The position numbers and the translations under genes were made by a program. Below the pieces are notes generated by a model. The model saw only the letters and a list, made by a program, of their open reading frames with translations. It searched no databases and was not told the origin of the DNA. A DNA stretch of 64,000 nt from Castellaniella denitrificans. Lineage in GTDB: Bacteria > Pseudomonadota > Gammaproteobacteria > Burkholderiales > Burkholderiaceae_B. The stretch is taken from NCBI RefSeq assembly GCF_027214045.1, contig NZ_JAPWHE010000001.1:186001-250000 (forward strand). Reading direction: 5' to 3'. Shown one piece after another: positions 1 to 64,000 of the stretch (its first letter is position 1; every line of letters starts with the position of its first letter).

Positions 1-603
1 CTGGGCGCCCGCCTGGATCTGTGCGTTCAGGTAGGCCTGCACGGCCTGGGCGTTGACCGACAGGATGCGATGCAGCAGGTCGGGCCGGCTGTAGAGCAGC
101 GTCTTGATCCGCCGGTAGTCGGAACTGCCCGCACCCTCGACCATGTAGCAGGCCAGGGTCCAGGGACTGCCGGAAAACCCGATCAGCGGCACCGAGCCGG
201 CCAGTTCCCGGCGGATCAGCGACACCGCGTCGAACACGTAGCGCAAGCGCTCCAGGTCGGGAGCCTGCAGTGCCTGGATCGCGGCCTCGTCGCGCAAGGG
301 GCGCTCGAAGCGCGGCCCTTCGCCCGCGACGAATTGCAGCCCCAGCCCCATCGCGTCGGGCACGGTCAGGATGTCGGAAAACAGGATGGCCGCGTCCAGG
401 TCGAAGCGCCGCAGCGGCTGCAGCGTGACCTCGCAGGCGTATTCCGGATTCTGGGCCAGCCCCATGAAGGAACCGGCCTGCGACCGGGTCTGGTTGTATT
501 CGGGCAGGTAGCGCCCGGCCTGGCGCATCATCCAGAGCGGGGTACAGGGCACGGGCTGGCGCAGCAGCGCGCGCAGGAAGGTGTCGTTTTTCAGTTCGGG
601 CAC
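1..603 (-). CDS. hemE: Uroporphyrinogen decarboxylase, C-terminal part beyond window
   Basis: Uroporphyrinogen decarboxylase converts uroporphyrinogen III to coproporphyrinogen III in cytosolic heme synthesis. Translating the minus strand gives 201 codons beginning [16 protein letters not shown], with the family N-terminal signature [13 protein letters not shown] at about residues 24-36 and [16 protein letters not shown] at about 142-157, both diagnostic for HemE. The gene runs off the left edge, so roughly the last 150 residues are missing. I chose the GTG at 601-603 because it puts the conserved start [12 protein letters not shown] directly after it and an AGGA lies about 7 bases upstream; no in-frame ATG is available. 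It is divergent from the symporter gene on its right. Confidence 0.93.
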
Positions 604-919
604 AGCGGATCCTAGGAGAACGGCGCGGGATCCGGTGAGACGAACGTCCACCACGGATCCGGGAAGTCGTCCGTGCGGGGACGTTGCCTGGATTTTACCC
701 GGCTTGGGGAAACGGGTCGGTCCAAGGCGCCGGCAACCACGATGTCGCAGGCGCCGGCCCGGCGGAAAGCCCCTGTCCAGGCATCATGGTTTACCCTTGC
801 TTTTGGTATTTTTCATGCGTCAACAGAATTTTTCCCTGTTTACATCCGAATTTCAGGCCATTCGCCTGAAACCACGGTGTTAGCATTCCCAAAATTTCAT
901 ATTGGAGGGTGTGTCAGAC
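604..919. other. Divergent intergenic region hemE / AGCS symporter
   Basis: About 316 bases without a convincing gene between two divergent genes. The first 180 bases are GC-rich; from about 785 to 900 the sequence becomes distinctly AT-richer with T runs, which is where promoters for the symporter, and possibly for hemE, are expected. I could not assign a -35/-10 pair with confidence. Short open frames crossing it have no recognisable product. Confidence 0.5.
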
Positions 920-2278
920 ATGGAATCCCTGAATCAACTCGTCAACCAGATCAACGGTCTGGTCTGGGGGCCGCCGATGCTGGTCCTCATCCTGGGGACC
1001 GGCCTGTTCCTGATGGTGATCCTGAAGCTGATGCCGCTGCGGCGCATCGGCACCGGCTTCGCGATGATCTGGCGCGGCCGCCACCGGGGCGACATGGCTA
1101 CCGGGGAAATCAGCCCGTTCGAAGCGCTGATGACCTGCCTGGCCGCCACCGTCGGCACCGGCAACATCGCCGGGGTGGCCACCGCCATCGCCGTCGGCGG
1201 CCCGGGCGCCCTGTTCTGGATGTGGTGCACGGCCCTGGTCGGCATGGCCACCAAATACTGCGAAGTGGTGCTGGCCGTCCATTTCCGTGAAAAGGACGAC
1301 CGCGGCGAACACGCCGGCGGCCCCATGTACGCCATCAAGAACGGCCTCGGCCGCAAATGGCTGTGGCTGGGCGTGGCGTTCGCGATCTTCGGCGGCTTCG
1401 CCGGATTCGGCATCGGCAACATGGTCCAGGTCAACAGCATGGCCCTGGCCCTCGAGTCCACTTTCTCCGTCCCGCTGTGGGTGACGGGCGTGGTCACCAT
1501 GGTGCTGATCGGCCTGGTCATCCTGGGCGGCATCAAGCGCATCGGCGCGGTCGCCGCGTCCCTGGTGCCCTTCATGTGCGTGGCCTACGTGCTGGCCGGC
1601 CTGGCCGTGCTGGCCATCAACGCCGAGCGCATCCCCGAAGCCCTGGATCTGGTCTTCACGCACGCCTTCTCGCCCATCGCCGCCACCGGCGGCTTCGCGG
1701 GCGCCGCCGTCATGGCCGCCATCCGCTACGGCGTGGCGCGCGGGATCTTCTCCAACGAGGCCGGCCTGGGTTCGGCCGGGATCGCCCAGGCCGCGGGCAC
1801 CACCACCAACGCGGTGCAATCGGGCCTGATCGGCATGATGGGCACCTTCATCGACACGATCATCATCTGCAGCATCACCGGCCTGGCCATCGTGTGCTCC
1901 GGCGTCTGGAGCAGCGGCGCCAGCGGCGCGGCGCTGTCGGCCAGCGCCTTCGAGGTGTCCATGCCGGGCATCGGCGGGGCCATCCTGACCCTGGCGCTGG
2001 TGGTGTTCGCCTTCACCACCATCCTGGGCTGGAGCTACTACGGCGAAAAGTGCTGGGAATTCCTGCTGGGCACGAAATCGACCCTGCCCTACCGCATCAT
2101 CTGGGTCGTCGTGATTCCGTTCGGCGCCGTCAGCCAGCTGGATTTCGCCTGGCTGCTGGCCGATACGCTGAACGGCCTGATGGCGCTGCCCAACCTGGTC
2201 TCGCTGATCCTGCTGAGCCCGCTGGTGCTGAAGCTGACGCGGGAATACTTCCAGGACCAGGCCGGCCAGCGGTCCTGA
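920..2278 (+). CDS. Alanine/glycine:sodium symporter (AGCS family)
   Basis: A 452-residue inner-membrane protein of the AGCS (AlsT/DagA) family, which imports alanine or glycine with sodium. Visible family motifs are GTGNIAGVATAIAVGGPGA near residue 74, where the GTGN loop belongs to the substrate/sodium site, and NEAGLGSAGIAQAA near residue 280. There are about ten hydrophobic segments and the length is normal for the family. The start at ATG 920 (MESLNQLVNQING) is preferred over a TTG at 902 because GGAG at 904-907 sits upstream and the protein then aligns with the usual N-terminus. It is a single gene converging on the regulator to its right with only 24 bases between the stops. Amino-acid specificity cannot be decided from sequence. 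Confidence 0.92.
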   Translation: MESLNQLVNQINGLVWGPPMLVLILGTGLFLMVILKLMPLRRIGTGFAMIWRGRHRGDMATGEISPFEALMTCLAATVGTGNIAGVATAIAVGGPGALFWMWCTALVGMATKYCEVVLAVHFREKDDRGEHAGGPMYAIKNGLGRKWLWLGVAFAIFGGFAGFGIGNMVQVNSMALALESTFSVPLWVTGVVTMVLIGLVILGGIKRIGAVAASLVPFMCVAYVLAGLAVLAINAERIPEALDLVFTHAFSPIAATGGFAGAAVMAAIRYGVARGIFSNEAGLGSAGIAQAAGTTTNAVQSGLIGMMGTFIDTIIICSITGLAIVCSGVWSSGASGAALSASAFEVSMPGIGGAILTLALVVFAFTTILGWSYYGEKCWEFLLGTKSTLPYRIIWVVVIPFGAVSQLDFAWLLADTLNGLMALPNLVSLILLSPLVLKLTREYFQDQAGQRS

Positions 2279-2302
2279 TGCCGCCCGCCGGCGCGCGCCG
2301 CC

Positions 2303-3112
2303 TCAGTCCGGGGCCGGCGCGCGCCGATAGGGCGCCGGATCGATGTCGTGCTTGCGCATCAAGGCCCAGAACGCGCGCCGGTGCTTCTGGGCCATGCGCG
2401 CCGCCAGGGTGATGTTGCCCGCGTGACGCCCCAGGGCGGCGCGGATGTAGGCGCGTTCGAACCGGGCGACCACCTGGCATTTGGCGGCGCGAAAGGATTC
2501 CCGCGAGGTGGCCCGCTGCATGGCCACGGCCACCGCGTAGGCCTCCAGTTCGCCGCCCGAACGATCCAGGATGGTGTCGCAGAACGCGATCTCGGACTCG
2601 GTGACCGGGGGTTCCGGCGAGCCCGCCCGCAGGGCGCGCGGACGCGGCGGCAGCGGCCCGCAGCCCGGGGCCGGCCGACCGGCGCCATAGGCCGGGACAT
2701 GTTCGGAAATACAGGCCGGCGCCAGCCGGTTCAGGGCATGGTCCAGCCGGGCGCGCAGTTCATCCGGACAGAAAGGCGGCCGTACGAAATCGGCCACTCC
2801 CAGCGCCATCAGGTCGCGCACCGCGGGCGCCCTCAGGCCCACCGCGTAAACCAGCAGCGCCGCCGGCGGACGGCCCGCCAGAGCGGCCAGGGCCGTGCGC
2901 CATTCGCGGATCGAGGATTCGTCCACGTACAGCAGCCCGGCGTCGTAGCGGCCCCGCGCCATGGCCGGATCGGCCAGCGCGTCGGCCGCCGCGCCGTACG
3001 GCCGCAGCGGCGTGTGCAGCACCAGCCGGCCGCCCAGATGCGGGCCGCGCAAGGCGGCCGCCCAGTCTTCCCTGCCCGGCGCCAGAATGGCGCAATCCAG
3101 TCGTTCCCTCAT
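2303..3112 (-). CDS. Fis-type DNA-binding regulator with degenerate receiver domain
   Basis: 269 residues. The first about 125 residues have the length and layout of a response-regulator receiver domain (YDAGLLYVDE, GVADFVRPPF), but the N-terminal acidic pair is replaced by CAILAPG and the usual Lys of the KPF loop is Arg. The C-terminal 85 residues (FRAAKCQVVARFERAYIRAAL, then AGNITLAARMAQKHRRAFWALMRKH) form a Fis-type helix-turn-helix as in sigma-54 response regulators. No AAA+ domain is present, so it should not activate sigma-54 polymerase by itself. A purine-rich GGGGAGA upstream supports the ATG at 3112; an in-frame ATG at 3130 lacks such a site. Target genes are unknown; the sigma-54-type nir promoter lies 770 bases away. 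Confidence 0.72.
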   Translation of the reverse strand: MRERLDCAILAPGREDWAAALRGPHLGGRLVLHTPLRPYGAAADALADPAMARGRYDAGLLYVDESSIREWRTALAALAGRPPAALLVYAVGLRAPAVRDLMALGVADFVRPPFCPDELRARLDHALNRLAPACISEHVPAYGAGRPAPGCGPLPPRPRALRAGSPEPPVTESEIAFCDTILDRSGGELEAYAVAVAMQRATSRESFRAAKCQVVARFERAYIRAALGRHAGNITLAARMAQKHRRAFWALMRKHDIDPAPYRRAPAPD

Positions 3113-3314
3113 GTCGTCTCCCCTGTTCATATCGAAAAGACAGGATAGGAAAACGGCGGACGGGCGGACAGTCGCAAAACCACGACGGTATTCCCCACCA
3201 GGGCGGACGCGATCCCGCCACGTGTCAGCGATCCTCGTGCAGGGGCTCGCCGGGCCGGGCCCCCAGACAACTGGCGCTGGATTCCGGGGAAGACCTGTTC
3301 GACGAAGGCGGCTC

Positions 3315-3725
3315 TCAATCCGCCGCCAGATCCAGCCCCTGCTGACCGTCTTCGTTGAAGGCACAGACGATCGTTCCATAAAGCACCCGCTACCTGGCCA
3401 TGAGGCACATTGAACGGGATGGGTCGGAAATTCGATGGCCGAGAAATACATGGGATTCTGCCGCGAAGACGCCTGCCAGCGTTCGATCACGGCAGCCCGT
3501 TTTGGATCGACTCAATGCATCCTGCGTTTCTGGCCGAGCCAGATCCGCCCATAACGTGGTTGCCGCCCCCAGTCCGGTCGCCACCAGGGCCAACGAGCCG
3601 TCTTCCATTGAAACCAGCACCTCGGACGGATCGATGCCCCTGGAGGCTCCCCGCAAGAACTCGGCGACGTCTTTCTGAAACTCCCCCAGCAGGCTCAAAG
3701 GGACGGGATTGGCACGGCCATCCAT
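3315..3725 (-). pseudogene. Decayed small conserved-type gene with frameshifts
   Basis: The minus strand encodes a protein-like stretch broken into several frames. From ATG 3725 one frame reads MDGRANPVPLSLLGEFQKDV, continuing through GSLALVATGLGAATTLWADL to about 3515. It then continues only in the next frame as DPKRAAVIERWQASSRQNP, and ends in a further frame as TIVCAFNEDGQQGLDLAAD with a stop at 3315-3317; an in-frame TAG also occurs before this last part. The continuity of meaningful sequence across frames argues for a real gene that has lost function. I do not recognise the family by name. It lies in a roughly 830-base stretch with no intact gene; 3113-3314 and 3726-3886 show nothing else coding. 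Confidence 0.55.
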
Positions 3726-3886
3726 GGTGCACCCCGGCACCGCATTGATGCAGGCATGCCCCGCCGGCGACCTTCGCGGCCGGCCCGTGCAGGAGCCGCT
3801 GCACGCCTGCCGCACGGCGGCGCCAGGCACCGCAGCCCAAGCGCAGCGCGCCTTGCGGCAGGCGGTCCGATTCCGGCCGGAAAAGT

Positions 3887-3902
3887 TGGCACGTGAATTG
3901 CT
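3887..3902 (+). promoter_or_regulatory. Sigma-54 (RpoN) promoter of the nir operon
   Basis: TGGCACGTGAATTGCT matches the -24/-12 consensus TGGCACG-N4-TTGCW at every conserved base, with GG at 3888-3889 and GC at 3900-3901 twelve bases apart. Transcription should start near 3912, giving a leader of about 30 bases before nirC. Sigma-54 control fits a nitrogen-regulated nitrite-assimilation operon activated by NtrC or a similar enhancer-binding protein. An inverted pair GGTGC...GCACC at about 3725-3740 could be part of an upstream activator site, but this is weak. Confidence 0.8.
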
Positions 3903-3942
3903 TACTCCTGAATGAAGTCCTTTCATCACCAGGGAGAGCACC

Positions 3943-4776
3943 ATGTACGACGACACCATCGACGGCTTCGTGAAAGCCGCCAACGCAAAACTCGACCTGC
4001 TGCGCCGCGCGCCGCACGGATTCTTCGTGGGCTGCATGCTGGCCGGCGCCTACATCGGCCTGGGCATCATCCTGATCTTCAGCCTGGGCAGCCACGTGCC
4101 GCCGGACCTGCGCCCACTCGTCATGGGCGCCACCTTCGGCATCGCGCTGATCCTGGTCGTCATCGCCGGCGCCGAACTGTTCACCGGCCACACCATGGTC
4201 ATGACCCTGCGCCGCTACAAGGGCCAAGGCAGCTGGGCAGAAGCCTTCTCGGTCCTGGGCGTGAGCTGGATCGGCAACCTCTGCGGCGCGGCCGTGCTGG
4301 CGGGCCTGTTCGTCATGGGCGGGGGCGGCGGCCTGCTGACAGACCCGCAGGGCCTGCTGATGACGGCCGCCGCGCACAAGATGAACGGCGGCGCCGCCAG
4401 CCTGTTCGCCCGCGCCGTGCTGTGCAACTGGCTGGTGTGCCTGGCGGTCTGGATGTCGGCCCGCGTGTCCTCCGACAGCGCCCGCTGCATCGTCATCTTC
4501 TGGTGCCTGATGGCCTTTGTCGCCAGCGGCTACGAGCACAGCGTGGCGAACATGACCCTGTTGCTGCTGGCCCTGGCAGGCAACCACCCCGAGACCGTGA
4601 GCCTGGGCGGCATGGCCTGGAACCTGGCCTGGGTGACGCTGGGGAACATCGTCGGCGGCGCCGTCTTCGTCGCCGGCGCCTACCGGGCGGCCTCGCCCGC
4701 GCCGATGCTCGCACCGGCGGCCGAGCGTGAGCCCGGCACGCGGCCAGCGCTGGACGCCTCTGCCGCACGGCCCTGA
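3943..4776 (+). CDS. nirC: Formate/nitrite transporter family protein, nitrite channel NirC
   Basis: 277-residue integral membrane protein of the FNT family with six predicted helices. Recognisable segments are AGAYIGLGIILIF near residue 35, AGAELFTGHTMVMTLRRYKG near 82 (the FNT signature around the conserved loop) and GYEHSVANM near 190, containing the pore His. It passes nitrite (or formate) through the inner membrane. It is the first gene of an operon with nirB and nirD downstream, which makes nitrite the likely substrate. A GGGAGAG precedes the ATG. The last about 35 residues are an Ala/Pro-rich tail of no known role. Confidence 0.92.
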   Translation: MYDDTIDGFVKAANAKLDLLRRAPHGFFVGCMLAGAYIGLGIILIFSLGSHVPPDLRPLVMGATFGIALILVVIAGAELFTGHTMVMTLRRYKGQGSWAEAFSVLGVSWIGNLCGAAVLAGLFVMGGGGGLLTDPQGLLMTAAAHKMNGGAASLFARAVLCNWLVCLAVWMSARVSSDSARCIVIFWCLMAFVASGYEHSVANMTLLLLALAGNHPETVSLGGMAWNLAWVTLGNIVGGAVFVAGAYRAASPAPMLAPAAEREPGTRPALDASAARP

Positions 4777-4810
4777 TCCCCATGAGCCCCCCAGATTACC
4801 GGAGCACACC

Positions 4811-7375
4811 ATGAACCCCCACGACCTTCCCGCCTCCGCCGCAGGCCCGCACTCCGCACCGCGCCTGATCGTCATCGGCCACGGCATGGTCGGCCACCGC
4901 CTGCTGGAAGAACTGACGCGCGAAGCACACGGCTACACCATCACCGTGCTCTGCGACGAACTCCGACTGGCTTACGACCGGGTGAAACTCAGCCAATGCT
5001 TCGACGGCGCGGACGCGCAGGACCTGACGCTGGCCGACGAGGCATTCTTCCGTGAGCACGGCATCACCGTGCTGCGCGGCACGCGGGCCGCCTGGATCGA
5101 CCGCAAACGGCGCCAGGTCCACGTTTCGGACGATCAGTTCCACCCCTATGACAAGCTGGTCATCGCCACGGGCTCCAACCCCTTCATCCCACCCATCGAG
5201 GGCGCGGACCGTCCCGGCTGCCTGCCCTACCGCACGCTGCAGGACGTGGAAGACATCCGCGCATGCGCCGCCGGCAGCCGGCGCGGCGTGGTCATCGGCG
5301 GCGGCCTGCTGGGGCTGGAGGCCGCCCGCGCCCTGCGCGGCCTGAACCTGGACACCCATGTCGTCGAGTTCTCCGCGCACCTGATGGCGGCGCAGCTGGA
5401 CGAGCGCGGCGGACGCCTGCTGCGCGCGAAGATCGAGGCCCTGGGCATCCACGTCCACACCTCGAAGATGACCTCGGCCATCGGCGACGGCCTGCGCTCG
5501 CGCCACCGCCTGCGCTTCTCGGACGGCGACTTCCTGGAAACCGACATGGTGGTCTTTTCCGCTGGCATCCGGCCCTGCGACCGCCTGGCGCACAACTGCG
5601 GCCTGGTGATCGGCGAACGCGGCGGCATCGTGATCGACGCGCACTGCCGCAGCTCCGATCCCGCCGTCTATGCCATCGGCGAAGTCGCCAGCTGGCAGGG
5701 CGGCACCTTCGGCCTGGTGGCGCCCGGCTACGAGATGGCGCGGGTCTGCGCCGCGCACCTGCGAGGCCGGGACACGCCGGTCTTCCAGGGAGCACAACCC
5801 GGTACCAAGCTCAAACTGCTGGGCGTGGACGTCGGATCCATCGGCGACGCCCACGGCCGCGCGCCCGGCAGCGTCAGCTGCGTGTTCGAGGACACGCTGG
5901 CCGGCACGTACCGCAAGCTGGTCATGGACCCGAAGGGCAAGCGGCTGCGCGGCGCCGTGCTGGTGGGCGACACTGGCGCCTTCGGTCTGCTGGACCAGTA
6001 TTTCAGCAACGGTCTGGACCTGCCCGACCAGCCAGCCGCGCTGATCGCGCCTCAGGCCGGCGCCGCGCCGGCGCTGGGCGTGGACGCGCTGCCCGACACG
6101 GCGCAGATCTGTTCCTGCAACCAGGTCGGCAAGGGCGCCCTATGCGGCGCCATCGCCGACGGCTGCACGACCCTGGACGACCTGAAGGCCCGCACCCGGG
6201 CGGGCACCACCTGCGGCGGCTGCGTGCCTCTGGTCAAGCAGGTGCTGGAAAGTGAACTGCGGCGCCGGGGCATCGCCGTGGACCATAGCCTGTGCGAGCA
6301 CTTCCCGCATAGCCGCCAGGCGCTCTACCACCTGATCCGCGTCAACGACATCCGCGACTTCAAGACCCTGATCGCCCGTCACGGCAAGGGCAAGGGCTGC
6401 GACATCTGCAAGCCCACGGCGGCGTCGATCTTCGCCTCATGCTGGAACGAATACGTGCTGTCGCCCAGGCACGCGCCCCTGCAGGACAGCAACGACGCCT
6501 ACCTGGGCAACCTGCAGAAAGACGGCACCTATTCCGTGGTGCCTCGCGTCCCGGGCGGGGAAATCACGCCCGACAAGCTGATCGTCATCGGCGAAGTCGC
6601 CCGCAAGTACGACCTGTACACCAAGATCACCGGCGGCCAGCGCATCGATCTGTTCGGCGCGCGCCTGGAACAGCTGCCGGCGATCTGGCGCGAACTGGTC
6701 GACGCCGGATTCGAATCCGGACACGCCTACGGCAAAGCCCTGCGCACGGCCAAGTCCTGCGTGGGCAGCACCTGGTGCCGCTTCGGCGTGCGTGATTCGG
6801 TGGGCATGGCCATCCGCCTGGAACAGCGCTACCGGGGGCTGCGCGCGCCGCACAAGATCAAGATGGCCGCCTCGGGCTGCACCCGCGAATGCGCCGAAGC
6901 CCAGAGCAAGGACGTGGGCATCATCGCCACCGAAAAAGGCTGGAACCTGTATGTCTGCGGCAACGGCGGCATGCGCCCGCGCCACGCGGAACTGCTGGCC
7001 TCGGATCTGGACGACGACGCACTGATCCGCATGATCGACCGTTTCCTGATGCTCTACATCCGCACGGCCGACAAACTGCAGCGCACCGCCACCTGGCGCG
7101 AAAGCCTGGAAGGCGGCCTGGACTACCTGAAGGACGTGGTCGTGCACGACAGCCTGGGCCTGGGTGCGGAACTGGAGGCGCAGATGCAGGCCCTGGTGGA
7201 CGCCTACGAATGCGAATGGGCCGCCACACTGAAGGACGAACAGGCCCTGCGCCGCTTCCGCCCGCTGATCAACAGCGACGCGCCCGACGAGCACATCGTC
7301 CACGTGCGCGAACGCGGCCAGCCGCGCCCGGCCACCGTGCGAGAACGCGAAGCGCTGGCCGTCCCGGCCGAATGA
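4811..7375 (+). CDS. nirB: NADH-dependent nitrite reductase, large subunit
   Basis: 854 residues. Reduces nitrite to ammonium with NADH in the cytosol. Domain order: FAD/NAD-binding pyridine-nucleotide oxidoreductase (about 15-310; VIGHGMVGHRLLEEL and VIGGGLLGLEAARAL), a BFD-like [2Fe-2S] domain from about residue 433 (CSCNQ ... CGGC), then the siroheme/[4Fe-4S] reductase half. There the cluster/siroheme cysteines occur as SCVGSTWC near 649 and CTRECAEA near 690, the C-X5-C and C-X3-C pattern of this superfamily. The ATG at 4811 has GGAG ten bases upstream and the expected N-terminus; a longer in-frame extension overlaps nirC and is rejected. It is followed by nirD after an 11-base gap. All catalytic motifs look intact. 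Confidence 0.96.
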   Translation: MNPHDLPASAAGPHSAPRLIVIGHGMVGHRLLEELTREAHGYTITVLCDELRLAYDRVKLSQCFDGADAQDLTLADEAFFREHGITVLRGTRAAWIDRKRRQVHVSDDQFHPYDKLVIATGSNPFIPPIEGADRPGCLPYRTLQDVEDIRACAAGSRRGVVIGGGLLGLEAARALRGLNLDTHVVEFSAHLMAAQLDERGGRLLRAKIEALGIHVHTSKMTSAIGDGLRSRHRLRFSDGDFLETDMVVFSAGIRPCDRLAHNCGLVIGERGGIVIDAHCRSSDPAVYAIGEVASWQGGTFGLVAPGYEMARVCAAHLRGRDTPVFQGAQPGTKLKLLGVDVGSIGDAHGRAPGSVSCVFEDTLAGTYRKLVMDPKGKRLRGAVLVGDTGAFGLLDQYFSNGLDLPDQPAALIAPQAGAAPALGVDALPDTAQICSCNQVGKGALCGAIADGCTTLDDLKARTRAGTTCGGCVPLVKQVLESELRRRGIAVDHSLCEHFPHSRQALYHLIRVNDIRDFKTLIARHGKGKGCDICKPTAASIFASCWNEYVLSPRHAPLQDSNDAYLGNLQKDGTYSVVPRVPGGEITPDKLIVIGEVARKYDLYTKITGGQRIDLFGARLEQLPAIWRELVDAGFESGHAYGKALRTAKSCVGSTWCRFGVRDSVGMAIRLEQRYRGLRAPHKIKMAASGCTRECAEAQSKDVGIIATEKGWNLYVCGNGGMRPRHAELLASDLDDDALIRMIDRFLMLYIRTADKLQRTATWRESLEGGLDYLKDVVVHDSLGLGAELEAQMQALVDAYECEWAATLKDEQALRRFRPLINSDAPDEHIVHVRERGQPRPATVREREALAVPAE

Positions 7376-7386
7376 AGGAGCCTGCC

Positions 7387-7860
7387 ATGAAGCCATCGAC
7401 CCACCGCCGCGCCCAGGGCGCCGCTTGGCACGGCATCCCGGATGCCGCGCCACCATCCGCCGCGCTTGTCCACGGCCACGCCACGGATCCGGACTGGCAG
7501 CCCGTCTGCCGCCTGGACGACTTGATCATGGACGCCGGCGTAGCCGTCCGCGCCCACGGCAAACAGGTCGCCGTGTTCCTGACCGAGGCGGGCCCGTTCG
7601 CCCTGGACCACGTCGATCCTTTCTGTGGCGCGGCCGTACTGGCGCGCGGCATCGTCGGCGAACTCCAGGGCCACCCGGTCGTCGCCTCGCCCATGTACAA
7701 GCAGCACTTCCGCCTGGACACCGGCCAGTGCCTGGAAGACGAGACCGTGCGCGTGCGCCGCTGGCCGCTGCGCGTGGACGCCGACGGCTTCCTGCGCGTC
7801 GGCCGTCCCGAACCCATCCACCCCCTGGAGGCCGCCCATGCGCCCAAAGCCACCGCATGA
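7387..7860 (+). CDS. nirD: Nitrite reductase small subunit
   Basis: 157 residues with a Rieske-like fold (about 40-150; DWQPVCRLDDLIMDAGVAV, SPMYKQHFRLDTGQCLED). The Cys-His pairs that hold a Rieske cluster are absent, as is normal for NirD, which partners NirB without carrying its own cluster. The first about 35 residues are a low-complexity extension. It begins 11 bases after nirB with GGAG upstream, and its end overlaps the next gene by 23 bases, so the three are translated from one mRNA. Confidence 0.92.
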   Translation: MKPSTHRRAQGAAWHGIPDAAPPSAALVHGHATDPDWQPVCRLDDLIMDAGVAVRAHGKQVAVFLTEAGPFALDHVDPFCGAAVLARGIVGELQGHPVVASPMYKQHFRLDTGQCLEDETVRVRRWPLRVDADGFLRVGRPEPIHPLEAAHAPKATA

Positions 7861-8737
7861 ATTCCCGCCGGCCACATCCGCCCCGCATCCCGCACGGACG
7901 GACGGCCCCGCACCGGACACCGCTCCGGCGCCCGGCCACGTCTGGCTGGTGGGGGCCGGCCCCGGCGACCCGGACCTGATCACCCTGCGCGGCCTGCGCG
8001 CCCTGCAGGCCGCCGACGTAGTGTTCCACGACAGCCTGGCCTCCCCGGAACTGCTGGACCACTGCCGCCCCTACGCCCTCCGGATCCCCGTGGGCAAGCG
8101 CGCGGGCCGGCACAGCGTCCCTCAGGAAGACATCCACATGCTGCTGGCCGCGCACGCCCGCGCCGGCCTCGCCGTGGTGCGCCTGAAGGGCGGCGACCCC
8201 TTCATCTTCGGACGCGGCGGCGAGGAAATGGAGTCCCTGCGCGCCCAGGGCATCCCGGTCACGGTCGTGCCCGGTGTCACCGCCGCCTCTGGGTGCGCGG
8301 CGGCCACCGGCATTCCTCTGACGCACCGCGACCTGGCGGCCGGCGTCTGCCTGATGACCGCCCACCGCCAGGACGGCGCCCACGATCTGGACTGGACGTC
8401 CCTGGCGGCGGACCGCCGGCGCACCCTGGTGTTCTACATGGGGCTGTCCCAGGCTGGCCACGTCGGCACGGAACTGCTGCTGCATGGCCTGCCCGGCGCG
8501 ACGCCGGCCGCGCTCGTTGCCCATGGCGCCACCCCGCGCCAGAAGGCGGTGCGCTGCACGCTGGCCGGCCTGGCCCGAGCCGCCCGCCGCCCCGAGCTGG
8601 AATCGCCCTGCCTGATCGTGATCGGCGACGTCGTCGCCCTGGCCGATCCGGCGCTCGTTCCGTGGGTGAACGACGACCCACCGTCGCACGAGACTGGTGC
8701 CATCGACGGTCATCCCGCCGACGCCTGCCCCGCATGA
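7838..8737 (+). CDS. cobA: Uroporphyrinogen-III C-methyltransferase (SUMT)
   Basis: 299 residues. Methylates uroporphyrinogen III twice with S-adenosylmethionine to give precorrin-2, the first step to siroheme, the cofactor of NirB. The tetrapyrrole methylase signatures VGAGPGDPDLITLRGLRALQ (from about residue 36) and VVRLKGGDPFIFGRGGEE (from about 111) are intact. The start at ATG 7838, preceded by CTGGAGG, lies inside the end of nirD; the 30-residue Pro/Ala-rich N-terminus before the enzyme domain is probably disordered. The stop overlaps the following gene as ATGA. Confidence 0.93.
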   Translation: MRPKPPHEFPPATSAPHPARTDGPAPDTAPAPGHVWLVGAGPGDPDLITLRGLRALQAADVVFHDSLASPELLDHCRPYALRIPVGKRAGRHSVPQEDIHMLLAAHARAGLAVVRLKGGDPFIFGRGGEEMESLRAQGIPVTVVPGVTAASGCAAATGIPLTHRDLAAGVCLMTAHRQDGAHDLDWTSLAADRRRTLVFYMGLSQAGHVGTELLLHGLPGATPAALVAHGATPRQKAVRCTLAGLARAARRPELESPCLIVIGDVVALADPALVPWVNDDPPSHETGAIDGHPADACPA

Positions 8738-9639
8738 AAGCCCTGTACCCCCTGTTCGCCGACCTGACCGGCCGCGCGGTCCTGGTCGTGGGCGGCGGCG
8801 CGGTGGCCGAGCGCAAGGTCCGCGCCCTGCTGAACTGCGGCGCCACGGTGCGGGTCGGCGCGCCGCGTCTGACCCGCGCGCTGCGGGCATGGGCCGATGC
8901 GGGCCGCCTCGCGCACCTGGACGGCCCGTTCCAGGACGACTGGCTGGCCTGCGCCTGGCTGGTCGTGGCGGCCACCGGCGACCGCGCGCTCAACGCCCGC
9001 GTGAAGGCAGCCGCGGACACGCGCCGCATCCTGGCCAACGTCGTGGACGACCCGGCGCTCTCGTCCTTCCAGGTGCCGGCCATCGTCGATCGCACGCCCC
9101 TCACCATCGCCATTTCATCTGGCGGCGCCGCCCCGGTCCTGGCCCGGCGCCTGCGCGAACGCATGGAGGCCCTGTTCGATCCCGCGCTGGGCGAACTGGC
9201 CCGGCTGGCCCGCGACCACCGGCCCGCCATCCGCCGGGCCTATCCCGACCACGGCGCACGCCGCCGCTTCTATGACTGGCTATACGATGGACCCGTGCTG
9301 GGGCAACTGCGCGCGGACGATGCCGCCGAAGCGGCGCGCACACTGCTCGCCCGCCTGGACGATGCCGGTGACGAACCGGCCCCACCGCCCAGCCTGCGCT
9401 GGATCGCCCCCTGCCCCGCCGACCCGGGCGACATCACCCTGAGCCAGCTGCGCGCCCTGAACGAGGCCGACGTGCTGGTGTACGACACGCAGGTGGGCGA
9501 GGCCGTGCTGTCCCTGGCGCGGCGCGACGCGGACCGCCGGCCGCTGGAGATGGACCGGCACGAGGACGCCGGGTCTCGGGAAGCTCGGGTGTTGGCGCTG
9601 TGCTCGGGATACCGGAACGCGGTGGCGCTGGTGGTGTAA
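8734..9639 (+). CDS. cysG: Precorrin-2 dehydrogenase/sirohydrochlorin ferrochelatase with vestigial SUMT domain
   Basis: 301 residues. The N-terminal 215 residues are a CysG/Met8-type enzyme that oxidises precorrin-2 with NAD and inserts iron to give siroheme: GGGAVAERKVRALL (Rossmann loop, about 19-32), NVVDDPALSSFQVPAIVDR with the catalytic Asp, and ISSGGAAPVLARRLRE. The last about 85 residues (PADPGDITLSQLRALNEADV, VLSLARRDADRR) copy the beginning of a SUMT domain, but its GAGPG loop is changed to PCPADPG and the rest is missing. The active SUMT is therefore the separate gene just upstream, coupled by an ATGA overlap. This looks like a full-length CysG whose methyltransferase half was lost after a separate copy was available. 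Confidence 0.88.
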   Translation: MKALYPLFADLTGRAVLVVGGGAVAERKVRALLNCGATVRVGAPRLTRALRAWADAGRLAHLDGPFQDDWLACAWLVVAATGDRALNARVKAAADTRRILANVVDDPALSSFQVPAIVDRTPLTIAISSGGAAPVLARRLRERMEALFDPALGELARLARDHRPAIRRAYPDHGARRRFYDWLYDGPVLGQLRADDAAEAARTLLARLDDAGDEPAPPPSLRWIAPCPADPGDITLSQLRALNEADVLVYDTQVGEAVLSLARRDADRRPLEMDRHEDAGSREARVLALCSGYRNAVALVV

Positions 9640-9659
9640 CGCCGCCCGCCTCCGCCGCG

Positions 9660-10268
9660 TCAGGCCTTCAGCACCGTGGCACGCATCGAGGGCCGTTGAT
9701 CGAAGCCGGCGAACCAGGCCGCCAGCCCCGGGTACGCGTCGCGCCAGCCCATGTCCGGAAACCGCAGGTCCAGGTAGCCGAGCGCGCTGGCCAGCGCGAT
9801 CACCCCGATGTCCAGACGGTCGGCCGGCCAGCCGGCGACTTGCCGTTCGAACTGGCCCAGGGCGCTGCGCGCTTTTTCCTCCTGGGTCTCGCGCCAGGCG
9901 GGCCATTGCCGCTCGGCGGGCCGCAGCACGACTTCGTAGCGCATCAGCAGGGCGGCGTCCAGGATTCCGTCGGCCAGCGACTGATCGACCAGGGCGGCCC
10001 ATTTGCCGCCACCGGCCGGGATGAGCCGGCCGCCGCCCAGGTCATTCAGGTATTCGCAGATGACCCGGCTGTCGTACAGCGCCTGGCCCTCATCGGTGAT
10101 CAGCGTCGGCAGCTTGCACAAAGGGTTGTCGCGCATCAGCGCATCATTGTGCGCGGTCGGCATGGTGACGACCGTCACCAGTTCGATGCGATCGGCCAGG
10201 CCCAGTTCATGGGCGGCGACCAGGCATTTGCGCACAAAGGGCGAGGTCGACGAGTAATACAGTTTCAT
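9660..10268 (-). CDS. Glutathione S-transferase family protein
   Basis: 202 residues with an N-terminal thioredoxin-like domain (MKLYYSSTSPFVRKCLVAAH, CKLPTLITDEGQALYDSRVI, where the DSRVI stretch is the gamma-glutamyl binding site) and an all-helical C-terminal domain. It resembles YfcF/YibF-type transferases rather than a characterised detoxification enzyme; Ser7 is the likely catalytic residue. The ATG at 10268 is preferred over an in-frame TTG at 10280; a GAGAA lies just upstream. It is the last gene of the leftward catabolic block, 15 bases after the flavoprotein, and converges with the siroheme operon with only 20 bases between the stops. Confidence 0.85.
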   Translation of the reverse strand: MKLYYSSTSPFVRKCLVAAHELGLADRIELVTVVTMPTAHNDALMRDNPLCKLPTLITDEGQALYDSRVICEYLNDLGGGRLIPAGGGKWAALVDQSLADGILDAALLMRYEVVLRPAERQWPAWRETQEEKARSALGQFERQVAGWPADRLDIGVIALASALGYLDLRFPDMGWRDAYPGLAAWFAGFDQRPSMRATVLKA

Positions 10269-10283
10269 GCGTTTCTCCAAAGG

Positions 10284-11996
10284 TCAGAAATCATCCGCCG
10301 CCAGCGCGCGGCCCGCCACCCAACCGAAGGTCAGTGCCGGCCCCAGGGTGATGCCCGGTCCCGGATAGGCCCCGCCCATCACCGACTGCATGTCGTTGCC
10401 CGCGACGAACAAGCCGGGAACCGGCCGCCCCTGCGCGTCCAGCGCGCGCGCCCGCTCATCCGTCCGGATACCGTGGGCCGTGCCGATATCGCCCGCCACC
10501 ACCTCGACGGCATAGTAAGGTCCCCGTCCCAGGGGACGCAGGCAGGCGTTGGGCTGGTGGGCCGGGTCGCCCAGATAGCGGTTGTAGGCGGTCGATCCCT
10601 TGCCGAAATCGGTGTCCTCGCCCCGCGCGGCCATGCCGTTGTAGCGTTCGACCGTCGCGGCCAGGCGCTCCGGATCGAGCCCCAGGCGCGCCGCCAGATC
10701 GGGCATCGTGGCGGCCCGGATCAGGTATCCATCGGCCATCAGATGCTGTCGCGGACGGCCGCCGGGCAGGGCCAGGCCCAGGCCCCAGGTCTCGATGAAG
10801 GCATGGTCGCAGATCAGCCAGGCGGGGATGTCCGGCGCCGGGCCGCCTCGGTACATCACGCTGACGAACTCGTGATACGAGGCCGATTCGTTGACGAACC
10901 GTTCGCCGCGCCGGTTGACGGCGATCAGGCCCGGCTTGGCGCGGTCCCAGACCAGGTGCGGGTAGCGGACCACCGTGCCATCCGCCTTGCGCCACAGGGA
11001 CACCGGCGCCCAGAACGCCGGCGACACATGGCCCGTGCCCATGACCGCGCCGGCCTCGCGCGCCAGGCCGATGCCTTCGCCCCGGTTGCCCTCGGGCGCC
11101 ATGGACCAGGGCCCGGTGGGCTGCGGATAACAGGCGGCCCGCAGTTCGGCATCCCAGGGAAAACCGCCGGTGGCGACGACGACGCCCCGCAGCGCCCGGA
11201 TGCGCCGCACGGTGCCGCCCTGCACGGCCTCGACACCCACGACGCGGCCTTGCGCGTCCCGGTGCAGGCGCCGGGCCGGCGTATTCAGGCGATAAGGGAT
11301 CCGTTCCCGCAGGACGGCGTGAAACAGCCACGCGGCCAGGGCGTTGCCCAGCAGCAGACGCGTGCCGCGATGATGGCCGCGCAGGCGGTCCAGCCAGTAG
11401 GCCAGCACCCGTTTGCCGCCATGCCAGAACGACTTGGGCGAGCGCCAGGCGCCCAGCAGGTGGTAGACGTCCGTGACGTTCACCATCATGCCGCCCAGGA
11501 CGACGAATTCTTTCAGGGGATCGCGCAGTTCCTTGAAATGCGCGCCCAGCCGCCTGCCGTCGAAGGGCAGCGGATCCATGGCCCGGCCGCCCAGCGACGC
11601 GCCCGGCCGGTCGGGATAGTAGTCGGGCGAATATTGCCGCGCGGCCAGCGCCAGCGCACCGCGCGCCTGCAGGTATTCCACCATGGCGGGGCCGTTGTCC
11701 AGATAGGCCCGCAGCATGTCCGGCGACGAGGCGTCGCCCACGGTCCGGCGCAGGTATTCCCAGACCTGCTCGAACGTATCGTCGCCGTGGCCGGCCCCGG
11801 CCGAGCCCGGGTTCAGCGGGATCCAGACCGCCCCGCCGGACACCGCGGTCGAACCGCCGATGCGATCGGTCTTTTCCAGCAGCAAAGCCCGCAGGCCTTC
11901 GAAATGGCACGTCAGCGCCGCCGACATGCCCGCCGCCCCCGATCCCAGCACCACCACATCGACGGTCTCGTCCCATTGCACTTCATTCATGCTCAT
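10284..11996 (-). CDS. FAD-dependent 3-ketosteroid-dehydrogenase/fumarate-reductase-like oxidoreductase
   Basis: 570 residues. VVLGSGAAGMSAAL near residue 15 is the FAD dinucleotide loop, followed by LLLEKTDRIGGSTAVSGGA, the second FAD segment of the FrdA/KSTD family. The C-terminal GGAYPGPGITLGPALTFGW corresponds to the Tyr/Gly site that binds the 3-keto group in delta-1-dehydrogenases. It probably desaturates a cyclic ketone; the true substrate is not visible from sequence. The start at 11996 overlaps the stop of the upstream SDR as ATGA, which supports it over the second ATG at 11990. Its position among SDRs and an ABC importer points to catabolism, not respiration. Confidence 0.85.
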   Translation of the reverse strand: MSMNEVQWDETVDVVVLGSGAAGMSAALTCHFEGLRALLLEKTDRIGGSTAVSGGAVWIPLNPGSAGAGHGDDTFEQVWEYLRRTVGDASSPDMLRAYLDNGPAMVEYLQARGALALAARQYSPDYYPDRPGASLGGRAMDPLPFDGRRLGAHFKELRDPLKEFVVLGGMMVNVTDVYHLLGAWRSPKSFWHGGKRVLAYWLDRLRGHHRGTRLLLGNALAAWLFHAVLRERIPYRLNTPARRLHRDAQGRVVGVEAVQGGTVRRIRALRGVVVATGGFPWDAELRAACYPQPTGPWSMAPEGNRGEGIGLAREAGAVMGTGHVSPAFWAPVSLWRKADGTVVRYPHLVWDRAKPGLIAVNRRGERFVNESASYHEFVSVMYRGGPAPDIPAWLICDHAFIETWGLGLALPGGRPRQHLMADGYLIRAATMPDLAARLGLDPERLAATVERYNGMAARGEDTDFGKGSTAYNRYLGDPAHQPNACLRPLGRGPYYAVEVVAGDIGTAHGIRTDERARALDAQGRPVPGLFVAGNDMQSVMGGAYPGPGITLGPALTFGWVAGRALAADDF

Positions 11997-12718
11997 GCTC
12001 CCGAACCGCCCAGGGATTTGCCGCCGTCGACGAACAGCACCTGTCCGGTGATAAAGGACATCGCCGGCCCCGCCAGGAAAGAGACCGCGTGGGCGATGTC
12101 CTCGGGCGTGCCCGCCTTGCCCGTCGGCTGCAGGGCCAACTGGGCCGCCCGCCGTTCCGGCGTCAGCGCGCGCAGCATCGGCGTATCGATCAGGCCCGGC
12201 GCGATCGCATTGACCAGGATCCCCCGTTCGGCCAGCTCCATCGCGCTCGCCCGGGTATAGCCCACCAGCGCGGCCTTGGACGCCACGTAGTGCGCGTGAT
12301 GGCGCGCCCCCAGGTAGGCGCGCGAAGCGATGTTCACCACCTTGGCGCCGGGCGCCATCCGCGCGGCGGCCTTCTGCGTCAGACTGGCCGCCGCGATCAG
12401 GTTCACCTCGAACATGCGCCGGAAATCGTCCTGCGACACGTCGAAGAACGGGCGCTCATCGAACACACCCGCGCTGTTCACCAGCGCCGCCAATGGCGGC
12501 AGCCCGCCGATCAGCGCGTCGATCCCCGCCTCGTCGGCCAGGTCCACCACGCGCGGCTCGATCTCGATCCCCTCGCCGCGCAGACGCCCGGCCAGCGCAA
12601 GCAAAGGCGCTTCGCCGCGATCGACCGCCACCACCCTGAAACCATCCAGCGCCAGGCGCCGGACGATCGCCTGTCCCATGCCGCCGGCTGCGCCGGTGAC
12701 CAATGCCACAGCTTTCAT
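11993..12718 (-). CDS. Short-chain dehydrogenase/reductase
   Basis: 241-residue classical SDR. VTGAAGGMGQAI (cofactor loop, about 7-18), LVNSAG in place of NNAG, the catalytic YVASK near residue 145 and VNAIAPGLIDTPML are all present. Asp at the end of the second strand (VVAVDRGE) suggests NAD(H). The ATG at 12718 (MKAVALVTG) gives the normal SDR N-terminus. It overlaps the flavoprotein gene by four bases and lies 10 bases after the preceding SDR, so it is part of the same transcript. The substrate is unknown; oxidation of a ring alcohol feeding the KSTD-like enzyme is a reasonable guess. Confidence 0.88.
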   Translation of the reverse strand: MKAVALVTGAAGGMGQAIVRRLALDGFRVVAVDRGEAPLLALAGRLRGEGIEIEPRVVDLADEAGIDALIGGLPPLAALVNSAGVFDERPFFDVSQDDFRRMFEVNLIAAASLTQKAAARMAPGAKVVNIASRAYLGARHHAHYVASKAALVGYTRASAMELAERGILVNAIAPGLIDTPMLRALTPERRAAQLALQPTGKAGTPEDIAHAVSFLAGPAMSFITGQVLFVDGGKSLGGSGA

Positions 12719-12728
12719 TTGCCTGTCC

Positions 12729-13484
12729 TCAAGCCGATAAGAATCCGCCGTCCACCGGCAGCACCACACCCGTCACGTAACTGGCCATCTCCGAGGCCAG
12801 GAACACGACGGGACCGACGATCTCTCCGGGTTCCCCGCCCCGGCCCATGGGCGCGCGCGTCATGAACCAGTCCGCCCCGCCGGGCGTCGCCAGTTGCGGC
12901 GCGACCATGTCCGTCAACATCAGTCCGGGCGCCACCGCGTTCACACGCACCCCGAACGGCGCCAGATCGCGCGCCAGCGCCTGGGTGAAGGAACGCACCG
13001 CGCCTTTGGACGCGACGTAAGCCGCCGATGACATGCCGCTGACGAACGCCACGACGGACGACAGATTGACGATGCAGCCGCGCGTGTCCTTGAGCTGCCC
13101 GACGAAGGCGTGCGTGACGTTGAACAGGCCGTCCAGGTTCACGGAGCGCACCCGGTCCCAGACTTCCGGAGACTGCGCATCGCCCACGCGCGCGCGGCCC
13201 GCGATGCCCGCGTTGTTCACCAGGATGTCGACCGGCCCCAGGCGCGCGGCCAGATCCGCCGCCAGGCGGGCGACCGCCTCACGGTCGGTCACATCGATCG
13301 CCTCGCCCCAGGCCTGGCCGCCCCCGGCGCGGATGCGGCCGGCCAGATCCCGGGCGCGCGCGCCGTCCAGGTCGGCCGCGATCACCCGCGCGCCCTGCGC
13401 GGCGAATCCGTGCGCAATGGCCGCGCCCAGGCCGCCCGCCGCGCCCGTCACCAGAGCCAGCTTGTCATCCAGCAGCGCCATCAT
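12729..13484 (-). CDS. Short-chain dehydrogenase/reductase
   Basis: 251-residue classical SDR with TGAAGGLGAAI, DILVNNAGIAG, the active-site YVASKGAV and VNAVAPGLMLTDM. VIAADLDG after the second strand indicates NAD preference. The ATG at 13484 shares ATGA with the stop of the upstream livF-type gene, so the enzyme is translationally coupled to the importer. It differs clearly from the neighbouring SDR, so the two are not a recent duplication. Confidence 0.9.
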   Translation of the reverse strand: MMALLDDKLALVTGAAGGLGAAIAHGFAAQGARVIAADLDGARARDLAGRIRAGGGQAWGEAIDVTDREAVARLAADLAARLGPVDILVNNAGIAGRARVGDAQSPEVWDRVRSVNLDGLFNVTHAFVGQLKDTRGCIVNLSSVVAFVSGMSSAAYVASKGAVRSFTQALARDLAPFGVRVNAVAPGLMLTDMVAPQLATPGGADWFMTRAPMGRGGEPGEIVGPVVFLASEMASYVTGVVLPVDGGFLSA

Positions 13485-14203
13485 CCCCCCAGATAGGCCC
13501 GCCGCACGGCCTCGTCGTGCCGCAGGTCCGCCGAGGCACCCTGCAGCACGACCTCGCCGTTTTCCAGGATGTAGGCGTGGCTGGACACCGACAGGGCCAG
13601 CTTCGCATTCTGTTCGACCAGCAGGATGGTGATGCCCTGCTCGCGGTTGAGCGTGCGCACCGTCTCGAAGATCTGTTCCACGACCAGCGGCGCCAGCCCC
13701 ATGGAAGGCTCGTCCATCAAAATCATGCGGGGCCGGGCCATCATGGCGCGCGCCGTGGCCAGCATCTGCTGTTCGCCGCCCGAAAGCGTGGCGGCCTTCT
13801 GGGCGATGCGTTCGCGCAGTCGCGGGAACAGGTCGCACACCGAGTCCAGGTCGCGCGCGACCGCCGCCCGGTCCTTGCGGGCGTAGGCGCCCATCTCCAG
13901 GTTCTCGCGCACGCTCATGTCGCGGAAGATCTCGCGCCCCTCGGGCACCTGGACGATGCCTTGCCGGACGATATGGTCGGCCGCCAGGCGATGGATGGGT
14001 TCGCCGTCGAACCGCACGGTCCCGCGCGTCGGGCGCACCAGGCCCGAGATCACGTTCAGGGTCGTGGACTTGCCCGCGCCGTTGGCGCCCAGCAGGGCGA
14101 CGATCTCGCCGCGGGGGACGGCCAGGGACACACCGTGCAGGGCGGAAATGTTGCCGTAGGAAGCCGAGACGGACTCGATCGACAGGAACGGTTCACTCAT
14201 CAT
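13481..14203 (-). CDS. livF: Branched-chain-amino-acid-type ABC transporter ATPase (LivF)
   Basis: 240 residues. Walker A GANGAGKST, the signature LSGGEQQM and Walker B MILMDEPSMGLAP are complete, and VPEGREIF is typical of the LivF subgroup. It drives an importer with LivG. It starts 11 bases inside the end of livG (ATGATGA). The HAAT-family name does not prove leucine transport: in this order many members import aromatic or alicyclic acids, and here the operon holds catabolic enzymes. Confidence 0.93.
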   Translation of the reverse strand: MMSEPFLSIESVSASYGNISALHGVSLAVPRGEIVALLGANGAGKSTTLNVISGLVRPTRGTVRFDGEPIHRLAADHIVRQGIVQVPEGREIFRDMSVRENLEMGAYARKDRAAVARDLDSVCDLFPRLRERIAQKAATLSGGEQQMLATARAMMARPRMILMDEPSMGLAPLVVEQIFETVRTLNREQGITILLVEQNAKLALSVSSHAYILENGEVVLQGASADLRHDEAVRRAYLGG

Positions 14204-14957
14204 CGGTCCCCTTGCCCAGGTAAGCTTCGATCACGCGCGCGTCCGAACGGATCTCCGCCGGCGTGCCCTCGGCGATCTTGTGCCCGAAGGACATCACCGT
14301 GATGCGATCCGAAATCGACATCACCAGTTGCATGACGTGCTCGACCAGCAGCACCGTCACCCCATCGCCACCCGCCAGTTCGGTCAGGATGCGGTCCAGC
14401 TGGTCGATCTCGCGATTGCGCAGCCCCGCCGCCGGCTCGTCCAGCAGCAGCAGTTGCGGCTTGATCGCCAGCGCACGCGCCAGTTCCAGCATTTTCTGGC
14501 GGCCGAAATCCAGGCCGCAGGCCTTGACGTCCAGGAAATCGGCCAGGCCGACGCGTTCGATCAGGTGATGGGCGAACTCGCGATTCTCGGCCGACGGGCG
14601 GCGCAGCAAACGGGACAGGCCGCGCGCGCCGTAGGCATAGGTGCCCAGCAGCACGTTCTCTTCGACCGAAAGCTCGTTGAACAGCTCCAGGTTCTGGAAC
14701 GTGCGCGCGACCCCGAGCGCCGCCATGTCCGAGGCGCCCCGCCGCGTGATGTCCTCGCCCGCGAGCGCGATCGCGCCGCCCGAGGGATCGTAATAGCGGG
14801 AAATGCAGTTGAACGTGGTGGACTTGCCGGCCCCATTGGGACCGATCAGGGCGTGGATCCGCCCCCGGCCGACCTCGAAGGACAGGTCGTCCACGGCGGT
14901 CAGGCCGCCGAAACGCACCGTCAGGCCATTGATCGACAACATCGCCTGAGCGCTCAT
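14193..14957 (-). CDS. livG: Branched-chain-amino-acid-type ABC transporter ATPase (LivG)
   Basis: 254 residues. Walker A GPNGAGKST, LDFGRQKMLELARAL (LivG members have a degenerate signature here) and Walker B LLLLDEPAAGLRNRE, with the characteristic ARTFQNLELF segment. It is paired with LivF and overlaps livM by four bases (ATGA at 14954-14957), which fixes the start. The single-frame reading continuing upstream of 14957 is a shadow of livM. Confidence 0.93.
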   Translation of the reverse strand: MSAQAMLSINGLTVRFGGLTAVDDLSFEVGRGRIHALIGPNGAGKSTTFNCISRYYDPSGGAIALAGEDITRRGASDMAALGVARTFQNLELFNELSVEENVLLGTYAYGARGLSRLLRRPSAENREFAHHLIERVGLADFLDVKACGLDFGRQKMLELARALAIKPQLLLLDEPAAGLRNREIDQLDRILTELAGGDGVTVLLVEHVMQLVMSISDRITVMSFGHKIAEGTPAEIRSDARVIEAYLGKGTDDE

Positions 14958-15913
14958 GTCCCGGCCCTCCCGGCGGACTCGCCCAGCGCCGCCTTGCGCG
15001 CGCGGGCACCGCCGCTGAACAGGCCGCGCGGCGCGAACATCATGAAACCGATCAGGATCAGGCCGTAGATGATCTCCTGGAAGGACAGCACCTGGCGCAG
15101 CAATTCCGAGATCAGGCCGAAGATCACCGCGCCGATGACGGCGCCGCGCACCGAACCGATCCCGCCCACCACGATCATGATGAGGATCAGGATCGTGGTC
15201 CAGAAGCCCAGGCTTTCGGGATGGATGAAGGACGCGAAAGTCGTGTACAGGCCGCCCGCCACCCCCGCATAGGCGGCCGAGCACATGAAGGCGACCCGCT
15301 TGACGACGTTGGCGTCGATGCCCATGGCCCGCGCCGCCACGTCGCTCTCGCGCACCGCACGGAACGCCGCGCCCAGTTGCGATCGCGACAGCCGCACGGT
15401 CAGCCACAGCATCAGGGCCGCGCCAAGGATCACGAAAGGATAGGCGGCCAGGTCGGAAGTCAGTTCGAGCCCGAAGAACCGGGCCGGCGACATCTGGTAG
15501 CCGTTCGAACCGTTGGTCACCTCGGCCCAGTTCAGGAACACCCATTGCATGGCCTCGCCGAAGGCGAAGGTGGACAGGGCCAGATAGATGTCCCGCATCC
15601 GGATCGCCAGCGCGCCCAGCAGATAGCCCAGAACCGCCGTGATCACGCCGGCAGCCAGCACCGACACCACGAAATTCGGATGCCAGGTGTTGTTGATGAT
15701 GCCGGCCGTGTAGATGCCGATCCCGTAAAAGGCGGCATGCGACAGGGCGAACTGGCCTGTCTCGCCGATCACGAGGTGCAGGCCCAGCGCCAGCACGATA
15801 TAGATCATCAGCAGGTTGACGATGTACAGCACGTAGCCGCTGGCCGTGAACGGCAGCACCGCCAGCACCACCGCCAGCGCCGCCAGCCCCCATTTGTCGA
15901 CATTGATTTTCAT
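14954..15913 (-). CDS. livM: Branched-chain-amino-acid-type ABC transporter permease (LivM)
   Basis: 319-residue membrane protein with about nine hydrophobic helices and the LivM pattern GLHLVIGETGQFALSHAAFY near residue 45 and AFGEAMQWVFLNW near 115. It forms the import channel with LivH. ATG 15913 overlaps the livH stop by four bases. A longer in-frame reading to 16819 only covers livH in another frame. Confidence 0.92.
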   Translation of the reverse strand: MKINVDKWGLAALAVVLAVLPFTASGYVLYIVNLLMIYIVLALGLHLVIGETGQFALSHAAFYGIGIYTAGIINNTWHPNFVVSVLAAGVITAVLGYLLGALAIRMRDIYLALSTFAFGEAMQWVFLNWAEVTNGSNGYQMSPARFFGLELTSDLAAYPFVILGAALMLWLTVRLSRSQLGAAFRAVRESDVAARAMGIDANVVKRVAFMCSAAYAGVAGGLYTTFASFIHPESLGFWTTILILIMIVVGGIGSVRGAVIGAVIFGLISELLRQVLSFQEIIYGLILIGFMMFAPRGLFSGGARARKAALGESAGRAGT

Positions 15914-16812
15914 ACTTTCTTGACCTGCGCTTTGCCGCCGAGGATGCCCTGCGGACGGACGATCAGAACGATCAGAATGGCCAGGAACGGGGCCACGACG
16001 ATGGCGTTGGTCGATACGAACAGGCCCACCAGGTTTTCGGCGACGCCGATGATGAAGCCGCCCACGACCGCGCCCGGAATGCTGGTGATGCCGCCCACGA
16101 TCGCCGCGGCGAACGCCAGGATCGCCACATGGCCGATGTCCGGCGTGATCAGGATCTTGGGCAGGATCAGGATGGCCGACACGGCCGAGATCAGGCCGGC
16201 CAGCGCCCAGACCGCCATGCGGATGCGCACCAGACTGACACCCACGATCTGGGCGGCCCGGGGATTCATGCCCACCGCCCGCATCGCCTTGCCGATGCGC
16301 GTGTGGTTGAACAGGCCGTACAAGGCCAGCATCACCACGATCGCCGCGCCCAGGATCATCAGGTCCAGGCGCGTCAGCACCGCGTCGCCGATCATCACGG
16401 TATCGGACGAGACCAGCGCCGGCAGCGAACGCGGCGCGTCCCCCAGCCCGGTCTGGCGCACCGCGCCCTTGAGCACGTAGGCCAGGCCCAGCGTGGCGAT
16501 CACCAGTTGCACGCCCACTCCCTTGGCCTGGATCACCCGTTCCATCACCACGCGCTGGAACAGCGCGCAGATCGCGGCGACCGCCGCCAGCGTCGCCGGG
16601 ATGACCACCGCATAGTGCCAGTCCAGCACCAGGATCAGGAACAGCGCCACATAGCCGCCCACCATGAAAATCTCGCCCTGTGCGAAATTCGGCACGTCCG
16701 TCGTCTTGAACACGATCACGACCGCCACCGCCAGCAACGCGTAGACGCTGCCCGTGACCAGGCCGGACCACACGCCCTGCTGCAGAAAAAGCCAGATATC
16801 CGCAAAACTCAT
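15910..16812 (-). CDS. livH: Branched-chain-amino-acid-type ABC transporter permease (LivH)
   Basis: 300-residue membrane protein; GSVYALLAVAVVIVFKTTDV near residue 20 and NFAQGEIFMVGGYVALF are the standard LivH N-terminal motifs, and GMNPRAAQIVGVSLVRIR near 190 is the ATPase-coupling loop. It is the first membrane component after the binding protein, 67 bases downstream of it. No stop or frame damage is seen. Confidence 0.92.
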   Translation of the reverse strand: MSFADIWLFLQQGVWSGLVTGSVYALLAVAVVIVFKTTDVPNFAQGEIFMVGGYVALFLILVLDWHYAVVIPATLAAVAAICALFQRVVMERVIQAKGVGVQLVIATLGLAYVLKGAVRQTGLGDAPRSLPALVSSDTVMIGDAVLTRLDLMILGAAIVVMLALYGLFNHTRIGKAMRAVGMNPRAAQIVGVSLVRIRMAVWALAGLISAVSAILILPKILITPDIGHVAILAFAAAIVGGITSIPGAVVGGFIIGVAENLVGLFVSTNAIVVAPFLAILIVLIVRPQGILGGKAQVKKV

Positions 16813-16879
16813 CGATCACTCCACTGGCGCCGCGCCGCCGGAGGCGCGACGGCGCCCCCGGCCCTCATCGCGGAAGGGC

Positions 16880-18103
16880 TCACTGCTTCGGCTGGTAGGT
16901 CCAGGCGCTCTTGAAGGCGCCCGAAATCAGTTCCTTGTGCTGGCCGTCGAACTTCAGGTAGATGGCCGACTTCTGCGCCGCGTGGTCGTCCGGCGTGAAC
17001 TCGACCGGACTGGCCATCACGCCCGTCTCCAGCTTGAAGTGCTGCAGGGCGGCCAGGACCTTTTCACGCGTGGGTTCCGGCCCCGCGTCCTTCAGCGCCT
17101 GCACCACCGTCATCGCGGGCGGCAGACCGTAAGGCATGTAGCTCTGCGGGTGCCCCGGCTTGGCGGCGAGATCCGGGTAGTATGCCTTGTACATGTCGTA
17201 GACCCATTGCATCTTCGGGTCCGACGGCAGGCCCGCCACCACGTCCTGGATGTAGAAGTTCTTCAGGGCCGCCGGACCGCCGACGTTCTCGACCAGCTGG
17301 GCCAGATCCGCCGTGCCGGTGACCGCCAGCACGATCGGCTTGTTCCAGCCGAGTTCATGCGCCTTCTTGATGATCAACGCCGCCGGGCGGGCGTAGGTCG
17401 TCAGCAGCAGCACGTCAGGATTGGCCGCGCGCACCTTCAGCATCGGCGCCGTGACGTCGTTGATGCCCGGATTGACCGACTGCACGCTCAGCGAGACACC
17501 GTCATGCCGCTTGGCCTGGAATTCGGCGGCGGTCAGATTCCAGCCGCCATAGGCGTCGTCATGGTTGATGTAGCCGATCTTCTTGGCCTTCAGGTGCTGG
17601 ACGGCGAACTCGACCATCGAGCCGCCCACCGCGTACTGCGAGATCGAGAACGCGCCATAGATGTATTTCGAGGGCGGGTACAGCGCGCCGTCGCCCGAGG
17701 CGTTCAGCATCAGGAAGGGCACCTTGGCGCGCTCGACGTATTCCCGGGCCGCGACCACCGCCGCCGAACAAGAACCGCCGTTGAGCAGGAACACGTGGTC
17801 CTGCTCGACCAGCTTCTTGACCGCCGCCACCAGGTCGTTGGCGTTGCAGCGGGTGTCCTCGACGACCAGCTCGATCTTGCGGCCGTGGATGCCGCCTTCC
17901 TTGTTGACCTTTTCGTAGTACATCTTGGCCGCGTTGACCACGTCGAAGCCGTAGGCCATGCCGCTGCCCGACAAGGGCGAGAACAGGCCGATCCGGATGG
18001 TGGAATCGGTGATGCCGGGCTCGGCCGCCCGGGCGGACATCCCCAGGCCCAGGCCCGCGACCGCCGCGCACAGGGCCGCTTTCTTGACGATGCTGAATTT
18101 CAT
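16880..18103 (-). CDS. livK: ABC transporter periplasmic substrate-binding protein (LivK type)
   Basis: 407 residues with a clear Sec signal peptide (two Lys, then AALCAAVAGLGLGMSARA, cleaved near residue 26) and a type I periplasmic-binding fold (IRIGLFSPLSGSGMAYG, VVEDTRCNANDLVAAVKKLV). It captures the substrate outside the inner membrane for LivHMGF. GAGGAG lies before the ATG. Ligand identity cannot be read from the sequence; the longer than usual body and catabolic neighbours favour a non-amino-acid ligand, which is inference. Confidence 0.92.
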   Translation of the reverse strand: MKFSIVKKAALCAAVAGLGLGMSARAAEPGITDSTIRIGLFSPLSGSGMAYGFDVVNAAKMYYEKVNKEGGIHGRKIELVVEDTRCNANDLVAAVKKLVEQDHVFLLNGGSCSAAVVAAREYVERAKVPFLMLNASGDGALYPPSKYIYGAFSISQYAVGGSMVEFAVQHLKAKKIGYINHDDAYGGWNLTAAEFQAKRHDGVSLSVQSVNPGINDVTAPMLKVRAANPDVLLLTTYARPAALIIKKAHELGWNKPIVLAVTGTADLAQLVENVGGPAALKNFYIQDVVAGLPSDPKMQWVYDMYKAYYPDLAAKPGHPQSYMPYGLPPAMTVVQALKDAGPEPTREKVLAALQHFKLETGVMASPVEFTPDDHAAQKSAIYLKFDGQHKELISGAFKSAWTYQPKQ

Positions 18104-18157
18104 ATTGTCTCCTCGTGGATTGCTCTTTGACCTCTGCCCTGGCCACGCCGGCCCGGC

Positions 18158-18940
18158 CTACTGCATGCGATAGCCGCCATTGACGTCAATGACGCTGCCC
18201 GTGATGTAGCCCGATTGCGGCGAAGCCAGGAAACCGACCGCGTCCGCGACATCGTCGGGCGTGCCGATCCGGCCCAGCGGGATGGCCTCGGCCGCGTCCC
18301 GCAGGGCGCCGCCGCTGCTGACCGTGCTGCGCAGCATCTCGGTGTCGATCAGCCCCGGCGACACGCTGTTGACCGTGATCCCCATGCGCGACACCTCGCG
18401 CGCCATGGCCTTGGTCAGGCCCAGCACGGCGGACTTGGCCGCGATGTAGGACGCGCTGGAGCGGTAGCCCCCGAGTTGCGCGGCCACCGAGCTGAACGTG
18501 ATGAAACGGCCGTCGGCGACCGGTCGTTTTTCGCGATGGCGGATGTAAGCGCGCGCGCACAGGAAGACACCGCGCGTATTCACGGCGAAACTGCGTTCCC
18601 AGGTCTCCAGCGGCGTGGCCTTGATCAGCGGGCGCTGGCCATCGGGCTGGAACAGCAGCAGGCCGGCGGCGGACACCACGGTGGCGATCGGCCCCAGCCC
18701 GGCTTCGATCTCGTCGAAGACGCGCTCGACCTGGGATTCTTCGCTGACATCGAACACGCGCCACTCGTGATCGCCCGGCAGCCCCCCAATCGCCGCCGCC
18801 GCCCGTTCCGCCGCCAGATCGCAGGCCACGACCCGATAGCCGTCACCGGCGAGCCGGTGACAAATCCGTGTCCCGATGCCGCCGCCCGCGCCCGTCACCA
18901 GGGCGATCCTGCGCTGTTCCGTATCCGAACGTTCCACCAT
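18158..18940 (-). CDS. Short-chain dehydrogenase/reductase, first gene of catabolic operon
   Basis: 260-residue SDR with VTGAGGGIGTRI, VVACDLAAERA (NAD-type), YIAAKSAV as the active site and VNSVSPGLIDTEM. The NNAG motif is VSAAG, a tolerated variant. The ATG at 18940 gives the usual N-terminus; upstream sequence to 19015 overlaps operator-like sites and is not expected to be coding. It is divergent from the GntR gene, so the operator region between them probably controls this gene and the importer downstream. Confidence 0.88.
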   Translation of the reverse strand: MVERSDTEQRRIALVTGAGGGIGTRICHRLAGDGYRVVACDLAAERAAAAIGGLPGDHEWRVFDVSEESQVERVFDEIEAGLGPIATVVSAAGLLLFQPDGQRPLIKATPLETWERSFAVNTRGVFLCARAYIRHREKRPVADGRFITFSSVAAQLGGYRSSASYIAAKSAVLGLTKAMAREVSRMGITVNSVSPGLIDTEMLRSTVSSGGALRDAAEAIPLGRIGTPDDVADAVGFLASPQSGYITGSVIDVNGGYRMQ

Positions 18941-18953
18941 GCCCAAGCCTTTA

Positions 18954-18961
18954 TGTATACA
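18954..18961. promoter_or_regulatory. GntR-type operator candidate 1
   Basis: TGTATACA, a perfect 8-base palindrome 14 bases upstream of the SDR start. FCD-type GntR regulators commonly bind palindromes of the form TTGTATACAA. It is one of three similar sites in the 200 bases between the divergent SDR and GntR genes. Confidence 0.5.
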
Positions 18962-19036
18962 AAAGAAACCGGATTCCGGTATTGCCCCCGTCAACACCAG
19001 GGGGAATACATGCAAATTCTTGATCTGGGTTTATTA

Positions 19037-19044
19037 TGCATACA
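19037..19044. promoter_or_regulatory. GntR-type operator candidate 2
   Basis: TGCATACA within TTATTATGCATACATGAC, one base off the perfect TGTATACA palindrome found on either side. It lies in an AT-richer stretch that may hold the promoters. Confidence 0.4.
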
Positions 19045-19123
19045 TGACAACCAGCCAGTCATTCGGGTTTCCCCTTAAATACGGGGGCTTAGGCTCAGTT
19101 TCCTCATCATTTTTTCTGCTCTA

Positions 19124-19131
19124 TGTATACA
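19124..19131. promoter_or_regulatory. GntR-type operator candidate 3
   Basis: TGTATACA again, perfectly palindromic and ending 8 bases before the GntR start codon, a position that would let the regulator block its own expression. Confidence 0.5.
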
Positions 19132-19139
19132 ATAATCTG

Positions 19140-19847
19140 ATGAATACCCTGGCCGAGCACGTCACCGAGACCCTGCGCAACTGGATCCTGCAAGGCATTC
19201 TGGTTCCGGGGGAACGCCTGGAGGAGATCCCCCTGGCGGAAAAACTCGGCGTTTCCCGCACCCCCATCCGCGCGGCGCTCGCCCATCTGGGCAACGAAGG
19301 GCTGCTGGAACACCTGCCCAAGCGCGGCTACGCGGTGCGCGTCTATCAATACGAGGACATCATCGGCGCCTACGAAGTGCGCGCCGTGCTCGAAGGCCTG
19401 GCCTGCCGGCGCGCGGCCCACCAGGGCCTGTCCGGCCTGGACATCAGCAAGCTCAAGGCCTGCCTGGCCGAAGGCGACGCGATCCTGGCCAAGGGCGTGC
19501 TGTTGCCGGAGGACCACCAACCCTATCAGCGGATGAACATCACGCTGCACGAAACGCTATTGAAAGCGGCGGAGAATTCCTGGGTCACGCGTTTCGCCAC
19601 CCAGGCGCAGACGGCGCCGTTCGCCTCGGACCGGATCATGCTGTGGGACGACCACGGCGTGATCCTGCGATCCCACAACGACCACCACCGCATCGTCGCC
19701 GCCGTCATCGAGCGCGACGGCGCCCGCGCCGAACAACTGATGCGGGAACATGTCTATTACGCCGGACTGCTCTTGCGGGACAATTATGAACGGCTGAGCG
19801 GCAAGACCGTGCCGCCGGCGCACGGACCGGACAACGGAGCCACATGA
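19140..19847 (+). CDS. GntR-family (FCD) transcriptional regulator
   Basis: 235 residues: winged helix-turn-helix at about 1-70 (ILVPGERLEEIPLAEKLGVS, RTPIRAALAHLGNEGLLE) and an all-helical FCD ligand-binding domain (YEVRAVLEGLACRRAA; His residues in DHHRIVAAVIERD could bind a metal). It is divergent from the SDR/ABC operon and flanked by palindromic sites, so it probably represses that operon until the substrate or an intermediate binds. The ATG at 19140 gives the normal start for the family; an ATG just upstream (in CTATGTATAC) is out of frame. Confidence 0.88.
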   Translation: MNTLAEHVTETLRNWILQGILVPGERLEEIPLAEKLGVSRTPIRAALAHLGNEGLLEHLPKRGYAVRVYQYEDIIGAYEVRAVLEGLACRRAAHQGLSGLDISKLKACLAEGDAILAKGVLLPEDHQPYQRMNITLHETLLKAAENSWVTRFATQAQTAPFASDRIMLWDDHGVILRSHNDHHRIVAAVIERDGARAEQLMREHVYYAGLLLRDNYERLSGKTVPPAHGPDNGAT

Positions 19848-19872
19848 ACCATAAGGCGGGCGACCCGCCCGC

Positions 19873-20403
19873 CTATCGCAACAAGCGCCCGATCCAATCG
19901 CCATGGCGGCGCATGGCCGGCGCCATGTCCGCGGCGCCAGCCAGCCGGAAGCCGGAAAATTCGAAACCAGGCGCCACCGCGCAGCCCACCAGGGCGAACG
20001 CTTCGGGATGGATCAGTTCCGCCGCGAACCAGCGGCCGGCCGGCACCACCGCCTGGAACACCGCCTCCGGATGGCGCAGGGGATCCCCCAGCCGATGCGT
20101 GACGAGCCCGCCATCGGGGGACAGCACATGCAAGGCCAGCGGCCCGCCCGCGTGGAAATACCAGGTCTCGTCCGCGTCGATCCGGTGCCAGGCCGACCAG
20201 GCGCCCTGGGCCAGCAGGTAATAGATGGACGTCCCCGCGCTGCGCGTGTCCCCCCGGAACGGCACGCCCAGGTCCGAGCGGAAGACCTCGCGGTAGTAGC
20301 CGCCTTCGGGATGGGGCTGGAGATCCAGCGCCGCCACCAACGTCCGCCAGGCCTCGGGGCTGTCCGGGGCCGCGGCGCCCCCGGCCGCCTGGCAATCAGG
20401 CAC
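19873..20403 (-). CDS. Cupin-superfamily protein (DUF985)
   Basis: 176 residues. LQPHPEGGYYREVFRSD, SIYYLLAQGAWSAWHRIDADE and TWYFHAGGPLALHVLSPDGG are the conserved blocks of the DUF985 cupin family, a small beta-barrel of uncertain biochemical role. The start is a GTG at 20401-20403 because no in-frame ATG precedes the conserved region; it overlaps the end of the upstream Pmp3-like gene by 8 bases, suggesting coupled translation. It converges with the GntR gene. Confidence 0.85.
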   Translation of the reverse strand: MPDCQAAGGAAAPDSPEAWRTLVAALDLQPHPEGGYYREVFRSDLGVPFRGDTRSAGTSIYYLLAQGAWSAWHRIDADETWYFHAGGPLALHVLSPDGGLVTHRLGDPLRHPEAVFQAVVPAGRWFAAELIHPEAFALVGCAVAPGFEFSGFRLAGAADMAPAMRRHGDWIGRLLR

Positions 20404-20590
20404 GGCCGCCCATCGCCTTTTCGATCTTTTTATCGGTGTTGTACTGGCTGAGCGCGTAGACCGCCCAGATCGCCGCCGGAATCCAGCCGATCAGCGTGAG
20501 CTGCAGGATCAGGCAGATGATCCCGGAAATGGGGCGGCCGATGGTGAAGAAGGCCAGCCAGGGCAGCAGCAGGGCAATAAGCAGGCGCAT
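20396..20590 (-). CDS. Pmp3/YqaE-family small membrane protein
   Basis: 64 residues with two hydrophobic helices (LLIALLLPWLAFFTIGRP and GIICLILQLTLIGWIPAAIW) and a charged tail, the layout of the Pmp3/UPF0057 family. In yeast and plants, members affect membrane potential and stress tolerance; the bacterial role is unknown. The ATG at 20590 is the only start that keeps the family length. Confidence 0.88.
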   Translation of the reverse strand: MRLLIALLLPWLAFFTIGRPISGIICLILQLTLIGWIPAAIWAVYALSQYNTDKKIEKAMGGRA

Positions 20591-21050
20591 GTCGCAGGGT
20601 CCAGTGGTTGGGAAACGGAAGGATATTCTACCGGGAGAGCGGCGCGTTGTTACCACAAGAGAAGTTTGATATGTTGTAGGGTCAAACAAGTTTCCCTTCA
20701 AGGGAACCCTCAGTGAGCCAGAACAGATCGGGTTATCGCGTCGCGCTGCCGATCACCGGCACGCTCGCGGCACCCGGCATCTTTGCCTTCCAGACCCTAC
20801 CCCGGATCAACGACCAGCCAACCAGCCTGATGACAGATTTTCACTGGCACACGCAGGCAGATCGACGGAGAGCGGCACACGTCGCAAAGATACCCTTCGT
20901 GTCATAAACCAGGAGTGTTTTTATGACTCTATAGTCATCTCAACATGCTGTTTCCCCACGATAGAAAGCGCGAGCAGGCTCAAGAGATCAATCGATTCGA
21001 CAAGCCACACCGCTCTTTGTTCATGTTGCTGTAATTTAAATCGGAAGGCC
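20591..21050. other. Intergenic stretch without supported genes
   Basis: About 460 bases of lower GC. It contains a short hairpin TTCCC-TTCAA-GGGAA at 20691-20705 without a T run, and a palindrome ATGACT-CTAT-AGTCAT at 20923-20938 whose function is unknown. A 64-codon open frame starting GTG at 20713 has no recognisable content. Confidence 0.45.
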
Positions 21051-21488
21051 ATGTCTACTTCAAATGTCGATGCAACAGCTGTTGCTGGATTTGTCAAGCA
21101 TTACGTCACACAATTTGCCGCAACAACCGCTTGCAACCTTGCGCTGGGGGGCACGCAAGGCGGCGCCGACCTGGCGGCCGTCAAATCCAGACAAATTGGA
21201 TGTGGCATCGCAGTCCCTGCCATCCAGGCCGCTGCAAGTTACGTGGTTCATCAATTCACCAACCCGGGAGAAACCTATCCAGCCAGCCGGCTTTTGTACG
21301 ATGCGGCCGGTATTCTGGGGGGAGGTTCTTTGCCTCGCGCTTTTGAATCGGCACCGAGAGCGGCCTTTGCATCAACGCTTAGTTCGGTGGAATCAACCAT
21401 CAAGGCCTTTGCCGCGGTTCAGACGTATGCACATATGACGTCCGATCCAGCAGCAGAATCTGATTCCAAGATTGAAACCAAGGCCTGA
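21051..21488 (+). CDS. Hypothetical protein
   Basis: 145 residues, not recognised. The ATG has GGAAGG just upstream. The composition looks protein-like (Ala/Ser/Thr-rich, few charges, moderate hydrophobic stretches such as GCGIAVPAIQAAASYVVHQF) and not like a frame shadow, since no gene lies opposite. There is no signal peptide or clear membrane helix. It stands alone between the Pmp3-like gene and the end of the polysaccharide locus, in DNA of lower GC than its left flank. Possibly an orphan or horizontally acquired gene. Confidence 0.5.
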   Translation: MSTSNVDATAVAGFVKHYVTQFAATTACNLALGGTQGGADLAAVKSRQIGCGIAVPAIQAAASYVVHQFTNPGETYPASRLLYDAAGILGGGSLPRAFESAPRAAFASTLSSVESTIKAFAAVQTYAHMTSDPAAESDSKIETKA

Positions 21489-21633
21489 TACCTGAATGGT
21501 GGCGTTGCAATCACAGAGGCGGGGCGCTGGCAGGCGGGCGGAGCATCTTTGATGCCGGCCCAGGGCGGATTTACTGTAGGCATGCCGTGCCCGCCGGGGG
21601 GCGGTTCAAACTCGGGGGACTCATGATCTTGGC

Positions 21634-21670
21634 GCATGCGTGTCCACGCTATTCAAGCGGACACGTATGC
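21634..21670. terminator. Hairpin beyond the end of the polysaccharide operon
   Basis: GCATGCGTGTCC at 21634-21645 pairs with GGACACGTATGC at 21659-21670 with one mismatch, leaving a 13-base loop. It lies about 70 bases downstream of the last gene of the leftward operon. No T run follows on either strand, so it may act with Rho or as an RNA 3'-end stabiliser instead of as a classical intrinsic terminator. Confidence 0.45.
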
Positions 21671-21737
21671 TTGATCGGATGCATGAGCCACCTGACCTGT
21701 GCAGATTCAACTAGGCCCGCACACTAAGAAAGATACC

Positions 21738-23558
21738 TCACCCCCTAGGTTCATACTCCGGTACCCAGCGCTTCAAGCCGGTCCGCACGGCCTCATCCTC
21801 TTGAGGCGCCTGCGCCAACCACGTCAGCACCCCGTCGTACAGCCCATCCGGGACGGCGCGCGAGCGCGCGATGCGCAACTTTTCATGCGGGGTCGGCAAC
21901 GTTTCCTCCGCATCGGCCAGCAATTCCTCGTACAGTTTTTCCCCTGGCCGCAGGCCGGTGAACTCGATATGAATCTCGTCCTCGGTAAAGCCGGACAGAC
22001 GAATCATGTTGCGCGCCAGATCCACGATCTTGACCGGTGCGCCCATGTCCAGCACGAAAATCTCGCCACCCTGCCCCATCGCGGCAGCCTGCAGCACGAG
22101 TTGCGCCGCTTCGGGGATGGACATGAAATAACGGTTGATCTCCGGATGCGTCACGGTCACAGGTCCGCCATGCGCGATCTGGGCCTGGAATTTCGGAATC
22201 ACGCTGCCCGTGCTGCCCAGGACGTTGCCGAAACGCACGATATGAAAACGCGTCGTGCCGGGGCCATTCTGCAGCACCTCGCAGACCATTTCGGCGATGC
22301 GCTTGGTCGCCCCCATCACATTGGTGGGATTGACGGCCTTGTCGGTGGAAATCAGCACAAAGCGATCCGCGCCCGCATCACGCGCCGCCCGCGCCACCAC
22401 CAAAGTACCCAACACGTTGTTGCGCACCGCCTGCCAAGCATTGCCGACTTCCATCAGCGGCACATGCTTGTAGGCCGCCGCATGGAACACCACCTGGGGC
22501 CGGTGTTCCGCAAACACCTGGGCCATGCGGGATTCGTCCTTCACATCGCCCGCCAGACGCACGATAGGCACTTCCGGCCGATGCTCTCCGAACCACTGCT
22601 CGATCATGTAGAGGGCGAACTCGCTGGTCTCCAGCAAGACGATGCAGGCCGGCTCGAAGCGGGACAACTGGCGGCACAATTCACTGCCGATCGATCCGCC
22701 GGCGCCCGTCACCAGGATGCGCTTGCCCGTCAGCATGGCTCGCACATTGTCATTGTCGATCCGCACCGACTCGCGACCGAGCAGATCCTCGATTTTCACG
22801 GGGCGCATCATGTTGATGGCGACGCGCCCGCTCATCAATTCCGCCAAGCCGGGAATCGTGAACAGAGCGGCCCCAGCCTGTGTCGCCAAACGCGTCACCG
22901 CCTGCAGCGCCTCTGCCGAAGCCGAGGGCATCGCCAGGATCACGTGCCGCGCCCCATAGCGCTGCAGAATGTCTGGCAAATCAGCGGTCGCTCCCTCCAC
23001 CCGGCATCCGCTCAGTTCCAGGCCACGCTTGTGACGGTCGTCATCCACCAGCGCCACGACCTTCCAGTCCGGGCTGCGCGCGAGTTCGCGCAGCAGCATG
23101 GCGCCGGCCGTGCCCGCCCCGACGATCACCACGGGTTTTCGCTCGGCATCGGACACCGGCAACAGGCGCGATTCCTTCCACAGCCGCCAGGCGATGCGCC
23201 CTCCTCCCATCATCATGATCAACAACAACGGGTACAACAGCACGATCGAACGGGGGATCAACAGCCAAGGGCCATCGAATACGGCCAAAGCCAGCACGGC
23301 CATGACAGATACCCCCACCGCCCGGATCAGACGGCGCAGATCCGGCAGGCTGGCGAAACTCCACATCCCGCGATACAGACCGGCCCAGCGGCACGCAGCC
23401 AACTGCACGACCATCAGAATCAGAGCGCCGTAGAAGATCTCCGCATGAAAGGCACGTGGCCATTCCAGATTGAAACGCAGCACGAACGCCCCGATCCAGG
23501 CGACCAGCACAGCCGCCAGATCGAAAGCGAATACCAGAAACGACCGGATATTGATCAT
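21738..23558 (-). CDS. Membrane-bound UDP-GlcNAc C6-dehydratase (WbpM/PglF/CapD family)
   Basis: 606 residues. About four N-terminal helices (1-120), a first Rossmann region (VVIVGAGTAGAMLLREL, about 144-160) and a C-terminal extended-SDR dehydratase (ILVTGAGGSIGSELCRQL near 284). The usual YxxxK is MxxxK (VMGATKR), as in WbpM/PglF where Tyr is replaced by Met. It makes UDP-4-keto-6-deoxy-GlcNAc at the inner membrane. GAGGG precedes the ATG. With the aminotransferase, acetyltransferase, sugar-phosphate transferase and glycosyltransferase next to it, it forms a PglFEDCA-like set. It is the last gene of the 36-kb operon, a position that WbpM/WlbL homologues often hold. Confidence 0.93.
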   Translation of the reverse strand: MINIRSFLVFAFDLAAVLVAWIGAFVLRFNLEWPRAFHAEIFYGALILMVVQLAACRWAGLYRGMWSFASLPDLRRLIRAVGVSVMAVLALAVFDGPWLLIPRSIVLLYPLLLIMMMGGGRIAWRLWKESRLLPVSDAERKPVVIVGAGTAGAMLLRELARSPDWKVVALVDDDRHKRGLELSGCRVEGATADLPDILQRYGARHVILAMPSASAEALQAVTRLATQAGAALFTIPGLAELMSGRVAINMMRPVKIEDLLGRESVRIDNDNVRAMLTGKRILVTGAGGSIGSELCRQLSRFEPACIVLLETSEFALYMIEQWFGEHRPEVPIVRLAGDVKDESRMAQVFAEHRPQVVFHAAAYKHVPLMEVGNAWQAVRNNVLGTLVVARAARDAGADRFVLISTDKAVNPTNVMGATKRIAEMVCEVLQNGPGTTRFHIVRFGNVLGSTGSVIPKFQAQIAHGGPVTVTHPEINRYFMSIPEAAQLVLQAAAMGQGGEIFVLDMGAPVKIVDLARNMIRLSGFTEDEIHIEFTGLRPGEKLYEELLADAEETLPTPHEKLRIARSRAVPDGLYDGVLTWLAQAPQEDEAVRTGLKRWVPEYEPRG

Positions 23559-23568
23559 GCGACGGCCC

Positions 23569-24741
23569 TCATGCCGCCTGCGCCATCACGGCGTGCAATA
23601 CCTGGCACGTCCGGTCGATGTGTTCATCGCGCAATGTCGGATGCACCAGGAACATCAGGCTGGTCTCGCCCAACGCACGCGCCACCGGCAAACGCTGCGC
23701 CGGGCGGAAGCCCGCACCGTCGAATGCCTTTTCCAGATAGATCTCGGAGCAGGAGCCCGAATATACAGGCACCCCCTGATCCGCAATGGCTTGCATGATG
23801 CGTTCACGCGTCCACCCAGGCGCCAGCGCATCCAGATTCAGGAACACATAACATTTGTACGCCGCATGTTCGATAGAGTCGGGCACAGATGGCACGCGCA
23901 GACCCGGCAGCGCCCGGGCACACTCCCAGATCCGCCGGGCGTGCCTCAGGCGGGTGGCCTGCCAATCCGCCATGCGGCGCAACTGGATGCGACCGATGGC
24001 CGCCTGGACCTCGATCATGCGCCAGTTAGTGCCAAACGACTCATGCAACCAGCGGTAGCCCGGCGGATGCTGGCGTTCATACACAGCATCCCAGGACTTT
24101 CCATGATCCTTGTAGGCCCACATGCGTTTCCACAGGGCCGGATCGTCGGTCGTGACCATGCCACCCTCGCCGCCCGTGGTCATGATCTTGTCCTGACAAA
24201 AAGACCAGGCGCCCACATGGCCGATGGAGCCCACCGGACGCCCCTTGTAGCGCGCGCCATGGGCCTGGGCGCAATCCTCGATCACGAACAGGTTCCGCTC
24301 ACGTGCCAGCTCCATGATGGGGTCCATGTCGCATGGCCAGCCCGCCAGGTGCACGCAGATCACGGCCCGCGTGCGGGGGGTCAGCACGGCACGGATCGTG
24401 TCGGCCGTGATGTTCTGGGTATCCGGATCGACATCGGCGAACACGGGGATCGCCCCCGCATTGACGATACAGGAGGCGGAAGCCAGAAAAGTGCGGGAAG
24501 TCACGATGACCTCGTCCCCAGCGCCGATACCCAGCCCTCGCAGCGCCAGATCCAGCGCCACCGTGCCGTTTGCAAGGGCGATCGCATGGCGGGTTCCCGC
24601 CCAGGCCGCGAATTCACGTTCGAACTCGCGGCATTCCTGGCCAGTCCAGTAGTTCACCCGATTGGACAGAATCACATCGCGAGCCGCGTCGGCTTCTTCC
24701 GTGGTGAATGAAGGCCAGGGTGGAAAGGGTGTATTCAGCAC
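23569..24741 (-). CDS. DegT/DnrJ/EryC1-family sugar aminotransferase (PglE-like)
   Basis: PLP-dependent aminotransferase of about 390 residues; the Schiff-base Lys lies in SFCQDKIMTTGGEGG, and the upstream blocks VNYWTGQECREFEREFAAW and ALANGTVALDLALRGLGIG are standard. It probably aminates C4 of the 4-keto sugar made by the adjacent dehydratase. The start is uncertain: GTG at 24741 (VLNTPFPPWPSF) is chosen because homologous proteins begin with this proline-rich motif; a longer open frame to 24852 would add about 37 atypical residues. Confidence 0.88.
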   Translation of the reverse strand: MLNTPFPPWPSFTTEEADAARDVILSNRVNYWTGQECREFEREFAAWAGTRHAIALANGTVALDLALRGLGIGAGDEVIVTSRTFLASASCIVNAGAIPVFADVDPDTQNITADTIRAVLTPRTRAVICVHLAGWPCDMDPIMELARERNLFVIEDCAQAHGARYKGRPVGSIGHVGAWSFCQDKIMTTGGEGGMVTTDDPALWKRMWAYKDHGKSWDAVYERQHPPGYRWLHESFGTNWRMIEVQAAIGRIQLRRMADWQATRLRHARRIWECARALPGLRVPSVPDSIEHAAYKCYVFLNLDALAPGWTRERIMQAIADQGVPVYSGSCSEIYLEKAFDGAGFRPAQRLPVARALGETSLMFLVHPTLRDEHIDRTCQVLHAVMAQAA

Positions 24742-24814
24742 GTCAGCATCCAACGATTCGAGAGTAATGCATTGTAAAACTGTAAAACGCGGGCGAGAGA
24801 ACGATTTCCCGCAC

Positions 24815-25468
24815 TCACTCCCCGCACCGGGAGAGAGGTCGGGCTGGCACACCGACCACCGTCAGGCCATCTCCGACATCAGACACGACGGCAGCGCCAG
24901 CACCCACGATGACCCCTGATCCGATGTGCGCTCCTTGTCGCACTGAAGCGCCGATCCCGATCCACGACCGATCCCCGACATGCACATCACCCGCCAGATG
25001 CGCGCCCGGACTGATGTGAACGGCATCGCCCAGAACGCAGTCGTGGTCCACGCTGCACGCCGTGTTGAGTATCGCCCCCGTGCCAATGACGGCGTCCGCA
25101 TTGACTACGGCGCCGGCCATGACGACAGATCCTGGTCCTACACGGGCTGACACGGACACGCACGCCGCCGGATGCAGAATAGACACCACCTTTGCCCCAG
25201 CATGGTGCAGTTGTGTCAACAGGATCTGGCGGATTTGATTGTTGCCAATCGCGACCACCACTCCATCCAGACGACTCAACTCATTCGCCAGCCCCGCATC
25301 ATCCCCCCCGATCGCCCAGCGGCCAACCTGCTGCTTGCCCGGCCAGGCCCGATCATAAAACCTCACCGCGCCCCAACCCGCCGCCAAAGCCGCTTCGGCT
25401 ACGACCTTGCCATGGCCGCTGGCCCCCATGATCGCCAGGGTATGGCCGACCTGGGCCTGCCTATTCAT
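24815..25468 (-). CDS. Sugar O/N-acyltransferase, PglD/NeuD family
   Basis: 217 residues: an N-terminal Rossmann-like domain (LAIMGASGHGKVVAEAAL) followed by a left-handed beta-helix of hexapeptide repeats. The catalytic His of PglD is in NTACSVDHDC. It is expected to acetylate the 4-amino group using acetyl-CoA, giving a di-N-acetylbacillosamine-type nucleotide sugar. The start at 25468 overlaps the end of the sugar-phosphate transferase by 8 bases. Confidence 0.88.
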   Translation of the reverse strand: MNRQAQVGHTLAIMGASGHGKVVAEAALAAGWGAVRFYDRAWPGKQQVGRWAIGGDDAGLANELSRLDGVVVAIGNNQIRQILLTQLHHAGAKVVSILHPAACVSVSARVGPGSVVMAGAVVNADAVIGTGAILNTACSVDHDCVLGDAVHISPGAHLAGDVHVGDRSWIGIGASVRQGAHIGSGVIVGAGAAVVSDVGDGLTVVGVPARPLSRCGE

Positions 25469-26054
25469 GGCGACCTGTAAACTTTGACATCGTCGCCTCG
25501 CCCTCTGCGCTGATCCCATCGCGGACCAGCACCTTCTTCACCGTCAAGTACAGAATCTTCAAATCCAGCCATAGCGACTGGTTATCCACGTACCACACGT
25601 CCAGACGAAATTTGTCTTCCCAACTGAGCGCATTGCGCCCGTTGACCTGTGCCCAACCGGTGATGCCCGGCCGCACTTCATGTCGGCGGGCCTGCTCCGG
25701 CGTATACAGAGGGAGGTATTCCATCAGCAAGGGGCGCGGGCCGACCAGACTCATGTCACCCTTGAGCACATTCCACAGCTCGGGCAATTCATCCAGGCTG
25801 GTGGACCGCAAGAAGCGGCCAAACGGCGTCAGCCGTTCCGCATCCGGCAACGGCTGCCCGTCCAAGCCCACCGCATCCCGCATCGTGCGGAACTTGATCA
25901 TGCGAAAGGGGCGTCCCCGAAGACCGGGCCGCACCTGATGAAACAACACGGGGCCGCCCAAGTAGCGCCTGATCATCCACGCCACGGCCAGAATCACCGG
26001 CAACAGAAGAAAAAGGCCCAATCCCGCCCCCATCAAATCCAGCAATCTTTTCAA
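25461..26054 (-). CDS. Initiating phosphoglycosyl transferase (PglC/WbaP-type)
   Basis: 197 residues, the size of monotopic PglC-type enzymes: a single N-terminal re-entrant helix (GAGLGLFLLLPVILAVAWMI), a basic FRMIKFRTM, the catalytic Asp-Glu in STSLDELPELWNVLKGDM and SLVGPRPLL. It moves a sugar-1-phosphate from a UDP-sugar to undecaprenyl phosphate on the cytosolic face and so starts the repeat unit. It overlaps the glycosyltransferase by four bases (ATGA) and the acetyltransferase by 8. The neighbours suggest the sugar is bacillosamine-type. Confidence 0.92.
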   Translation of the reverse strand: MKRLLDLMGAGLGLFLLLPVILAVAWMIRRYLGGPVLFHQVRPGLRGRPFRMIKFRTMRDAVGLDGQPLPDAERLTPFGRFLRSTSLDELPELWNVLKGDMSLVGPRPLLMEYLPLYTPEQARRHEVRPGITGWAQVNGRNALSWEDKFRLDVWYVDNQSLWLDLKILYLTVKKVLVRDGISAEGEATMSKFTGRHE

Positions 26055-27178
26055 GACACTATCCCCATGCCCTGCAACATCTCGGCGTTCACTCGCCGCA
26101 CATCGTAGCGCTCTTCAGCAATCCGGCGAGAGTGGGCGCCCATTTCCCGCGCCAAAGCCGGTTCCTCCAGAAAGCGCCGCATGGCATCCGCCAGCCCATC
26201 ACTGGATCCGACTGGCACCAGATAGCCATTCACACCATCGACGACCGTCTCCCGGCACCCAGGCGCATCCGTCGTCACCACCGCTCGTCCGATCGCCATG
26301 GCTTCCAGCACCGTGCGCGGCGTTCCCTCTCGGTACGAAGGCAGCACATACACGCAACAATCCTGCAGCGCCGGCCGCACATCGGCTAACCGCCCCAAAT
26401 ATTCCACACTGCCTTCCTGTATCCACGCCTGCAACTCCTCGACGCCAATCGAGTCCGGTCCGTCATCGATCCAGCCCGCCAAACGAAACGCAGCGTCTGG
26501 GAATTCGCGATGCAACCGGCTTGCCGCCTGGGCGTACTCACGCACCCCCTTGGCTCCCAACAGCCGTGCAATCATCAGGAATCTCACGCTTCCATCCGGC
26601 ATCGGGGCCTTTTCAAAATGCCGGACATCGACGCCGGAGCCATTGACCACCACAGAGGGCACCCGAGCGCCCAGCAGCCCATTGGAGCGGAACAAGGCCT
26701 GATCATCCGGATTCTGAAAAAAAACGCGATCCGCCGCAAAAAGCGCCAAACGATAGAGACCTCGCGCCAAGCCGGTCACCAGACGAGCCTTGAACCCCTC
26801 CGGCCGAGCCTGAAAGGCGTAACCCAGGCCAGTGATCAACGCGTAGCGCCTGCCCACTCCGGCAAGCCGGGCAGCCAGCAAGCCATAAACGACGGGTTTG
26901 ATCGTATACCCCAGAAACACATCCGGACGCAGGCGGTGCATCAGACGCCATAAGCCATACAGCGCCACAAGATCCGCCACCGGATTCATGCCGGTGCGGC
27001 GCAAAGCAATATCGTGCGGAACCGCACCGCGGGCCAGCAAGGCTTGCCGACATTCACCCTGGCTCAGCCCTGGAGCGGCCACATGGACTTCGACCCCAGC
27101 CCGCAACAAATCGTCGATCAACGCCCCTCGAAAATTCAGCAAGGATTCCGCAAATCCGCCAACCAGCAACAGCCTCAT
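26051..27178 (-). CDS. Glycosyltransferase family 4 (second-sugar transferase, PglA-like)
   Basis: 375-residue GT-B protein: LLLVGGFAESLLNFRGALID at the N-terminus, VNGSGVDVRHF in the middle and YVLPSYREGTPRTVLEAMAI as the nucleotide-binding C-terminal motif with the EX7E-type Glu pair. It probably adds the second residue to the lipid-linked sugar, as its gene directly precedes the initiating transferase in the same order as in pgl and wlb loci. ATGA overlaps on both sides fix the ends. Confidence 0.9.
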   Translation of the reverse strand: MRLLLVGGFAESLLNFRGALIDDLLRAGVEVHVAAPGLSQGECRQALLARGAVPHDIALRRTGMNPVADLVALYGLWRLMHRLRPDVFLGYTIKPVVYGLLAARLAGVGRRYALITGLGYAFQARPEGFKARLVTGLARGLYRLALFAADRVFFQNPDDQALFRSNGLLGARVPSVVVNGSGVDVRHFEKAPMPDGSVRFLMIARLLGAKGVREYAQAASRLHREFPDAAFRLAGWIDDGPDSIGVEELQAWIQEGSVEYLGRLADVRPALQDCCVYVLPSYREGTPRTVLEAMAIGRAVVTTDAPGCRETVVDGVNGYLVPVGSSDGLADAMRRFLEEPALAREMGAHSRRIAEERYDVRRVNAEMLQGMGIVS

Positions 27179-29139
27179 GCGTCCACCCGAGCATCAGCCA
27201 GCCAAGCCTGAAACATCAAAATCGGCCATAGCTGATACTGCCAATTATGGCTGCCCCGCACATGCTGAAGCCAAAGCGTCCGGATCGGCGCGGGATCGAA
27301 GTAGCCGTCCGCCCGCAGCCGGTCCTCGGCCAGCAGGCTATCCGCCCAACTCCGCAAAGGCCCCCGCAGCCAATCGTCAATCGGAATGCCAAAACCCTTC
27401 TTGGGGCGCTCGACCAGTTCACGCGGCACATGCCGATACAGCACCTGACGCAGCAGCCACTTCCCCTGCCCGTCCCTGATCTTCATTCGCAACGGCATCC
27501 GCCAAGCCAGTTCCACCACCCGATGATCCAGCAAGGGGGCGCGTGTCTCCAGACTGGCCGCCATCGCAGCCCGATCCACCTTCGCCATCACCTCGTCGGG
27601 CAAGAATGTCTGCGCATCCATCGCCATCATCCAATGCTCGAAACAATCGGCCTGCGGCTGTATGGCCGGGCTCGTCATCAGCGTCGGATGCTCTTCTCCT
27701 CCAAGAACAATACTGCCAGGGTCCTGCCAGTGACTGGTCAGGCGGCGGAAATAATCCATCTCTGTATCCAGTTCCAGCACATCCGCCAGTTTCTGCGCTT
27801 TGGTGCCCGGAATCGCCAGCCTGAATCTTTCGGGCAGCACCGGCTTGGCCAATGCAAACAAGCGATCCCAGCTTGCTGGGGACAGGCTGCGCAGCAACGC
27901 CGCGGACGCATGGCGGACTGGTCCCGGCATGGACTGCAAGCGCAGCCAGACGCGCCGCGCGCCCAGGTACCGGTTATAGCCGCCGAACAGTTCATCCCCG
28001 CCATCGCCGCTCAACGCCACCGTGACGTGCTGACGCGCCAGCTTGCTGATCAGATACAGCGGAATTTGCGAGTCCGCGCTCAGCGGCTCGCAATACATGC
28101 GCGGCAACAGAGGGATAACATTCAAGGCGTCTTCAGGTCGCACGACCAGCGGCATATGGTCGGTACCCAGATGCTCCGCGATAGCCCGGGCATGCGCGGC
28201 CTCATCATATTCGCTGCCGCTGAAGCCGATGGTAAAAGTACGGACCGGCTTGGGGCTGAGTTTCTGCATCAGCGAAACGACGGCAGTGCTGTCGATCCCG
28301 CCGCTGAAAAACGCCCCAACCGGCACGTCAGCCAGCATCTGCCGCCCGATGGTGTCCGAGAGTTGCGATTCCAGGGCATCGATTGCCGCCATCTCATCGC
28401 CCGTGAATGGCTGCTCACACCCCTGGGCAACGGTCTCATTGAAACGCCAGAATGGCTGCGGCACAGCCGCCTTGGCTGCGAACACCCCCTGCCCCAAGGG
28501 GATCTCGATGAACTGGCCCGGAGGCAACTTGAGCACGCCTTGGAAGATCGACCACGGCGTCGGTACATAGCCATGCCGCAAATACAGCGCCAGCGACCCT
28601 CTGTCCACCGTCGGCCGGAAATCCGGATGAGCCCGCAAGGCTTTCAATTCGGATCCGAACAGCAGCATGTCGCCCTGCCAGCCCCAATACAGGGGTTTTT
28701 CCCCCAAGCGATCGCGCGCCAGGCTGAGCACCTGGCTCTGGCGATCCCATAAGGCCAGCGCGAACATGCCGACGGTCCGCTCCAGGGCGCGCTTCAGCCC
28801 CCAGGCCTGAATGCACGCCAGGAGGGTTTCAGTATCCGAGTGCCCGCGCCACTCCTGCCCGGCCTCGCCAATCTGAGCCCGCAGGGCCAGATGATTGTAG
28901 ATTTCACCATTGAAAACCAGAACATACCGGCCGCAGGATGAGCACATCGGTTGATGACCCGCTACCGACAACTCCACCACCGCCAGACGGCGGTGGCCCA
29001 ATGCCAACCCAACACCCCGATCAGCCCAAACGCCCCCATCATCGGGGCCGCGATGGACCAGCGCATCGGTCATGCAATGCACATCAGCCGTTAGATTGTT
29101 TGCGTTTTGGGTCTGCCATAGCCCTACTATTCCACACAT
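27175..29139 (-). CDS. AsnB-type glutamine-dependent amidotransferase, copy 1
   Basis: 654 residues. Cys2 of MCGIVGLWQT is the glutaminase nucleophile, RGPDDGG and FNGEIYNH are further glutaminase signatures, and FFSGGIDSTAVVSLMQ near residue 270 is the ATP pyrophosphatase loop. In O-antigen loci such proteins amidate hexuronic acids to uronamides (for example WbpS-type), which fits better here than free asparagine synthesis. A second related copy lies at 34562-36442. It overlaps the glycosyltransferase downstream by four bases. Confidence 0.9.
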   Translation of the reverse strand: MCGIVGLWQTQNANNLTADVHCMTDALVHRGPDDGGVWADRGVGLALGHRRLAVVELSVAGHQPMCSSCGRYVLVFNGEIYNHLALRAQIGEAGQEWRGHSDTETLLACIQAWGLKRALERTVGMFALALWDRQSQVLSLARDRLGEKPLYWGWQGDMLLFGSELKALRAHPDFRPTVDRGSLALYLRHGYVPTPWSIFQGVLKLPPGQFIEIPLGQGVFAAKAAVPQPFWRFNETVAQGCEQPFTGDEMAAIDALESQLSDTIGRQMLADVPVGAFFSGGIDSTAVVSLMQKLSPKPVRTFTIGFSGSEYDEAAHARAIAEHLGTDHMPLVVRPEDALNVIPLLPRMYCEPLSADSQIPLYLISKLARQHVTVALSGDGGDELFGGYNRYLGARRVWLRLQSMPGPVRHASAALLRSLSPASWDRLFALAKPVLPERFRLAIPGTKAQKLADVLELDTEMDYFRRLTSHWQDPGSIVLGGEEHPTLMTSPAIQPQADCFEHWMMAMDAQTFLPDEVMAKVDRAAMAASLETRAPLLDHRVVELAWRMPLRMKIRDGQGKWLLRQVLYRHVPRELVERPKKGFGIPIDDWLRGPLRSWADSLLAEDRLRADGYFDPAPIRTLWLQHVRGSHNWQYQLWPILMFQAWLADARVDA

Positions 29140-29164
29140 ACCACACCCATCCTGCTTCGCCGTA

Positions 29165-31030
29165 TCATCGCACCAACCTCAAGCCAGATTCTGTAAAAAT
29201 CCGCTTGCCAATATATTCCGCGCCATCTTGGGTCAAATGCCCACCATCGTAGGAAATCAAACCATCGTGATCCGTCACCTGCGGGCAGCGCTCTTCCGCC
29301 CCACATATGATCTCGATCTGATCGACAAAAACCTCAGCAGGCAAACCACGTTTCAAAATGGCATTGACCTGAGACACAGCTGGATCAACCGGACTACGCA
29401 ATGCGGCACGCCCCTCCCAGCCCAAAGCCAGAAAACGTCGGATATCAGTTCCCCCAAAATTCTTTGGACCCACAACAAACAGATGTTGACCCGGGCGCAA
29501 ATGCATATTGGCAATCGTCTGCGGCAACAACTCTGCAGACCATGGTGCCCAAGATGCTGCCAGCACAACGATATCCGCTTGTCCGATCTGCAACATCGAC
29601 GAACGAATCGTCGGATTTCTGGCGCACCCCGGCCTATTGATGGGGTCGATATGTTCGCTGATGTCTTCCTCGACATAGGCCATCTGGCAAATCGCGGGAA
29701 TATAGATCGTCCGAATCTGCGCATCCTGCCAAGCACCGGCCTCGTACGCCATATTGGAAAAATCCTGAGCATAACTATCCCCTAGGATCAGGACTTTTCG
29801 CTCAGCCCCCGGTGTGAACGCTCCAGCATGCGCATCAAACCGCTTGACGACATAGCCTGACTGCAAGCCAATATCCGCGTAGCGCCACCATGCCAGTTCT
29901 TCTGAGGCATACCGGCTGGAAACACCTTGCGTCGCAACCAACCAAGCGCCGAAGCCCAACATGCCCGCAGATAGAATCCCCGCCCACCAGAATATTGCCC
30001 TACGAGATATCCATGCCTTATCACGAAAAGGATGCTCTATGTAGCGCCAGCTTAACCAAGCCAGAATCAGGCTTGCGCCAACCAAGCCCAAGCTCGCGCC
30101 TCGGCCAGGACTCCAACCCGCAATATGCACGAAGGCAAAGACCGGCTGATGCCATAAGTAGGCACTGTAAGAGATCAACCCGAGCCCCACCATCACCCGC
30201 CACGACAGCAAGCGCCCCAGCAGACTGTCCGTCCGCACAAACGCCAGAATCAGTGCCGTTCCCATAGACGGAACCAGCGCATGCCAACCAGGAAAAGGAG
30301 TCCCCTTGCTGAACATCACAACAGCCCAAACGACAGCCCCCAAGCCCACCCAAGCCAACATTTCGGCAAGCAGTGGCCTCAGATTCGGAACTCGCCCCCG
30401 GAACGCTGCCAAGGCCACCACAGCCCCCAGTAGCAGCTCAAAAGCCCGCGATGGAATCAGATAAAAGGCAGCCACCAAGCGCCCCGACTGGACACCCCAC
30501 TGACTGATCGCCAGGGAGATCAGAGCGACCAAAAGGATCGACCACCATAACCAAGTGCGTGCATAACGCCAAACGAGCCAGAGGAACAATGGAAAAAAAA
30601 TGTAGAACTGTTCCTCCACCCCCAAACTCCAGGTATGGAGCAAGGGATTGCTCACCGTGGCCGTGAAGTAATCTGTTGTTCGCCAAAACAGGATGTTAGA
30701 AACAAAGACTGTCACTGCCATCAGTGCCTGACCCAACCGCCAGAAAGCATAGGGGTCCATCAGGAACCAGCCAAAGGGAATACACACGAGCAAGACCAGG
30801 AACAACGCCGGCAGAATTCTCCGTGCGCGACGCTCATAGAAGGCCACAATGGAAAACGTGCCTGCGGCCAGCTCTCTCAGCAGAATCCCCGTGATCAGAT
30901 AACCACTGATCACAAAGAAAACATCGACCCCGACGAATCCGCCAGGCAACCCCGGCACGCCGGCATGAAACAGAATCACGGACAAGACCGCAATCGCACG
31001 CAACCCATCAATTTCGGTTCGATATTTCAA
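29165..31030 (-). CDS. OafA/YrhL-type acyltransferase with SGNH domain
   Basis: 621 residues. The N-terminal acyltransferase-3 domain has about ten helices, begins YRTEIDGLRAIAVLSVILFH with the catalytic His, and continues FVGVDVFFVISGYLITGIL. The periplasmic C-terminal SGNH domain carries the nucleophile in VLILGDSYAQDF and a DGGHLTQDGAEY block with the Asp/His pair. It acetylates sugars of the polysaccharide. The first codon is TTG (31028-31030), chosen because KYRTEIDGLRA follows and AGAGG lies upstream; no ATG is available before the motif. Coding-strand T8 at 30593-30600 is noted. Confidence 0.88.
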   Translation of the reverse strand: MKYRTEIDGLRAIAVLSVILFHAGVPGLPGGFVGVDVFFVISGYLITGILLRELAAGTFSIVAFYERRARRILPALFLVLLVCIPFGWFLMDPYAFWRLGQALMAVTVFVSNILFWRTTDYFTATVSNPLLHTWSLGVEEQFYIFFPLFLWLVWRYARTWLWWSILLVALISLAISQWGVQSGRLVAAFYLIPSRAFELLLGAVVALAAFRGRVPNLRPLLAEMLAWVGLGAVVWAVVMFSKGTPFPGWHALVPSMGTALILAFVRTDSLLGRLLSWRVMVGLGLISYSAYLWHQPVFAFVHIAGWSPGRGASLGLVGASLILAWLSWRYIEHPFRDKAWISRRAIFWWAGILSAGMLGFGAWLVATQGVSSRYASEELAWWRYADIGLQSGYVVKRFDAHAGAFTPGAERKVLILGDSYAQDFSNMAYEAGAWQDAQIRTIYIPAICQMAYVEEDISEHIDPINRPGCARNPTIRSSMLQIGQADIVVLAASWAPWSAELLPQTIANMHLRPGQHLFVVGPKNFGGTDIRRFLALGWEGRAALRSPVDPAVSQVNAILKRGLPAEVFVDQIEIICGAEERCPQVTDHDGLISYDGGHLTQDGAEYIGKRIFTESGLRLVR

Positions 31031-31090
31031 CTCAGAAGACCTCTTGTTCTTAATTTATTAACAGCATTAAATGTCTTATTAAAATCCGCT

Positions 31091-33454
31091 TTACCGCAGA
31101 GAAACAGAGGTTCTTCTCGATAATGAAAACACTGCTGCCACCCCACCCAGCCCCAGCCAGAAGGTCCGTTGATACAGGACCTCATGGAACAGGCTCATCA
31201 CTGCGAAAACCAACATCAATAACAGCAGCCCATGTGCACGAACCGTATCTAACCGTCGCCGCCCCCAAGCCGAGCGAATGATCAGTACAAATGTGACGAC
31301 AAAAGGCACAGCCCCCACCAACCCCATTTCTGCCATCAGCCACAACAAGGTATTATGGATAATCATTGGCAAGCCCAAACTGCTTGTGCTGTCCTGCAGG
31401 AAAGAACCTAGACCGCCCCCCAGGACTGGATGATGCCACCAGGCATCCACTGCTGCCAACAGCATCTCCATTCGTCCCTGATCGCTAACCCCGGTCGAGA
31501 ATCGGCCTCTACTGAGAGTACCTAGCGTATCTGACACCCCTAGCGTATCTGACACCCCTGGCGTATCTGACACCCCTAGCGCATCTAATTCCCAGAGATT
31601 AATCAGGCTCTGCAGCCCACGCCACAGCATCGGCACTAAACCTGCCAACCACCAAAAGACAGCCCCCACTAGCAGACTTGCCACCACTATCCGCCAACCA
31701 ACAACACGCAGTGCCAATACAGCGCATAACATCACTGCGAACGTGATGAATGCAGACCGGGAAGCCGTCAAAAACAAGCCTCCCATCAAGATTCCAAGTG
31801 CCAGAACATGCAACCAGTCAAATTTCTTCCCTCCCCGATGCGCAGATCGCACCCGCCCGAGCAAAGGAAAATATAAAGCCATAACCACCAAAAGCTGGAA
31901 CGCCAACGCATTCCTATTTCCTGAATATGCCTCAAGCCCTGACGTCTGGATATCCTGCACAAATCCCGGCACATCAAACCAGCGCATGGGCGCCAGGACG
32001 ACTGCGCAAATCACGACAGCGCACAACACAGTCACCATAATTTCGACCAGACGCCGAAATCCCAAACGATGGTAATAACGAACCGCCATATATCCTGCTG
32101 CTAGGTAACCCAACAGCACAACCCAACCAATCACTTTACCGATGGCCCACCCCGATACACTGCCCCGTAGCCACCAAGCCCAACCCAAGCCCAACAGAAA
32201 CACTACCCCCATCACCAACAGGCAAGTATTGAAACCCGGCACAGTCCATCGAGGCCACTGCCGCTGGGACAACGCATCCATCACCACTGCGGAAAGCGCC
32301 AGCACAGCGAACGGATCTGCCAGATTCAGATTCACAGTCGTCCCAGAGATCGACACATGAATCTGGAAAAAAATCAGCACCGCCGTCGCCATATACAACA
32401 ACCAGGCAGACACATTTTCCGTGGAAACGGATGCGACACGCCCAACCAAGCCAGAAGGCCCCCCCCCCGTGTTAGGTACACGCCACAGTGTGTCTCGAGC
32501 CCACAAGACCACTACACCTGCCAGCAACAGCACCCCCGCAATCGACAGCAAGCCGACAAAAATCGAAGCTGACAAGGCCACATCCGCTGCCACACCTGCC
32601 AGCCCCAAAACATAAACTGCGGCAACCTCGCGTAGCCCCCAGCCACCAAAACTGACTGGAATGCTAGCGCCGAACGAGACAATGGCCGCCATAGCAAACA
32701 GTTCCAGCCACCCCACGCTCGGCGCTACGACATGGAACAGCAGCGCAAAGCATGAAAGCATGGCCCCCAAGCTTGCTGCCGTCACGAGCAACAATTCCAG
32801 AATGCGGCCAGCATTACGCCACGCGAACACCGCTGCCAAATGCTGGCGCTCAAATGTGCGCCACCCCAAGCGTCGATTCAAAAGCCACGCCACGCCCAGA
32901 ACCAACAGGATTTCGATAAAAGGAATATTTGCCATCTGACCAAACACCCCCTGCCCCAACAGGTAGCCCCCTCCACACACAGCCATGGCCGCACTGACAA
33001 ACGCAACTAATATCCGCTCATAGGCCACGATCATGGCATTTTCGACAGGAGACACCCCGGCATGCCGCAGCACAGCTTGGCGGCCGATCATATGCCCCAT
33101 CAGTGGAATGACCACCAACGCGGCGAGATTACCCAAGATGCTCGCCCGAAAAATCGGCTCCCAAGGGATCTCGAATCCGAAGTGGCTCAGAATACGTCGA
33201 TAACGATGCACAACAGTCAACTGATTGACAATGATGAGCACAAGCGCCCCTGCCAGAATATCAAGCGGGAACCTGCTCATATCCGCCAGCAGATTTTCTG
33301 GCCTGACCACAAAGAAAATCCCAGCCAACAAGAGCGCAGACAATAAGAAACTCACATAGCGACGCAAAACCGCACCTTTCAAATCCAAAAAATGAATCAA
33401 ATCAACCTTGATCACTATCAGAACAACCGACCAAGGAATGAAAATAGCGCTCAT
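31091..33454 (-). CDS. Fusion of LPG-synthase-type membrane domain and O-antigen ligase/polymerase
   Basis: 787 residues, nearly all membrane. Residues up to about 325 form a UPF0104/lysylphosphatidylglycerol-synthase-type helical domain (LTVVHRYRRILSHFG, GASIPVSFGGWGLREVAAVY). After a junction TGGG encoded by ten consecutive G (32459-32468), the rest is a Wzy_C ligase/polymerase with GRMEMLLAAVDAWWHHPVLG, GGLGSF and IIHNTLLWLMAEMGLVG. A stand-alone ligase of 433 residues could start at ATG 32392. A loop near residue 630 carries an 18-base repeat (GVSDTL units). The start is uncertain: ATG 33454 overlaps the upstream gene by 53 bases, while TTG codons near 33396 would start just before the first helix. 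Confidence 0.75.
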   Translation of the reverse strand: MSAIFIPWSVVLIVIKVDLIHFLDLKGAVLRRYVSFLLSALLLAGIFFVVRPENLLADMSRFPLDILAGALVLIIVNQLTVVHRYRRILSHFGFEIPWEPIFRASILGNLAALVVIPLMGHMIGRQAVLRHAGVSPVENAMIVAYERILVAFVSAAMAVCGGGYLLGQGVFGQMANIPFIEILLVLGVAWLLNRRLGWRTFERQHLAAVFAWRNAGRILELLLVTAASLGAMLSCFALLFHVVAPSVGWLELFAMAAIVSFGASIPVSFGGWGLREVAAVYVLGLAGVAADVALSASIFVGLLSIAGVLLLAGVVVLWARDTLWRVPNTGGGPSGLVGRVASVSTENVSAWLLYMATAVLIFFQIHVSISGTTVNLNLADPFAVLALSAVVMDALSQRQWPRWTVPGFNTCLLVMGVVFLLGLGWAWWLRGSVSGWAIGKVIGWVVLLGYLAAGYMAVRYYHRLGFRRLVEIMVTVLCAVVICAVVLAPMRWFDVPGFVQDIQTSGLEAYSGNRNALAFQLLVVMALYFPLLGRVRSAHRGGKKFDWLHVLALGILMGGLFLTASRSAFITFAVMLCAVLALRVVGWRIVVASLLVGAVFWWLAGLVPMLWRGLQSLINLWELDALGVSDTPGVSDTLGVSDTLGTLSRGRFSTGVSDQGRMEMLLAAVDAWWHHPVLGGGLGSFLQDSTSSLGLPMIIHNTLLWLMAEMGLVGAVPFVVTFVLIIRSAWGRRRLDTVRAHGLLLLMLVFAVMSLFHEVLYQRTFWLGLGGVAAVFSLSRRTSVSLR
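31521..31592. repeat. 18-bp in-frame tandem repeat (about 3.5 units)
   Basis: CCTAGCGTATCTGACACC occurs at 31521-31538 and 31539-31556, with one change at 31557-31574 and a diverged fourth unit at 31575-31592. Read leftward each unit encodes GVSDT plus Leu or Pro. It lies in the predicted large periplasmic loop of the ligase/polymerase domain, so unit gain or loss changes loop length by six residues without a frameshift. Confidence 0.9.
32459..32468. repeat. Homopolymer C10 (G10 on coding strand)
   Basis: Ten consecutive C on the plus strand at the junction between the two domains of the fusion gene. With ten G the two domains are in one frame. With nine, the reading frame stops after about 25 further codons, leaving only the first domain. 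Tracts of this length are prone to slipped-strand mispairing, as in Bordetella bvgS and fim promoters. Confidence 0.9.
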
Positions 33455-34565
33455 ACTGACGCACAACGCCCTGCATATCGAATCGTGCAACAACGCTACA
33501 CCGCGCAGCCCGCCCCAAATCCTGACGTCCCTGCCGGTCCAAATTCAGCAACTCCAGGACCGCCGCAGCCAAGGATGCAGGATCTCCTGGCGGCACGATA
33601 CGCCCCGCAACCCCTACGATATCAGCACAATCCCCTACATCAGTGGATACACAGGGTATCCCGCACGCCATCGCTTCCCCCATCACATTCGGGAAAGCCT
33701 CAGCCCGTGACGCCAGACACGCAATATCAAAAACATTATTCAGATCGGCAATATCCGTTCGCTCACCCATCAGCAAAACGGCATTATTCAAATCAAGCTC
33801 CTCGATCCAAGCCGCAAGCTGCCTGTTGCGTCCCGTCACCCCCGTTCCAACCAGCAAGAATTTCACCTGTGGCAAAGTTCGACGCACAATCGCTGCCGCC
33901 TGCAGAAAATCATGATGCCCCTTCATCGGATGGAACCGCGCCACCATGCCCACGACAGGCGCCCCCCCCAGTTCGAGCTCAGCTCTCAACGCTGCCCCCC
34001 GTTCCGGACGGGGCATATAGGCATCCAGATCGAACCCGTTCGGAATCACCCGCATATTATGACCCCGAAAACCAAAATCGCCATGTGTCTTCAAGCTGAA
34101 CCGGCTATTAAACAGACATCCCTGCATCCTGCCTGACAGCCAAGCATTCATGCGCATGACCCAGCGGGTATTAAAGCGTTCACGCGCAAGCCCATAAAAA
34201 CTTTGCCGGATGCCAAAACTCAAAGGCGTCTTGCTGCCAGCCAGCCAGCGGCCGGCCCAGGCCACTACATTCCCGTGATACATCCACCCCTGAATCAGTA
34301 CAAAGCGATGACGACGAATCAGTTGCGCCAGTACGAAGGGAGCAGCTACGATCCGATGCCAGCGATCCATGCGCAGGCAAACGACAGGCACACCAAGCTC
34401 CTCGATCCTCCTACCCACCGTACCACCATCCAGCAGAGAAACCACCATCGGAGCGAACTGCCGTCGATCCAGCCGCTGCAAAATCTTGAGCAGCATTTGC
34501 TCCGCCCCACCGGTCCCGAGGGTCGTAGTCACGAACAGGATAGGCTTTGACATCCGTCCGATCAT
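33402..34565 (-). CDS. Glycosyltransferase family 4
   Basis: 387 residues of GT-B type: FVTTTLGTGGAEQMLLKIL near residue 10, VIPNGFDLDAYMP as the inter-domain hinge, VGMVARFHPMKGH and ACLASRAEAFPNVMGEAMAC as the donor-binding region with EX7E. It transfers an unidentified sugar during repeat-unit assembly. ATG 34565 overlaps the second AsnB stop as ATGA; an open frame up to 34649 is ignored. A run of eight G on the coding strand (33962-33969) lies inside the gene. Confidence 0.88.
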   Translation of the reverse strand: MIGRMSKPILFVTTTLGTGGAEQMLLKILQRLDRRQFAPMVVSLLDGGTVGRRIEELGVPVVCLRMDRWHRIVAAPFVLAQLIRRHRFVLIQGWMYHGNVVAWAGRWLAGSKTPLSFGIRQSFYGLARERFNTRWVMRMNAWLSGRMQGCLFNSRFSLKTHGDFGFRGHNMRVIPNGFDLDAYMPRPERGAALRAELELGGAPVVGMVARFHPMKGHHDFLQAAAIVRRTLPQVKFLLVGTGVTGRNRQLAAWIEELDLNNAVLLMGERTDIADLNNVFDIACLASRAEAFPNVMGEAMACGIPCVSTDVGDCADIVGVAGRIVPPGDPASLAAAVLELLNLDRQGRQDLGRAARCSVVARFDMQGVVRQYERYFHSLVGCSDSDQG

Positions 34566-36442
34566 TGATCCGCTAACCACGCTTGAAATATCAAGATGCT
34601 CCATAACCGGTTGGACCGATCCGCCCGTCCGTTGAGGTGTTCCTGCCATATTTCTTGGATTCTTTTCGCATCGAAATAACCTTCTTTCCTTAACTTGGGC
34701 TCTTGCAACAGATCTTCAGCCCACTCACGCAGCGGACCACGCAGCCAACTACCCAGCGGCACCGCAAAACCGGCCTTTGGACGATCCACCAGAGACTGCG
34801 GCACATAGCGATATAGCAACTGCCGCAACACCCACTTCCCCCGACCGTCCCGGATTTTCATCGAAAGCGGCAATCGTGCGGCAAACTCGACCACACGATG
34901 ATCCAGCAGCGGCACACGCGTTTCCAGACTATTGGCCATCGCTGCTCGGTCAACCTTGACCAGGATGTCATCGGGCATGTAGCCGCAGGCATCCAGGGAC
35001 ATCATCCAGACCTCGAACGACTTCACAAAACGCCACGTATCAGGATGACGCAGCAAGGAATCCGGCTCGTTCGCACCCAGAATCATCGATTCCGTATCCA
35101 TCCAATGGCTACGCACGCGAAGATATAAATCTTCCCGGCTGGTGGCACCCAGGATCGTCAATAGCTTTTCAATTCGCTGAGGCGCTGGTAACGGCACCAG
35201 CATGGCCGCAATGCCCTGGCGCAACGGCGCAGGAATCATCCGAAGCCAGCGCCAGAGCCTGGGCATGAACTGATACGGTGTATATCCTCCGAACAATTCA
35301 TCGCCCCCATCCCCACTGAGCGCCACCGTTACATGTTGGCGCGCCATCCGGCTGACGAGGAAAGTGGGAATCTGAGAGCTGTCCGCAAAAGGCTCGCAGT
35401 AAATACGGGGCAACTCCGGAACGATCGCCAGAGCGTCCTGCTCCGTGACATATAGTTCCGCATGATCCGTGCCCAGGTGATCCGCTACGGCGCGAGCATG
35501 CACCGCTTCGTCGAAATCCCTGGCCTGAAACCCGATTGCATATGTGTTCACCCGCTGCGAAGCCTGCCGCTGCATCAGCGACACAACCAGACTACTGTCG
35601 ATCCCGCCACTCAGGAATGCCCCCAAGGGGACGTCCGCCACTCGCTGCCCCTGGATGCTCGTCATCAACCGCGCCTCCAGCTCATCGATGGCCTGCCCAT
35701 CGGTTCCAGTGAACGGGGTTTCCAATCCAGCCCGCACGACATTGCGGTAATCCCAGAATGGCCTGGGCATGGCATCCCGATCCCCTACGCCAATGACGAC
35801 ATAATGTCCAGCCGGCAGTTTTCGGATACCGCGATAGATACTATACGGTGCGGGAATATAGTTGTATCGCAACAGCAGGGTCAACGCATCACGGTCGATC
35901 ATTCCCTGAAAATCAGGATGCGCCCGCAATGCTTTCAACTCGGAACCAAACAACAAGGTCTGGCCTTGCCATCCCCAGTACAGTGGCTTTTCCCCCATGC
36001 GGTCCCTGGCCAGAGTCAAGGTGCGGTCCTGCCGATCCCATAAGGCAAAAGCGAACATGCCGACACACGCCTGCAAAGTCCGATCAAGGCCCCATCGCGC
36101 AAGACAAGTCAGCAAGACTTCGGTATCGGAATGGCCCCGCCAGGTATTGCCCTGCTCTTCTTGCTCTAAGCGACTCCGTAACTCTCTATGGTTATATATT
36201 TCGCCATTGAATGCCAGAATGTAGCGGCCACAATGCGATGCCATAGGTTGATGACCGGCCAGAGAAAGATCGGAAATGGAAAGACGCCTATGCGTCACTC
36301 CGAAACCCACCGCGTCATCGTGCCAGATTCCATCACTATCGGGACCACGAAGCGCTATGGACAAACCCTGCTTACGTAAAATTTCGGCTGAATCATCCGC
36401 AGCACGTCGGAAAGGTCCGAAAAACCCGGCAAGTCCGCACAT
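34562..36442 (-). CDS. AsnB-type glutamine-dependent amidotransferase, copy 2
   Basis: 626 residues with MCGLAGFFG (Cys2 nucleophile), RGPDSDGIW, FNGEIYNHREL and the PP-loop FLSGGIDSSLVVSLMQ. It resembles copy 1 (27175-29139) along its whole length but is well diverged, so the duplication is old or the genes arrived separately. It probably amidates a second uronic acid or a different position. GGAGAG precedes the ATG. Copy 1 and copy 2 are separated by the acyltransferase, the fusion gene and a glycosyltransferase. Confidence 0.9.
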   Translation of the reverse strand: MCGLAGFFGPFRRAADDSAEILRKQGLSIALRGPDSDGIWHDDAVGFGVTHRRLSISDLSLAGHQPMASHCGRYILAFNGEIYNHRELRSRLEQEEQGNTWRGHSDTEVLLTCLARWGLDRTLQACVGMFAFALWDRQDRTLTLARDRMGEKPLYWGWQGQTLLFGSELKALRAHPDFQGMIDRDALTLLLRYNYIPAPYSIYRGIRKLPAGHYVVIGVGDRDAMPRPFWDYRNVVRAGLETPFTGTDGQAIDELEARLMTSIQGQRVADVPLGAFLSGGIDSSLVVSLMQRQASQRVNTYAIGFQARDFDEAVHARAVADHLGTDHAELYVTEQDALAIVPELPRIYCEPFADSSQIPTFLVSRMARQHVTVALSGDGGDELFGGYTPYQFMPRLWRWLRMIPAPLRQGIAAMLVPLPAPQRIEKLLTILGATSREDLYLRVRSHWMDTESMILGANEPDSLLRHPDTWRFVKSFEVWMMSLDACGYMPDDILVKVDRAAMANSLETRVPLLDHRVVEFAARLPLSMKIRDGRGKWVLRQLLYRYVPQSLVDRPKAGFAVPLGSWLRGPLREWAEDLLQEPKLRKEGYFDAKRIQEIWQEHLNGRADRSNRLWSILIFQAWLADQ

Positions 36443-36461
36443 TTAAAGCGCTCTCCAGAGA

Positions 36462-37577
36462 TTACTTATCCGCTGACGCGCAACCGCCATCATGCAGAAT
36501 TTCTTTCTTAAAGTACTCCGAAAATCGCTCTAGCGTATGGCTATTCAGGACACGCGCCCTGGCCGCCAAGCCAAGCCTGCGAGACTCAATTGGGTTTTCA
36601 AGCAGGTACTTAATAGACAATACCAGATCATCGGCATCTGGTCTTATTAGTATCGCACAAGATTCATCAAGTAGGCGCCTCGTTTCCCCGACATCAGTAG
36701 CAATCACAGCACATCCAGATGCCATAGCCTCCAACAGTGCCTGAGATGGGTAGTTCTCCTTATCTTGCAAGGATAAGAAAATCTTGGATCGGGCTAAAAC
36801 TTCAAAAGGATTTTGGCATTCATACACCCTAGCACGCTCTGTACTGGGCGGATTCGCACCAAAACCACACAAATGCATCTCCAAACCATCGGGGAGTTTA
36901 GTAACAGCCTCAAGAAAAAGACTATAGCCTTTCTCCGGAGAGAAACGAGCCATCATAACCACATCGATGTCTCTGCTTTCTCGCAACTTAACGCCTGAAA
37001 AGTCAGTGAAACTGCACGGAGAAACATGAACCTTTCCTCGATCCACTTCATTTTTACATGCTCCCCGTATCTCTTCACCTATAGAATCAGACAAACAGTC
37101 AACAGAACAAGCCGCTTTGACAGCACGCCGCACCCAATTAGGGTTAAATCCCAATCTGGAATCAACAACAGAAAATGAAAATAACGGTAAAAATTTCCCC
37201 AAAGCCGCATATAGATAAACGATGACTCCAGGGTTGGAAATAATATGAACCTGCTTATATTGAGCAGATCTCATCAAAAATAGTGCCCTTGAAACACCCC
37301 AGACTCTATTTATCTTGCGAAAAACAGCAGGCATTGACCGCCATTTAAAATCAACCACCTTAACAGATTGAAGGGGAAAAAAAATATTTAAATCACGCAT
37401 ACCAAGTAAAGCATCATGCGTGCAGAGTACAGTGACGCTTACACCTTGCTGATGAAGAGCCTCAGCGAGCCGTACGTAGCGACGCTCCATACCACCAAAC
37501 TTCCTCCCACCAAATAGAAAGAACGCAATTCCAGGCACCCTGCATCTATTTTTTGGAACCAGACCCATTGCCAACAT
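36462..37577 (-). CDS. Glycosyltransferase family 4
   Basis: About 371 residues; FLFGGRKFGGMERRYVRLAE at the N-terminus and YPSQALLEAMASGCAVIATD near the C-terminus are GT-B family 4 features, and VVMMARFSPEKGYSLFLEAV is the donor-domain start. It marks the left edge of an AT-richer segment. ATG 37577 is preferred; a GTG at 37601 and an ATG at 37568 are alternatives. It may transfer a sugar within the pseudaminic-acid-containing unit; specificity is unknown. Confidence 0.85.
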   Translation of the reverse strand: MLAMGLVPKNRCRVPGIAFFLFGGRKFGGMERRYVRLAEALHQQGVSVTVLCTHDALLGMRDLNIFFPLQSVKVVDFKWRSMPAVFRKINRVWGVSRALFLMRSAQYKQVHIISNPGVIVYLYAALGKFLPLFSFSVVDSRLGFNPNWVRRAVKAACSVDCLSDSIGEEIRGACKNEVDRGKVHVSPCSFTDFSGVKLRESRDIDVVMMARFSPEKGYSLFLEAVTKLPDGLEMHLCGFGANPPSTERARVYECQNPFEVLARSKIFLSLQDKENYPSQALLEAMASGCAVIATDVGETRRLLDESCAILIRPDADDLVLSIKYLLENPIESRRLGLAARARVLNSHTLERFSEYFKKEILHDGGCASADK

Positions 37578-37696
37578 ATAAACCCCAGGAAACCCACTCA
37601 CACTACCAATCTATTATTCTCAAAACAAGCCTTTGAAAATCAATTGCCCTGACTTCTTTCTCAACAATCTACTGCCAACAGAATTCAACCAACATA

Positions 37697-38938
37697 CTAA
37701 TCTGACACAATATCAAACAAGATGTCATGCAAGTTCCCGCACACCCAGGTACCGGCTTCAACACGCTCATGGGTACTAACCCACTCCAAAATACGAGATG
37801 TTTCTTGTGGCACACAAACTGCTAATCCACACGCCCTCTCTGGCACAAAATAATCCGCAAGAACCTCACCACTCACATAGCGGTTATTCAATAAAGCAGT
37901 AGGAATCCCATACCACGACGCTTCGATTGTTGTCGACCCGCAGTCTGTAATATGCAAATCGCATTTTGCCAGAACCTGCGGCAGTGGCTGGGATGTTGGC
38001 CACTCCCAGAAAACATTTCCCTCCCTTCCAAAAGAGCGCTCTAAAAAGGACACCACTTTTCCCTTAATCCCACTTCGAACTTGCACTGGATGGAGCCTCA
38101 GCAACCAGTTATATTTATTCTTAGATTTATTTATTGCCTGAATCAGGGGTTCCGGGAGAAATTCATAGTAATTAGAATCTTTGAAGAATTCACGTAACCC
38201 CCATTGCATCGTTACAAGAATAGTCTTTTTCTCGATCACATCCAACATGTCTCCAGACAATGCATCTTCAACGAGTGTGTCATTTCCTTTTCGATGAATA
38301 AATCGTTGAAACCACGGATTCCCCACCACATGCACTTCTTTTCCTCGTGCACGAGCCCACTCAAGGGTATCTGCTGCTGTGCTATCCCAACACAAGAAAC
38401 CAGTGGGCACATACTCATCTGGACCATCTCGCAGCACATATTTGTATACGGCATGTCCATCATTGATGACTCCATGTTGAATATCATACACGGGAACAGC
38501 CATTTCATTTGCCGCCCAACAAAGTTCAGGCCCAGGTGCGATTCCAATGATCACCTTCGGCGACACAGCCTTAATTACTGTTCGCCATACATTTTTCTTC
38601 GCATATATATTTTGTCTTGTTCGATCACCGCAAAATTTTAACTTGGCAGCGATGGTAGCTAATGCATATGCTCTATTTATGCAGAAAGGGCTTCCATACG
38701 CTTTTTCGCCTACCAGAGAACTATACGGCGTTGCGACCGTGCAGCGAGTCTTCCCGAGTTTCCCCAGAACATCTGAAATACTATCCAGTATATGGGAATA
38801 CGCATACCCATTATATGAATACCCACAATCCAGATCATGCCGAACCAACAGAACATCAACCTTGGATGGAAGCGCCTTAACGCCGGGGCAACCAAGAGTC
38901 CTCAACAAGATTTTAAGTGAAACCGCACTAACCATCAT
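37697..38938 (-). CDS. Putative GT-B-fold glycosyltransferase (nonulosonate transferase candidate)
   Basis: 413 residues, no confident family. IIGIAPGPELCWAANEMAVP and DIQHGV in the middle, LLRLHPVQV, then ITDCGSTTIEASWYGIPTAL near residue 350, which looks like the nucleotide-binding end of CDP-glycerol/Kps-type GT-B transferases. No signal peptide or membrane helices. ATG 38938 overlaps the pseI stop as ATGA, linking it tightly to the pseudaminic acid synthase, so a CMP-pseudaminic-acid transferase is a reasonable guess. A trace enzyme of capsule assembly is the alternative. Confidence 0.7.
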   Translation of the reverse strand: MMVSAVSLKILLRTLGCPGVKALPSKVDVLLVRHDLDCGYSYNGYAYSHILDSISDVLGKLGKTRCTVATPYSSLVGEKAYGSPFCINRAYALATIAAKLKFCGDRTRQNIYAKKNVWRTVIKAVSPKVIIGIAPGPELCWAANEMAVPVYDIQHGVINDGHAVYKYVLRDGPDEYVPTGFLCWDSTAADTLEWARARGKEVHVVGNPWFQRFIHRKGNDTLVEDALSGDMLDVIEKKTILVTMQWGLREFFKDSNYYEFLPEPLIQAINKSKNKYNWLLRLHPVQVRSGIKGKVVSFLERSFGREGNVFWEWPTSQPLPQVLAKCDLHITDCGSTTIEASWYGIPTALLNNRYVSGEVLADYFVPERACGLAVCVPQETSRILEWVSTHERVEAGTWVCGNLHDILFDIVSD

Positions 38939-39996
38939 TGACCATCCAAGTCGTCCCAAGTGACAGGATGACATCGCTCCACATCACGGCAGACACGTCG
39001 GCCAATTACCTCACTTAGAAACTTCGGCTCCAAGCCGTAGCCAGGCCGAACACTTCTAACGCACTGCTCCGTAACAATCTCCCCAGCCCTCAATGCTCGA
39101 ACAAAGTATAGTGAGCGACGAAATTTGGCATTATTTTCTTCGCTGGACTTCCGCCCGTAATCAATACTTCCCAGAGCGGACCAAGCAGTCCTGGAATCTC
39201 GGCATAGTGCGGCGAACTCTTGCGGCTCCAAGGAGAAACTATCATCAGCACCGCCCCCCATCCTATCAAGGGTAAAATGCTTCTCGATAATAGAGGCTCC
39301 CAGCGCAATGCTCGTGATGGCAGTAGCATTGTCCAGGGTATGATCTGACAACCCCGTTACCACCCCATAACGCCGCGTCATATCAGATATCGTATTTAAA
39401 TTGTAATCTGAAGCAGGTGCGGGATATCCGCTGACACAATGTAAAATCGCCACATCCTTACAACCGCTTTCGTAAGCGGTATCGATAGCTTCCTGGATCT
39501 CGGCCATGTCCGCCAGGCCTGTAGAGATTATCATCGGCTTCCCAGTACTTGCCACATACTTAATTAGAGGCAAATCCACCATCTCGAATGACGCAATCTT
39601 GTATGCTGGCGCACCCAGATTTTCCAATAAATCCACCGCGCTTTTATCAAATGGGCTGCTGAATATTGTAATTCCCAGCTTTCCCGCCCTATCAAACAGC
39701 GGTCGATGCCATTCCCACGGCATATGCGCCTCTTGATAGAGCTGATAGAGCGTCTTACCGTCCCAAAGGCCACCATGAATCTGAAATTCTTCATTATCAC
39801 AGTTTAGAGTGATCGTATCGGCCGTGTAGGTCTGTAATTTAACGGCATCTGCCCCTGCTATCTTGGCCTGCTCAATAATATGCATGGCTCTTTCAAGACT
39901 TCCGTTATGATTAGCAGAAACCTCAGCGATAATATAAGGTGGATGATCCTGCCCGACCATGCGCCCGTCTATCAGGAATGACGCGCGTTTATTCAT
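38935..39996 (-). CDS. pseI: Pseudaminic acid synthase
   Basis: 353 residues of the NeuB family: TIM barrel (IIAEVSANHNGSLERAMHII near 25, GLSDHTLDN, SIIEKHFTLDRMGGGADDSF with metal-site His) and a C-terminal SAF domain (RSLYFVRALRAGEIV). It condenses phosphoenolpyruvate with 2,4-diacetamido-2,4,6-trideoxy-altrose to pseudaminic acid. AANHNG variants separate PseI from sialic acid synthases; the pse gene context decides it. AAGGAGC precedes ATG 39996. Confidence 0.92.
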   Translation of the reverse strand: MNKRASFLIDGRMVGQDHPPYIIAEVSANHNGSLERAMHIIEQAKIAGADAVKLQTYTADTITLNCDNEEFQIHGGLWDGKTLYQLYQEAHMPWEWHRPLFDRAGKLGITIFSSPFDKSAVDLLENLGAPAYKIASFEMVDLPLIKYVASTGKPMIISTGLADMAEIQEAIDTAYESGCKDVAILHCVSGYPAPASDYNLNTISDMTRRYGVVTGLSDHTLDNATAITSIALGASIIEKHFTLDRMGGGADDSFSLEPQEFAALCRDSRTAWSALGSIDYGRKSSEENNAKFRRSLYFVRALRAGEIVTEQCVRSVRPGYGLEPKFLSEVIGRRVCRDVERCHPVTWDDLDGQ

Positions 39997-40511
39997 AGAT
40001 TTTGCTCCTTGATGGATTCCCATTCCTCTGCCAGCATTCCGAAACAGAGAACATCCTCATAACAACCATCCGTTTCGAAATGATCCCGTAGCAATCCTTC
40101 CTGACAAAAGCCTAGCTTCCTATGAAACCCTATGGATGCAGCATTACTACCAATGACTTCCCCATACACCTTATGCAATCTGAGAGATTTGAATGCATGA
40201 TTAAGAGCCAAAACACCCATAGAAAACCCTGTTCCTTTCGGAGCAGACGGATCTCGATAGAACCCCCACTCCGCCACAGACATCCCCTGCAGACGCCTTA
40301 ACGTTATGACACCAAGGGACAACCCATCCTCCTCGTACAATAAGGCACACCTCAGAGGATCTCGCTGAAGCCCAGCGAACCATGCCTGATGCTCCAGTTG
40401 ACTTATCTCCTGACGCGTAAACATACGCTCCCGAATATCTGGATGATTACGCCAACTTAGGACTTGCTCAAGATCCGACTCAATCATTGCTCGAATTCGT
40501 CTATCGGCCAT
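39993..40511 (-). CDS. pseH: GNAT-family acetyltransferase PseH
   Basis: 172 residues with a GNAT fold (VLSWRNHPDIRERMFTRQEI, LHKVYGEVIGSNAASIGFHRKLGF). It acetylates the 4-amino group of UDP-4-amino-4,6-dideoxy-AltNAc, between PseC and PseG. ATG 40511 is chosen over 40517 because AGGAG is nine bases upstream of it and only three upstream of the other. It overlaps pseG at its start and pseI at its stop (ATGA). Confidence 0.9.
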   Translation of the reverse strand: MADRRIRAMIESDLEQVLSWRNHPDIRERMFTRQEISQLEHQAWFAGLQRDPLRCALLYEEDGLSLGVITLRRLQGMSVAEWGFYRDPSAPKGTGFSMGVLALNHAFKSLRLHKVYGEVIGSNAASIGFHRKLGFCQEGLLRDHFETDGCYEDVLCFGMLAEEWESIKEQNL

Positions 40512-41613
40512 TGGCATACTCTCCTGATACGAGGAAGGTAGCCACATCCTCCGCACCGGTCCCTGCAGTCATTGCAAGCCCCGCTTGGCTCATGCGCTCA
40601 AGGCGTTCTGGGTCCTCTTGAAATACACGAATCCACTGCGGCAAATCAAGTCCGATCCGATCAAGAGCAAGAAATTCCGCAGCTCCAGCCCTCACTATCG
40701 CATTCGCTCCTGATACTTGATTCTCTGCCAACACCACTAGCAATGTTGGCACACCTAAACAGCACCTCTCCCACGCAGTACCGCCCGCTGCACCGATGCA
40801 CAGATCATTTTCAGCCATATGCCGAGCCATATCATTTACACCACAAAGTACTTCGGCAGGGACTCCAATTTTTGCAGCTTGCCGCTGCACAACAGCCAAA
40901 TGTGGGGCCTTAGCCCCCATGATCACAGTAATTCTGCCCTCCTTAGGCAATTGGATACCTGCAAGCGCATCCAGAATCTTCCCAGTTATATTCTTCGAAT
41001 CCACTCCTCCCATCGTGATTAACCAGTACTTTAGAGACGCAGATCTGCGGCGAAGCACGCTATAGTCTCGTGTAGCGGAGAACTCGGGCCGCAAGAGTGC
41101 ATATTGAGGTCCAATCAATCTTCTGCACTGCGTTGGGGTTAAATATAGATAATCTGCTTCCGTATGCCCAAGATTCTGATCCAACAACACTTCGCACTGA
41201 TGGCGCCTATCGGCCAAATCATCGATGACAAGAAGGCGGGTGTAACAGTCTCGCAGCGACATCTCCCAGCATTCATCCAGCGCATAATGATCCACAATTA
41301 GCCAATAGGGACGCAGGCTCTCAAGCAGAGGACGACATGCCGCAGAATCCATCGACTGAGTAGACCCCAACCATGCAGAATGAGCAAGGTGCCCTGGCGC
41401 AGCGTTCTCTTGCCATCCTGAATGCGCCGGTAACATATTTACAGCATAACCGCGCTCCTTGATCACAGTCGCCAAATGGCCTGGATGATCACGGCAAATA
41501 AATGTCGAATCGATGCCCTTACGGCGGAGAGCATCAGCCAACGTCAAGCAACGCATCACATGACCGGTCCCAATTTGCACTGATGCATCAGTCCGGAAGA
41601 CCGCGTTTCGCAT
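40501..41613 (-). CDS. pseG: UDP-2,4-diacetamido-2,4,6-trideoxy-altropyranose hydrolase
   Basis: 370 residues, a GT-B-like nucleotide-sugar hydrolase. FRTDASVQIGTGHVMRCLTL at the N-terminus contains the catalytic His (GTGHVMRC), and IGAAGGTAWERCCLGVPTLL is the UDP-binding end. It removes UDP before PseI. It follows hisF with only 3 bases between and overlaps pseH, all on one mRNA. Somewhat longer than the roughly 280-residue Campylobacter enzyme, but within the family range. Confidence 0.92.
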   Translation of the reverse strand: MRNAVFRTDASVQIGTGHVMRCLTLADALRRKGIDSTFICRDHPGHLATVIKERGYAVNMLPAHSGWQENAAPGHLAHSAWLGSTQSMDSAACRPLLESLRPYWLIVDHYALDECWEMSLRDCYTRLLVIDDLADRRHQCEVLLDQNLGHTEADYLYLTPTQCRRLIGPQYALLRPEFSATRDYSVLRRRSASLKYWLITMGGVDSKNITGKILDALAGIQLPKEGRITVIMGAKAPHLAVVQRQAAKIGVPAEVLCGVNDMARHMAENDLCIGAAGGTAWERCCLGVPTLLVVLAENQVSGANAIVRAGAAEFLALDRIGLDLPQWIRVFQEDPERLERMSQAGLAMTAGTGAEDVATFLVSGEYANGR

Positions 41614-41616
41614 GAT

Positions 41617-42402
41617 TCAACCCGTACTGTCAATCACATCCAATGGCCAACGCACAGGAATGCCAGCTTCCGCCAGCGCTCTCTTGGCACCGGCTGGAGT
41701 TTGCTCGGTAAAATGAAACATACTGGCGGCAGCGACTGCTGCCGCACCGCCTTGTATCACCGCATCGACCATATGTTGATACGAACCAGCCCCACCGGAA
41801 GCGATTATCGGGATATTGACCGAACTCGCTATGGCCTCAATCAGGCCAAGATCATAGCCCGCCATCGTGCCATCCCGATCAATAGAGGTAATCAGTATCT
41901 CACCAGCCCCCATGGCTTCCAGCTGGCGAGCCCATTTAACAGCACACAGACCCGTTGGTTGAGTGCCCGCGTGGCTAAAGCACTTCCAATCTCCACCACT
42001 ATCAACACGGACATCAATACTTGCCACGATACATTGCACACCATGTCGGCGCGCGATTTGAGAAATCAACTGAGGGTAATCATATGCCGCAGTATTAATG
42101 CTTATCTTATCTGCACCCACACGTAAAAGTGCGGCAACCTGATCGAGATGCCGCACCCCCCCTCCAATAGTCAGAGGAACGTGGCAATCCTGGCTAAAAT
42201 CTTCGATTGAGTCAAAATCCAAATCATTACCTGCTTGATGCGCTGTAATATCAACGAGAATAAGCTCATCAACCTCACGAGCCGCATACACCCGCATAGC
42301 AGGCAATACCGAACCCACTCGGCGCCAGCTGTCAAAACCGACACCTTTTACAAGCCCGAACTGTTTCCATAACAGCGTAGGGATCACCCGTACTTTCAAC
42401 AT
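41617..42402 (-). CDS. HisF-like cyclase, ammonia-dependent, module A
   Basis: 261-residue TIM barrel like the HisF subunit of imidazole-glycerol-phosphate synthase: RVIPTLLWKQFGLVKGV, LVDITAHQAG (HisF has DxxA), ITSIDRDGTMAGYDL and IASGGAGSYQHM. In sugar loci HisH/HisF pairs deliver ammonia to an amidotransferase that builds acetamidino groups rather than histidine. It overlaps hisH by 7 bases and is followed by pseG, so the target is probably the Pse pathway. Confidence 0.88.
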   Translation of the reverse strand: MLKVRVIPTLLWKQFGLVKGVGFDSWRRVGSVLPAMRVYAAREVDELILVDITAHQAGNDLDFDSIEDFSQDCHVPLTIGGGVRHLDQVAALLRVGADKISINTAAYDYPQLISQIARRHGVQCIVASIDVRVDSGGDWKCFSHAGTQPTGLCAVKWARQLEAMGAGEILITSIDRDGTMAGYDLGLIEAIASSVNIPIIASGGAGSYQHMVDAVIQGGAAAVAAASMFHFTEQTPAGAKRALAEAGIPVRWPLDVIDSTG

Positions 42403-43037
42403 ACCTCAGTCGTTACGAAATTCTTCAAAAGCATTTGTCCGGCCTTGGAACTTTTTTCCGGATGGAACTGAACACCCCACACAAGCCCCTTACGGATCGC
42501 CACAGGTAAAAGCGCACCATAATCTGTGGTAGCAACTATATCTTCTCGATCCACCACATCGAAGGCATAACTATGCACAAAATAAAAATCCGTGCCATTT
42601 GGAATCTCCTGAAATAATCCAGTCGATCCAGAAAGAAGCTCTACTGAATTCCAGCCGACATGGGGAATTCGAAGCTCGCACCCGAAACTGGAAAGATGCC
42701 GGACCTCACCGTGGATCAATCCAAGACCAGAGACACCTACATCATCGGAGCCTTCAGCCCCCTCGTGCCCCAAATCCGCAAGCAATTGCATACCCACGCA
42801 AATTCCGAGCAAAGGTTGATATCTCCTCAATACCGCATCAAGCAGTGCACTCCACCAGCCTGTCGCATGTAAGCGTAATGCACAATCTGAAAAATTCCCA
42901 ACACCCGGAAGAATCAACCGGTCTGCCAGGGTTGCATCCAGAGGATTAGCCAACAACCGAACCTCACCATGCCCCTGTAAGGAGTGGGCCAGAGAACCTA
43001 GATTACCAACCCCATAATCTATTATGCCGATGATCAT
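42396..43037 (-). CDS. HisH-like glutaminase, module A
   Basis: 213-residue class I glutamine amidotransferase with the nucleophile in LLGICVGMQLL and the His-Glu pair in VQFHPEKSSKAG. It releases ammonia that is channelled through HisF. It overlaps the amidotransferase stop as ATGA and HisF by 7 bases, so the three genes act together. Confidence 0.9.
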   Translation of the reverse strand: MIIGIIDYGVGNLGSLAHSLQGHGEVRLLANPLDATLADRLILPGVGNFSDCALRLHATGWWSALLDAVLRRYQPLLGICVGMQLLADLGHEGAEGSDDVGVSGLGLIHGEVRHLSSFGCELRIPHVGWNSVELLSGSTGLFQEIPNGTDFYFVHSYAFDVVDREDIVATTDYGALLPVAIRKGLVWGVQFHPEKSSKAGQMLLKNFVTTEVC

Positions 43038-44191
43038 GGGATATTATCATCATTGATTTTCTTCAGGTTGCCGTGCCGATCTTTCAACAAGCCGCCTGCA
43101 GGGTCACGCTGAAACAGTTTTTTGTTCGTAAATCTGTCACAGATTTTTATAAATTCATCGACAGTGACGTCCAATGGCTCCAGGATATCTTCTAGGCTTT
43201 TCCCTAAATACTCCCAGGGGAACATGCCGTCCAGGCGTTTCACAGCATCCAAACCATCCAACCTGCTGAGGCGACCGCGACGGATATGCAGACAAGCAAG
43301 ATCAGTAGCACGACCAAAACCAAATTTCAAAAATTTAAAATAATCGTGAATGCCTGTCTGATAGTTGTCGAGATTCTCATAGCTGACCATGGATCCTTCC
43401 ACCGTCTTATGATAGGTCGTGAAGCCATTGGCTTGTGCAATCAAGGTATTTGAAAGCCCGTCCCATGGTATATAGTGCCCAAGGAACAACCCAGTTACCC
43501 CAACGCGTGTAAGTTCGGCATCGGTAGGATAGCTGTAATTGATGAGATGTTTCTGCTCTATCCCTTCCATGCCCAAAAGATCTGTAACACGCATCCCCAA
43601 CAAGCCACCAAACTCCTCCAGCCATCGCCGGTCAAGCACGTTATTCTCAGCAGCGGCAGCCGGCCCACCATACTCATTCTGGGAATTTTCACCCCATACG
43701 ATCAACGGTACATTAAATTGCACTGCTGCGCGCACAGGGATTGTGAATATTCCAACATGCTCCGGCCAAGAGATGTCACCCACCTGCATCAGGCCGATCC
43801 TATTCATTTTGGTTCTAACGACTGGATTAGGACTGACTTCGATATAATCGACACCCAACTGCTTTATATTTTCAATATTCTTCCGACCGATCTCTGTCAG
43901 ATCGCACGTTGTAGATGTCACGCATAGTGGATTCAAACCAAGCTGCAGCATCCTGACAACTTGGTAAGTACTATCCTTTCCACCACTGACCGGAACGATG
44001 CAATCCCAGTTGGTTCCGCCCTTGTTGCGATATTTATCCAGGATGTCCAGCAACGACTTATAGCGGCTATCCCAATCTACCTCATTGCGCATTTCATAAC
44101 TGCGGCAGGCATTGCAAACCCCCTGCTCATCAAGCCGCAAGTCCGGCTTGGTATCCGGCATAACACAATGCGTACAATATCTAATCATCAT
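43034..44191 (-). CDS. N-acetyl sugar amidotransferase (PseA/WbpG-like), module A
   Basis: 385 residues of the ATP-pyrophosphatase superfamily: four Cys at the N-terminus (CTHCVMPDTKPDLRLDEQG then VCNAC), the PP-loop VPVSGGKDSTYQVVRML, and a long C-terminal region. It activates an N-acetyl group with ATP and amidates it with ammonia from HisH/HisF, giving acetamidino. In Campylobacter PseA modifies pseudaminic acid; the location inside the pse cassette makes that the best guess here. The second set is at 52065-54566. Two possible ATGs, 44191 and 44188. Confidence 0.88.
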   Translation of the reverse strand: MMIRYCTHCVMPDTKPDLRLDEQGVCNACRSYEMRNEVDWDSRYKSLLDILDKYRNKGGTNWDCIVPVSGGKDSTYQVVRMLQLGLNPLCVTSTTCDLTEIGRKNIENIKQLGVDYIEVSPNPVVRTKMNRIGLMQVGDISWPEHVGIFTIPVRAAVQFNVPLIVWGENSQNEYGGPAAAAENNVLDRRWLEEFGGLLGMRVTDLLGMEGIEQKHLINYSYPTDAELTRVGVTGLFLGHYIPWDGLSNTLIAQANGFTTYHKTVEGSMVSYENLDNYQTGIHDYFKFLKFGFGRATDLACLHIRRGRLSRLDGLDAVKRLDGMFPWEYLGKSLEDILEPLDVTVDEFIKICDRFTNKKLFQRDPAGGLLKDRHGNLKKINDDNIP

Positions 44192-44204
44192 AGCCCCCCA
44201 AAAA

Positions 44205-44831
44205 TCAGCCGTTTTTTCCCATCAGGAACCAAGTGATATCATCTTGAGGAAAGCTCGGATCCAGATGATAGGCAAAACCGTAATCAATAAGCTGTAATTG
44301 CGGATACCGGCTCATGATCTCACCAGCGAAATCCCGCTTGAAAAGTCGATTTTCATGCCCTCGATACGAAATAGCCACTGGGACCGGATTGTAGTACTCT
44401 GCCACCAGCACGTATCGTTTGGAGGACTCCACCAATTTGTCATAGACTTCTGCCAATGAGTCGGGAGCGATATGTATGAGAACACCTTTAATTAGCACTA
44501 AGTCCCACTTACGCTCTGGCTGAAACTCCAGAATCGAAGTTCTATGCACACGATTCTCGCCCAAAACAACGCTCAGTTGGTCGGCTGCCTGTGAATTGAT
44601 CTCAATCCCGTGAACATCCAGAGACGGATACAGCAGCTGTAATGCTCTTGCATTCATTCCGATATTTGCGCCGAATTCGATACAAGAGCGCAAACCACCC
44701 GCGCTCTTAAGGGCCCTGGAGAAGAATTTTAGATTTGCTGCCAGCAGCTCCTTCCCCTGATTCCGGTTGATGTACTCAACACCGAAATCTCCTGCCCAAA
44801 AATCCTCTTGTTCAGTCTTGAATTTTTTCAT
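44205..44831 (-). CDS. Pseudaminic acid biosynthesis-associated methyltransferase
   Basis: 208-residue class I SAM-dependent methyltransferase. The N-terminal KTEQEDFWAGDFGVEYINRN is the hallmark of the Pse-associated methylase family, and CIEFGANIGMNARALQLL is the SAM-binding motif I. Probably methylates pseudaminic acid or its precursor (O- or N-methyl). Its stop is 14 bases upstream of the module A amidotransferase start. Confidence 0.87.
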   Translation of the reverse strand: MKKFKTEQEDFWAGDFGVEYINRNQGKELLAANLKFFSRALKSAGGLRSCIEFGANIGMNARALQLLYPSLDVHGIEINSQAADQLSVVLGENRVHRTSILEFQPERKWDLVLIKGVLIHIAPDSLAEVYDKLVESSKRYVLVAEYYNPVPVAISYRGHENRLFKRDFAGEIMSRYPQLQLIDYGFAYHLDPSFPQDDITWFLMGKNG

Positions 44832-44896
44832 TAAAATCTCATCAAAATATCTTAATCCGTTTTAATCAACGACACACACTATGCCAACGGCCATCC

Positions 44897-46687
44897 TTAT
44901 ATCGCCTTCATTCTGGTTTCCCGATTTAATGTTTCTATCAAATTCTTGTCTGTTTTATATTTTAATGTAAGATGTCCGTTTATTTTTGATATTTCCGGAT
45001 TTCTATCCAACACTGCAAATACCTCATCAGCAGAATGAAACCTCTTTTCATTATTTAATTTTTCGTAGAGGCAATTGAACATTGAAAGATCTTCCTGGTA
45101 GTCCAGTGTCATCCTGTAATTCCGCACCAGATTTGGAGGCAATTGCACCAGATTTATTTTGAAATGATCTGGATTATTTTGAAAATACCACGTCATATAT
45201 TCAGAATATTCGGCAGTACCAAAATAATCCCGCACCTTTTTAAGGGCACAGACATTAATGATTTCTCCAGTAGTCCCAACAGCAGCATTCCTGGCTGCCG
45301 TATAATCAGCGCCATAGATAAAATGTTGCTCCAAAAGATAAGTAATAATCTCCGGAAGTATTAAAGGACAATCCGCCGTCACCCGCACGACCACATCGAT
45401 ATTAAAGTGGTCACAAGCTCCAAGATATCTGCTGATTACATCATCTGGCTCTCCTTGCCAGAAGTCGACCGCTCCGTTAAAGGTATGGTCACGCAGGACA
45501 GCATCAGCCTCTAGATCAGACGTGGCCAGCACCACCCTATGGACGGCCGGAATCGCCAGACACTGAGACAAGCAGCGATCAACCGAAGGAACACCAACAA
45601 TCGGTAGCAGTGCCTTCTGCTGCAGCCGGGAAGACTTCATACGGCATGCAGCGATAACTGCAATATTTGCAGGCCGAAAATCCTTTCGGTGGAAGGATGC
45701 ACTGGCTGCTGGGCTCATGGCCAAAAGATACTTCCGGTTCTGAATATCTTGAATTTCACGGAAATTCAAACCGTTTTGCTTTGTTCTGCGGAAAATTATG
45801 TCAGACTTGGAAATCAGATCGCCAGGACTCATGGCATGACGTGCTATCGGAATCTGAATGGACTTTCTGAGATATTCCTTTTCATCCTCACTGATAAATA
45901 ACCCATGAGACGCCAAGCTCGCGTTCCTCAAAGACGCACATAGAGATCGCATTTGATCTGGCTCCAATGAGGAAAACCCATCATACTTTGCCATTTTACG
46001 ATCAAGGCAAAAATGTTTCTCTATATACGAACACCCAAGCGCTACGGCATAAACTGGGACCTCCAGCGCGAAGCTTTCATTGGCATCCGCATGATCGGCC
46101 ATGCAGAGGGGAACTCCCGGAAAAGCAGCGTGTAAAACTGGGATTTTCTGCAATCCTGTACTGGATATTTTTGTGGGATAACTCTGATAGCCTATTTGCA
46201 ATATGACATTTTCTGCTATACCAGAGAAATAATCATATGCCGCATGAACTTCATCCAGCGCCAATCCTGATACGTTGATGATCAATCGTCGGCACCCAAA
46301 CTCGACCTGCTCCAGAGCAGTGCGTATCTCATGGTTTTCCAACACGGAGGCCTGCAGCTTGATACCCGCGATATGATCTATATTTTCCTGCAGAACAATA
46401 GCGCCATAGCAATCAAATATGTCAACCCAGGCATCACCACATTTCGCGGCCTCATTGATCATATTTTTCCACACCGATCGGTCGAAACAAAGCTCCTTGT
46501 AAACCGGATACCATTCAAAATCCGGCAACGCTATACCGTCTGGTGAGAATATTTGAAATTTTATACCTTTGTTTTCGTATTCAACACGAGAAAACGCGTC
46601 AATCATCCGCCTCAGATAATTAATGTCTCCCGCATGAACGTTGGCGACTTCGAAAATGACATAAGGAGGAACGTATCTCTTATTCAT
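44897..46687 (-). CDS. Fusion of NeuB-like synthase and SpsF/PseF-type cytidylyltransferase
   Basis: 596 residues. Residues 1 to about 265 are a NeuB-type TIM barrel (VIFEVANVHAGDINYLRRMI, LCMADHADANESF, SYIEKHFCLDRKM with the metal-site His), followed by an SAF-like segment to about 340 (IARHAMSPGDLISKSDI). From about 345 a nucleotidyltransferase begins (IAVIAACRMKSSRLQQKALL, VRVTADCPLILPEIITYLLE). The C-terminal half is expected to make CMP-pseudaminic acid, as no separate pseF is seen. The N-terminal half duplicates the role of PseI (38935-39996). It may be a second synthase or a scaffold. A gap of 65 bases before the methylase. Confidence 0.85.
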   Translation of the reverse strand: MNKRYVPPYVIFEVANVHAGDINYLRRMIDAFSRVEYENKGIKFQIFSPDGIALPDFEWYPVYKELCFDRSVWKNMINEAAKCGDAWVDIFDCYGAIVLQENIDHIAGIKLQASVLENHEIRTALEQVEFGCRRLIINVSGLALDEVHAAYDYFSGIAENVILQIGYQSYPTKISSTGLQKIPVLHAAFPGVPLCMADHADANESFALEVPVYAVALGCSYIEKHFCLDRKMAKYDGFSSLEPDQMRSLCASLRNASLASHGLFISEDEKEYLRKSIQIPIARHAMSPGDLISKSDIIFRRTKQNGLNFREIQDIQNRKYLLAMSPAASASFHRKDFRPANIAVIAACRMKSSRLQQKALLPIVGVPSVDRCLSQCLAIPAVHRVVLATSDLEADAVLRDHTFNGAVDFWQGEPDDVISRYLGACDHFNIDVVVRVTADCPLILPEIITYLLEQHFIYGADYTAARNAAVGTTGEIINVCALKKVRDYFGTAEYSEYMTWYFQNNPDHFKINLVQLPPNLVRNYRMTLDYQEDLSMFNCLYEKLNNEKRFHSADEVFAVLDRNPEISKINGHLTLKYKTDKNLIETLNRETRMKAI

Positions 46688-46741
46688 TTACTATGACCTC
46701 ACTGGCAATGATGTCTTATAAATCACGCCTAATTTTTTGAT

Positions 46742-47899
46742 TTATTGAATGATTGATTTCACAGCATTCTGAATAACCAACTGCTCATCATGGGACAAAG
46801 TCGCATACATCGGCAAACTGATTGCCTCCCGGTAATATTTTTCAGCCTCCGGAAATTGTCCGATACGGAAACCCATGTTTCTATAGTAAGGCTGAATATG
46901 CACCGGAATATAATGCAGATTCACACCGATGCCCTGACCTCGCAATTTTTCAAATACGTCACCATGTGCCATCTTTATGTCCTTCAAGTGCAATCGAATC
47001 ACATACAGATGATATGCTGAATAACATCCTGAATGCTGCACGGGAATAGTTATAGGAAGGCCCTCGAAAGCCAGATCATAGCGTCGGGCTACTTCATGGC
47101 GTTTAGTGACGTATTGATCAAGGCGCTCGAGTTGACTTATACCCAGTGCAGCCTGTAACTCTGTCATTCTGTAATTCAATCCAAGCGCGATCTGCTGATA
47201 GTACCAGGGACCATCAGGTTTATGCGTCATCAAGGAAGGATCTCTGGTAACTCCATGGCTACGCAACAGCTTCATCTGATCTGCCAGGGTCTCACTATTG
47301 GTGGTCGCCATACCACCTTCGGCTGTAGTGATTATCTTAACGGGATGAAAACTGAATACAGTGATATCGCTATGCTGACAAACCCCAACATACTGCTCCT
47401 GATATTTTCCACCGATGGCATGTGAAGCATCCTCGATAATTTTGAAGCCATACCGATCAGCCAGGACATGAATAGCCTCCATGTCACACGATTGCCCTGA
47501 TAGATGCACTGGCACCACGATCTTAGGAAGACGGCCAATTCGATCGGCTTCGATCAGTTTGGACTCAAGCGCACCGACATCCATGTTGTAGGTAAGCGGA
47601 TCAATATCGACAAAATCGACTTGAGCTCCGCAGTACAGGGCGCAATTCGCTGACGCCACAAATGTAATGGGCGATGTCCATAACAGATCTCCGGGACCTA
47701 GCCCAAGCGCCAAGCAAGCGAGATGCAGCGCAGACGTTGCGCTATTGGAAGCTACCGCGTATTTCGCCCTGACCTTTGCAGCTATCGCCTGCTCAAAGGC
47801 CGGCACCCTGGGCCCTTGCGTAAGGAAATCGGACTGGAGCACATCCACTACAGCGTCTATATCCGCCTGGGTGATATCCTGACGTCCATATGGAATCAT
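46742..47899 (-). CDS. pseC: UDP-4-amino-4,6-dideoxy-N-acetyl-altrosamine transaminase
   Basis: 385 residues, DegT-family PLP enzyme with MIPYGRQDITQADIDAVVDV at the N-terminus, the PseC signature, and the Schiff-base Lys in FSFHPVKIITTAEGGM. It transfers an amino group to C4 of the PseB product using glutamate. It begins 6 bases after pseB. Downstream 54 bases lie before the fusion gene. No damage seen. Confidence 0.93.
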   Translation of the reverse strand: MIPYGRQDITQADIDAVVDVLQSDFLTQGPRVPAFEQAIAAKVRAKYAVASNSATSALHLACLALGLGPGDLLWTSPITFVASANCALYCGAQVDFVDIDPLTYNMDVGALESKLIEADRIGRLPKIVVPVHLSGQSCDMEAIHVLADRYGFKIIEDASHAIGGKYQEQYVGVCQHSDITVFSFHPVKIITTAEGGMATTNSETLADQMKLLRSHGVTRDPSLMTHKPDGPWYYQQIALGLNYRMTELQAALGISQLERLDQYVTKRHEVARRYDLAFEGLPITIPVQHSGCYSAYHLYVIRLHLKDIKMAHGDVFEKLRGQGIGVNLHYIPVHIQPYYRNMGFRIGQFPEAEKYYREAISLPMYATLSHDEQLVIQNAVKSIIQ

Positions 47900-47905
47900 G
47901 ATGAT

Positions 47906-48904
47906 CTACACCTTACCTATCTTATTCAGATTTTTCCCAACCCATGCGTGCAATGCCTCTGGCTGCATCCACTCTGGATTCGTATCACTTGCATAGGTAA
48001 ATCCCTCCGGCACAATCTTTCCGCCCTTTATTCGCTCCGGAGAATCGCTCCAACCATTGATGGCAGGCAATATTTTATAATGCTCCGGGTATTCATAAGT
48101 ATAAAGAGAATCCTCCGCACTGATCATTTGCTCATGTAGTTTTTCGCCCGGGCGTATGCCAATTATTTTATGTTCCGCATCCGGCGCTATCACGCGAGCA
48201 AGATCCACGACTTTCATCGAGGGAATCTTCTTGACATAAATTTCACCGCCCACCATATCATCAAAGGCATGCCATACCAGTTCCACGCCCTGCTCCAGGG
48301 AAATCATGAAACGAGTCATACGAACATCCGTAATCGGCACCTCTCCACTTTCGCGAAGAGACATGAAGAAAGGTATTACAGAGCCACGCGACCCCATGAC
48401 GTTGCCGTAGCGCACCACGGAAAATCTTGTTCCATGCTCTCCGGAATAGGCATTTCCAGCGACAAATAGTTTGTCGGACGCCAATTTGGAAGCACCATAA
48501 AGATTAACTGGGCTACTGGCCTTGTCAGTGGAAAGCGCCACAACGCGTTTTACACCTTGATCGATGCAAGCATCAATCAGATTCATCGCACCAATGACAT
48601 TCGTCTTGATGCACTCGAAAGGGTTGTATTCCGCAGTTGGAACGATCTTCGTTGCGGCCGCATGAACTACATAATCGACCCCATCCAATGCACGATATAA
48701 CCGATCTTTGTCCCGGACATCGCCAATAAAGAAACGCACTCTGGAGTCTGACTTGTAAATCTTTGCCATCTCCCATTGTTTCATTTCATCCCTCGAAAGG
48801 ATGATGATCTTTTTTGGCTTGCGGCGAGCCAAAGTCATTGGCACGAAAACATGCCCGAAAGAACCGGTTCCCCCGGTTACAAGAATGGTTTTATCATTAA
48901 ACAT
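47906..48904 (-). CDS. pseB: UDP-N-acetylglucosamine 4,6-dehydratase (inverting)
   Basis: 332-residue extended SDR: ILVTGGTGSFGHVFVPMTL at residue 6, STDKASSPVNLYGASKLASD with the catalytic Tyr-Lys, and IGIRPGEKLHEQMISAED near the C-terminus. It dehydrates UDP-GlcNAc and inverts C5, the first step to pseudaminic acid. Unlike the membrane dehydratase at 21738-23558 it is soluble and keeps Tyr in YxxxK. Confidence 0.94.
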   Translation of the reverse strand: MFNDKTILVTGGTGSFGHVFVPMTLARRKPKKIIILSRDEMKQWEMAKIYKSDSRVRFFIGDVRDKDRLYRALDGVDYVVHAAATKIVPTAEYNPFECIKTNVIGAMNLIDACIDQGVKRVVALSTDKASSPVNLYGASKLASDKLFVAGNAYSGEHGTRFSVVRYGNVMGSRGSVIPFFMSLRESGEVPITDVRMTRFMISLEQGVELVWHAFDDMVGGEIYVKKIPSMKVVDLARVIAPDAEHKIIGIRPGEKLHEQMISAEDSLYTYEYPEHYKILPAINGWSDSPERIKGGKIVPEGFTYASDTNPEWMQPEALHAWVGKNLNKIGKV

Positions 48905-48925
48905 TTATTTGAAATATCCTAATAT

Positions 48926-49687
48926 TTAATGCGGTTCCGACAAGACTGAAACATCCTTCAGAATCATCTGACATTTATTTTCCATCGAAGCACGAATAAG
49001 GTCATTTTCAAATATTGCTTTATAGAGCAGTTCATGACACTCCCATCGAATATGATAACCATCATCCTGGAGTAAGGATGGGTTTGATTTTGTCATGTTG
49101 TACAAATCAACAACAGCATGCGCCGAATTTGAAAAAACCTGATCAATGATACTATTGTATCTGGATACGGCCTCGCCAACACCAAAAGTCCGTTCTGACA
49201 GGCCCGGTCCGGGATGCGGAATATTGATTGCAATCACTTTGCAGCCAATACCACTCATTAGATTACGAAACTGCATCATATTGCTCTCGAATTCGGACGG
49301 CCCAACGAAAGAGATCTGTTTTTTTTTAGTGAAATATAACCTTCTCTTTGACTTAAAGGAGATATAGAATCTCGCTAAGCGACGGAGGCCTTGGATTCTA
49401 GAAAGAACCCACAGAATACGGCGTTCGTATTTCGACATCAAGCGCGGCAGACAATCCACAACTCCTACCTGCAATACCACCACATCGGGAAGCAAGGGCA
49501 AAACATACTCTTCCTGATAAATTTCAGATATTATCTGCCTTGATGTATTGGCACGCACAGATCCGTTGATCACGAGCCAGTTCTTGAGATTACACGCAAG
49601 CAATGTCGAATACATCTGTTCATAAACAACCCCCTCGCGATGACGTGACATCGAGAGGGAGTCACCCACAATCAATAATTTTTTCAC
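48926..49687 (-). CDS. SGNH/GDSL-type hydrolase-like protein
   Basis: 253 residues. LLIVGDSLSMSRHREGVVYE at the start has the GDSL nucleophile, VVVLQVGVVDCLP resembles block III (Asn replaced by Asp), and DDGYHIRWECHELLY gives the Asp-x-x-His end block. It has no signal peptide and is likely a sugar esterase or acyltransferase for the polysaccharide. The start is a GTG at 49687 that overlaps the flippase stop as GTGA. A run of nine A on the coding strand (49319-49327) lies mid-gene. Confidence 0.75.
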   Translation of the reverse strand: MKKLLIVGDSLSMSRHREGVVYEQMYSTLLACNLKNWLVINGSVRANTSRQIISEIYQEEYVLPLLPDVVVLQVGVVDCLPRLMSKYERRILWVLSRIQGLRRLARFYISFKSKRRLYFTKKKQISFVGPSEFESNMMQFRNLMSGIGCKVIAINIPHPGPGLSERTFGVGEAVSRYNSIIDQVFSNSAHAVVDLYNMTKSNPSLLQDDGYHIRWECHELLYKAIFENDLIRASMENKCQMILKDVSVLSEPH

Positions 49688-50946
49688 GAAAAAGGCCTCA
49701 GCCACGGCATTGGGAACACATGATTGGCCGAAATCCAGCAAAATATGAATGCCAAGATTTTTCCAATCAGCATCCCTACAGCCACACCCACCAGACCAAA
49801 ATCCTGACACAAGATAAAAGAAAGGAGTAATCCGATCCCACCACTCACGAATGTATTGATCGCCAGCAGTTCATTCCGGTTCTGGATATGCATGAATATA
49901 GCTGTTGAGTAATAACACGCACCAAAGAATGCGCTGACTGCAAATACCAGGGCTATCCATATTCCTGCAGAAAATCTTTCCCCTACCAACCAAGGATAGA
50001 CCAGCCAGATAAGCAGACAGTAAATGCTCAGGGCAAGAAACGCGCCACTCATGACTTTATAAACTGACAAAACCAACAGCTTCCGATTTTTCACTTCATC
50101 TTTTGTGACGCTCTTTGTTATTGCTGGATGCCATGATCTGAAAAATGCTTCATACGCCATATGGAGCCCCATGCCAACCTGCATGGCGGCCATATAGATT
50201 CCCGTATCGGCCAGTCCAAGATTTTCCTTGACTATGAATCTATCGCCCGCAATCAACAGCCAGCCGCCAATTGCATGGGGAATCAAAGGCAACCCGAAAC
50301 GCAATGCATCCTTGCCATGCTCCCTCCATGCGTGCGGCTTCACGAACAGTTCGTCCCGGGACATCCATAAAATGACGACGAGCCCGAGCAAGCCTACCGA
50401 TAGCGCATGCCCAAGCAACCTGCCCTGCCAAGCCATTCCAGCGATCAAAACCAGCCATAAAGAGGCTATCGCATTGATAGAACTTTGGGAAACCTGAAGA
50501 ACCCCAAATTTCTTCGCCTTTCCTTCTACCTGCAGAAGCGTAAGCTTGATATTGACAACGAACTGAACCCCCGCAACGACCACAGCCACAATTAGCCAGC
50601 CAACTGGAACACCTGTGGTGTAAGCCATCCAGTCACCCGCCAGGATGACCGCAGTAATTGCCACGAAGGTAGTAAACACCAACATGATTGTGATCGTACT
50701 AATGTACTCTGCAAGTTGAGCACGGCCTAACTGGAAGTAGCGTATGCTAATGACTCCATTCATGCTCAAACCTACCACAGCACTAAAAATGCTGAGCATT
50801 ACCAGGAACATCGACACTACGCCATAGTCTGACGGCGATAGAACCCGTGTCAAAATCGGAAGCAGAATAAAGGGAATAGCCGCATTAAAAACATTAGCAA
50901 CCAGATATATAAGCGCATTACCTAAAACCTGGTTTTTAATATGCAC
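49684..50946 (-). CDS. Wzx-type oligosaccharide flippase
   Basis: 420 residues with about 12 hydrophobic helices; NALIYLVANVFNAAIPFILL then ILTRVLSPSDYGVVSMFLVM is the Wzx/RfbX N-terminus. It moves undecaprenyl-linked units across the inner membrane. The start is the GTG at 50946, with GGAGG four bases ahead; an upstream ATG frame lacks a site. It belongs to the AT-richer cassette, and a decayed flippase remnant lies at 54589-55070. Confidence 0.9.
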   Translation of the reverse strand: MHIKNQVLGNALIYLVANVFNAAIPFILLPILTRVLSPSDYGVVSMFLVMLSIFSAVVGLSMNGVISIRYFQLGRAQLAEYISTITIMLVFTTFVAITAVILAGDWMAYTTGVPVGWLIVAVVVAGVQFVVNIKLTLLQVEGKAKKFGVLQVSQSSINAIASLWLVLIAGMAWQGRLLGHALSVGLLGLVVILWMSRDELFVKPHAWREHGKDALRFGLPLIPHAIGGWLLIAGDRFIVKENLGLADTGIYMAAMQVGMGLHMAYEAFFRSWHPAITKSVTKDEVKNRKLLVLSVYKVMSGAFLALSIYCLLIWLVYPWLVGERFSAGIWIALVFAVSAFFGACYYSTAIFMHIQNRNELLAINTFVSGGIGLLLSFILCQDFGLVGVAVGMLIGKILAFIFCWISANHVFPMPWLRPFS

Positions 50947-50985
50947 ACCGCCTCCTCGAAAATTCACGCAGAGGCAAACCATCAG

Positions 50986-52068
50986 TCACACGGCTGCACA
51001 TGATGATGCTCGCACGAATAGCCGCTCAAGGATCCGCTGCACGCTGTCTCCCCGTCCATATAATCCGTTCGCCTCAAATTCAGCCAAATCAACTTGGGAA
51101 ATGCCTGCCACAATGCGCTTCCGATCTGCCCCAACCAGCACATTCACCCCCACATCCACCAACTCCACCCACTCCGTCTCATCTCCCAAGGTGACACAGG
51201 GTTTCCCATAGAAATAGGCTTCCTTCTGCACCCCGCCAGAATCCGTGACGACCAGGCGGCAATGCGACTCCAGCCACACCATCTCCAGATACCCGACGGG
51301 CTCCACCACACGGATCGTATCCGGCAAGCTCAGACGAAACTGCGCCAACTGTTTCCGGGTCCGGGGGTGCAAGGGCAACACGACAGGCAGACTGGATTCT
51401 GCCAGTCCGGACAGGATGCCTTGCATCCGATGGGCGTCATCCGTGTTTTCGGCCCGATGGATGGTGCACAAGACAAAGTCTTCGATCCCCAGCGCATCGA
51501 ACCATTCTGGCTTTCTGGCCAGTGCTTTGTAGTACAAAGACGCGTCATACATGACATCGCCCACCACGTGGATCTTTGAATCCACAACGCCTTCTTTCTG
51601 CAAATTGTGCTGCGCGACCCGAGTCGGAGCGAACAACAGGTCGGCCACATGATCCGTCAGAACCCGATTGATCTCCCCGGGCATCCGGCGATTGAAAAAC
51701 CTGAGCCCTGCCTCGACGTGGGCGACCGGGACATGCAGCTTGGCGGCGGCCAGCGCACCGGCCAGTGTACTGTCGGTATCACCATAAACCAGGACCCAGT
51801 CGGGTTTTTCCTGGATGATCAGCGCATCCAGCTTTTCCAGCATGCGGCCGGTATTCTGTCCGTGAGACCCGCCACCCACCCCCAGATGATGATCCGGGCG
51901 GGGAATGTCGAGTTCATCGAAGAACACGTCGGACATATTGGCGTCGTAATGCTGGCCGGTATGGACCAGAATCTCACGCGCGGCTGGATACTGCGCAGCC
52001 AGGACGCGGGATACCGTGGCAGCCTTGATGAACTGCGGGCGCGCCCCGATCACGGTCATCAGCTTCAT
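50986..52068 (-). CDS. UDP-2,3-diacetamido-glucuronate 2-epimerase (WecB/WbpI family)
   Basis: 360-residue non-hydrolysing nucleotide-sugar 2-epimerase: TVIGARPQFIKAATVSRVLA at the N-terminus, VLVYGDTDSTLAGALAAAKL and LVVTDSGGVQKEAYFYGKP. Given the neighbours (WbpB, WbpE, WbpD and WbpG-like genes), it most likely converts UDP-GlcNAc(3NAc)A to UDP-ManNAc(3NAc)A as WbpI/WlbD do, rather than UDP-GlcNAc. It overlaps the upstream amidotransferase by four bases. Confidence 0.9.
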   Translation of the reverse strand: MKLMTVIGARPQFIKAATVSRVLAAQYPAAREILVHTGQHYDANMSDVFFDELDIPRPDHHLGVGGGSHGQNTGRMLEKLDALIIQEKPDWVLVYGDTDSTLAGALAAAKLHVPVAHVEAGLRFFNRRMPGEINRVLTDHVADLLFAPTRVAQHNLQKEGVVDSKIHVVGDVMYDASLYYKALARKPEWFDALGIEDFVLCTIHRAENTDDAHRMQGILSGLAESSLPVVLPLHPRTRKQLAQFRLSLPDTIRVVEPVGYLEMVWLESHCRLVVTDSGGVQKEAYFYGKPCVTLGDETEWVELVDVGVNVLVGADRKRIVAGISQVDLAEFEANGLYGRGDSVQRILERLFVRASSCAAV

Positions 52069-53183
52069 CGACGAAACCTCAGATAGATGTCTTTCAGCAG
52101 GTTCCACAATTTGATTTCACTGGGATAAGCCGTATGGGGGCGCTCGGGCCGGTTCAGGTAGTCCTGCAGTTGGGCCTCGGTCCAGCCCATCTTCTTCAGG
52201 AAATACTGGCGATCATCATCCAGCTCGGCCTGGCTGGGATAGGGAATGTTTTCCAGATCCCTGATCGCTTCTTCACGCGTCATCTGTCCAGCCACGATCA
52301 GGGTCGAAAAATGCACCCGACGCTTGTCCGCACCGAATTTCTGCGGCAGCAGATAGCCCTGATAAAACCGGGTAAAGATCGATTCATAGTGCTTATAGGG
52401 ATACGGCTTGTAGCCATGGGATTCCTGCAAGGCCCGCATAGCGTCGAACTTGTTGTATTCCATCAGGTTCAGGATCTGGGTCCATTTGATCCGCCGGACA
52501 AATTCAGCCCACACATACTGCAGGGTACCGAAGGTCGGCAATGTCCGGATCTTCACATTTCCATGCGCTTTGGCAATGGCCCGGATGTTGCGCTGATCGT
52601 GCTTGAACCAGTTCCAGGTCTTGGGAATGCTGAGGCCTTCGGTTGCCTGGTTCGATCCGGACAGAATCCATTTCACACCATGCTGTGTCGCCTGCTGGTA
52701 GTTCACCGCCAGCATGGCATTGTCGTACAGCAGTTCGACGTCGATCACGTCGGCATCGAAGAATGCCTGCATCAACGCCCGGTATTCAGGCCAGTCGATC
52801 ACGTGGGTATGCAGATCCACCCCCAGGCCCTGCACCAGGTTGGCGATGTTGTTCTGGGCTAATTCAGAGTTCCAGCCGTTGTCCATGTGGACGGCCAGCG
52901 GCCGCAGACCGAGTTCTACCGCGCGCACCAGCACCCAGGAACTGTCCACCCCGCCGGAAACACCGACAACGCAGTCATATCGCTTGCCTTGGCCATCGCG
53001 CTTGACTCGTTCGACGAAGGCATTCAACTGACTCTGCCGCTCTGCGGGCTCGGCATGAATGATGTGGCCGGAATGCTGCAGGAATGTCGTGCAGTAATTG
53101 CACACGCCCTGCGCGTCGAACTGGATGTCACCGGCGCTGGTGTCCATGACACAGCGGGTACACATCTGATAAGGTCTGCTCAT
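52065..53183 (-). CDS. N-acetyl sugar amidotransferase (WbpG-like), module B
   Basis: 372 residues with CTRCVMDTSAGDIQFDAQGV plus CNYC (four Cys), the PP-loop VVGVSGGVDSSWVLVRAV, and SGSNQATEGLSI. It converts an N-acetyl to an acetamidino group with ammonia from the HisH/HisF pair. Next to the WbpI-like epimerase, the target is probably ManNAc3NAcA, as in Pseudomonas aeruginosa O5. Overlaps hisF and the epimerase by four bases on either side. Confidence 0.9.
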   Translation of the reverse strand: MSRPYQMCTRCVMDTSAGDIQFDAQGVCNYCTTFLQHSGHIIHAEPAERQSQLNAFVERVKRDGQGKRYDCVVGVSGGVDSSWVLVRAVELGLRPLAVHMDNGWNSELAQNNIANLVQGLGVDLHTHVIDWPEYRALMQAFFDADVIDVELLYDNAMLAVNYQQATQHGVKWILSGSNQATEGLSIPKTWNWFKHDQRNIRAIAKAHGNVKIRTLPTFGTLQYVWAEFVRRIKWTQILNLMEYNKFDAMRALQESHGYKPYPYKHYESIFTRFYQGYLLPQKFGADKRRVHFSTLIVAGQMTREEAIRDLENIPYPSQAELDDDRQYFLKKMGWTEAQLQDYLNRPERPHTAYPSEIKLWNLLKDIYLRFRR

Positions 53184-53947
53184 GCTGAAACGTCCAGAAG
53201 GCGCTCCAGATCCTGGTAGCGCGGGTAGGTAATCAAAACGGCCCGATGCGGGCCATGAAAGACGAACATCGATCCGGCGGCAACTGCGGATGCGCCCGCC
53301 AGGACGGCATCACGGAAATTATCCAGGTTGCCGGCGCCGCCCAAGGCAATCACAGGGACGGACACGGACTGCGTGAGCTGCCGGATCAAGCCCGTGTCAT
53401 AGCCCGTCATCATGCCGTCGCGATCCGCATCGTTCAGCAGGATTTCGCCCGCGCCAGCCTCGACCATGCGACGCGCATGACCCAGCCAGTCCAGGGATAA
53501 ACGCTTTCCCGTGCTGCTGCTATATAAGTGTGGCCGCTTGCGCCAGTCACGCTGGATATCGATTGAGGCGATGACGCTCTGGCTGCCATAGCGGCGGGCA
53601 ATGCGGGTCACCAGATCGTCATCCGACAGAGCGGCGGTCTGCAGACAGACCTTTTCCACACCCAAGTCGAATATTCGGGCGGCCTGGTCCATGGTCTGGA
53701 TACCGCCGCCGTAGGCCAGGGGCATGAAGCATTCCCCCGCAAACAACTCAATCGTACCGAAATCAGGACCTTTTCCTGACCGGGTCGCTTCGATGTCCAG
53801 CACCATCAGTTCATCGACTTCTTTTTCATTGAAGATGCGGATGGCATTGATAGGATCGCCCACGTAGACAGAATCCTTAAAGCGCCGCGTCTTGACCAGC
53901 CCGCCTTGACGCAGCAGCAGGGCGGGGATGACCCTATGCCGCAACAT
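53180..53947 (-). CDS. HisF-like cyclase, module B
   Basis: 255-residue TIM barrel: RVIPALLLRQGGLVKTRRFK, LMVLDIEATRSGKGPDF, LLNDADRDGMMTGYD and VIALGGAGNLDNF. It pairs with HisH (overlap 14 bases) and feeds the WbpG-like enzyme. Diverged from module A HisF, so the two modules are not a fresh duplication. Confidence 0.9.
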   Translation of the reverse strand: MLRHRVIPALLLRQGGLVKTRRFKDSVYVGDPINAIRIFNEKEVDELMVLDIEATRSGKGPDFGTIELFAGECFMPLAYGGGIQTMDQAARIFDLGVEKVCLQTAALSDDDLVTRIARRYGSQSVIASIDIQRDWRKRPHLYSSSTGKRLSLDWLGHARRMVEAGAGEILLNDADRDGMMTGYDTGLIRQLTQSVSVPVIALGGAGNLDNFRDAVLAGASAVAAGSMFVFHGPHRAVLITYPRYQDLERLLDVSA

Positions 53948-54566
53948 TGACCCACTCCACGAAACGACGCATCATGGCCAGACCGAAGCGATGGCTTTTT
54001 TCCGGGTGGAACTGCGCACCGAACAGATTGGCCTTTGAAAACGCGGCGACAAAGTCTCCGCCGTAATCACATGTGGCCACCACATTCTCCGGGTCGCGGC
54101 ACTGGATGCGGTACGAGTGCACGAAATAGAAGCGCGACTCGGGCTCATCAGCCGGCAGCAGGGGATTGTCCTTTGCGATGCGCAAGGTATTCCAGCCCAT
54201 GTGCGGCACCGGCAGCCGGATGAGTCCAGGATCGGGAAACCGCGTGGCCTGGGCATCGAACCAACCCAGCCCCGGCAGTTGCCCTTCTTCACTGCCACGG
54301 CACATCAGTTGCATCCCCAGGCAAATGCCCAGCACAGGCACAGCGTGGCTGTTGACGGCATCATCCAGAGCACGGCCCAGACCTCGCTCCATCAACGCGC
54401 CCATCCCATGATCGAAGGCACCGACCCCAGGCAGCACAAGCGCTTGCGCCCCACGCACCTCTTCCGGCGTCGATACGCGATTGGCCGCAGCACCGGCCTT
54501 CTCCAACATGCGGATGACGGAACGGATGTTGCCGCAACCATAATCAAGCACAGAAATGATTTTCAC
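53934..54566 (-). CDS. HisH-like glutaminase, module B
   Basis: 210-residue class I glutamine amidotransferase with LGICLGMQLMCRGSEEG and AQFHPEKSHRFG. The start is a GTG at 54566 (VKIISVLDYGCGNIRSVIRM), as no ATG precedes the conserved core in a sensible place. It supplies ammonia to module B. Confidence 0.9.
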   Translation of the reverse strand: MKIISVLDYGCGNIRSVIRMLEKAGAAANRVSTPEEVRGAQALVLPGVGAFDHGMGALMERGLGRALDDAVNSHAVPVLGICLGMQLMCRGSEEGQLPGLGWFDAQATRFPDPGLIRLPVPHMGWNTLRIAKDNPLLPADEPESRFYFVHSYRIQCRDPENVVATCDYGGDFVAAFSKANLFGAQFHPEKSHRFGLAMMRRFVEWVNVAA

Positions 54567-54588
54567 GATCAGTGTGACCTGTGTTCTT

Positions 54589-55070
54589 TCAGACCCGAGC
54601 AACCGCTGCCGACCTGCAGGCGTATTGCCTGAACAGCATCAGATACAACAAATAAATTTCCACATAAGCAGCGCAATTGACAATCAGTGCAGCGCTGTAG
54701 GAGTCGAAACCGTACGGAATCATGACCACCATGCCCAGCAAAGCACTCTGACAAATCAGGCCCACCTTCCGCTTTTGAACCAGAAAGAAGGTGTCACTCA
54801 GCGGTCGGACGATGAAACGCAGTGCGGGCAATGGAACCAACCATATGGCCATTACGCCGGCCAGCCGCCCGCGTACGGCACTATCCGAAACCTGACTGGC
54901 ATCCAGGTGAGTGGTCAGGAACAGGCTGAAAACCATCTATACCCCATACTAGGCGGCGAACAAACTAAACTCCGCAGGCACATACAGCCGGCGATCAGCA
55001 GCGAACCGGCAATCGGGAGCGTCTGGGACAGGGCGGGTTCCAAAGACCAGGCCCCCAGCTGCCAATAGGC
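54589..55070 (-). pseudogene. Remnant of a Wzx-type flippase
   Basis: The minus strand reads, in one frame, a hydrophobic C-terminal flippase-like stretch (VRGRLAGVMAIWLVPLPALR, FIVRPLSDTFFLVQKRKVGL, then two membrane segments) ending near 54589. The preceding piece (WQLGAWSLEPALSQTLPIAG) is in another frame with a stop near 54915. RFIV-PLS is common in Wzx proteins. No start or complete domain is left. The intact flippase is 4 kb downstream at 49684-50946. Confidence 0.5.
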
Positions 55071-55134
55071 ACACAGGCGTCTATACGCATCGTGACTCAC
55101 ACCATCTACTCGTTTTGGACAACACCCAGCATGA

Positions 55135-57564
<2,430 letters not shown>

Positions 57565-57583
57565 GGTTCTTTTTGGATAGAGA

Positions 57584-58159
57584 TCAGGAACGCGCGCACT
57601 GACCGTCGGTCAGCCGGTAGATGGCGCCGGTATGGGAACAGATGGTTTCACCCTGACCGCTCAGGGGCAGGTCCAGCTGTTCGCCATGCTCGCTCATCCA
57701 GCCGATCTGGCGCGCCGGCACACCGACCATCAGGGCGTAGGGCTTGACGTCCTTGTTGACGACGGCGCCCGCGCCGATGAAGGCGTATTCGCCGATGGTG
57801 ACGCCGCAGACGACGGTGCAGTTGGCGCCCAGGGTGGCGCCCTTCTTGACCAGCGTGTCGCGGTATTCATCCTTGCGCTCGATCAGCGAGCGGGGGTTGT
57901 AGACGTTGGTGAATACCATGCTGGGCCCGCAGAACACGCCCTCTTCCAGGGTGACGTTGTCATAAACGGAGACGTTGTTCTGGATCTTGCAGCGGTCGCC
58001 GATGACGACTTTATTGCCGACGAAGACGTTCTGGCCCAGGGAAACACCCGCGCCGATGCGGGCACCGCCGCAGACGTGGACGAAATGCCAGACGCGGGAA
58101 CCTTCGCCAATCTGCGCGCCGGGATCGACGATGGCGGTTTCGTGTTGGTAATGAGTCAT
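57584..58159 (-). CDS. N-acetyltransferase (WbpD/WlbB-like)
   Basis: 191 residues of left-handed beta-helix: [40 protein letters not shown], and [20 protein letters not shown]. It acetylates the 3-amino group of UDP-GlcNAc3NA with acetyl-CoA. It is the first gene of the 36-kb leftward operon, and its start lies 28 bases after the ops element. Confidence 0.9.
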
Positions 58160-58186
58160 CGGGACAAGGATTCCGGTGTGTCGGGC

Positions 58187-58197
58187 ACGCTACCGCC
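58187..58197 (-). promoter_or_regulatory. ops element (RfaH recruitment site)
   Basis: Read on the minus strand the sequence is GGCGGTAGCGT, an exact match to the ops core (GGCGGTAGYNT) at which RfaH joins the paused transcription complex in enterobacteria. It lies in the leader of a long O-antigen operon, which is where such elements occur, and an RfaH-family gene is at 61915-62520. Confidence 0.82.
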
Positions 58198-58222
58198 GTG
58201 CTGTGACACGGTCAGCAAGCGC

Positions 58223-58263
58223 CAGGTGATGTTCATCGAGTGAACGCGATCATACATCACCTG
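58223..58263. promoter_or_regulatory. Inverted repeat at operon promoter
   Basis: CAGGTGATGT (58223-58232) and ACATCACCTG (58254-58263) form a perfect 10-base inverted repeat with a 21-base spacer. A -10-like TATGAT on the minus strand (58249-58254) touches the right arm, so transcription of the operon would start inside the spacer. It is a candidate operator for the promoter; the -35 box is not convincing. Confidence 0.5.
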
Positions 58264-58297
58264 ACCAGGCACTAAAACCGTGAAATAGCCACAGGAT

Positions 58298-60409
58298 CTA
58301 TCGGAAACCGCCCTTCACCCCCAGCCACAACCCGTGCTGCATCTGCCCGTCCCCGTGTTGCCCGGTATAGGCTAATGCGACCTGGACACGGCGGGCGACG
58401 GGCGCCTGCACGCCCAGATCCAGGCGCAGGACATGACGCGGCAGGGGCGGGCCTTCGACTTCGAAGCGCCGCCCCGGATCGGCCCGATAGGCCTGATGAC
58501 TGGCCAGGGGGGATCCGCCCCATAGGCGGCGCACGCCCAGATCCAGCGTCATCAGTGCGTCGCCATGCCGCGCGGCCCAGGGACGCCGGATCTGAACACC
58601 CAGTTGCCCCATCCAGCGGCGATCCGTGCCGGCGCCCAGGGTGACGGCGGCCAATCCCCCGCTTTCTTCCGCAGCGGGACGATGCAGGCGCAGCCAGACC
58701 ACCTGGGCATAGGGCGCCAGTTGCCACGAGCCCAGGGGAAACGGCCTCTCCGGCTGGACCTGCAGCCAGGCCTGAAACAGCCGCGCGGCGGGACGGCTGC
58801 GCAGCGTGGCGTCGGCCGGGTCGGCCTGGCGGCTGATGTCGGCCCGATGCCAGGACTGTGCGGCGCCCAGGCTCAGGCGCCAGCCATGCCGTGCCAGGCT
58901 GCCACCCAGGCCCAGGTGCGCGGACCGATCACGCACGCGATACAGGCTGCCCGCCTGGGCGTGTGCGGACGCGGTCGACTCCAAGGTCGTCAGGCGGGTT
59001 TCCTGGGTGCCCATGAAAACCGACAGAAAGCCGCCCGTCCCTACGGGCCGGCTGACGCCGACCTGCAGGCCGCCGGTGTCCCGGTCGTCGCCCGGCAGGC
59101 CCCGGCCACCGGACCGTTCGGTGTTGGCGGCCCAGGTATGGACCCAGGCCTGGCCGTGGGCGCCGTGCGCCAGGGCGGCATCCCGCGCAAAACGGCTGTC
59201 GCCCAGCAAGGCGCCGCGCCAGGCGGCGTCGGCTGTGCTCAAGCCCTGTGCGTTGTATCGCAGGCCCAGGGTGACCGTGTTGGCGCCATACTCCAGGACG
59301 GGATCCAGGTAGCGCAAGGCACTGACGACCCGGGTGTATCGGCCGTCGCCGGGCACGGGGTCGCCACCGCCGTCCGCCCCGTATTCCAGGCCGCCATCGG
59401 CCTGGACGATATTCCAGCGGCGATCGGGCGTCCATGAGCCGGGCGCAGGCTCGATCACCAGCCCGCCGCCCAGGCGCGCCGTGCCGAATGACCAGATGCG
59501 GTCGGCCTGACCGCCGGCATCGATGCGGATGCGGGTTTGTGAGTCCGGCAATAGCGCCAGGCGCTGACCGATCAGCAGGGTGCCGGTCCGATCCGGCGCC
59601 CCCGGCCGCAACTGGCCAGCCACGCGAGCCTCGTCCACTTGGCCGACGCCGGACAGCACGGTGCCGGGGCGCGTCAGCACCGGCCCCCACCATAGTTGAT
59701 CGACCCGCAGGCCGCCCTGCGCCACCGTCAAGAGCGCCCGGCCGGGACTGAAACCGGCGCCCGCCAGGCGCAAGGTACCGGCGCCATCCTTGACGATGGG
59801 CGTGTCGATCTGGATGTGGCCCGCCAGCGTGGCTTCGCCGAAGGCGACGCGCCACACGGCGTCGGCGCCCAGGCCGGTGACCGGCGCCAGGCCCCAGTGC
59901 GCCGGCGGCGTCTGGGCGGTGGCGGCGGAACGGACCTGCACAATCTGCCCGACGCGCACGCCGGGGCGCAGTTCCAGACGGGTACCGGCCGCCATTTCCA
60001 GGCTGTTGCCCGGCGCACCCAAGGCATCGTCATGGGCCAGGCCCAGGCTGCCTTCGCCCAGGACGATCTGGCCGGTGGTGACGCTGGCGCCGGCCAGTTC
60101 CAGGTGCCCGCGGCCCAGTTTCCAGAAGGGGATGGGCATCAGGGGATCGGCGGGATGTCCCAGGATGGGGCCTTGCATCCGCACGGTCCGTCCCTCGGCG
60201 ATCCGCAACCCGCTGGCGCTTTCCAGCTGCAACCCTCGCGCGATGCGCCGGTCTTCGGTGACGTCGAAGGACTCGCCGTGCAAAACAAAAGGCGCCGGGG
60301 AATCATCCCACGGCGCCTCGGGCGATGCCTGCGTCAGGCCCGGCGGCGGCACGCCCATGCAGCACAGCGCCAGGACGGCGCGGAGGTGGCGGGTCTTGAA
60401 GATGGACAT
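58298..60409 (-). CDS. Autotransporter-like outer-membrane protein
   Basis: 703 residues. Basic N-terminus and a hydrophobic stretch (LRAVLALCCMGVPPPGLTQA) act as a signal peptide. Residues about 45-400 are a beta-helix-type passenger with short repeats (GRGHLELAGASVTTGQIVLG, DGAGTLRLAGAG). The last about 270 residues look like an autotransporter beta-barrel (SVFMGTQETRLTT, LGLGGSLARHGWRLSLGAAQ). It ends GGFR, not with the usual aromatic residue. There are no cysteine protease or subtilisin-type motifs. It might be an adhesin. Single gene, divergent from the ligase. Confidence 0.78.
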   Translation of the reverse strand: MSIFKTRHLRAVLALCCMGVPPPGLTQASPEAPWDDSPAPFVLHGESFDVTEDRRIARGLQLESASGLRIAEGRTVRMQGPILGHPADPLMPIPFWKLGRGHLELAGASVTTGQIVLGEGSLGLAHDDALGAPGNSLEMAAGTRLELRPGVRVGQIVQVRSAATAQTPPAHWGLAPVTGLGADAVWRVAFGEATLAGHIQIDTPIVKDGAGTLRLAGAGFSPGRALLTVAQGGLRVDQLWWGPVLTRPGTVLSGVGQVDEARVAGQLRPGAPDRTGTLLIGQRLALLPDSQTRIRIDAGGQADRIWSFGTARLGGGLVIEPAPGSWTPDRRWNIVQADGGLEYGADGGGDPVPGDGRYTRVVSALRYLDPVLEYGANTVTLGLRYNAQGLSTADAAWRGALLGDSRFARDAALAHGAHGQAWVHTWAANTERSGGRGLPGDDRDTGGLQVGVSRPVGTGGFLSVFMGTQETRLTTLESTASAHAQAGSLYRVRDRSAHLGLGGSLARHGWRLSLGAAQSWHRADISRQADPADATLRSRPAARLFQAWLQVQPERPFPLGSWQLAPYAQVVWLRLHRPAAEESGGLAAVTLGAGTDRRWMGQLGVQIRRPWAARHGDALMTLDLGVRRLWGGSPLASHQAYRADPGRRFEVEGPPLPRHVLRLDLGVQAPVARRVQVALAYTGQHGDGQMQHGLWLGVKGGFR

Positions 60410-60432
60410 TTTTGTCTCCTGTCGGATTTATA

Positions 60433-60449
60433 TGTCACTGAATGTGACA
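60433..60449. promoter_or_regulatory. Palindrome TGTCAC-N5-GTGACA
   Basis: TGTCAC (60433-60438) and GTGACA (60444-60449) form a 6-base inverted repeat in the 196-base region between the divergent autotransporter and ligase genes. A dimeric regulator could bind here; no known consensus fits with certainty. Confidence 0.35.
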
Positions 60450-60605
60450 ACCCGGTTTTACAGGAGACTGGGTAGCGCGGGAAATTGGATTGCGATGGAA
60501 TTAAGATGGATCAAAAAACGCAGGATGCGGGCAGGCCCACCCTGGCCCCCCTCCGATACCGCCTCCCGCTACAATCCATCATCACATTTTGTCATCAATG
60601 CGCCC

Positions 60606-61895
60606 ATGCCCCCAACCCCGGCTGCTCCCCCCGCCTGGCTGTCGACCTGGATGTCGGCCAGTGCCGCGCTGTCCTTCCTGCTGATGCTGTCGGTGCCCTC
60701 GGGCTATTCCGTGGGCGGCGGCCTGCTGCTGCTGGGCGGCCTGGGGGTCTGGTGGACGGGACGACAAGCTTCCCGGTCGATGGCGCCGGACGCCGCGCCC
60801 TGGACAGCCGAGGACCGCACGCTGTGCGCGCTGCTGCTGGCCGTGTTCGCCATCAACGCGCTGGCCGTGCTGTGGCACGGGGACTCCGGCAAATACCTGG
60901 ACCAGGGCGCCCGTTACCTGCTGGCCGTGCCCATCCTGGCGGGACTGCGGCGCGTGCGGCTGCGCCTGGACTGGCTGGCGCTGGGACTGGCGCTGGGGCT
61001 GTTCGCCACGGCGGGGGTCGCCGCGTGGCAGACCCAGGGGCAGGTATATGGCCGCGCCTCGGGCTTTGTGACCAGCGCCATCCCGTTCGGCGACATGTCC
61101 CTGACAATGGGGTTCTGGTCCTTGATGGGCGCCGCCCTGGCGGCGATCCGGCGGCGCTGGTGCGGGGCCGCGCTGCTGCTGGCCGGGTCGCTGGCGGGGA
61201 TCTACGCCATGATCGCCTCCGCCTCGCGCGGCAGCCTGGTGGCGTTGCCGATCCTGCTGGTGCTGGCGGCGGTCGCGCTGCTGCGCCGTACGCATCTGCG
61301 CCCCTTGCTGGCGGGCGTGGCCATCCTGGCGGCGGCCGCGGCGATCGCGCTGTCCGTCCTGCCCGCCGGCCACATCGCCGAAAGCCGCTACGGCGCCGCG
61401 CTGGACGAATGGCACGCCTACAGCCAGCGGGGCGATGCCACGAACAATGTCGGTTCCCGCCTGGAGGCCTGGAAGGCCGCGCTGATCAGTATCCCGGAAC
61501 GCCCCCTGCTGGGCTGGGGGCACGCGCAGTACGATGCCCATCTGCGGGAACTGATCGGCGCCGGGCGCGTGGCGCCCATCGTGGGTACGCTGGCGAACAC
61601 GCACAACCAGTTCATCGAGATCTGGCTGCACCAGGGCAGCCTGGGACTGATCGCGTGCCTGGCGCTGCTGATCGCCAGTTTCTGGTATTTCTGCCGCCGC
61701 CTGCGCGCGCCCGAACCGGCGGTGCGGGTGCTGGCCTGTTGCGGGGCGGCGTTGCCGGCCGCCTTCGCCGCCTACGGCCTGACCCAGGTGATCCTGGGCC
61801 GCAACAACGGGGTGATGTTCTTCCTGGTATCCCTGGCGGTGCTGTGGGCCGCGCTGCGGCAGGCGGAACGGGATGCGGCGCAGGCCGCCGCCTGA
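60606..61895 (+). CDS. O-antigen ligase family protein (WaaL-like)
   Basis: 429 residues with about 11 hydrophobic segments. The Wzy_C motif is present: VGSRLEAWKAALISIPERPL, LGWGHAQYD and ANTHNQFIEIWLHQGSLGL. It joins O-antigen to lipid A core in the periplasm. With the LPG/ligase fusion at 31091-33454 as candidate polymerase, this one is a good candidate for the ligase. ATG 60606 is in frame with the first helix; a nearby ATG at 60599 is out of frame. It converges with the RfaH-like gene. Confidence 0.88.
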   Translation: MPPTPAAPPAWLSTWMSASAALSFLLMLSVPSGYSVGGGLLLLGGLGVWWTGRQASRSMAPDAAPWTAEDRTLCALLLAVFAINALAVLWHGDSGKYLDQGARYLLAVPILAGLRRVRLRLDWLALGLALGLFATAGVAAWQTQGQVYGRASGFVTSAIPFGDMSLTMGFWSLMGAALAAIRRRWCGAALLLAGSLAGIYAMIASASRGSLVALPILLVLAAVALLRRTHLRPLLAGVAILAAAAAIALSVLPAGHIAESRYGAALDEWHAYSQRGDATNNVGSRLEAWKAALISIPERPLLGWGHAQYDAHLRELIGAGRVAPIVGTLANTHNQFIEIWLHQGSLGLIACLALLIASFWYFCRRLRAPEPAVRVLACCGAALPAAFAAYGLTQVILGRNNGVMFFLVSLAVLWAALRQAERDAAQAAA

Positions 61896-61914
61896 TCCGC
61901 CCCTCCCGGTCCGG

Positions 61915-62520
61915 CTATAGCGGCGCGATCCGCCCGAACTCCACCTGCACGGTCTGCGGGCGACCCAGGATCTCCAGCAGCAGGGTGACGCGATCGGCCG
62001 AGACCGACTGGACCAGCGCCTGGACGCCGCCCAGCACGGGATCCCGCAGGCGCACGGCCATGCCAGGCTGGTAGGGGCTCAGATCGGCTGGACCGGCGGT
62101 TTCACGCAATTCCTCTGCCCGTCGGATGGTCTGGACCGCACCATCCGCCAGTGTGGCGGGCTGGTGGCCGAACATGACCAGCCGGCTGACGCCCACCGTG
62201 GAACGCACTACGGACAGCGACTGCGTGGTCCGGGTGGGCCGCAGGAACAGATAGCGGGGAAACATGGGTTCGTGGGCGATCAGCGCGGGATCGGCTGTGA
62301 TCGCGGCTGCACCAGCCGGGTCTGACGGCAGCGGCGCAGCGGACGCGCGATGGCGCCGCCCCCGTTCCCGGAAGACCTTGAACAGCGGCAGGTAGACCTC
62401 GAAATCCTGGCGCAGCAGCTGTTCGGCGGCGGTGCGTTCCTGGCGGGGCTTGGTGTGGGCGACGTACCAGGCGGCGGGCCTGTCGACCATGTCGGCGGAG
62501 CGGATAGGTTCAGCAGCCAT
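61915..62520 (-). CDS. RfaH/NusG-family transcription antiterminator
   Basis: 201 residues. NGN domain at about 15-120 (WYVAHTKPRQERTAAEQLLR, VYLPLF, MFPRYLFLRP) and a C-terminal KOW domain (YQPGMAVRLRDPVLGGVQAL, TVQVEFGRIAPL). It binds RNA polymerase at ops and prevents early termination in long operons. A 35-residue insertion in the NGN domain (GRRHRASAAPLPSDPAGA) is longer than in E. coli RfaH. It is the probable partner of the ops at 58187-58197. Start at ATG 62520. Confidence 0.88.
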   Translation of the reverse strand: MAAEPIRSADMVDRPAAWYVAHTKPRQERTAAEQLLRQDFEVYLPLFKVFRERGRRHRASAAPLPSDPAGAAAITADPALIAHEPMFPRYLFLRPTRTTQSLSVVRSTVGVSRLVMFGHQPATLADGAVQTIRRAEELRETAGPADLSPYQPGMAVRLRDPVLGGVQALVQSVSADRVTLLLEILGRPQTVQVEFGRIAPL

Positions 62521-62569
62521 GGCGGGGCTATCGGGAATATGGCTTTTTATTGTAGACGCCGATCACAAT

Positions 62570-62603
62570 TCGGGCGCCTTCCTCTTTCAAGGAAGGCGCC
62601 CGA
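62570..62603. terminator. Strong hairpin between RfaH-like gene and permease
   Basis: TCGGGCGCCTTCCT (62570-62583) pairs perfectly with AGGAAGGCGCCCGA (62590-62603), a 14-bp stem with a 6-base loop. It is 60 bases downstream of the permease stop, so it probably ends the permease transcript. No T run follows on the minus strand, and it may simply stop leftward readthrough into the RfaH-like gene. Confidence 0.7.
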
Positions 62604-62662
62604 TGCATGACGCGCGGCAGCGGAACCGGATGGCCAAGCCAGCCATCCGGATCGCCCGAAGA

Positions 62663-64000
62663 TCAGGCCTCCGCGTGCTTGGCGGCCTCCACGGCGGCGT
62701 CGGTGTCGTGCGGGGCGCCGTTGAAGAACAGGTTCAGCAGCACGGCCGACAGCGAGGTCAGCAGAATGCCCGACTCGATCAGCGGGTGGATGGCGTGCGG
62801 CATCCACTGGCGGAAGTTCGGCGCGACCACGGGGATCATGCCCATGCCGATGGAGATGGCCACGATCATGGCGTTGTTGCGGTTCTTGACGAAGTCCACG
62901 CCGCCCAGGATGCGGATGCCGGTGGCGGTGACCATGCCGAACATCACAATGCCCGCGCCGCCCAGCACCACGGTGGGCAGGGATTCGACCAGCGCCGCCA
63001 GTTTCGGCAGCAGGCCCAGGACCAGCAGGATGACGCCGCTGGCCACGCAGACGTAGCGGCTGCGCACCCCGGTGACGGCGACCAGGCCGACATTCTGGGA
63101 GAAACTGGAATACGGGAAGGTATTGAAGATGCCGCCGATCAGCGTGCCCAGGCCGTCGGTGCGCAGGCCGCGCGCCAGGTCCTTCTGGCCGATCTTCTTG
63201 CCGGTCATGTCGCCCAGGGCCAGGAACATGCCGGTGGATTCGATCAGGATCACGATCATGACCAACACCATGGTCAGGATCATCCAGAAGTCGAACTTCG
63301 GCATGCCGAAATGGAAAGGCAGGACGACGTCGACCCATTGGGCCTTGCCGACTTTCTCGAAGGTCATGATGCCCATGGCGGCCGTGATGACGGCGCCGAT
63401 GACGATGCCCAGCAGCACGGCGATGTTGGCCAGGAAGCCCTTGCAGAACTTGGCGATGACCAGGATCGACACCAGCACGATGGCGGCGACGCCCACGCCG
63501 GTGAGGTTGGCGTACCGGGGGTTGGGCACGGTGGGCATGATGGACAGGCCCTGGGGCACGGCGGGCAGCGGCGAACCCGGCGCGCCCGAGGCGGCCCGGA
63601 TGCTGTTGAGCCATTCCACGTAGTTGGGATCGACCAGGGACGGCGCGGTGGGCCCGAAGGGGTTGCCGAAGATCCAGTTGATGCCCACGCGCATCAGGGT
63701 GATGCCGATGATGGCGATGATGGTGCCGGTCACGACCGGGGGGAAGAAACGCAGCAGCCGGCTGATCCAGGGCGCGATGAGGATGGTGACGATCCCCGCC
63801 GCGATGATGGTGCCGAACAGCAATTGCGCGCCTTCGTGTCCCGGAGTGGACTGGGCGATGTGGATCATGGGGCCGACCGGGGCGAAGCTGACGCCCATGA
63901 TGACGGGCAGCTTGATCCCGAACCACTGGGTGGCGCCCAGGGACTGGATGATGGTGGCGATACCGCAGGCGAACAGGTCGGCGGCGATCAGCAGGGACAC
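62663..64000 (-). CDS. NCS2-family nucleobase:cation symporter (5' end beyond window)
   Basis: At least 445 residues, truncated by the right window edge. Membrane protein with 12-14 helices; FSQNVGLVAVTGVRSRYVCV is the NCS2 signature (QN-G-T-R/K), and the substrate-binding ESTGMFLALGD is intact. It imports xanthine, uric acid or uracil with protons or sodium; xanthine/uric acid is more likely than uracil from the overall look (no UraA-specific feature seen). The ATG close to the edge is not the real start, as about 30 residues and a first helix are expected upstream. Confidence 0.9.
   Translation of the reverse strand: MSLLIAADLFACGIATIIQSLGATQWFGIKLPVIMGVSFAPVGPMIHIAQSTPGHEGAQLLFGTIIAAGIVTILIAPWISRLLRFFPPVVTGTIIAIIGITLMRVGINWIFGNPFGPTAPSLVDPNYVEWLNSIRAASGAPGSPLPAVPQGLSIMPTVPNPRYANLTGVGVAAIVLVSILVIAKFCKGFLANIAVLLGIVIGAVITAAMGIMTFEKVGKAQWVDVVLPFHFGMPKFDFWMILTMVLVMIVILIESTGMFLALGDMTGKKIGQKDLARGLRTDGLGTLIGGIFNTFPYSSFSQNVGLVAVTGVRSRYVCVASGVILLVLGLLPKLAALVESLPTVVLGGAGIVMFGMVTATGIRILGGVDFVKNRNNAMIVAISIGMGMIPVVAPNFRQWMPHAIHPLIESGILLTSLSAVLLNLFFNGAPHDTDAAVEAAKHAEA

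Follow-up and report, generated by a model that had tools for sequence, protein, structure and literature searches.

A conserved fusion of an MprF-like transport domain with a WaaL/Wzy-type membrane enzyme in Castellaniella denitrificans, and the G10 tract in its linker

Introduction

Is a run of ten G at the join of a two-domain membrane protein a genetic switch, and what would the protein do for the cell? The question is raised by a window of 64,000 nucleotides of Castellaniella denitrificans (positions 186,001-250,000 of its contig; "the window" here means this whole stretch), taken from a 3.10-Mb genome in 50 contigs. In one of its genes (31091..33454, minus strand) an LPG_synthase_TM (UPF0104) domain of the MprF/PplT type is joined to a Wzy_C domain of the WaaL/Wzy type, as assigned by Pfam, alignment and Foldseek. 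A sequence-only reading had taken the ten G for a switch between fused and split forms, or for an ON/OFF switch, of a key ligase, and had known of no described example of such a fusion. We arrive at another answer. The product is best explained as a single chain of a scramblase-type and a Wzy-type domain, likely a polymerase, and the G10 as a drifted glycine linker that is probably no fusion switch. We give this reading a probability of roughly 0.72.

The Fused Gene and Its Locus

Read from its ATG, the gene encodes 787 amino acids. The choice of this start codon is uncertain, as the homologues start only around residue 30. In an 800-aa form starting at a TTG, residues 50-324 match LPG_synthase_TM with 55.4 bits (cut-off 33.4) and residues 565-731 of the same chain match Wzy_C with 51.9 bits (cut-off 31.7). 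The protein also contains the H-N-x9-G motif (HNTLLWLMAEMGLVG), which is typical of ligases and polymerases.

Most of the surrounding locus is encoded on the minus strand. It comprises glycosyltransferases, two asparagine-synthase-like genes, sugar-nucleotide and NeuB-type enzymes, a Bac_transf initiating transferase and a Wzx-type flippase (Polysacc_synt in Pfam; 49684..50982, minus). By this gene content it is a predicted Wzx/Wzy-type surface-polysaccharide locus. Upstream, a gene for a group 1 glycosyltransferase (33402..34649, minus; Pfam) overlaps the start of the fused gene; a C8 run, G8 on the coding strand, lies within it at 33962-33969. The asparagine-synthase-like genes, likewise recognised by Pfam, are found one gene off on either side of the fusion, an amidotransferase upstream (34562..36442, minus) and the second one downstream (27175..29139, minus). 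Both resemble the amidotransferases of XrtA/PEP-CTERM systems with scores under the model's cut-off. The neighbourhood is a recurrent one: Asn_synthase genes are also next to or near the fusion in the genomes G005, G286, G1179 and G158, adjoining it at the loci L071, L112 and L204 and standing one gene off at L176.

Predicted Structure

AlphaFold2 modelled the fused protein from an eight-row alignment with a pLDDT of 71.5 and a pTM of 0.79; this model superseded an earlier one from four rows (pLDDT 49.3). When it was compared with the PDB by Foldseek, WaaL (7tpg) ranked first with E 1.5e-4, prob 1.00 and a TM-score of 0.53 by WaaL's length. Four MprF entries, including 9j8s, 7duw and 9goe, came next (E 4.4e-3 to 3.1e-2, prob 1.00, TM-score 0.22-0.27). 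The TM-scores of these fold matches are low, and an E below 0.001 was reached by the WaaL match alone. A sequence-profile search of the PDB yielded no match with E up to 1.

In the model, the tract region (residues 323-344; 32423..32488, minus) has a pLDDT below 50 and forms a disordered linker; in the alignment, the sequence and the length of this interdomain linker vary among homologues. A repeat scan revealed an 18-bp in-frame tandem repeat of 3.7 copies (31521..31586, minus; GVSDT[LP]), which falls into a loop modelled with low confidence in the Wzy_C half (residues 622-657). The loop is predicted to be disordered, and the repeat is absent from the aligned homologues.

Fused Homologues Elsewhere

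One open frame with both domains was found in six genomes: that of the window (G000), G005, G158, G286, G771 and G1179. All six proteins exceed both Pfam cut-offs. By the tool's labels they span five genera and four families, the other five coming from a second Castellaniella (G005), another genus of the family and three other families. Within the genus, protein and profile searches detected the fusion in two of ten genomes, G000 and G005. The family search, with full-length matches in 3 of 268 genomes, added G158. Of 399 genomes sampled from the order, 57 matched, 55 of them over one domain only; the two with a full-length match are G000 and G286. The class sample yielded G771 (with G000, 2 of 369) besides the split form of G814, and G1179 was found among 391 relatives of G814. 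There was no further fusion among 121 relatives of G286, and a match in G1028 is a stand-alone LPG_synthase_TM gene. The other five fused proteins are 67, 43, 33, 30 and 37% identical to that of the window. Conservation in five other genomes rules out that the fusion is a chance read-through or an assembly error.

The tract itself is another matter. Comparing its length across related genomes had been suggested as a check of the switch, and here it gave the idea no support: in all five fused proteins of other genomes, the join is free of a G run. Nor is the tract a conserved element; elsewhere in the gene there is G8 at codon 398 in G005, G7 at codon 611 in G158 and G6 at codon 244 in G286; the longest G/C run is 6 in G1179 and 4 in G771. 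Because five other genomes keep the single frame without a G run at the join, the fusion is independent of the tract. A run of 7-8 T, encoding a conserved Phe-Phe-Gln, comes after the join in four of the six fused genes.

Another natural fusion of polysaccharide-assembly steps was met in the same genus. In G008 and G006 a single frame joins Wzy_C to a Bac_transf initiating sugar transferase (loci L155:1-2562 (-) and L156:919-3507 (+)).

The Split Form in G814

In G814 the two domains are encoded by separate genes of 298 and 435 codons. Stop and start overlap in GTGA, and both products are above the Pfam cut-offs. The split protein is sister to the fused one of G1179 (99/94), inside the 100/100 group of the six fused proteins, which is an unrooted group. 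Since it nests within the fused group, fission is the simplest reading, and by the sequences the split probably arose from a fused ancestor. A G7 near the join was considered as a fusion switch and rejected: an in-frame TAA directly precedes the GTG of the second gene, so slippage in the G7 cannot fuse the two genes, whatever its length. The claim that a tract makes or breaks the fusion is thus unsupported on two counts, the five other fused homologues without a G run at the join and a split that is independent of its G7.

A longer tract of G814 deserves mention in its own right. A G14 (L170:3566-3579; G814:C1, minus) is located at codon 25 of the stand-alone LPG_synthase_TM gene. It is the only G run of at least 9 in this 3.7-Mb genome; in the five homologue genomes searched (without G1179), such runs number 13, 4, 5, 1 and 1. 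The chance expectation of such a tract in the homologue genes, of about 2.3 kb each, is about 0.02 by a hand estimate. Synonymous shuffles of the G814 gene reach G14 in 3.4%, which is a mild control, as four glycines are the tract itself. The G14 is suggestive, short of proof, and together with the split form it hints that this family may make use of tracts and of splitting; the gene that harbours it is a candidate phase-variable scramblase gene.

Polymerase or Ligase?

The Wzy_C proteins were compared in a tree of 28 sequences, composed of 22 of the 24 matches of the ten genus genomes (two fragmentary ones of G009 were omitted) and six further proteins; G007c24 and the stand-alone row of G158 have long branches. 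The six fused proteins cluster with the split one (100/100), and this cluster is distinct from a stand-alone WaaL-like group. The window also encodes a stand-alone Wzy_C protein of about 429 aa (60606..61895, plus; start picked by eye), 28 kb from the fused gene. By Pfam and tree it is the better candidate for the WaaL ligase, and it groups with one protein each from seven of the nine other genus genomes (support 85/84, or 97/95 when that of G002 is left out). In G158, about 5 kb separate the fusion from a stand-alone Wzy_C gene, whose long-branched product falls in with the WaaL-like group (99/97). With a separate WaaL-like gene in the window that has its counterparts in seven of the nine other genus genomes, the designation of the fused gene as the key ligase could not be upheld. 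The widespread separate WaaL-like gene and the nearby Wzx favour the polymerase, and on these grounds the product of the fused gene would probably be the Wzy of the locus rather than a ligase. A Pfam scan of 35 window frames detected no Wzz.

Alternatively, the fused protein might act as the ligase, perhaps as an additional one that serves a different acceptor. We hold this to be the less probable alternative, if one to be taken seriously. Among solved structures, the second half is, after all, matched best by WaaL; both WaaL and Wzy fall into the Wzy_C family, and solved structures of Wzy may be underrepresented in the library. This has to be weighed against the separate Wzy_C protein of the window with its relatives in seven other genus genomes, against the stand-alone gene near the fusion in G158, and against the position of the fused gene among glycosyltransferases, which is the expected place of a polymerase.

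The G10 Tract and the Reading Frame

The tract (32459..32468, minus; C10 on the plus strand) covers codons 329-332, Thr-Gly-Gly-Gly, in the linker. What had been read from the letters was confirmed in two respects: the ten G lie in frame in a 787-residue protein with both Pfam domains above cut-off, and nine G end translation early, the computed product having 359 aa with a stop that begins at 32376. For 8, 11 and 12 G, the computed products are 438, 439 and 360 aa. The tract is thus long enough for a contingency locus and so placed that its length changes the frame.

The restart that had been envisaged for the second domain fared less well. Its ATG (32390..32392, minus; M355) exists and would give a protein of 433 aa, but it falls within a helix predicted for residues 345-360, and the residues aligned to M355 in the five other fused proteins are I, F, L, M and L, i.e., Met in one of five; a designed restart is therefore unsupported. 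The natural split second protein of G814 starts 17 residues before the position that matches ATG 32392. Other in-frame starts are available ahead of this ATG (TTG 32449, GTG 32413, TTG 32401 and TTG 32398), and by eye no purine-rich stretch was seen in the 20 bases upstream of it. A restart there is possible, but not designed-looking.

Is the Tract More than Chance?

Words of eight G were seen 4 times in the window, with 6.89 expected from dinucleotide shuffles. In the whole genome, 86 places start a G/C run of at least 8. Thirty-four of them belong to nine clusters of long mixed G/C runs (G000:C11:383392-383573, others in L004, L033 and L040); five clusters are at contig ends and at least one is beside N, and they look like sequencing or gap-filling artefacts. 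The other 52 are isolated, 42 being of eight, 7 of nine and 3 of ten, and the G10 tract is one of the three that reach ten. For lengths of at least 8, 9 and 10, isolated runs thus amount to 52, 10 and 3 versus 56.9, 12.9 and 2.9 expected in 3.10 Mb from a second-order Markov model, a rough estimate since the model was trained on the window (GC 0.45-0.74, the tract itself included) and applied to the whole genome. With numbers so near expectation, a set of slippery tracts in this genome is unsupported.

The gene level gives a similar picture. A run of at least 10 arises in 11.9% of 4000 synonymous shuffles of the fused gene and in 389 of 2000 shuffles of 28 frames of the locus; 36 of the 77 glycine codons of the fused gene are GGG. 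Neither over-represented (3 versus 2.9 expected) nor conserved in place (0/5 fused homologues), the tract is not clearly beyond chance.

Could the Tract Nevertheless Be a Switch?

A phase-variable contingency gene would work by slippage in the G10, being on with ten G and off with nine or eleven, maybe with the first domain released on its own and translation restarted for the second. We judge this unlikely, although a number of observations point that way. The reading frame does depend on the length of the tract. A stop 16 bases past an upstream start provides a workable geometry for a restart. The homologue in G814 has its G14, unique as a run of at least 9 in 3.7 Mb, and the split in that genome, being probably a fission of a fused ancestor, suggests that separate halves can work. 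Support may further be sought in Bordetella, which we take to belong to the same family as the window organism. There, PMC1891110 reports C/G tracts longer than 8 in excess of chance, and 29 of 30 C/G tracts to be polymorphic among three species; by that standard, ten G in a coding sequence would be long enough to slip. On the other side, the isolated runs of 8, 9 and 10 give no sign of a gene set, the shuffles reach the run as often as stated above, five fused homologues do without a G run at this place, and the restart is not conserved, its ATG cutting into a predicted helix.

A more far-reaching proposal, which we consider quite improbable, would make the pairing of an MprF-like domain with a Wzy/WaaL-type enzyme a recurrent target of poly-G phase variation. 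The Castellaniella linker tract would then switch between tethered and separate or absent halves, and the G14 of G814 would switch the scramblase alone, the polymerase being made from its own GTG. If true, lipid handling would be uncoupled from polymerisation, and by this means the cell would adjust its O-chain assembly.

That the tract is an assembly or sequencing error, the true length being 9 or 11 G and the genes being two separate ones, is hardly credible: the nine artefact-like clusters with their contig ends and N may speak for it, but the tract is 165 kb from the nearest of them on its contig, and it is with ten G that the gene retains the single frame shared by five other genomes.

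The Preferred Explanation

We thus return to the single-chain protein with a drifted linker. One continuous two-domain membrane protein would serve the Wzx/Wzy-type locus. Its N-terminal half, to judge from sequence and model, is probably an MprF-like (PplT) lipid-transport or scramblase domain, and its C-terminal half, of the WaaL/Wzy fold, would most likely be the Wzy polymerase. Near the periplasmic active site, the first half may hold or flip a lipid-linked intermediate, or it may return the used carrier lipid.

The G10 would be a glycine stretch in a freely varying linker, arisen by drift in a GGG-rich gene, and as a fusion switch it is probably purposeless. It may be a mutation-prone spot all the same. 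For Campylobacter, the cut-off is set at 7 or more G/C in PMC6321876, and drift from three consecutive glycines is named as one possible origin of tracts. The G10 case matches this origin, and the tract may well mutate often. A switch by G tract would gain importance only once its length had been demonstrated to vary, and the G14 of G814 is the better first place to look for it.

The value of the system lies elsewhere. Fused and split homologues imply a functional link, which is known as the "Rosetta stone" logic. Six fusions and one split, overlapping pair make a testable case that an MprF-type domain serves a Wzy/WaaL-type enzyme, and the set is a small, conserved system for studying the role of a scramblase domain in O-antigen assembly. 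The LPG_synthase_TM domain of the fused protein presumably belongs to COG0392. For all of COG0392, flippase activity is argued in PMC5898192.

Comparison with Known Systems

Fusions of the PplT/MprF transport domain with O-antigen ligases are mentioned in PMC11980842, which cites bioRxiv 2022.03.11.483950 for them. The sequence-only reading knew of no example; going by this mention, the present fusion belongs to an already described kind. In the part of the Discussion of PMC11980842 that was consulted, a G tract does not come up. Our literature searches returned no fusion of UPF0104 or of lysylphosphatidylglycerol synthase with an O-antigen ligase, and for MprF with O-antigen ligase PMC11980842 only. 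As far as the mention goes, the likeness to those fusions consists in LPG_synthase_TM and Wzy_C in one chain; for its part, the window protein exceeds both Pfam cut-offs and shows fold likeness, with low TM-scores and a pLDDT of 71.5.

The fused gene resembles the poly-G/C phase-variable surface genes of Bordetella, Neisseria and Campylobacter in being a surface-polysaccharide gene with a G tract long enough to slip. It differs in that its tract is known from one genome and is not conserved, and that the isolated runs genome-wide are at chance level. MprF has a similar fold of the N-terminal transport domain (Foldseek prob 1.00, low TM-score). Its C-terminal partner, however, is an aminoacyl-transferase domain, whereas that of the fused protein is a WaaL/Wzy-type membrane enzyme. 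With the O-antigen ligase WaaL and the O-antigen polymerase Wzy, finally, the fused protein has in common the Wzy_C domain of Pfam, the fold match to 7tpg and the H-N-x9-G motif; what sets it apart is the additional scramblase-like domain at its N-terminus and the presence of a stand-alone WaaL-like protein beside it.
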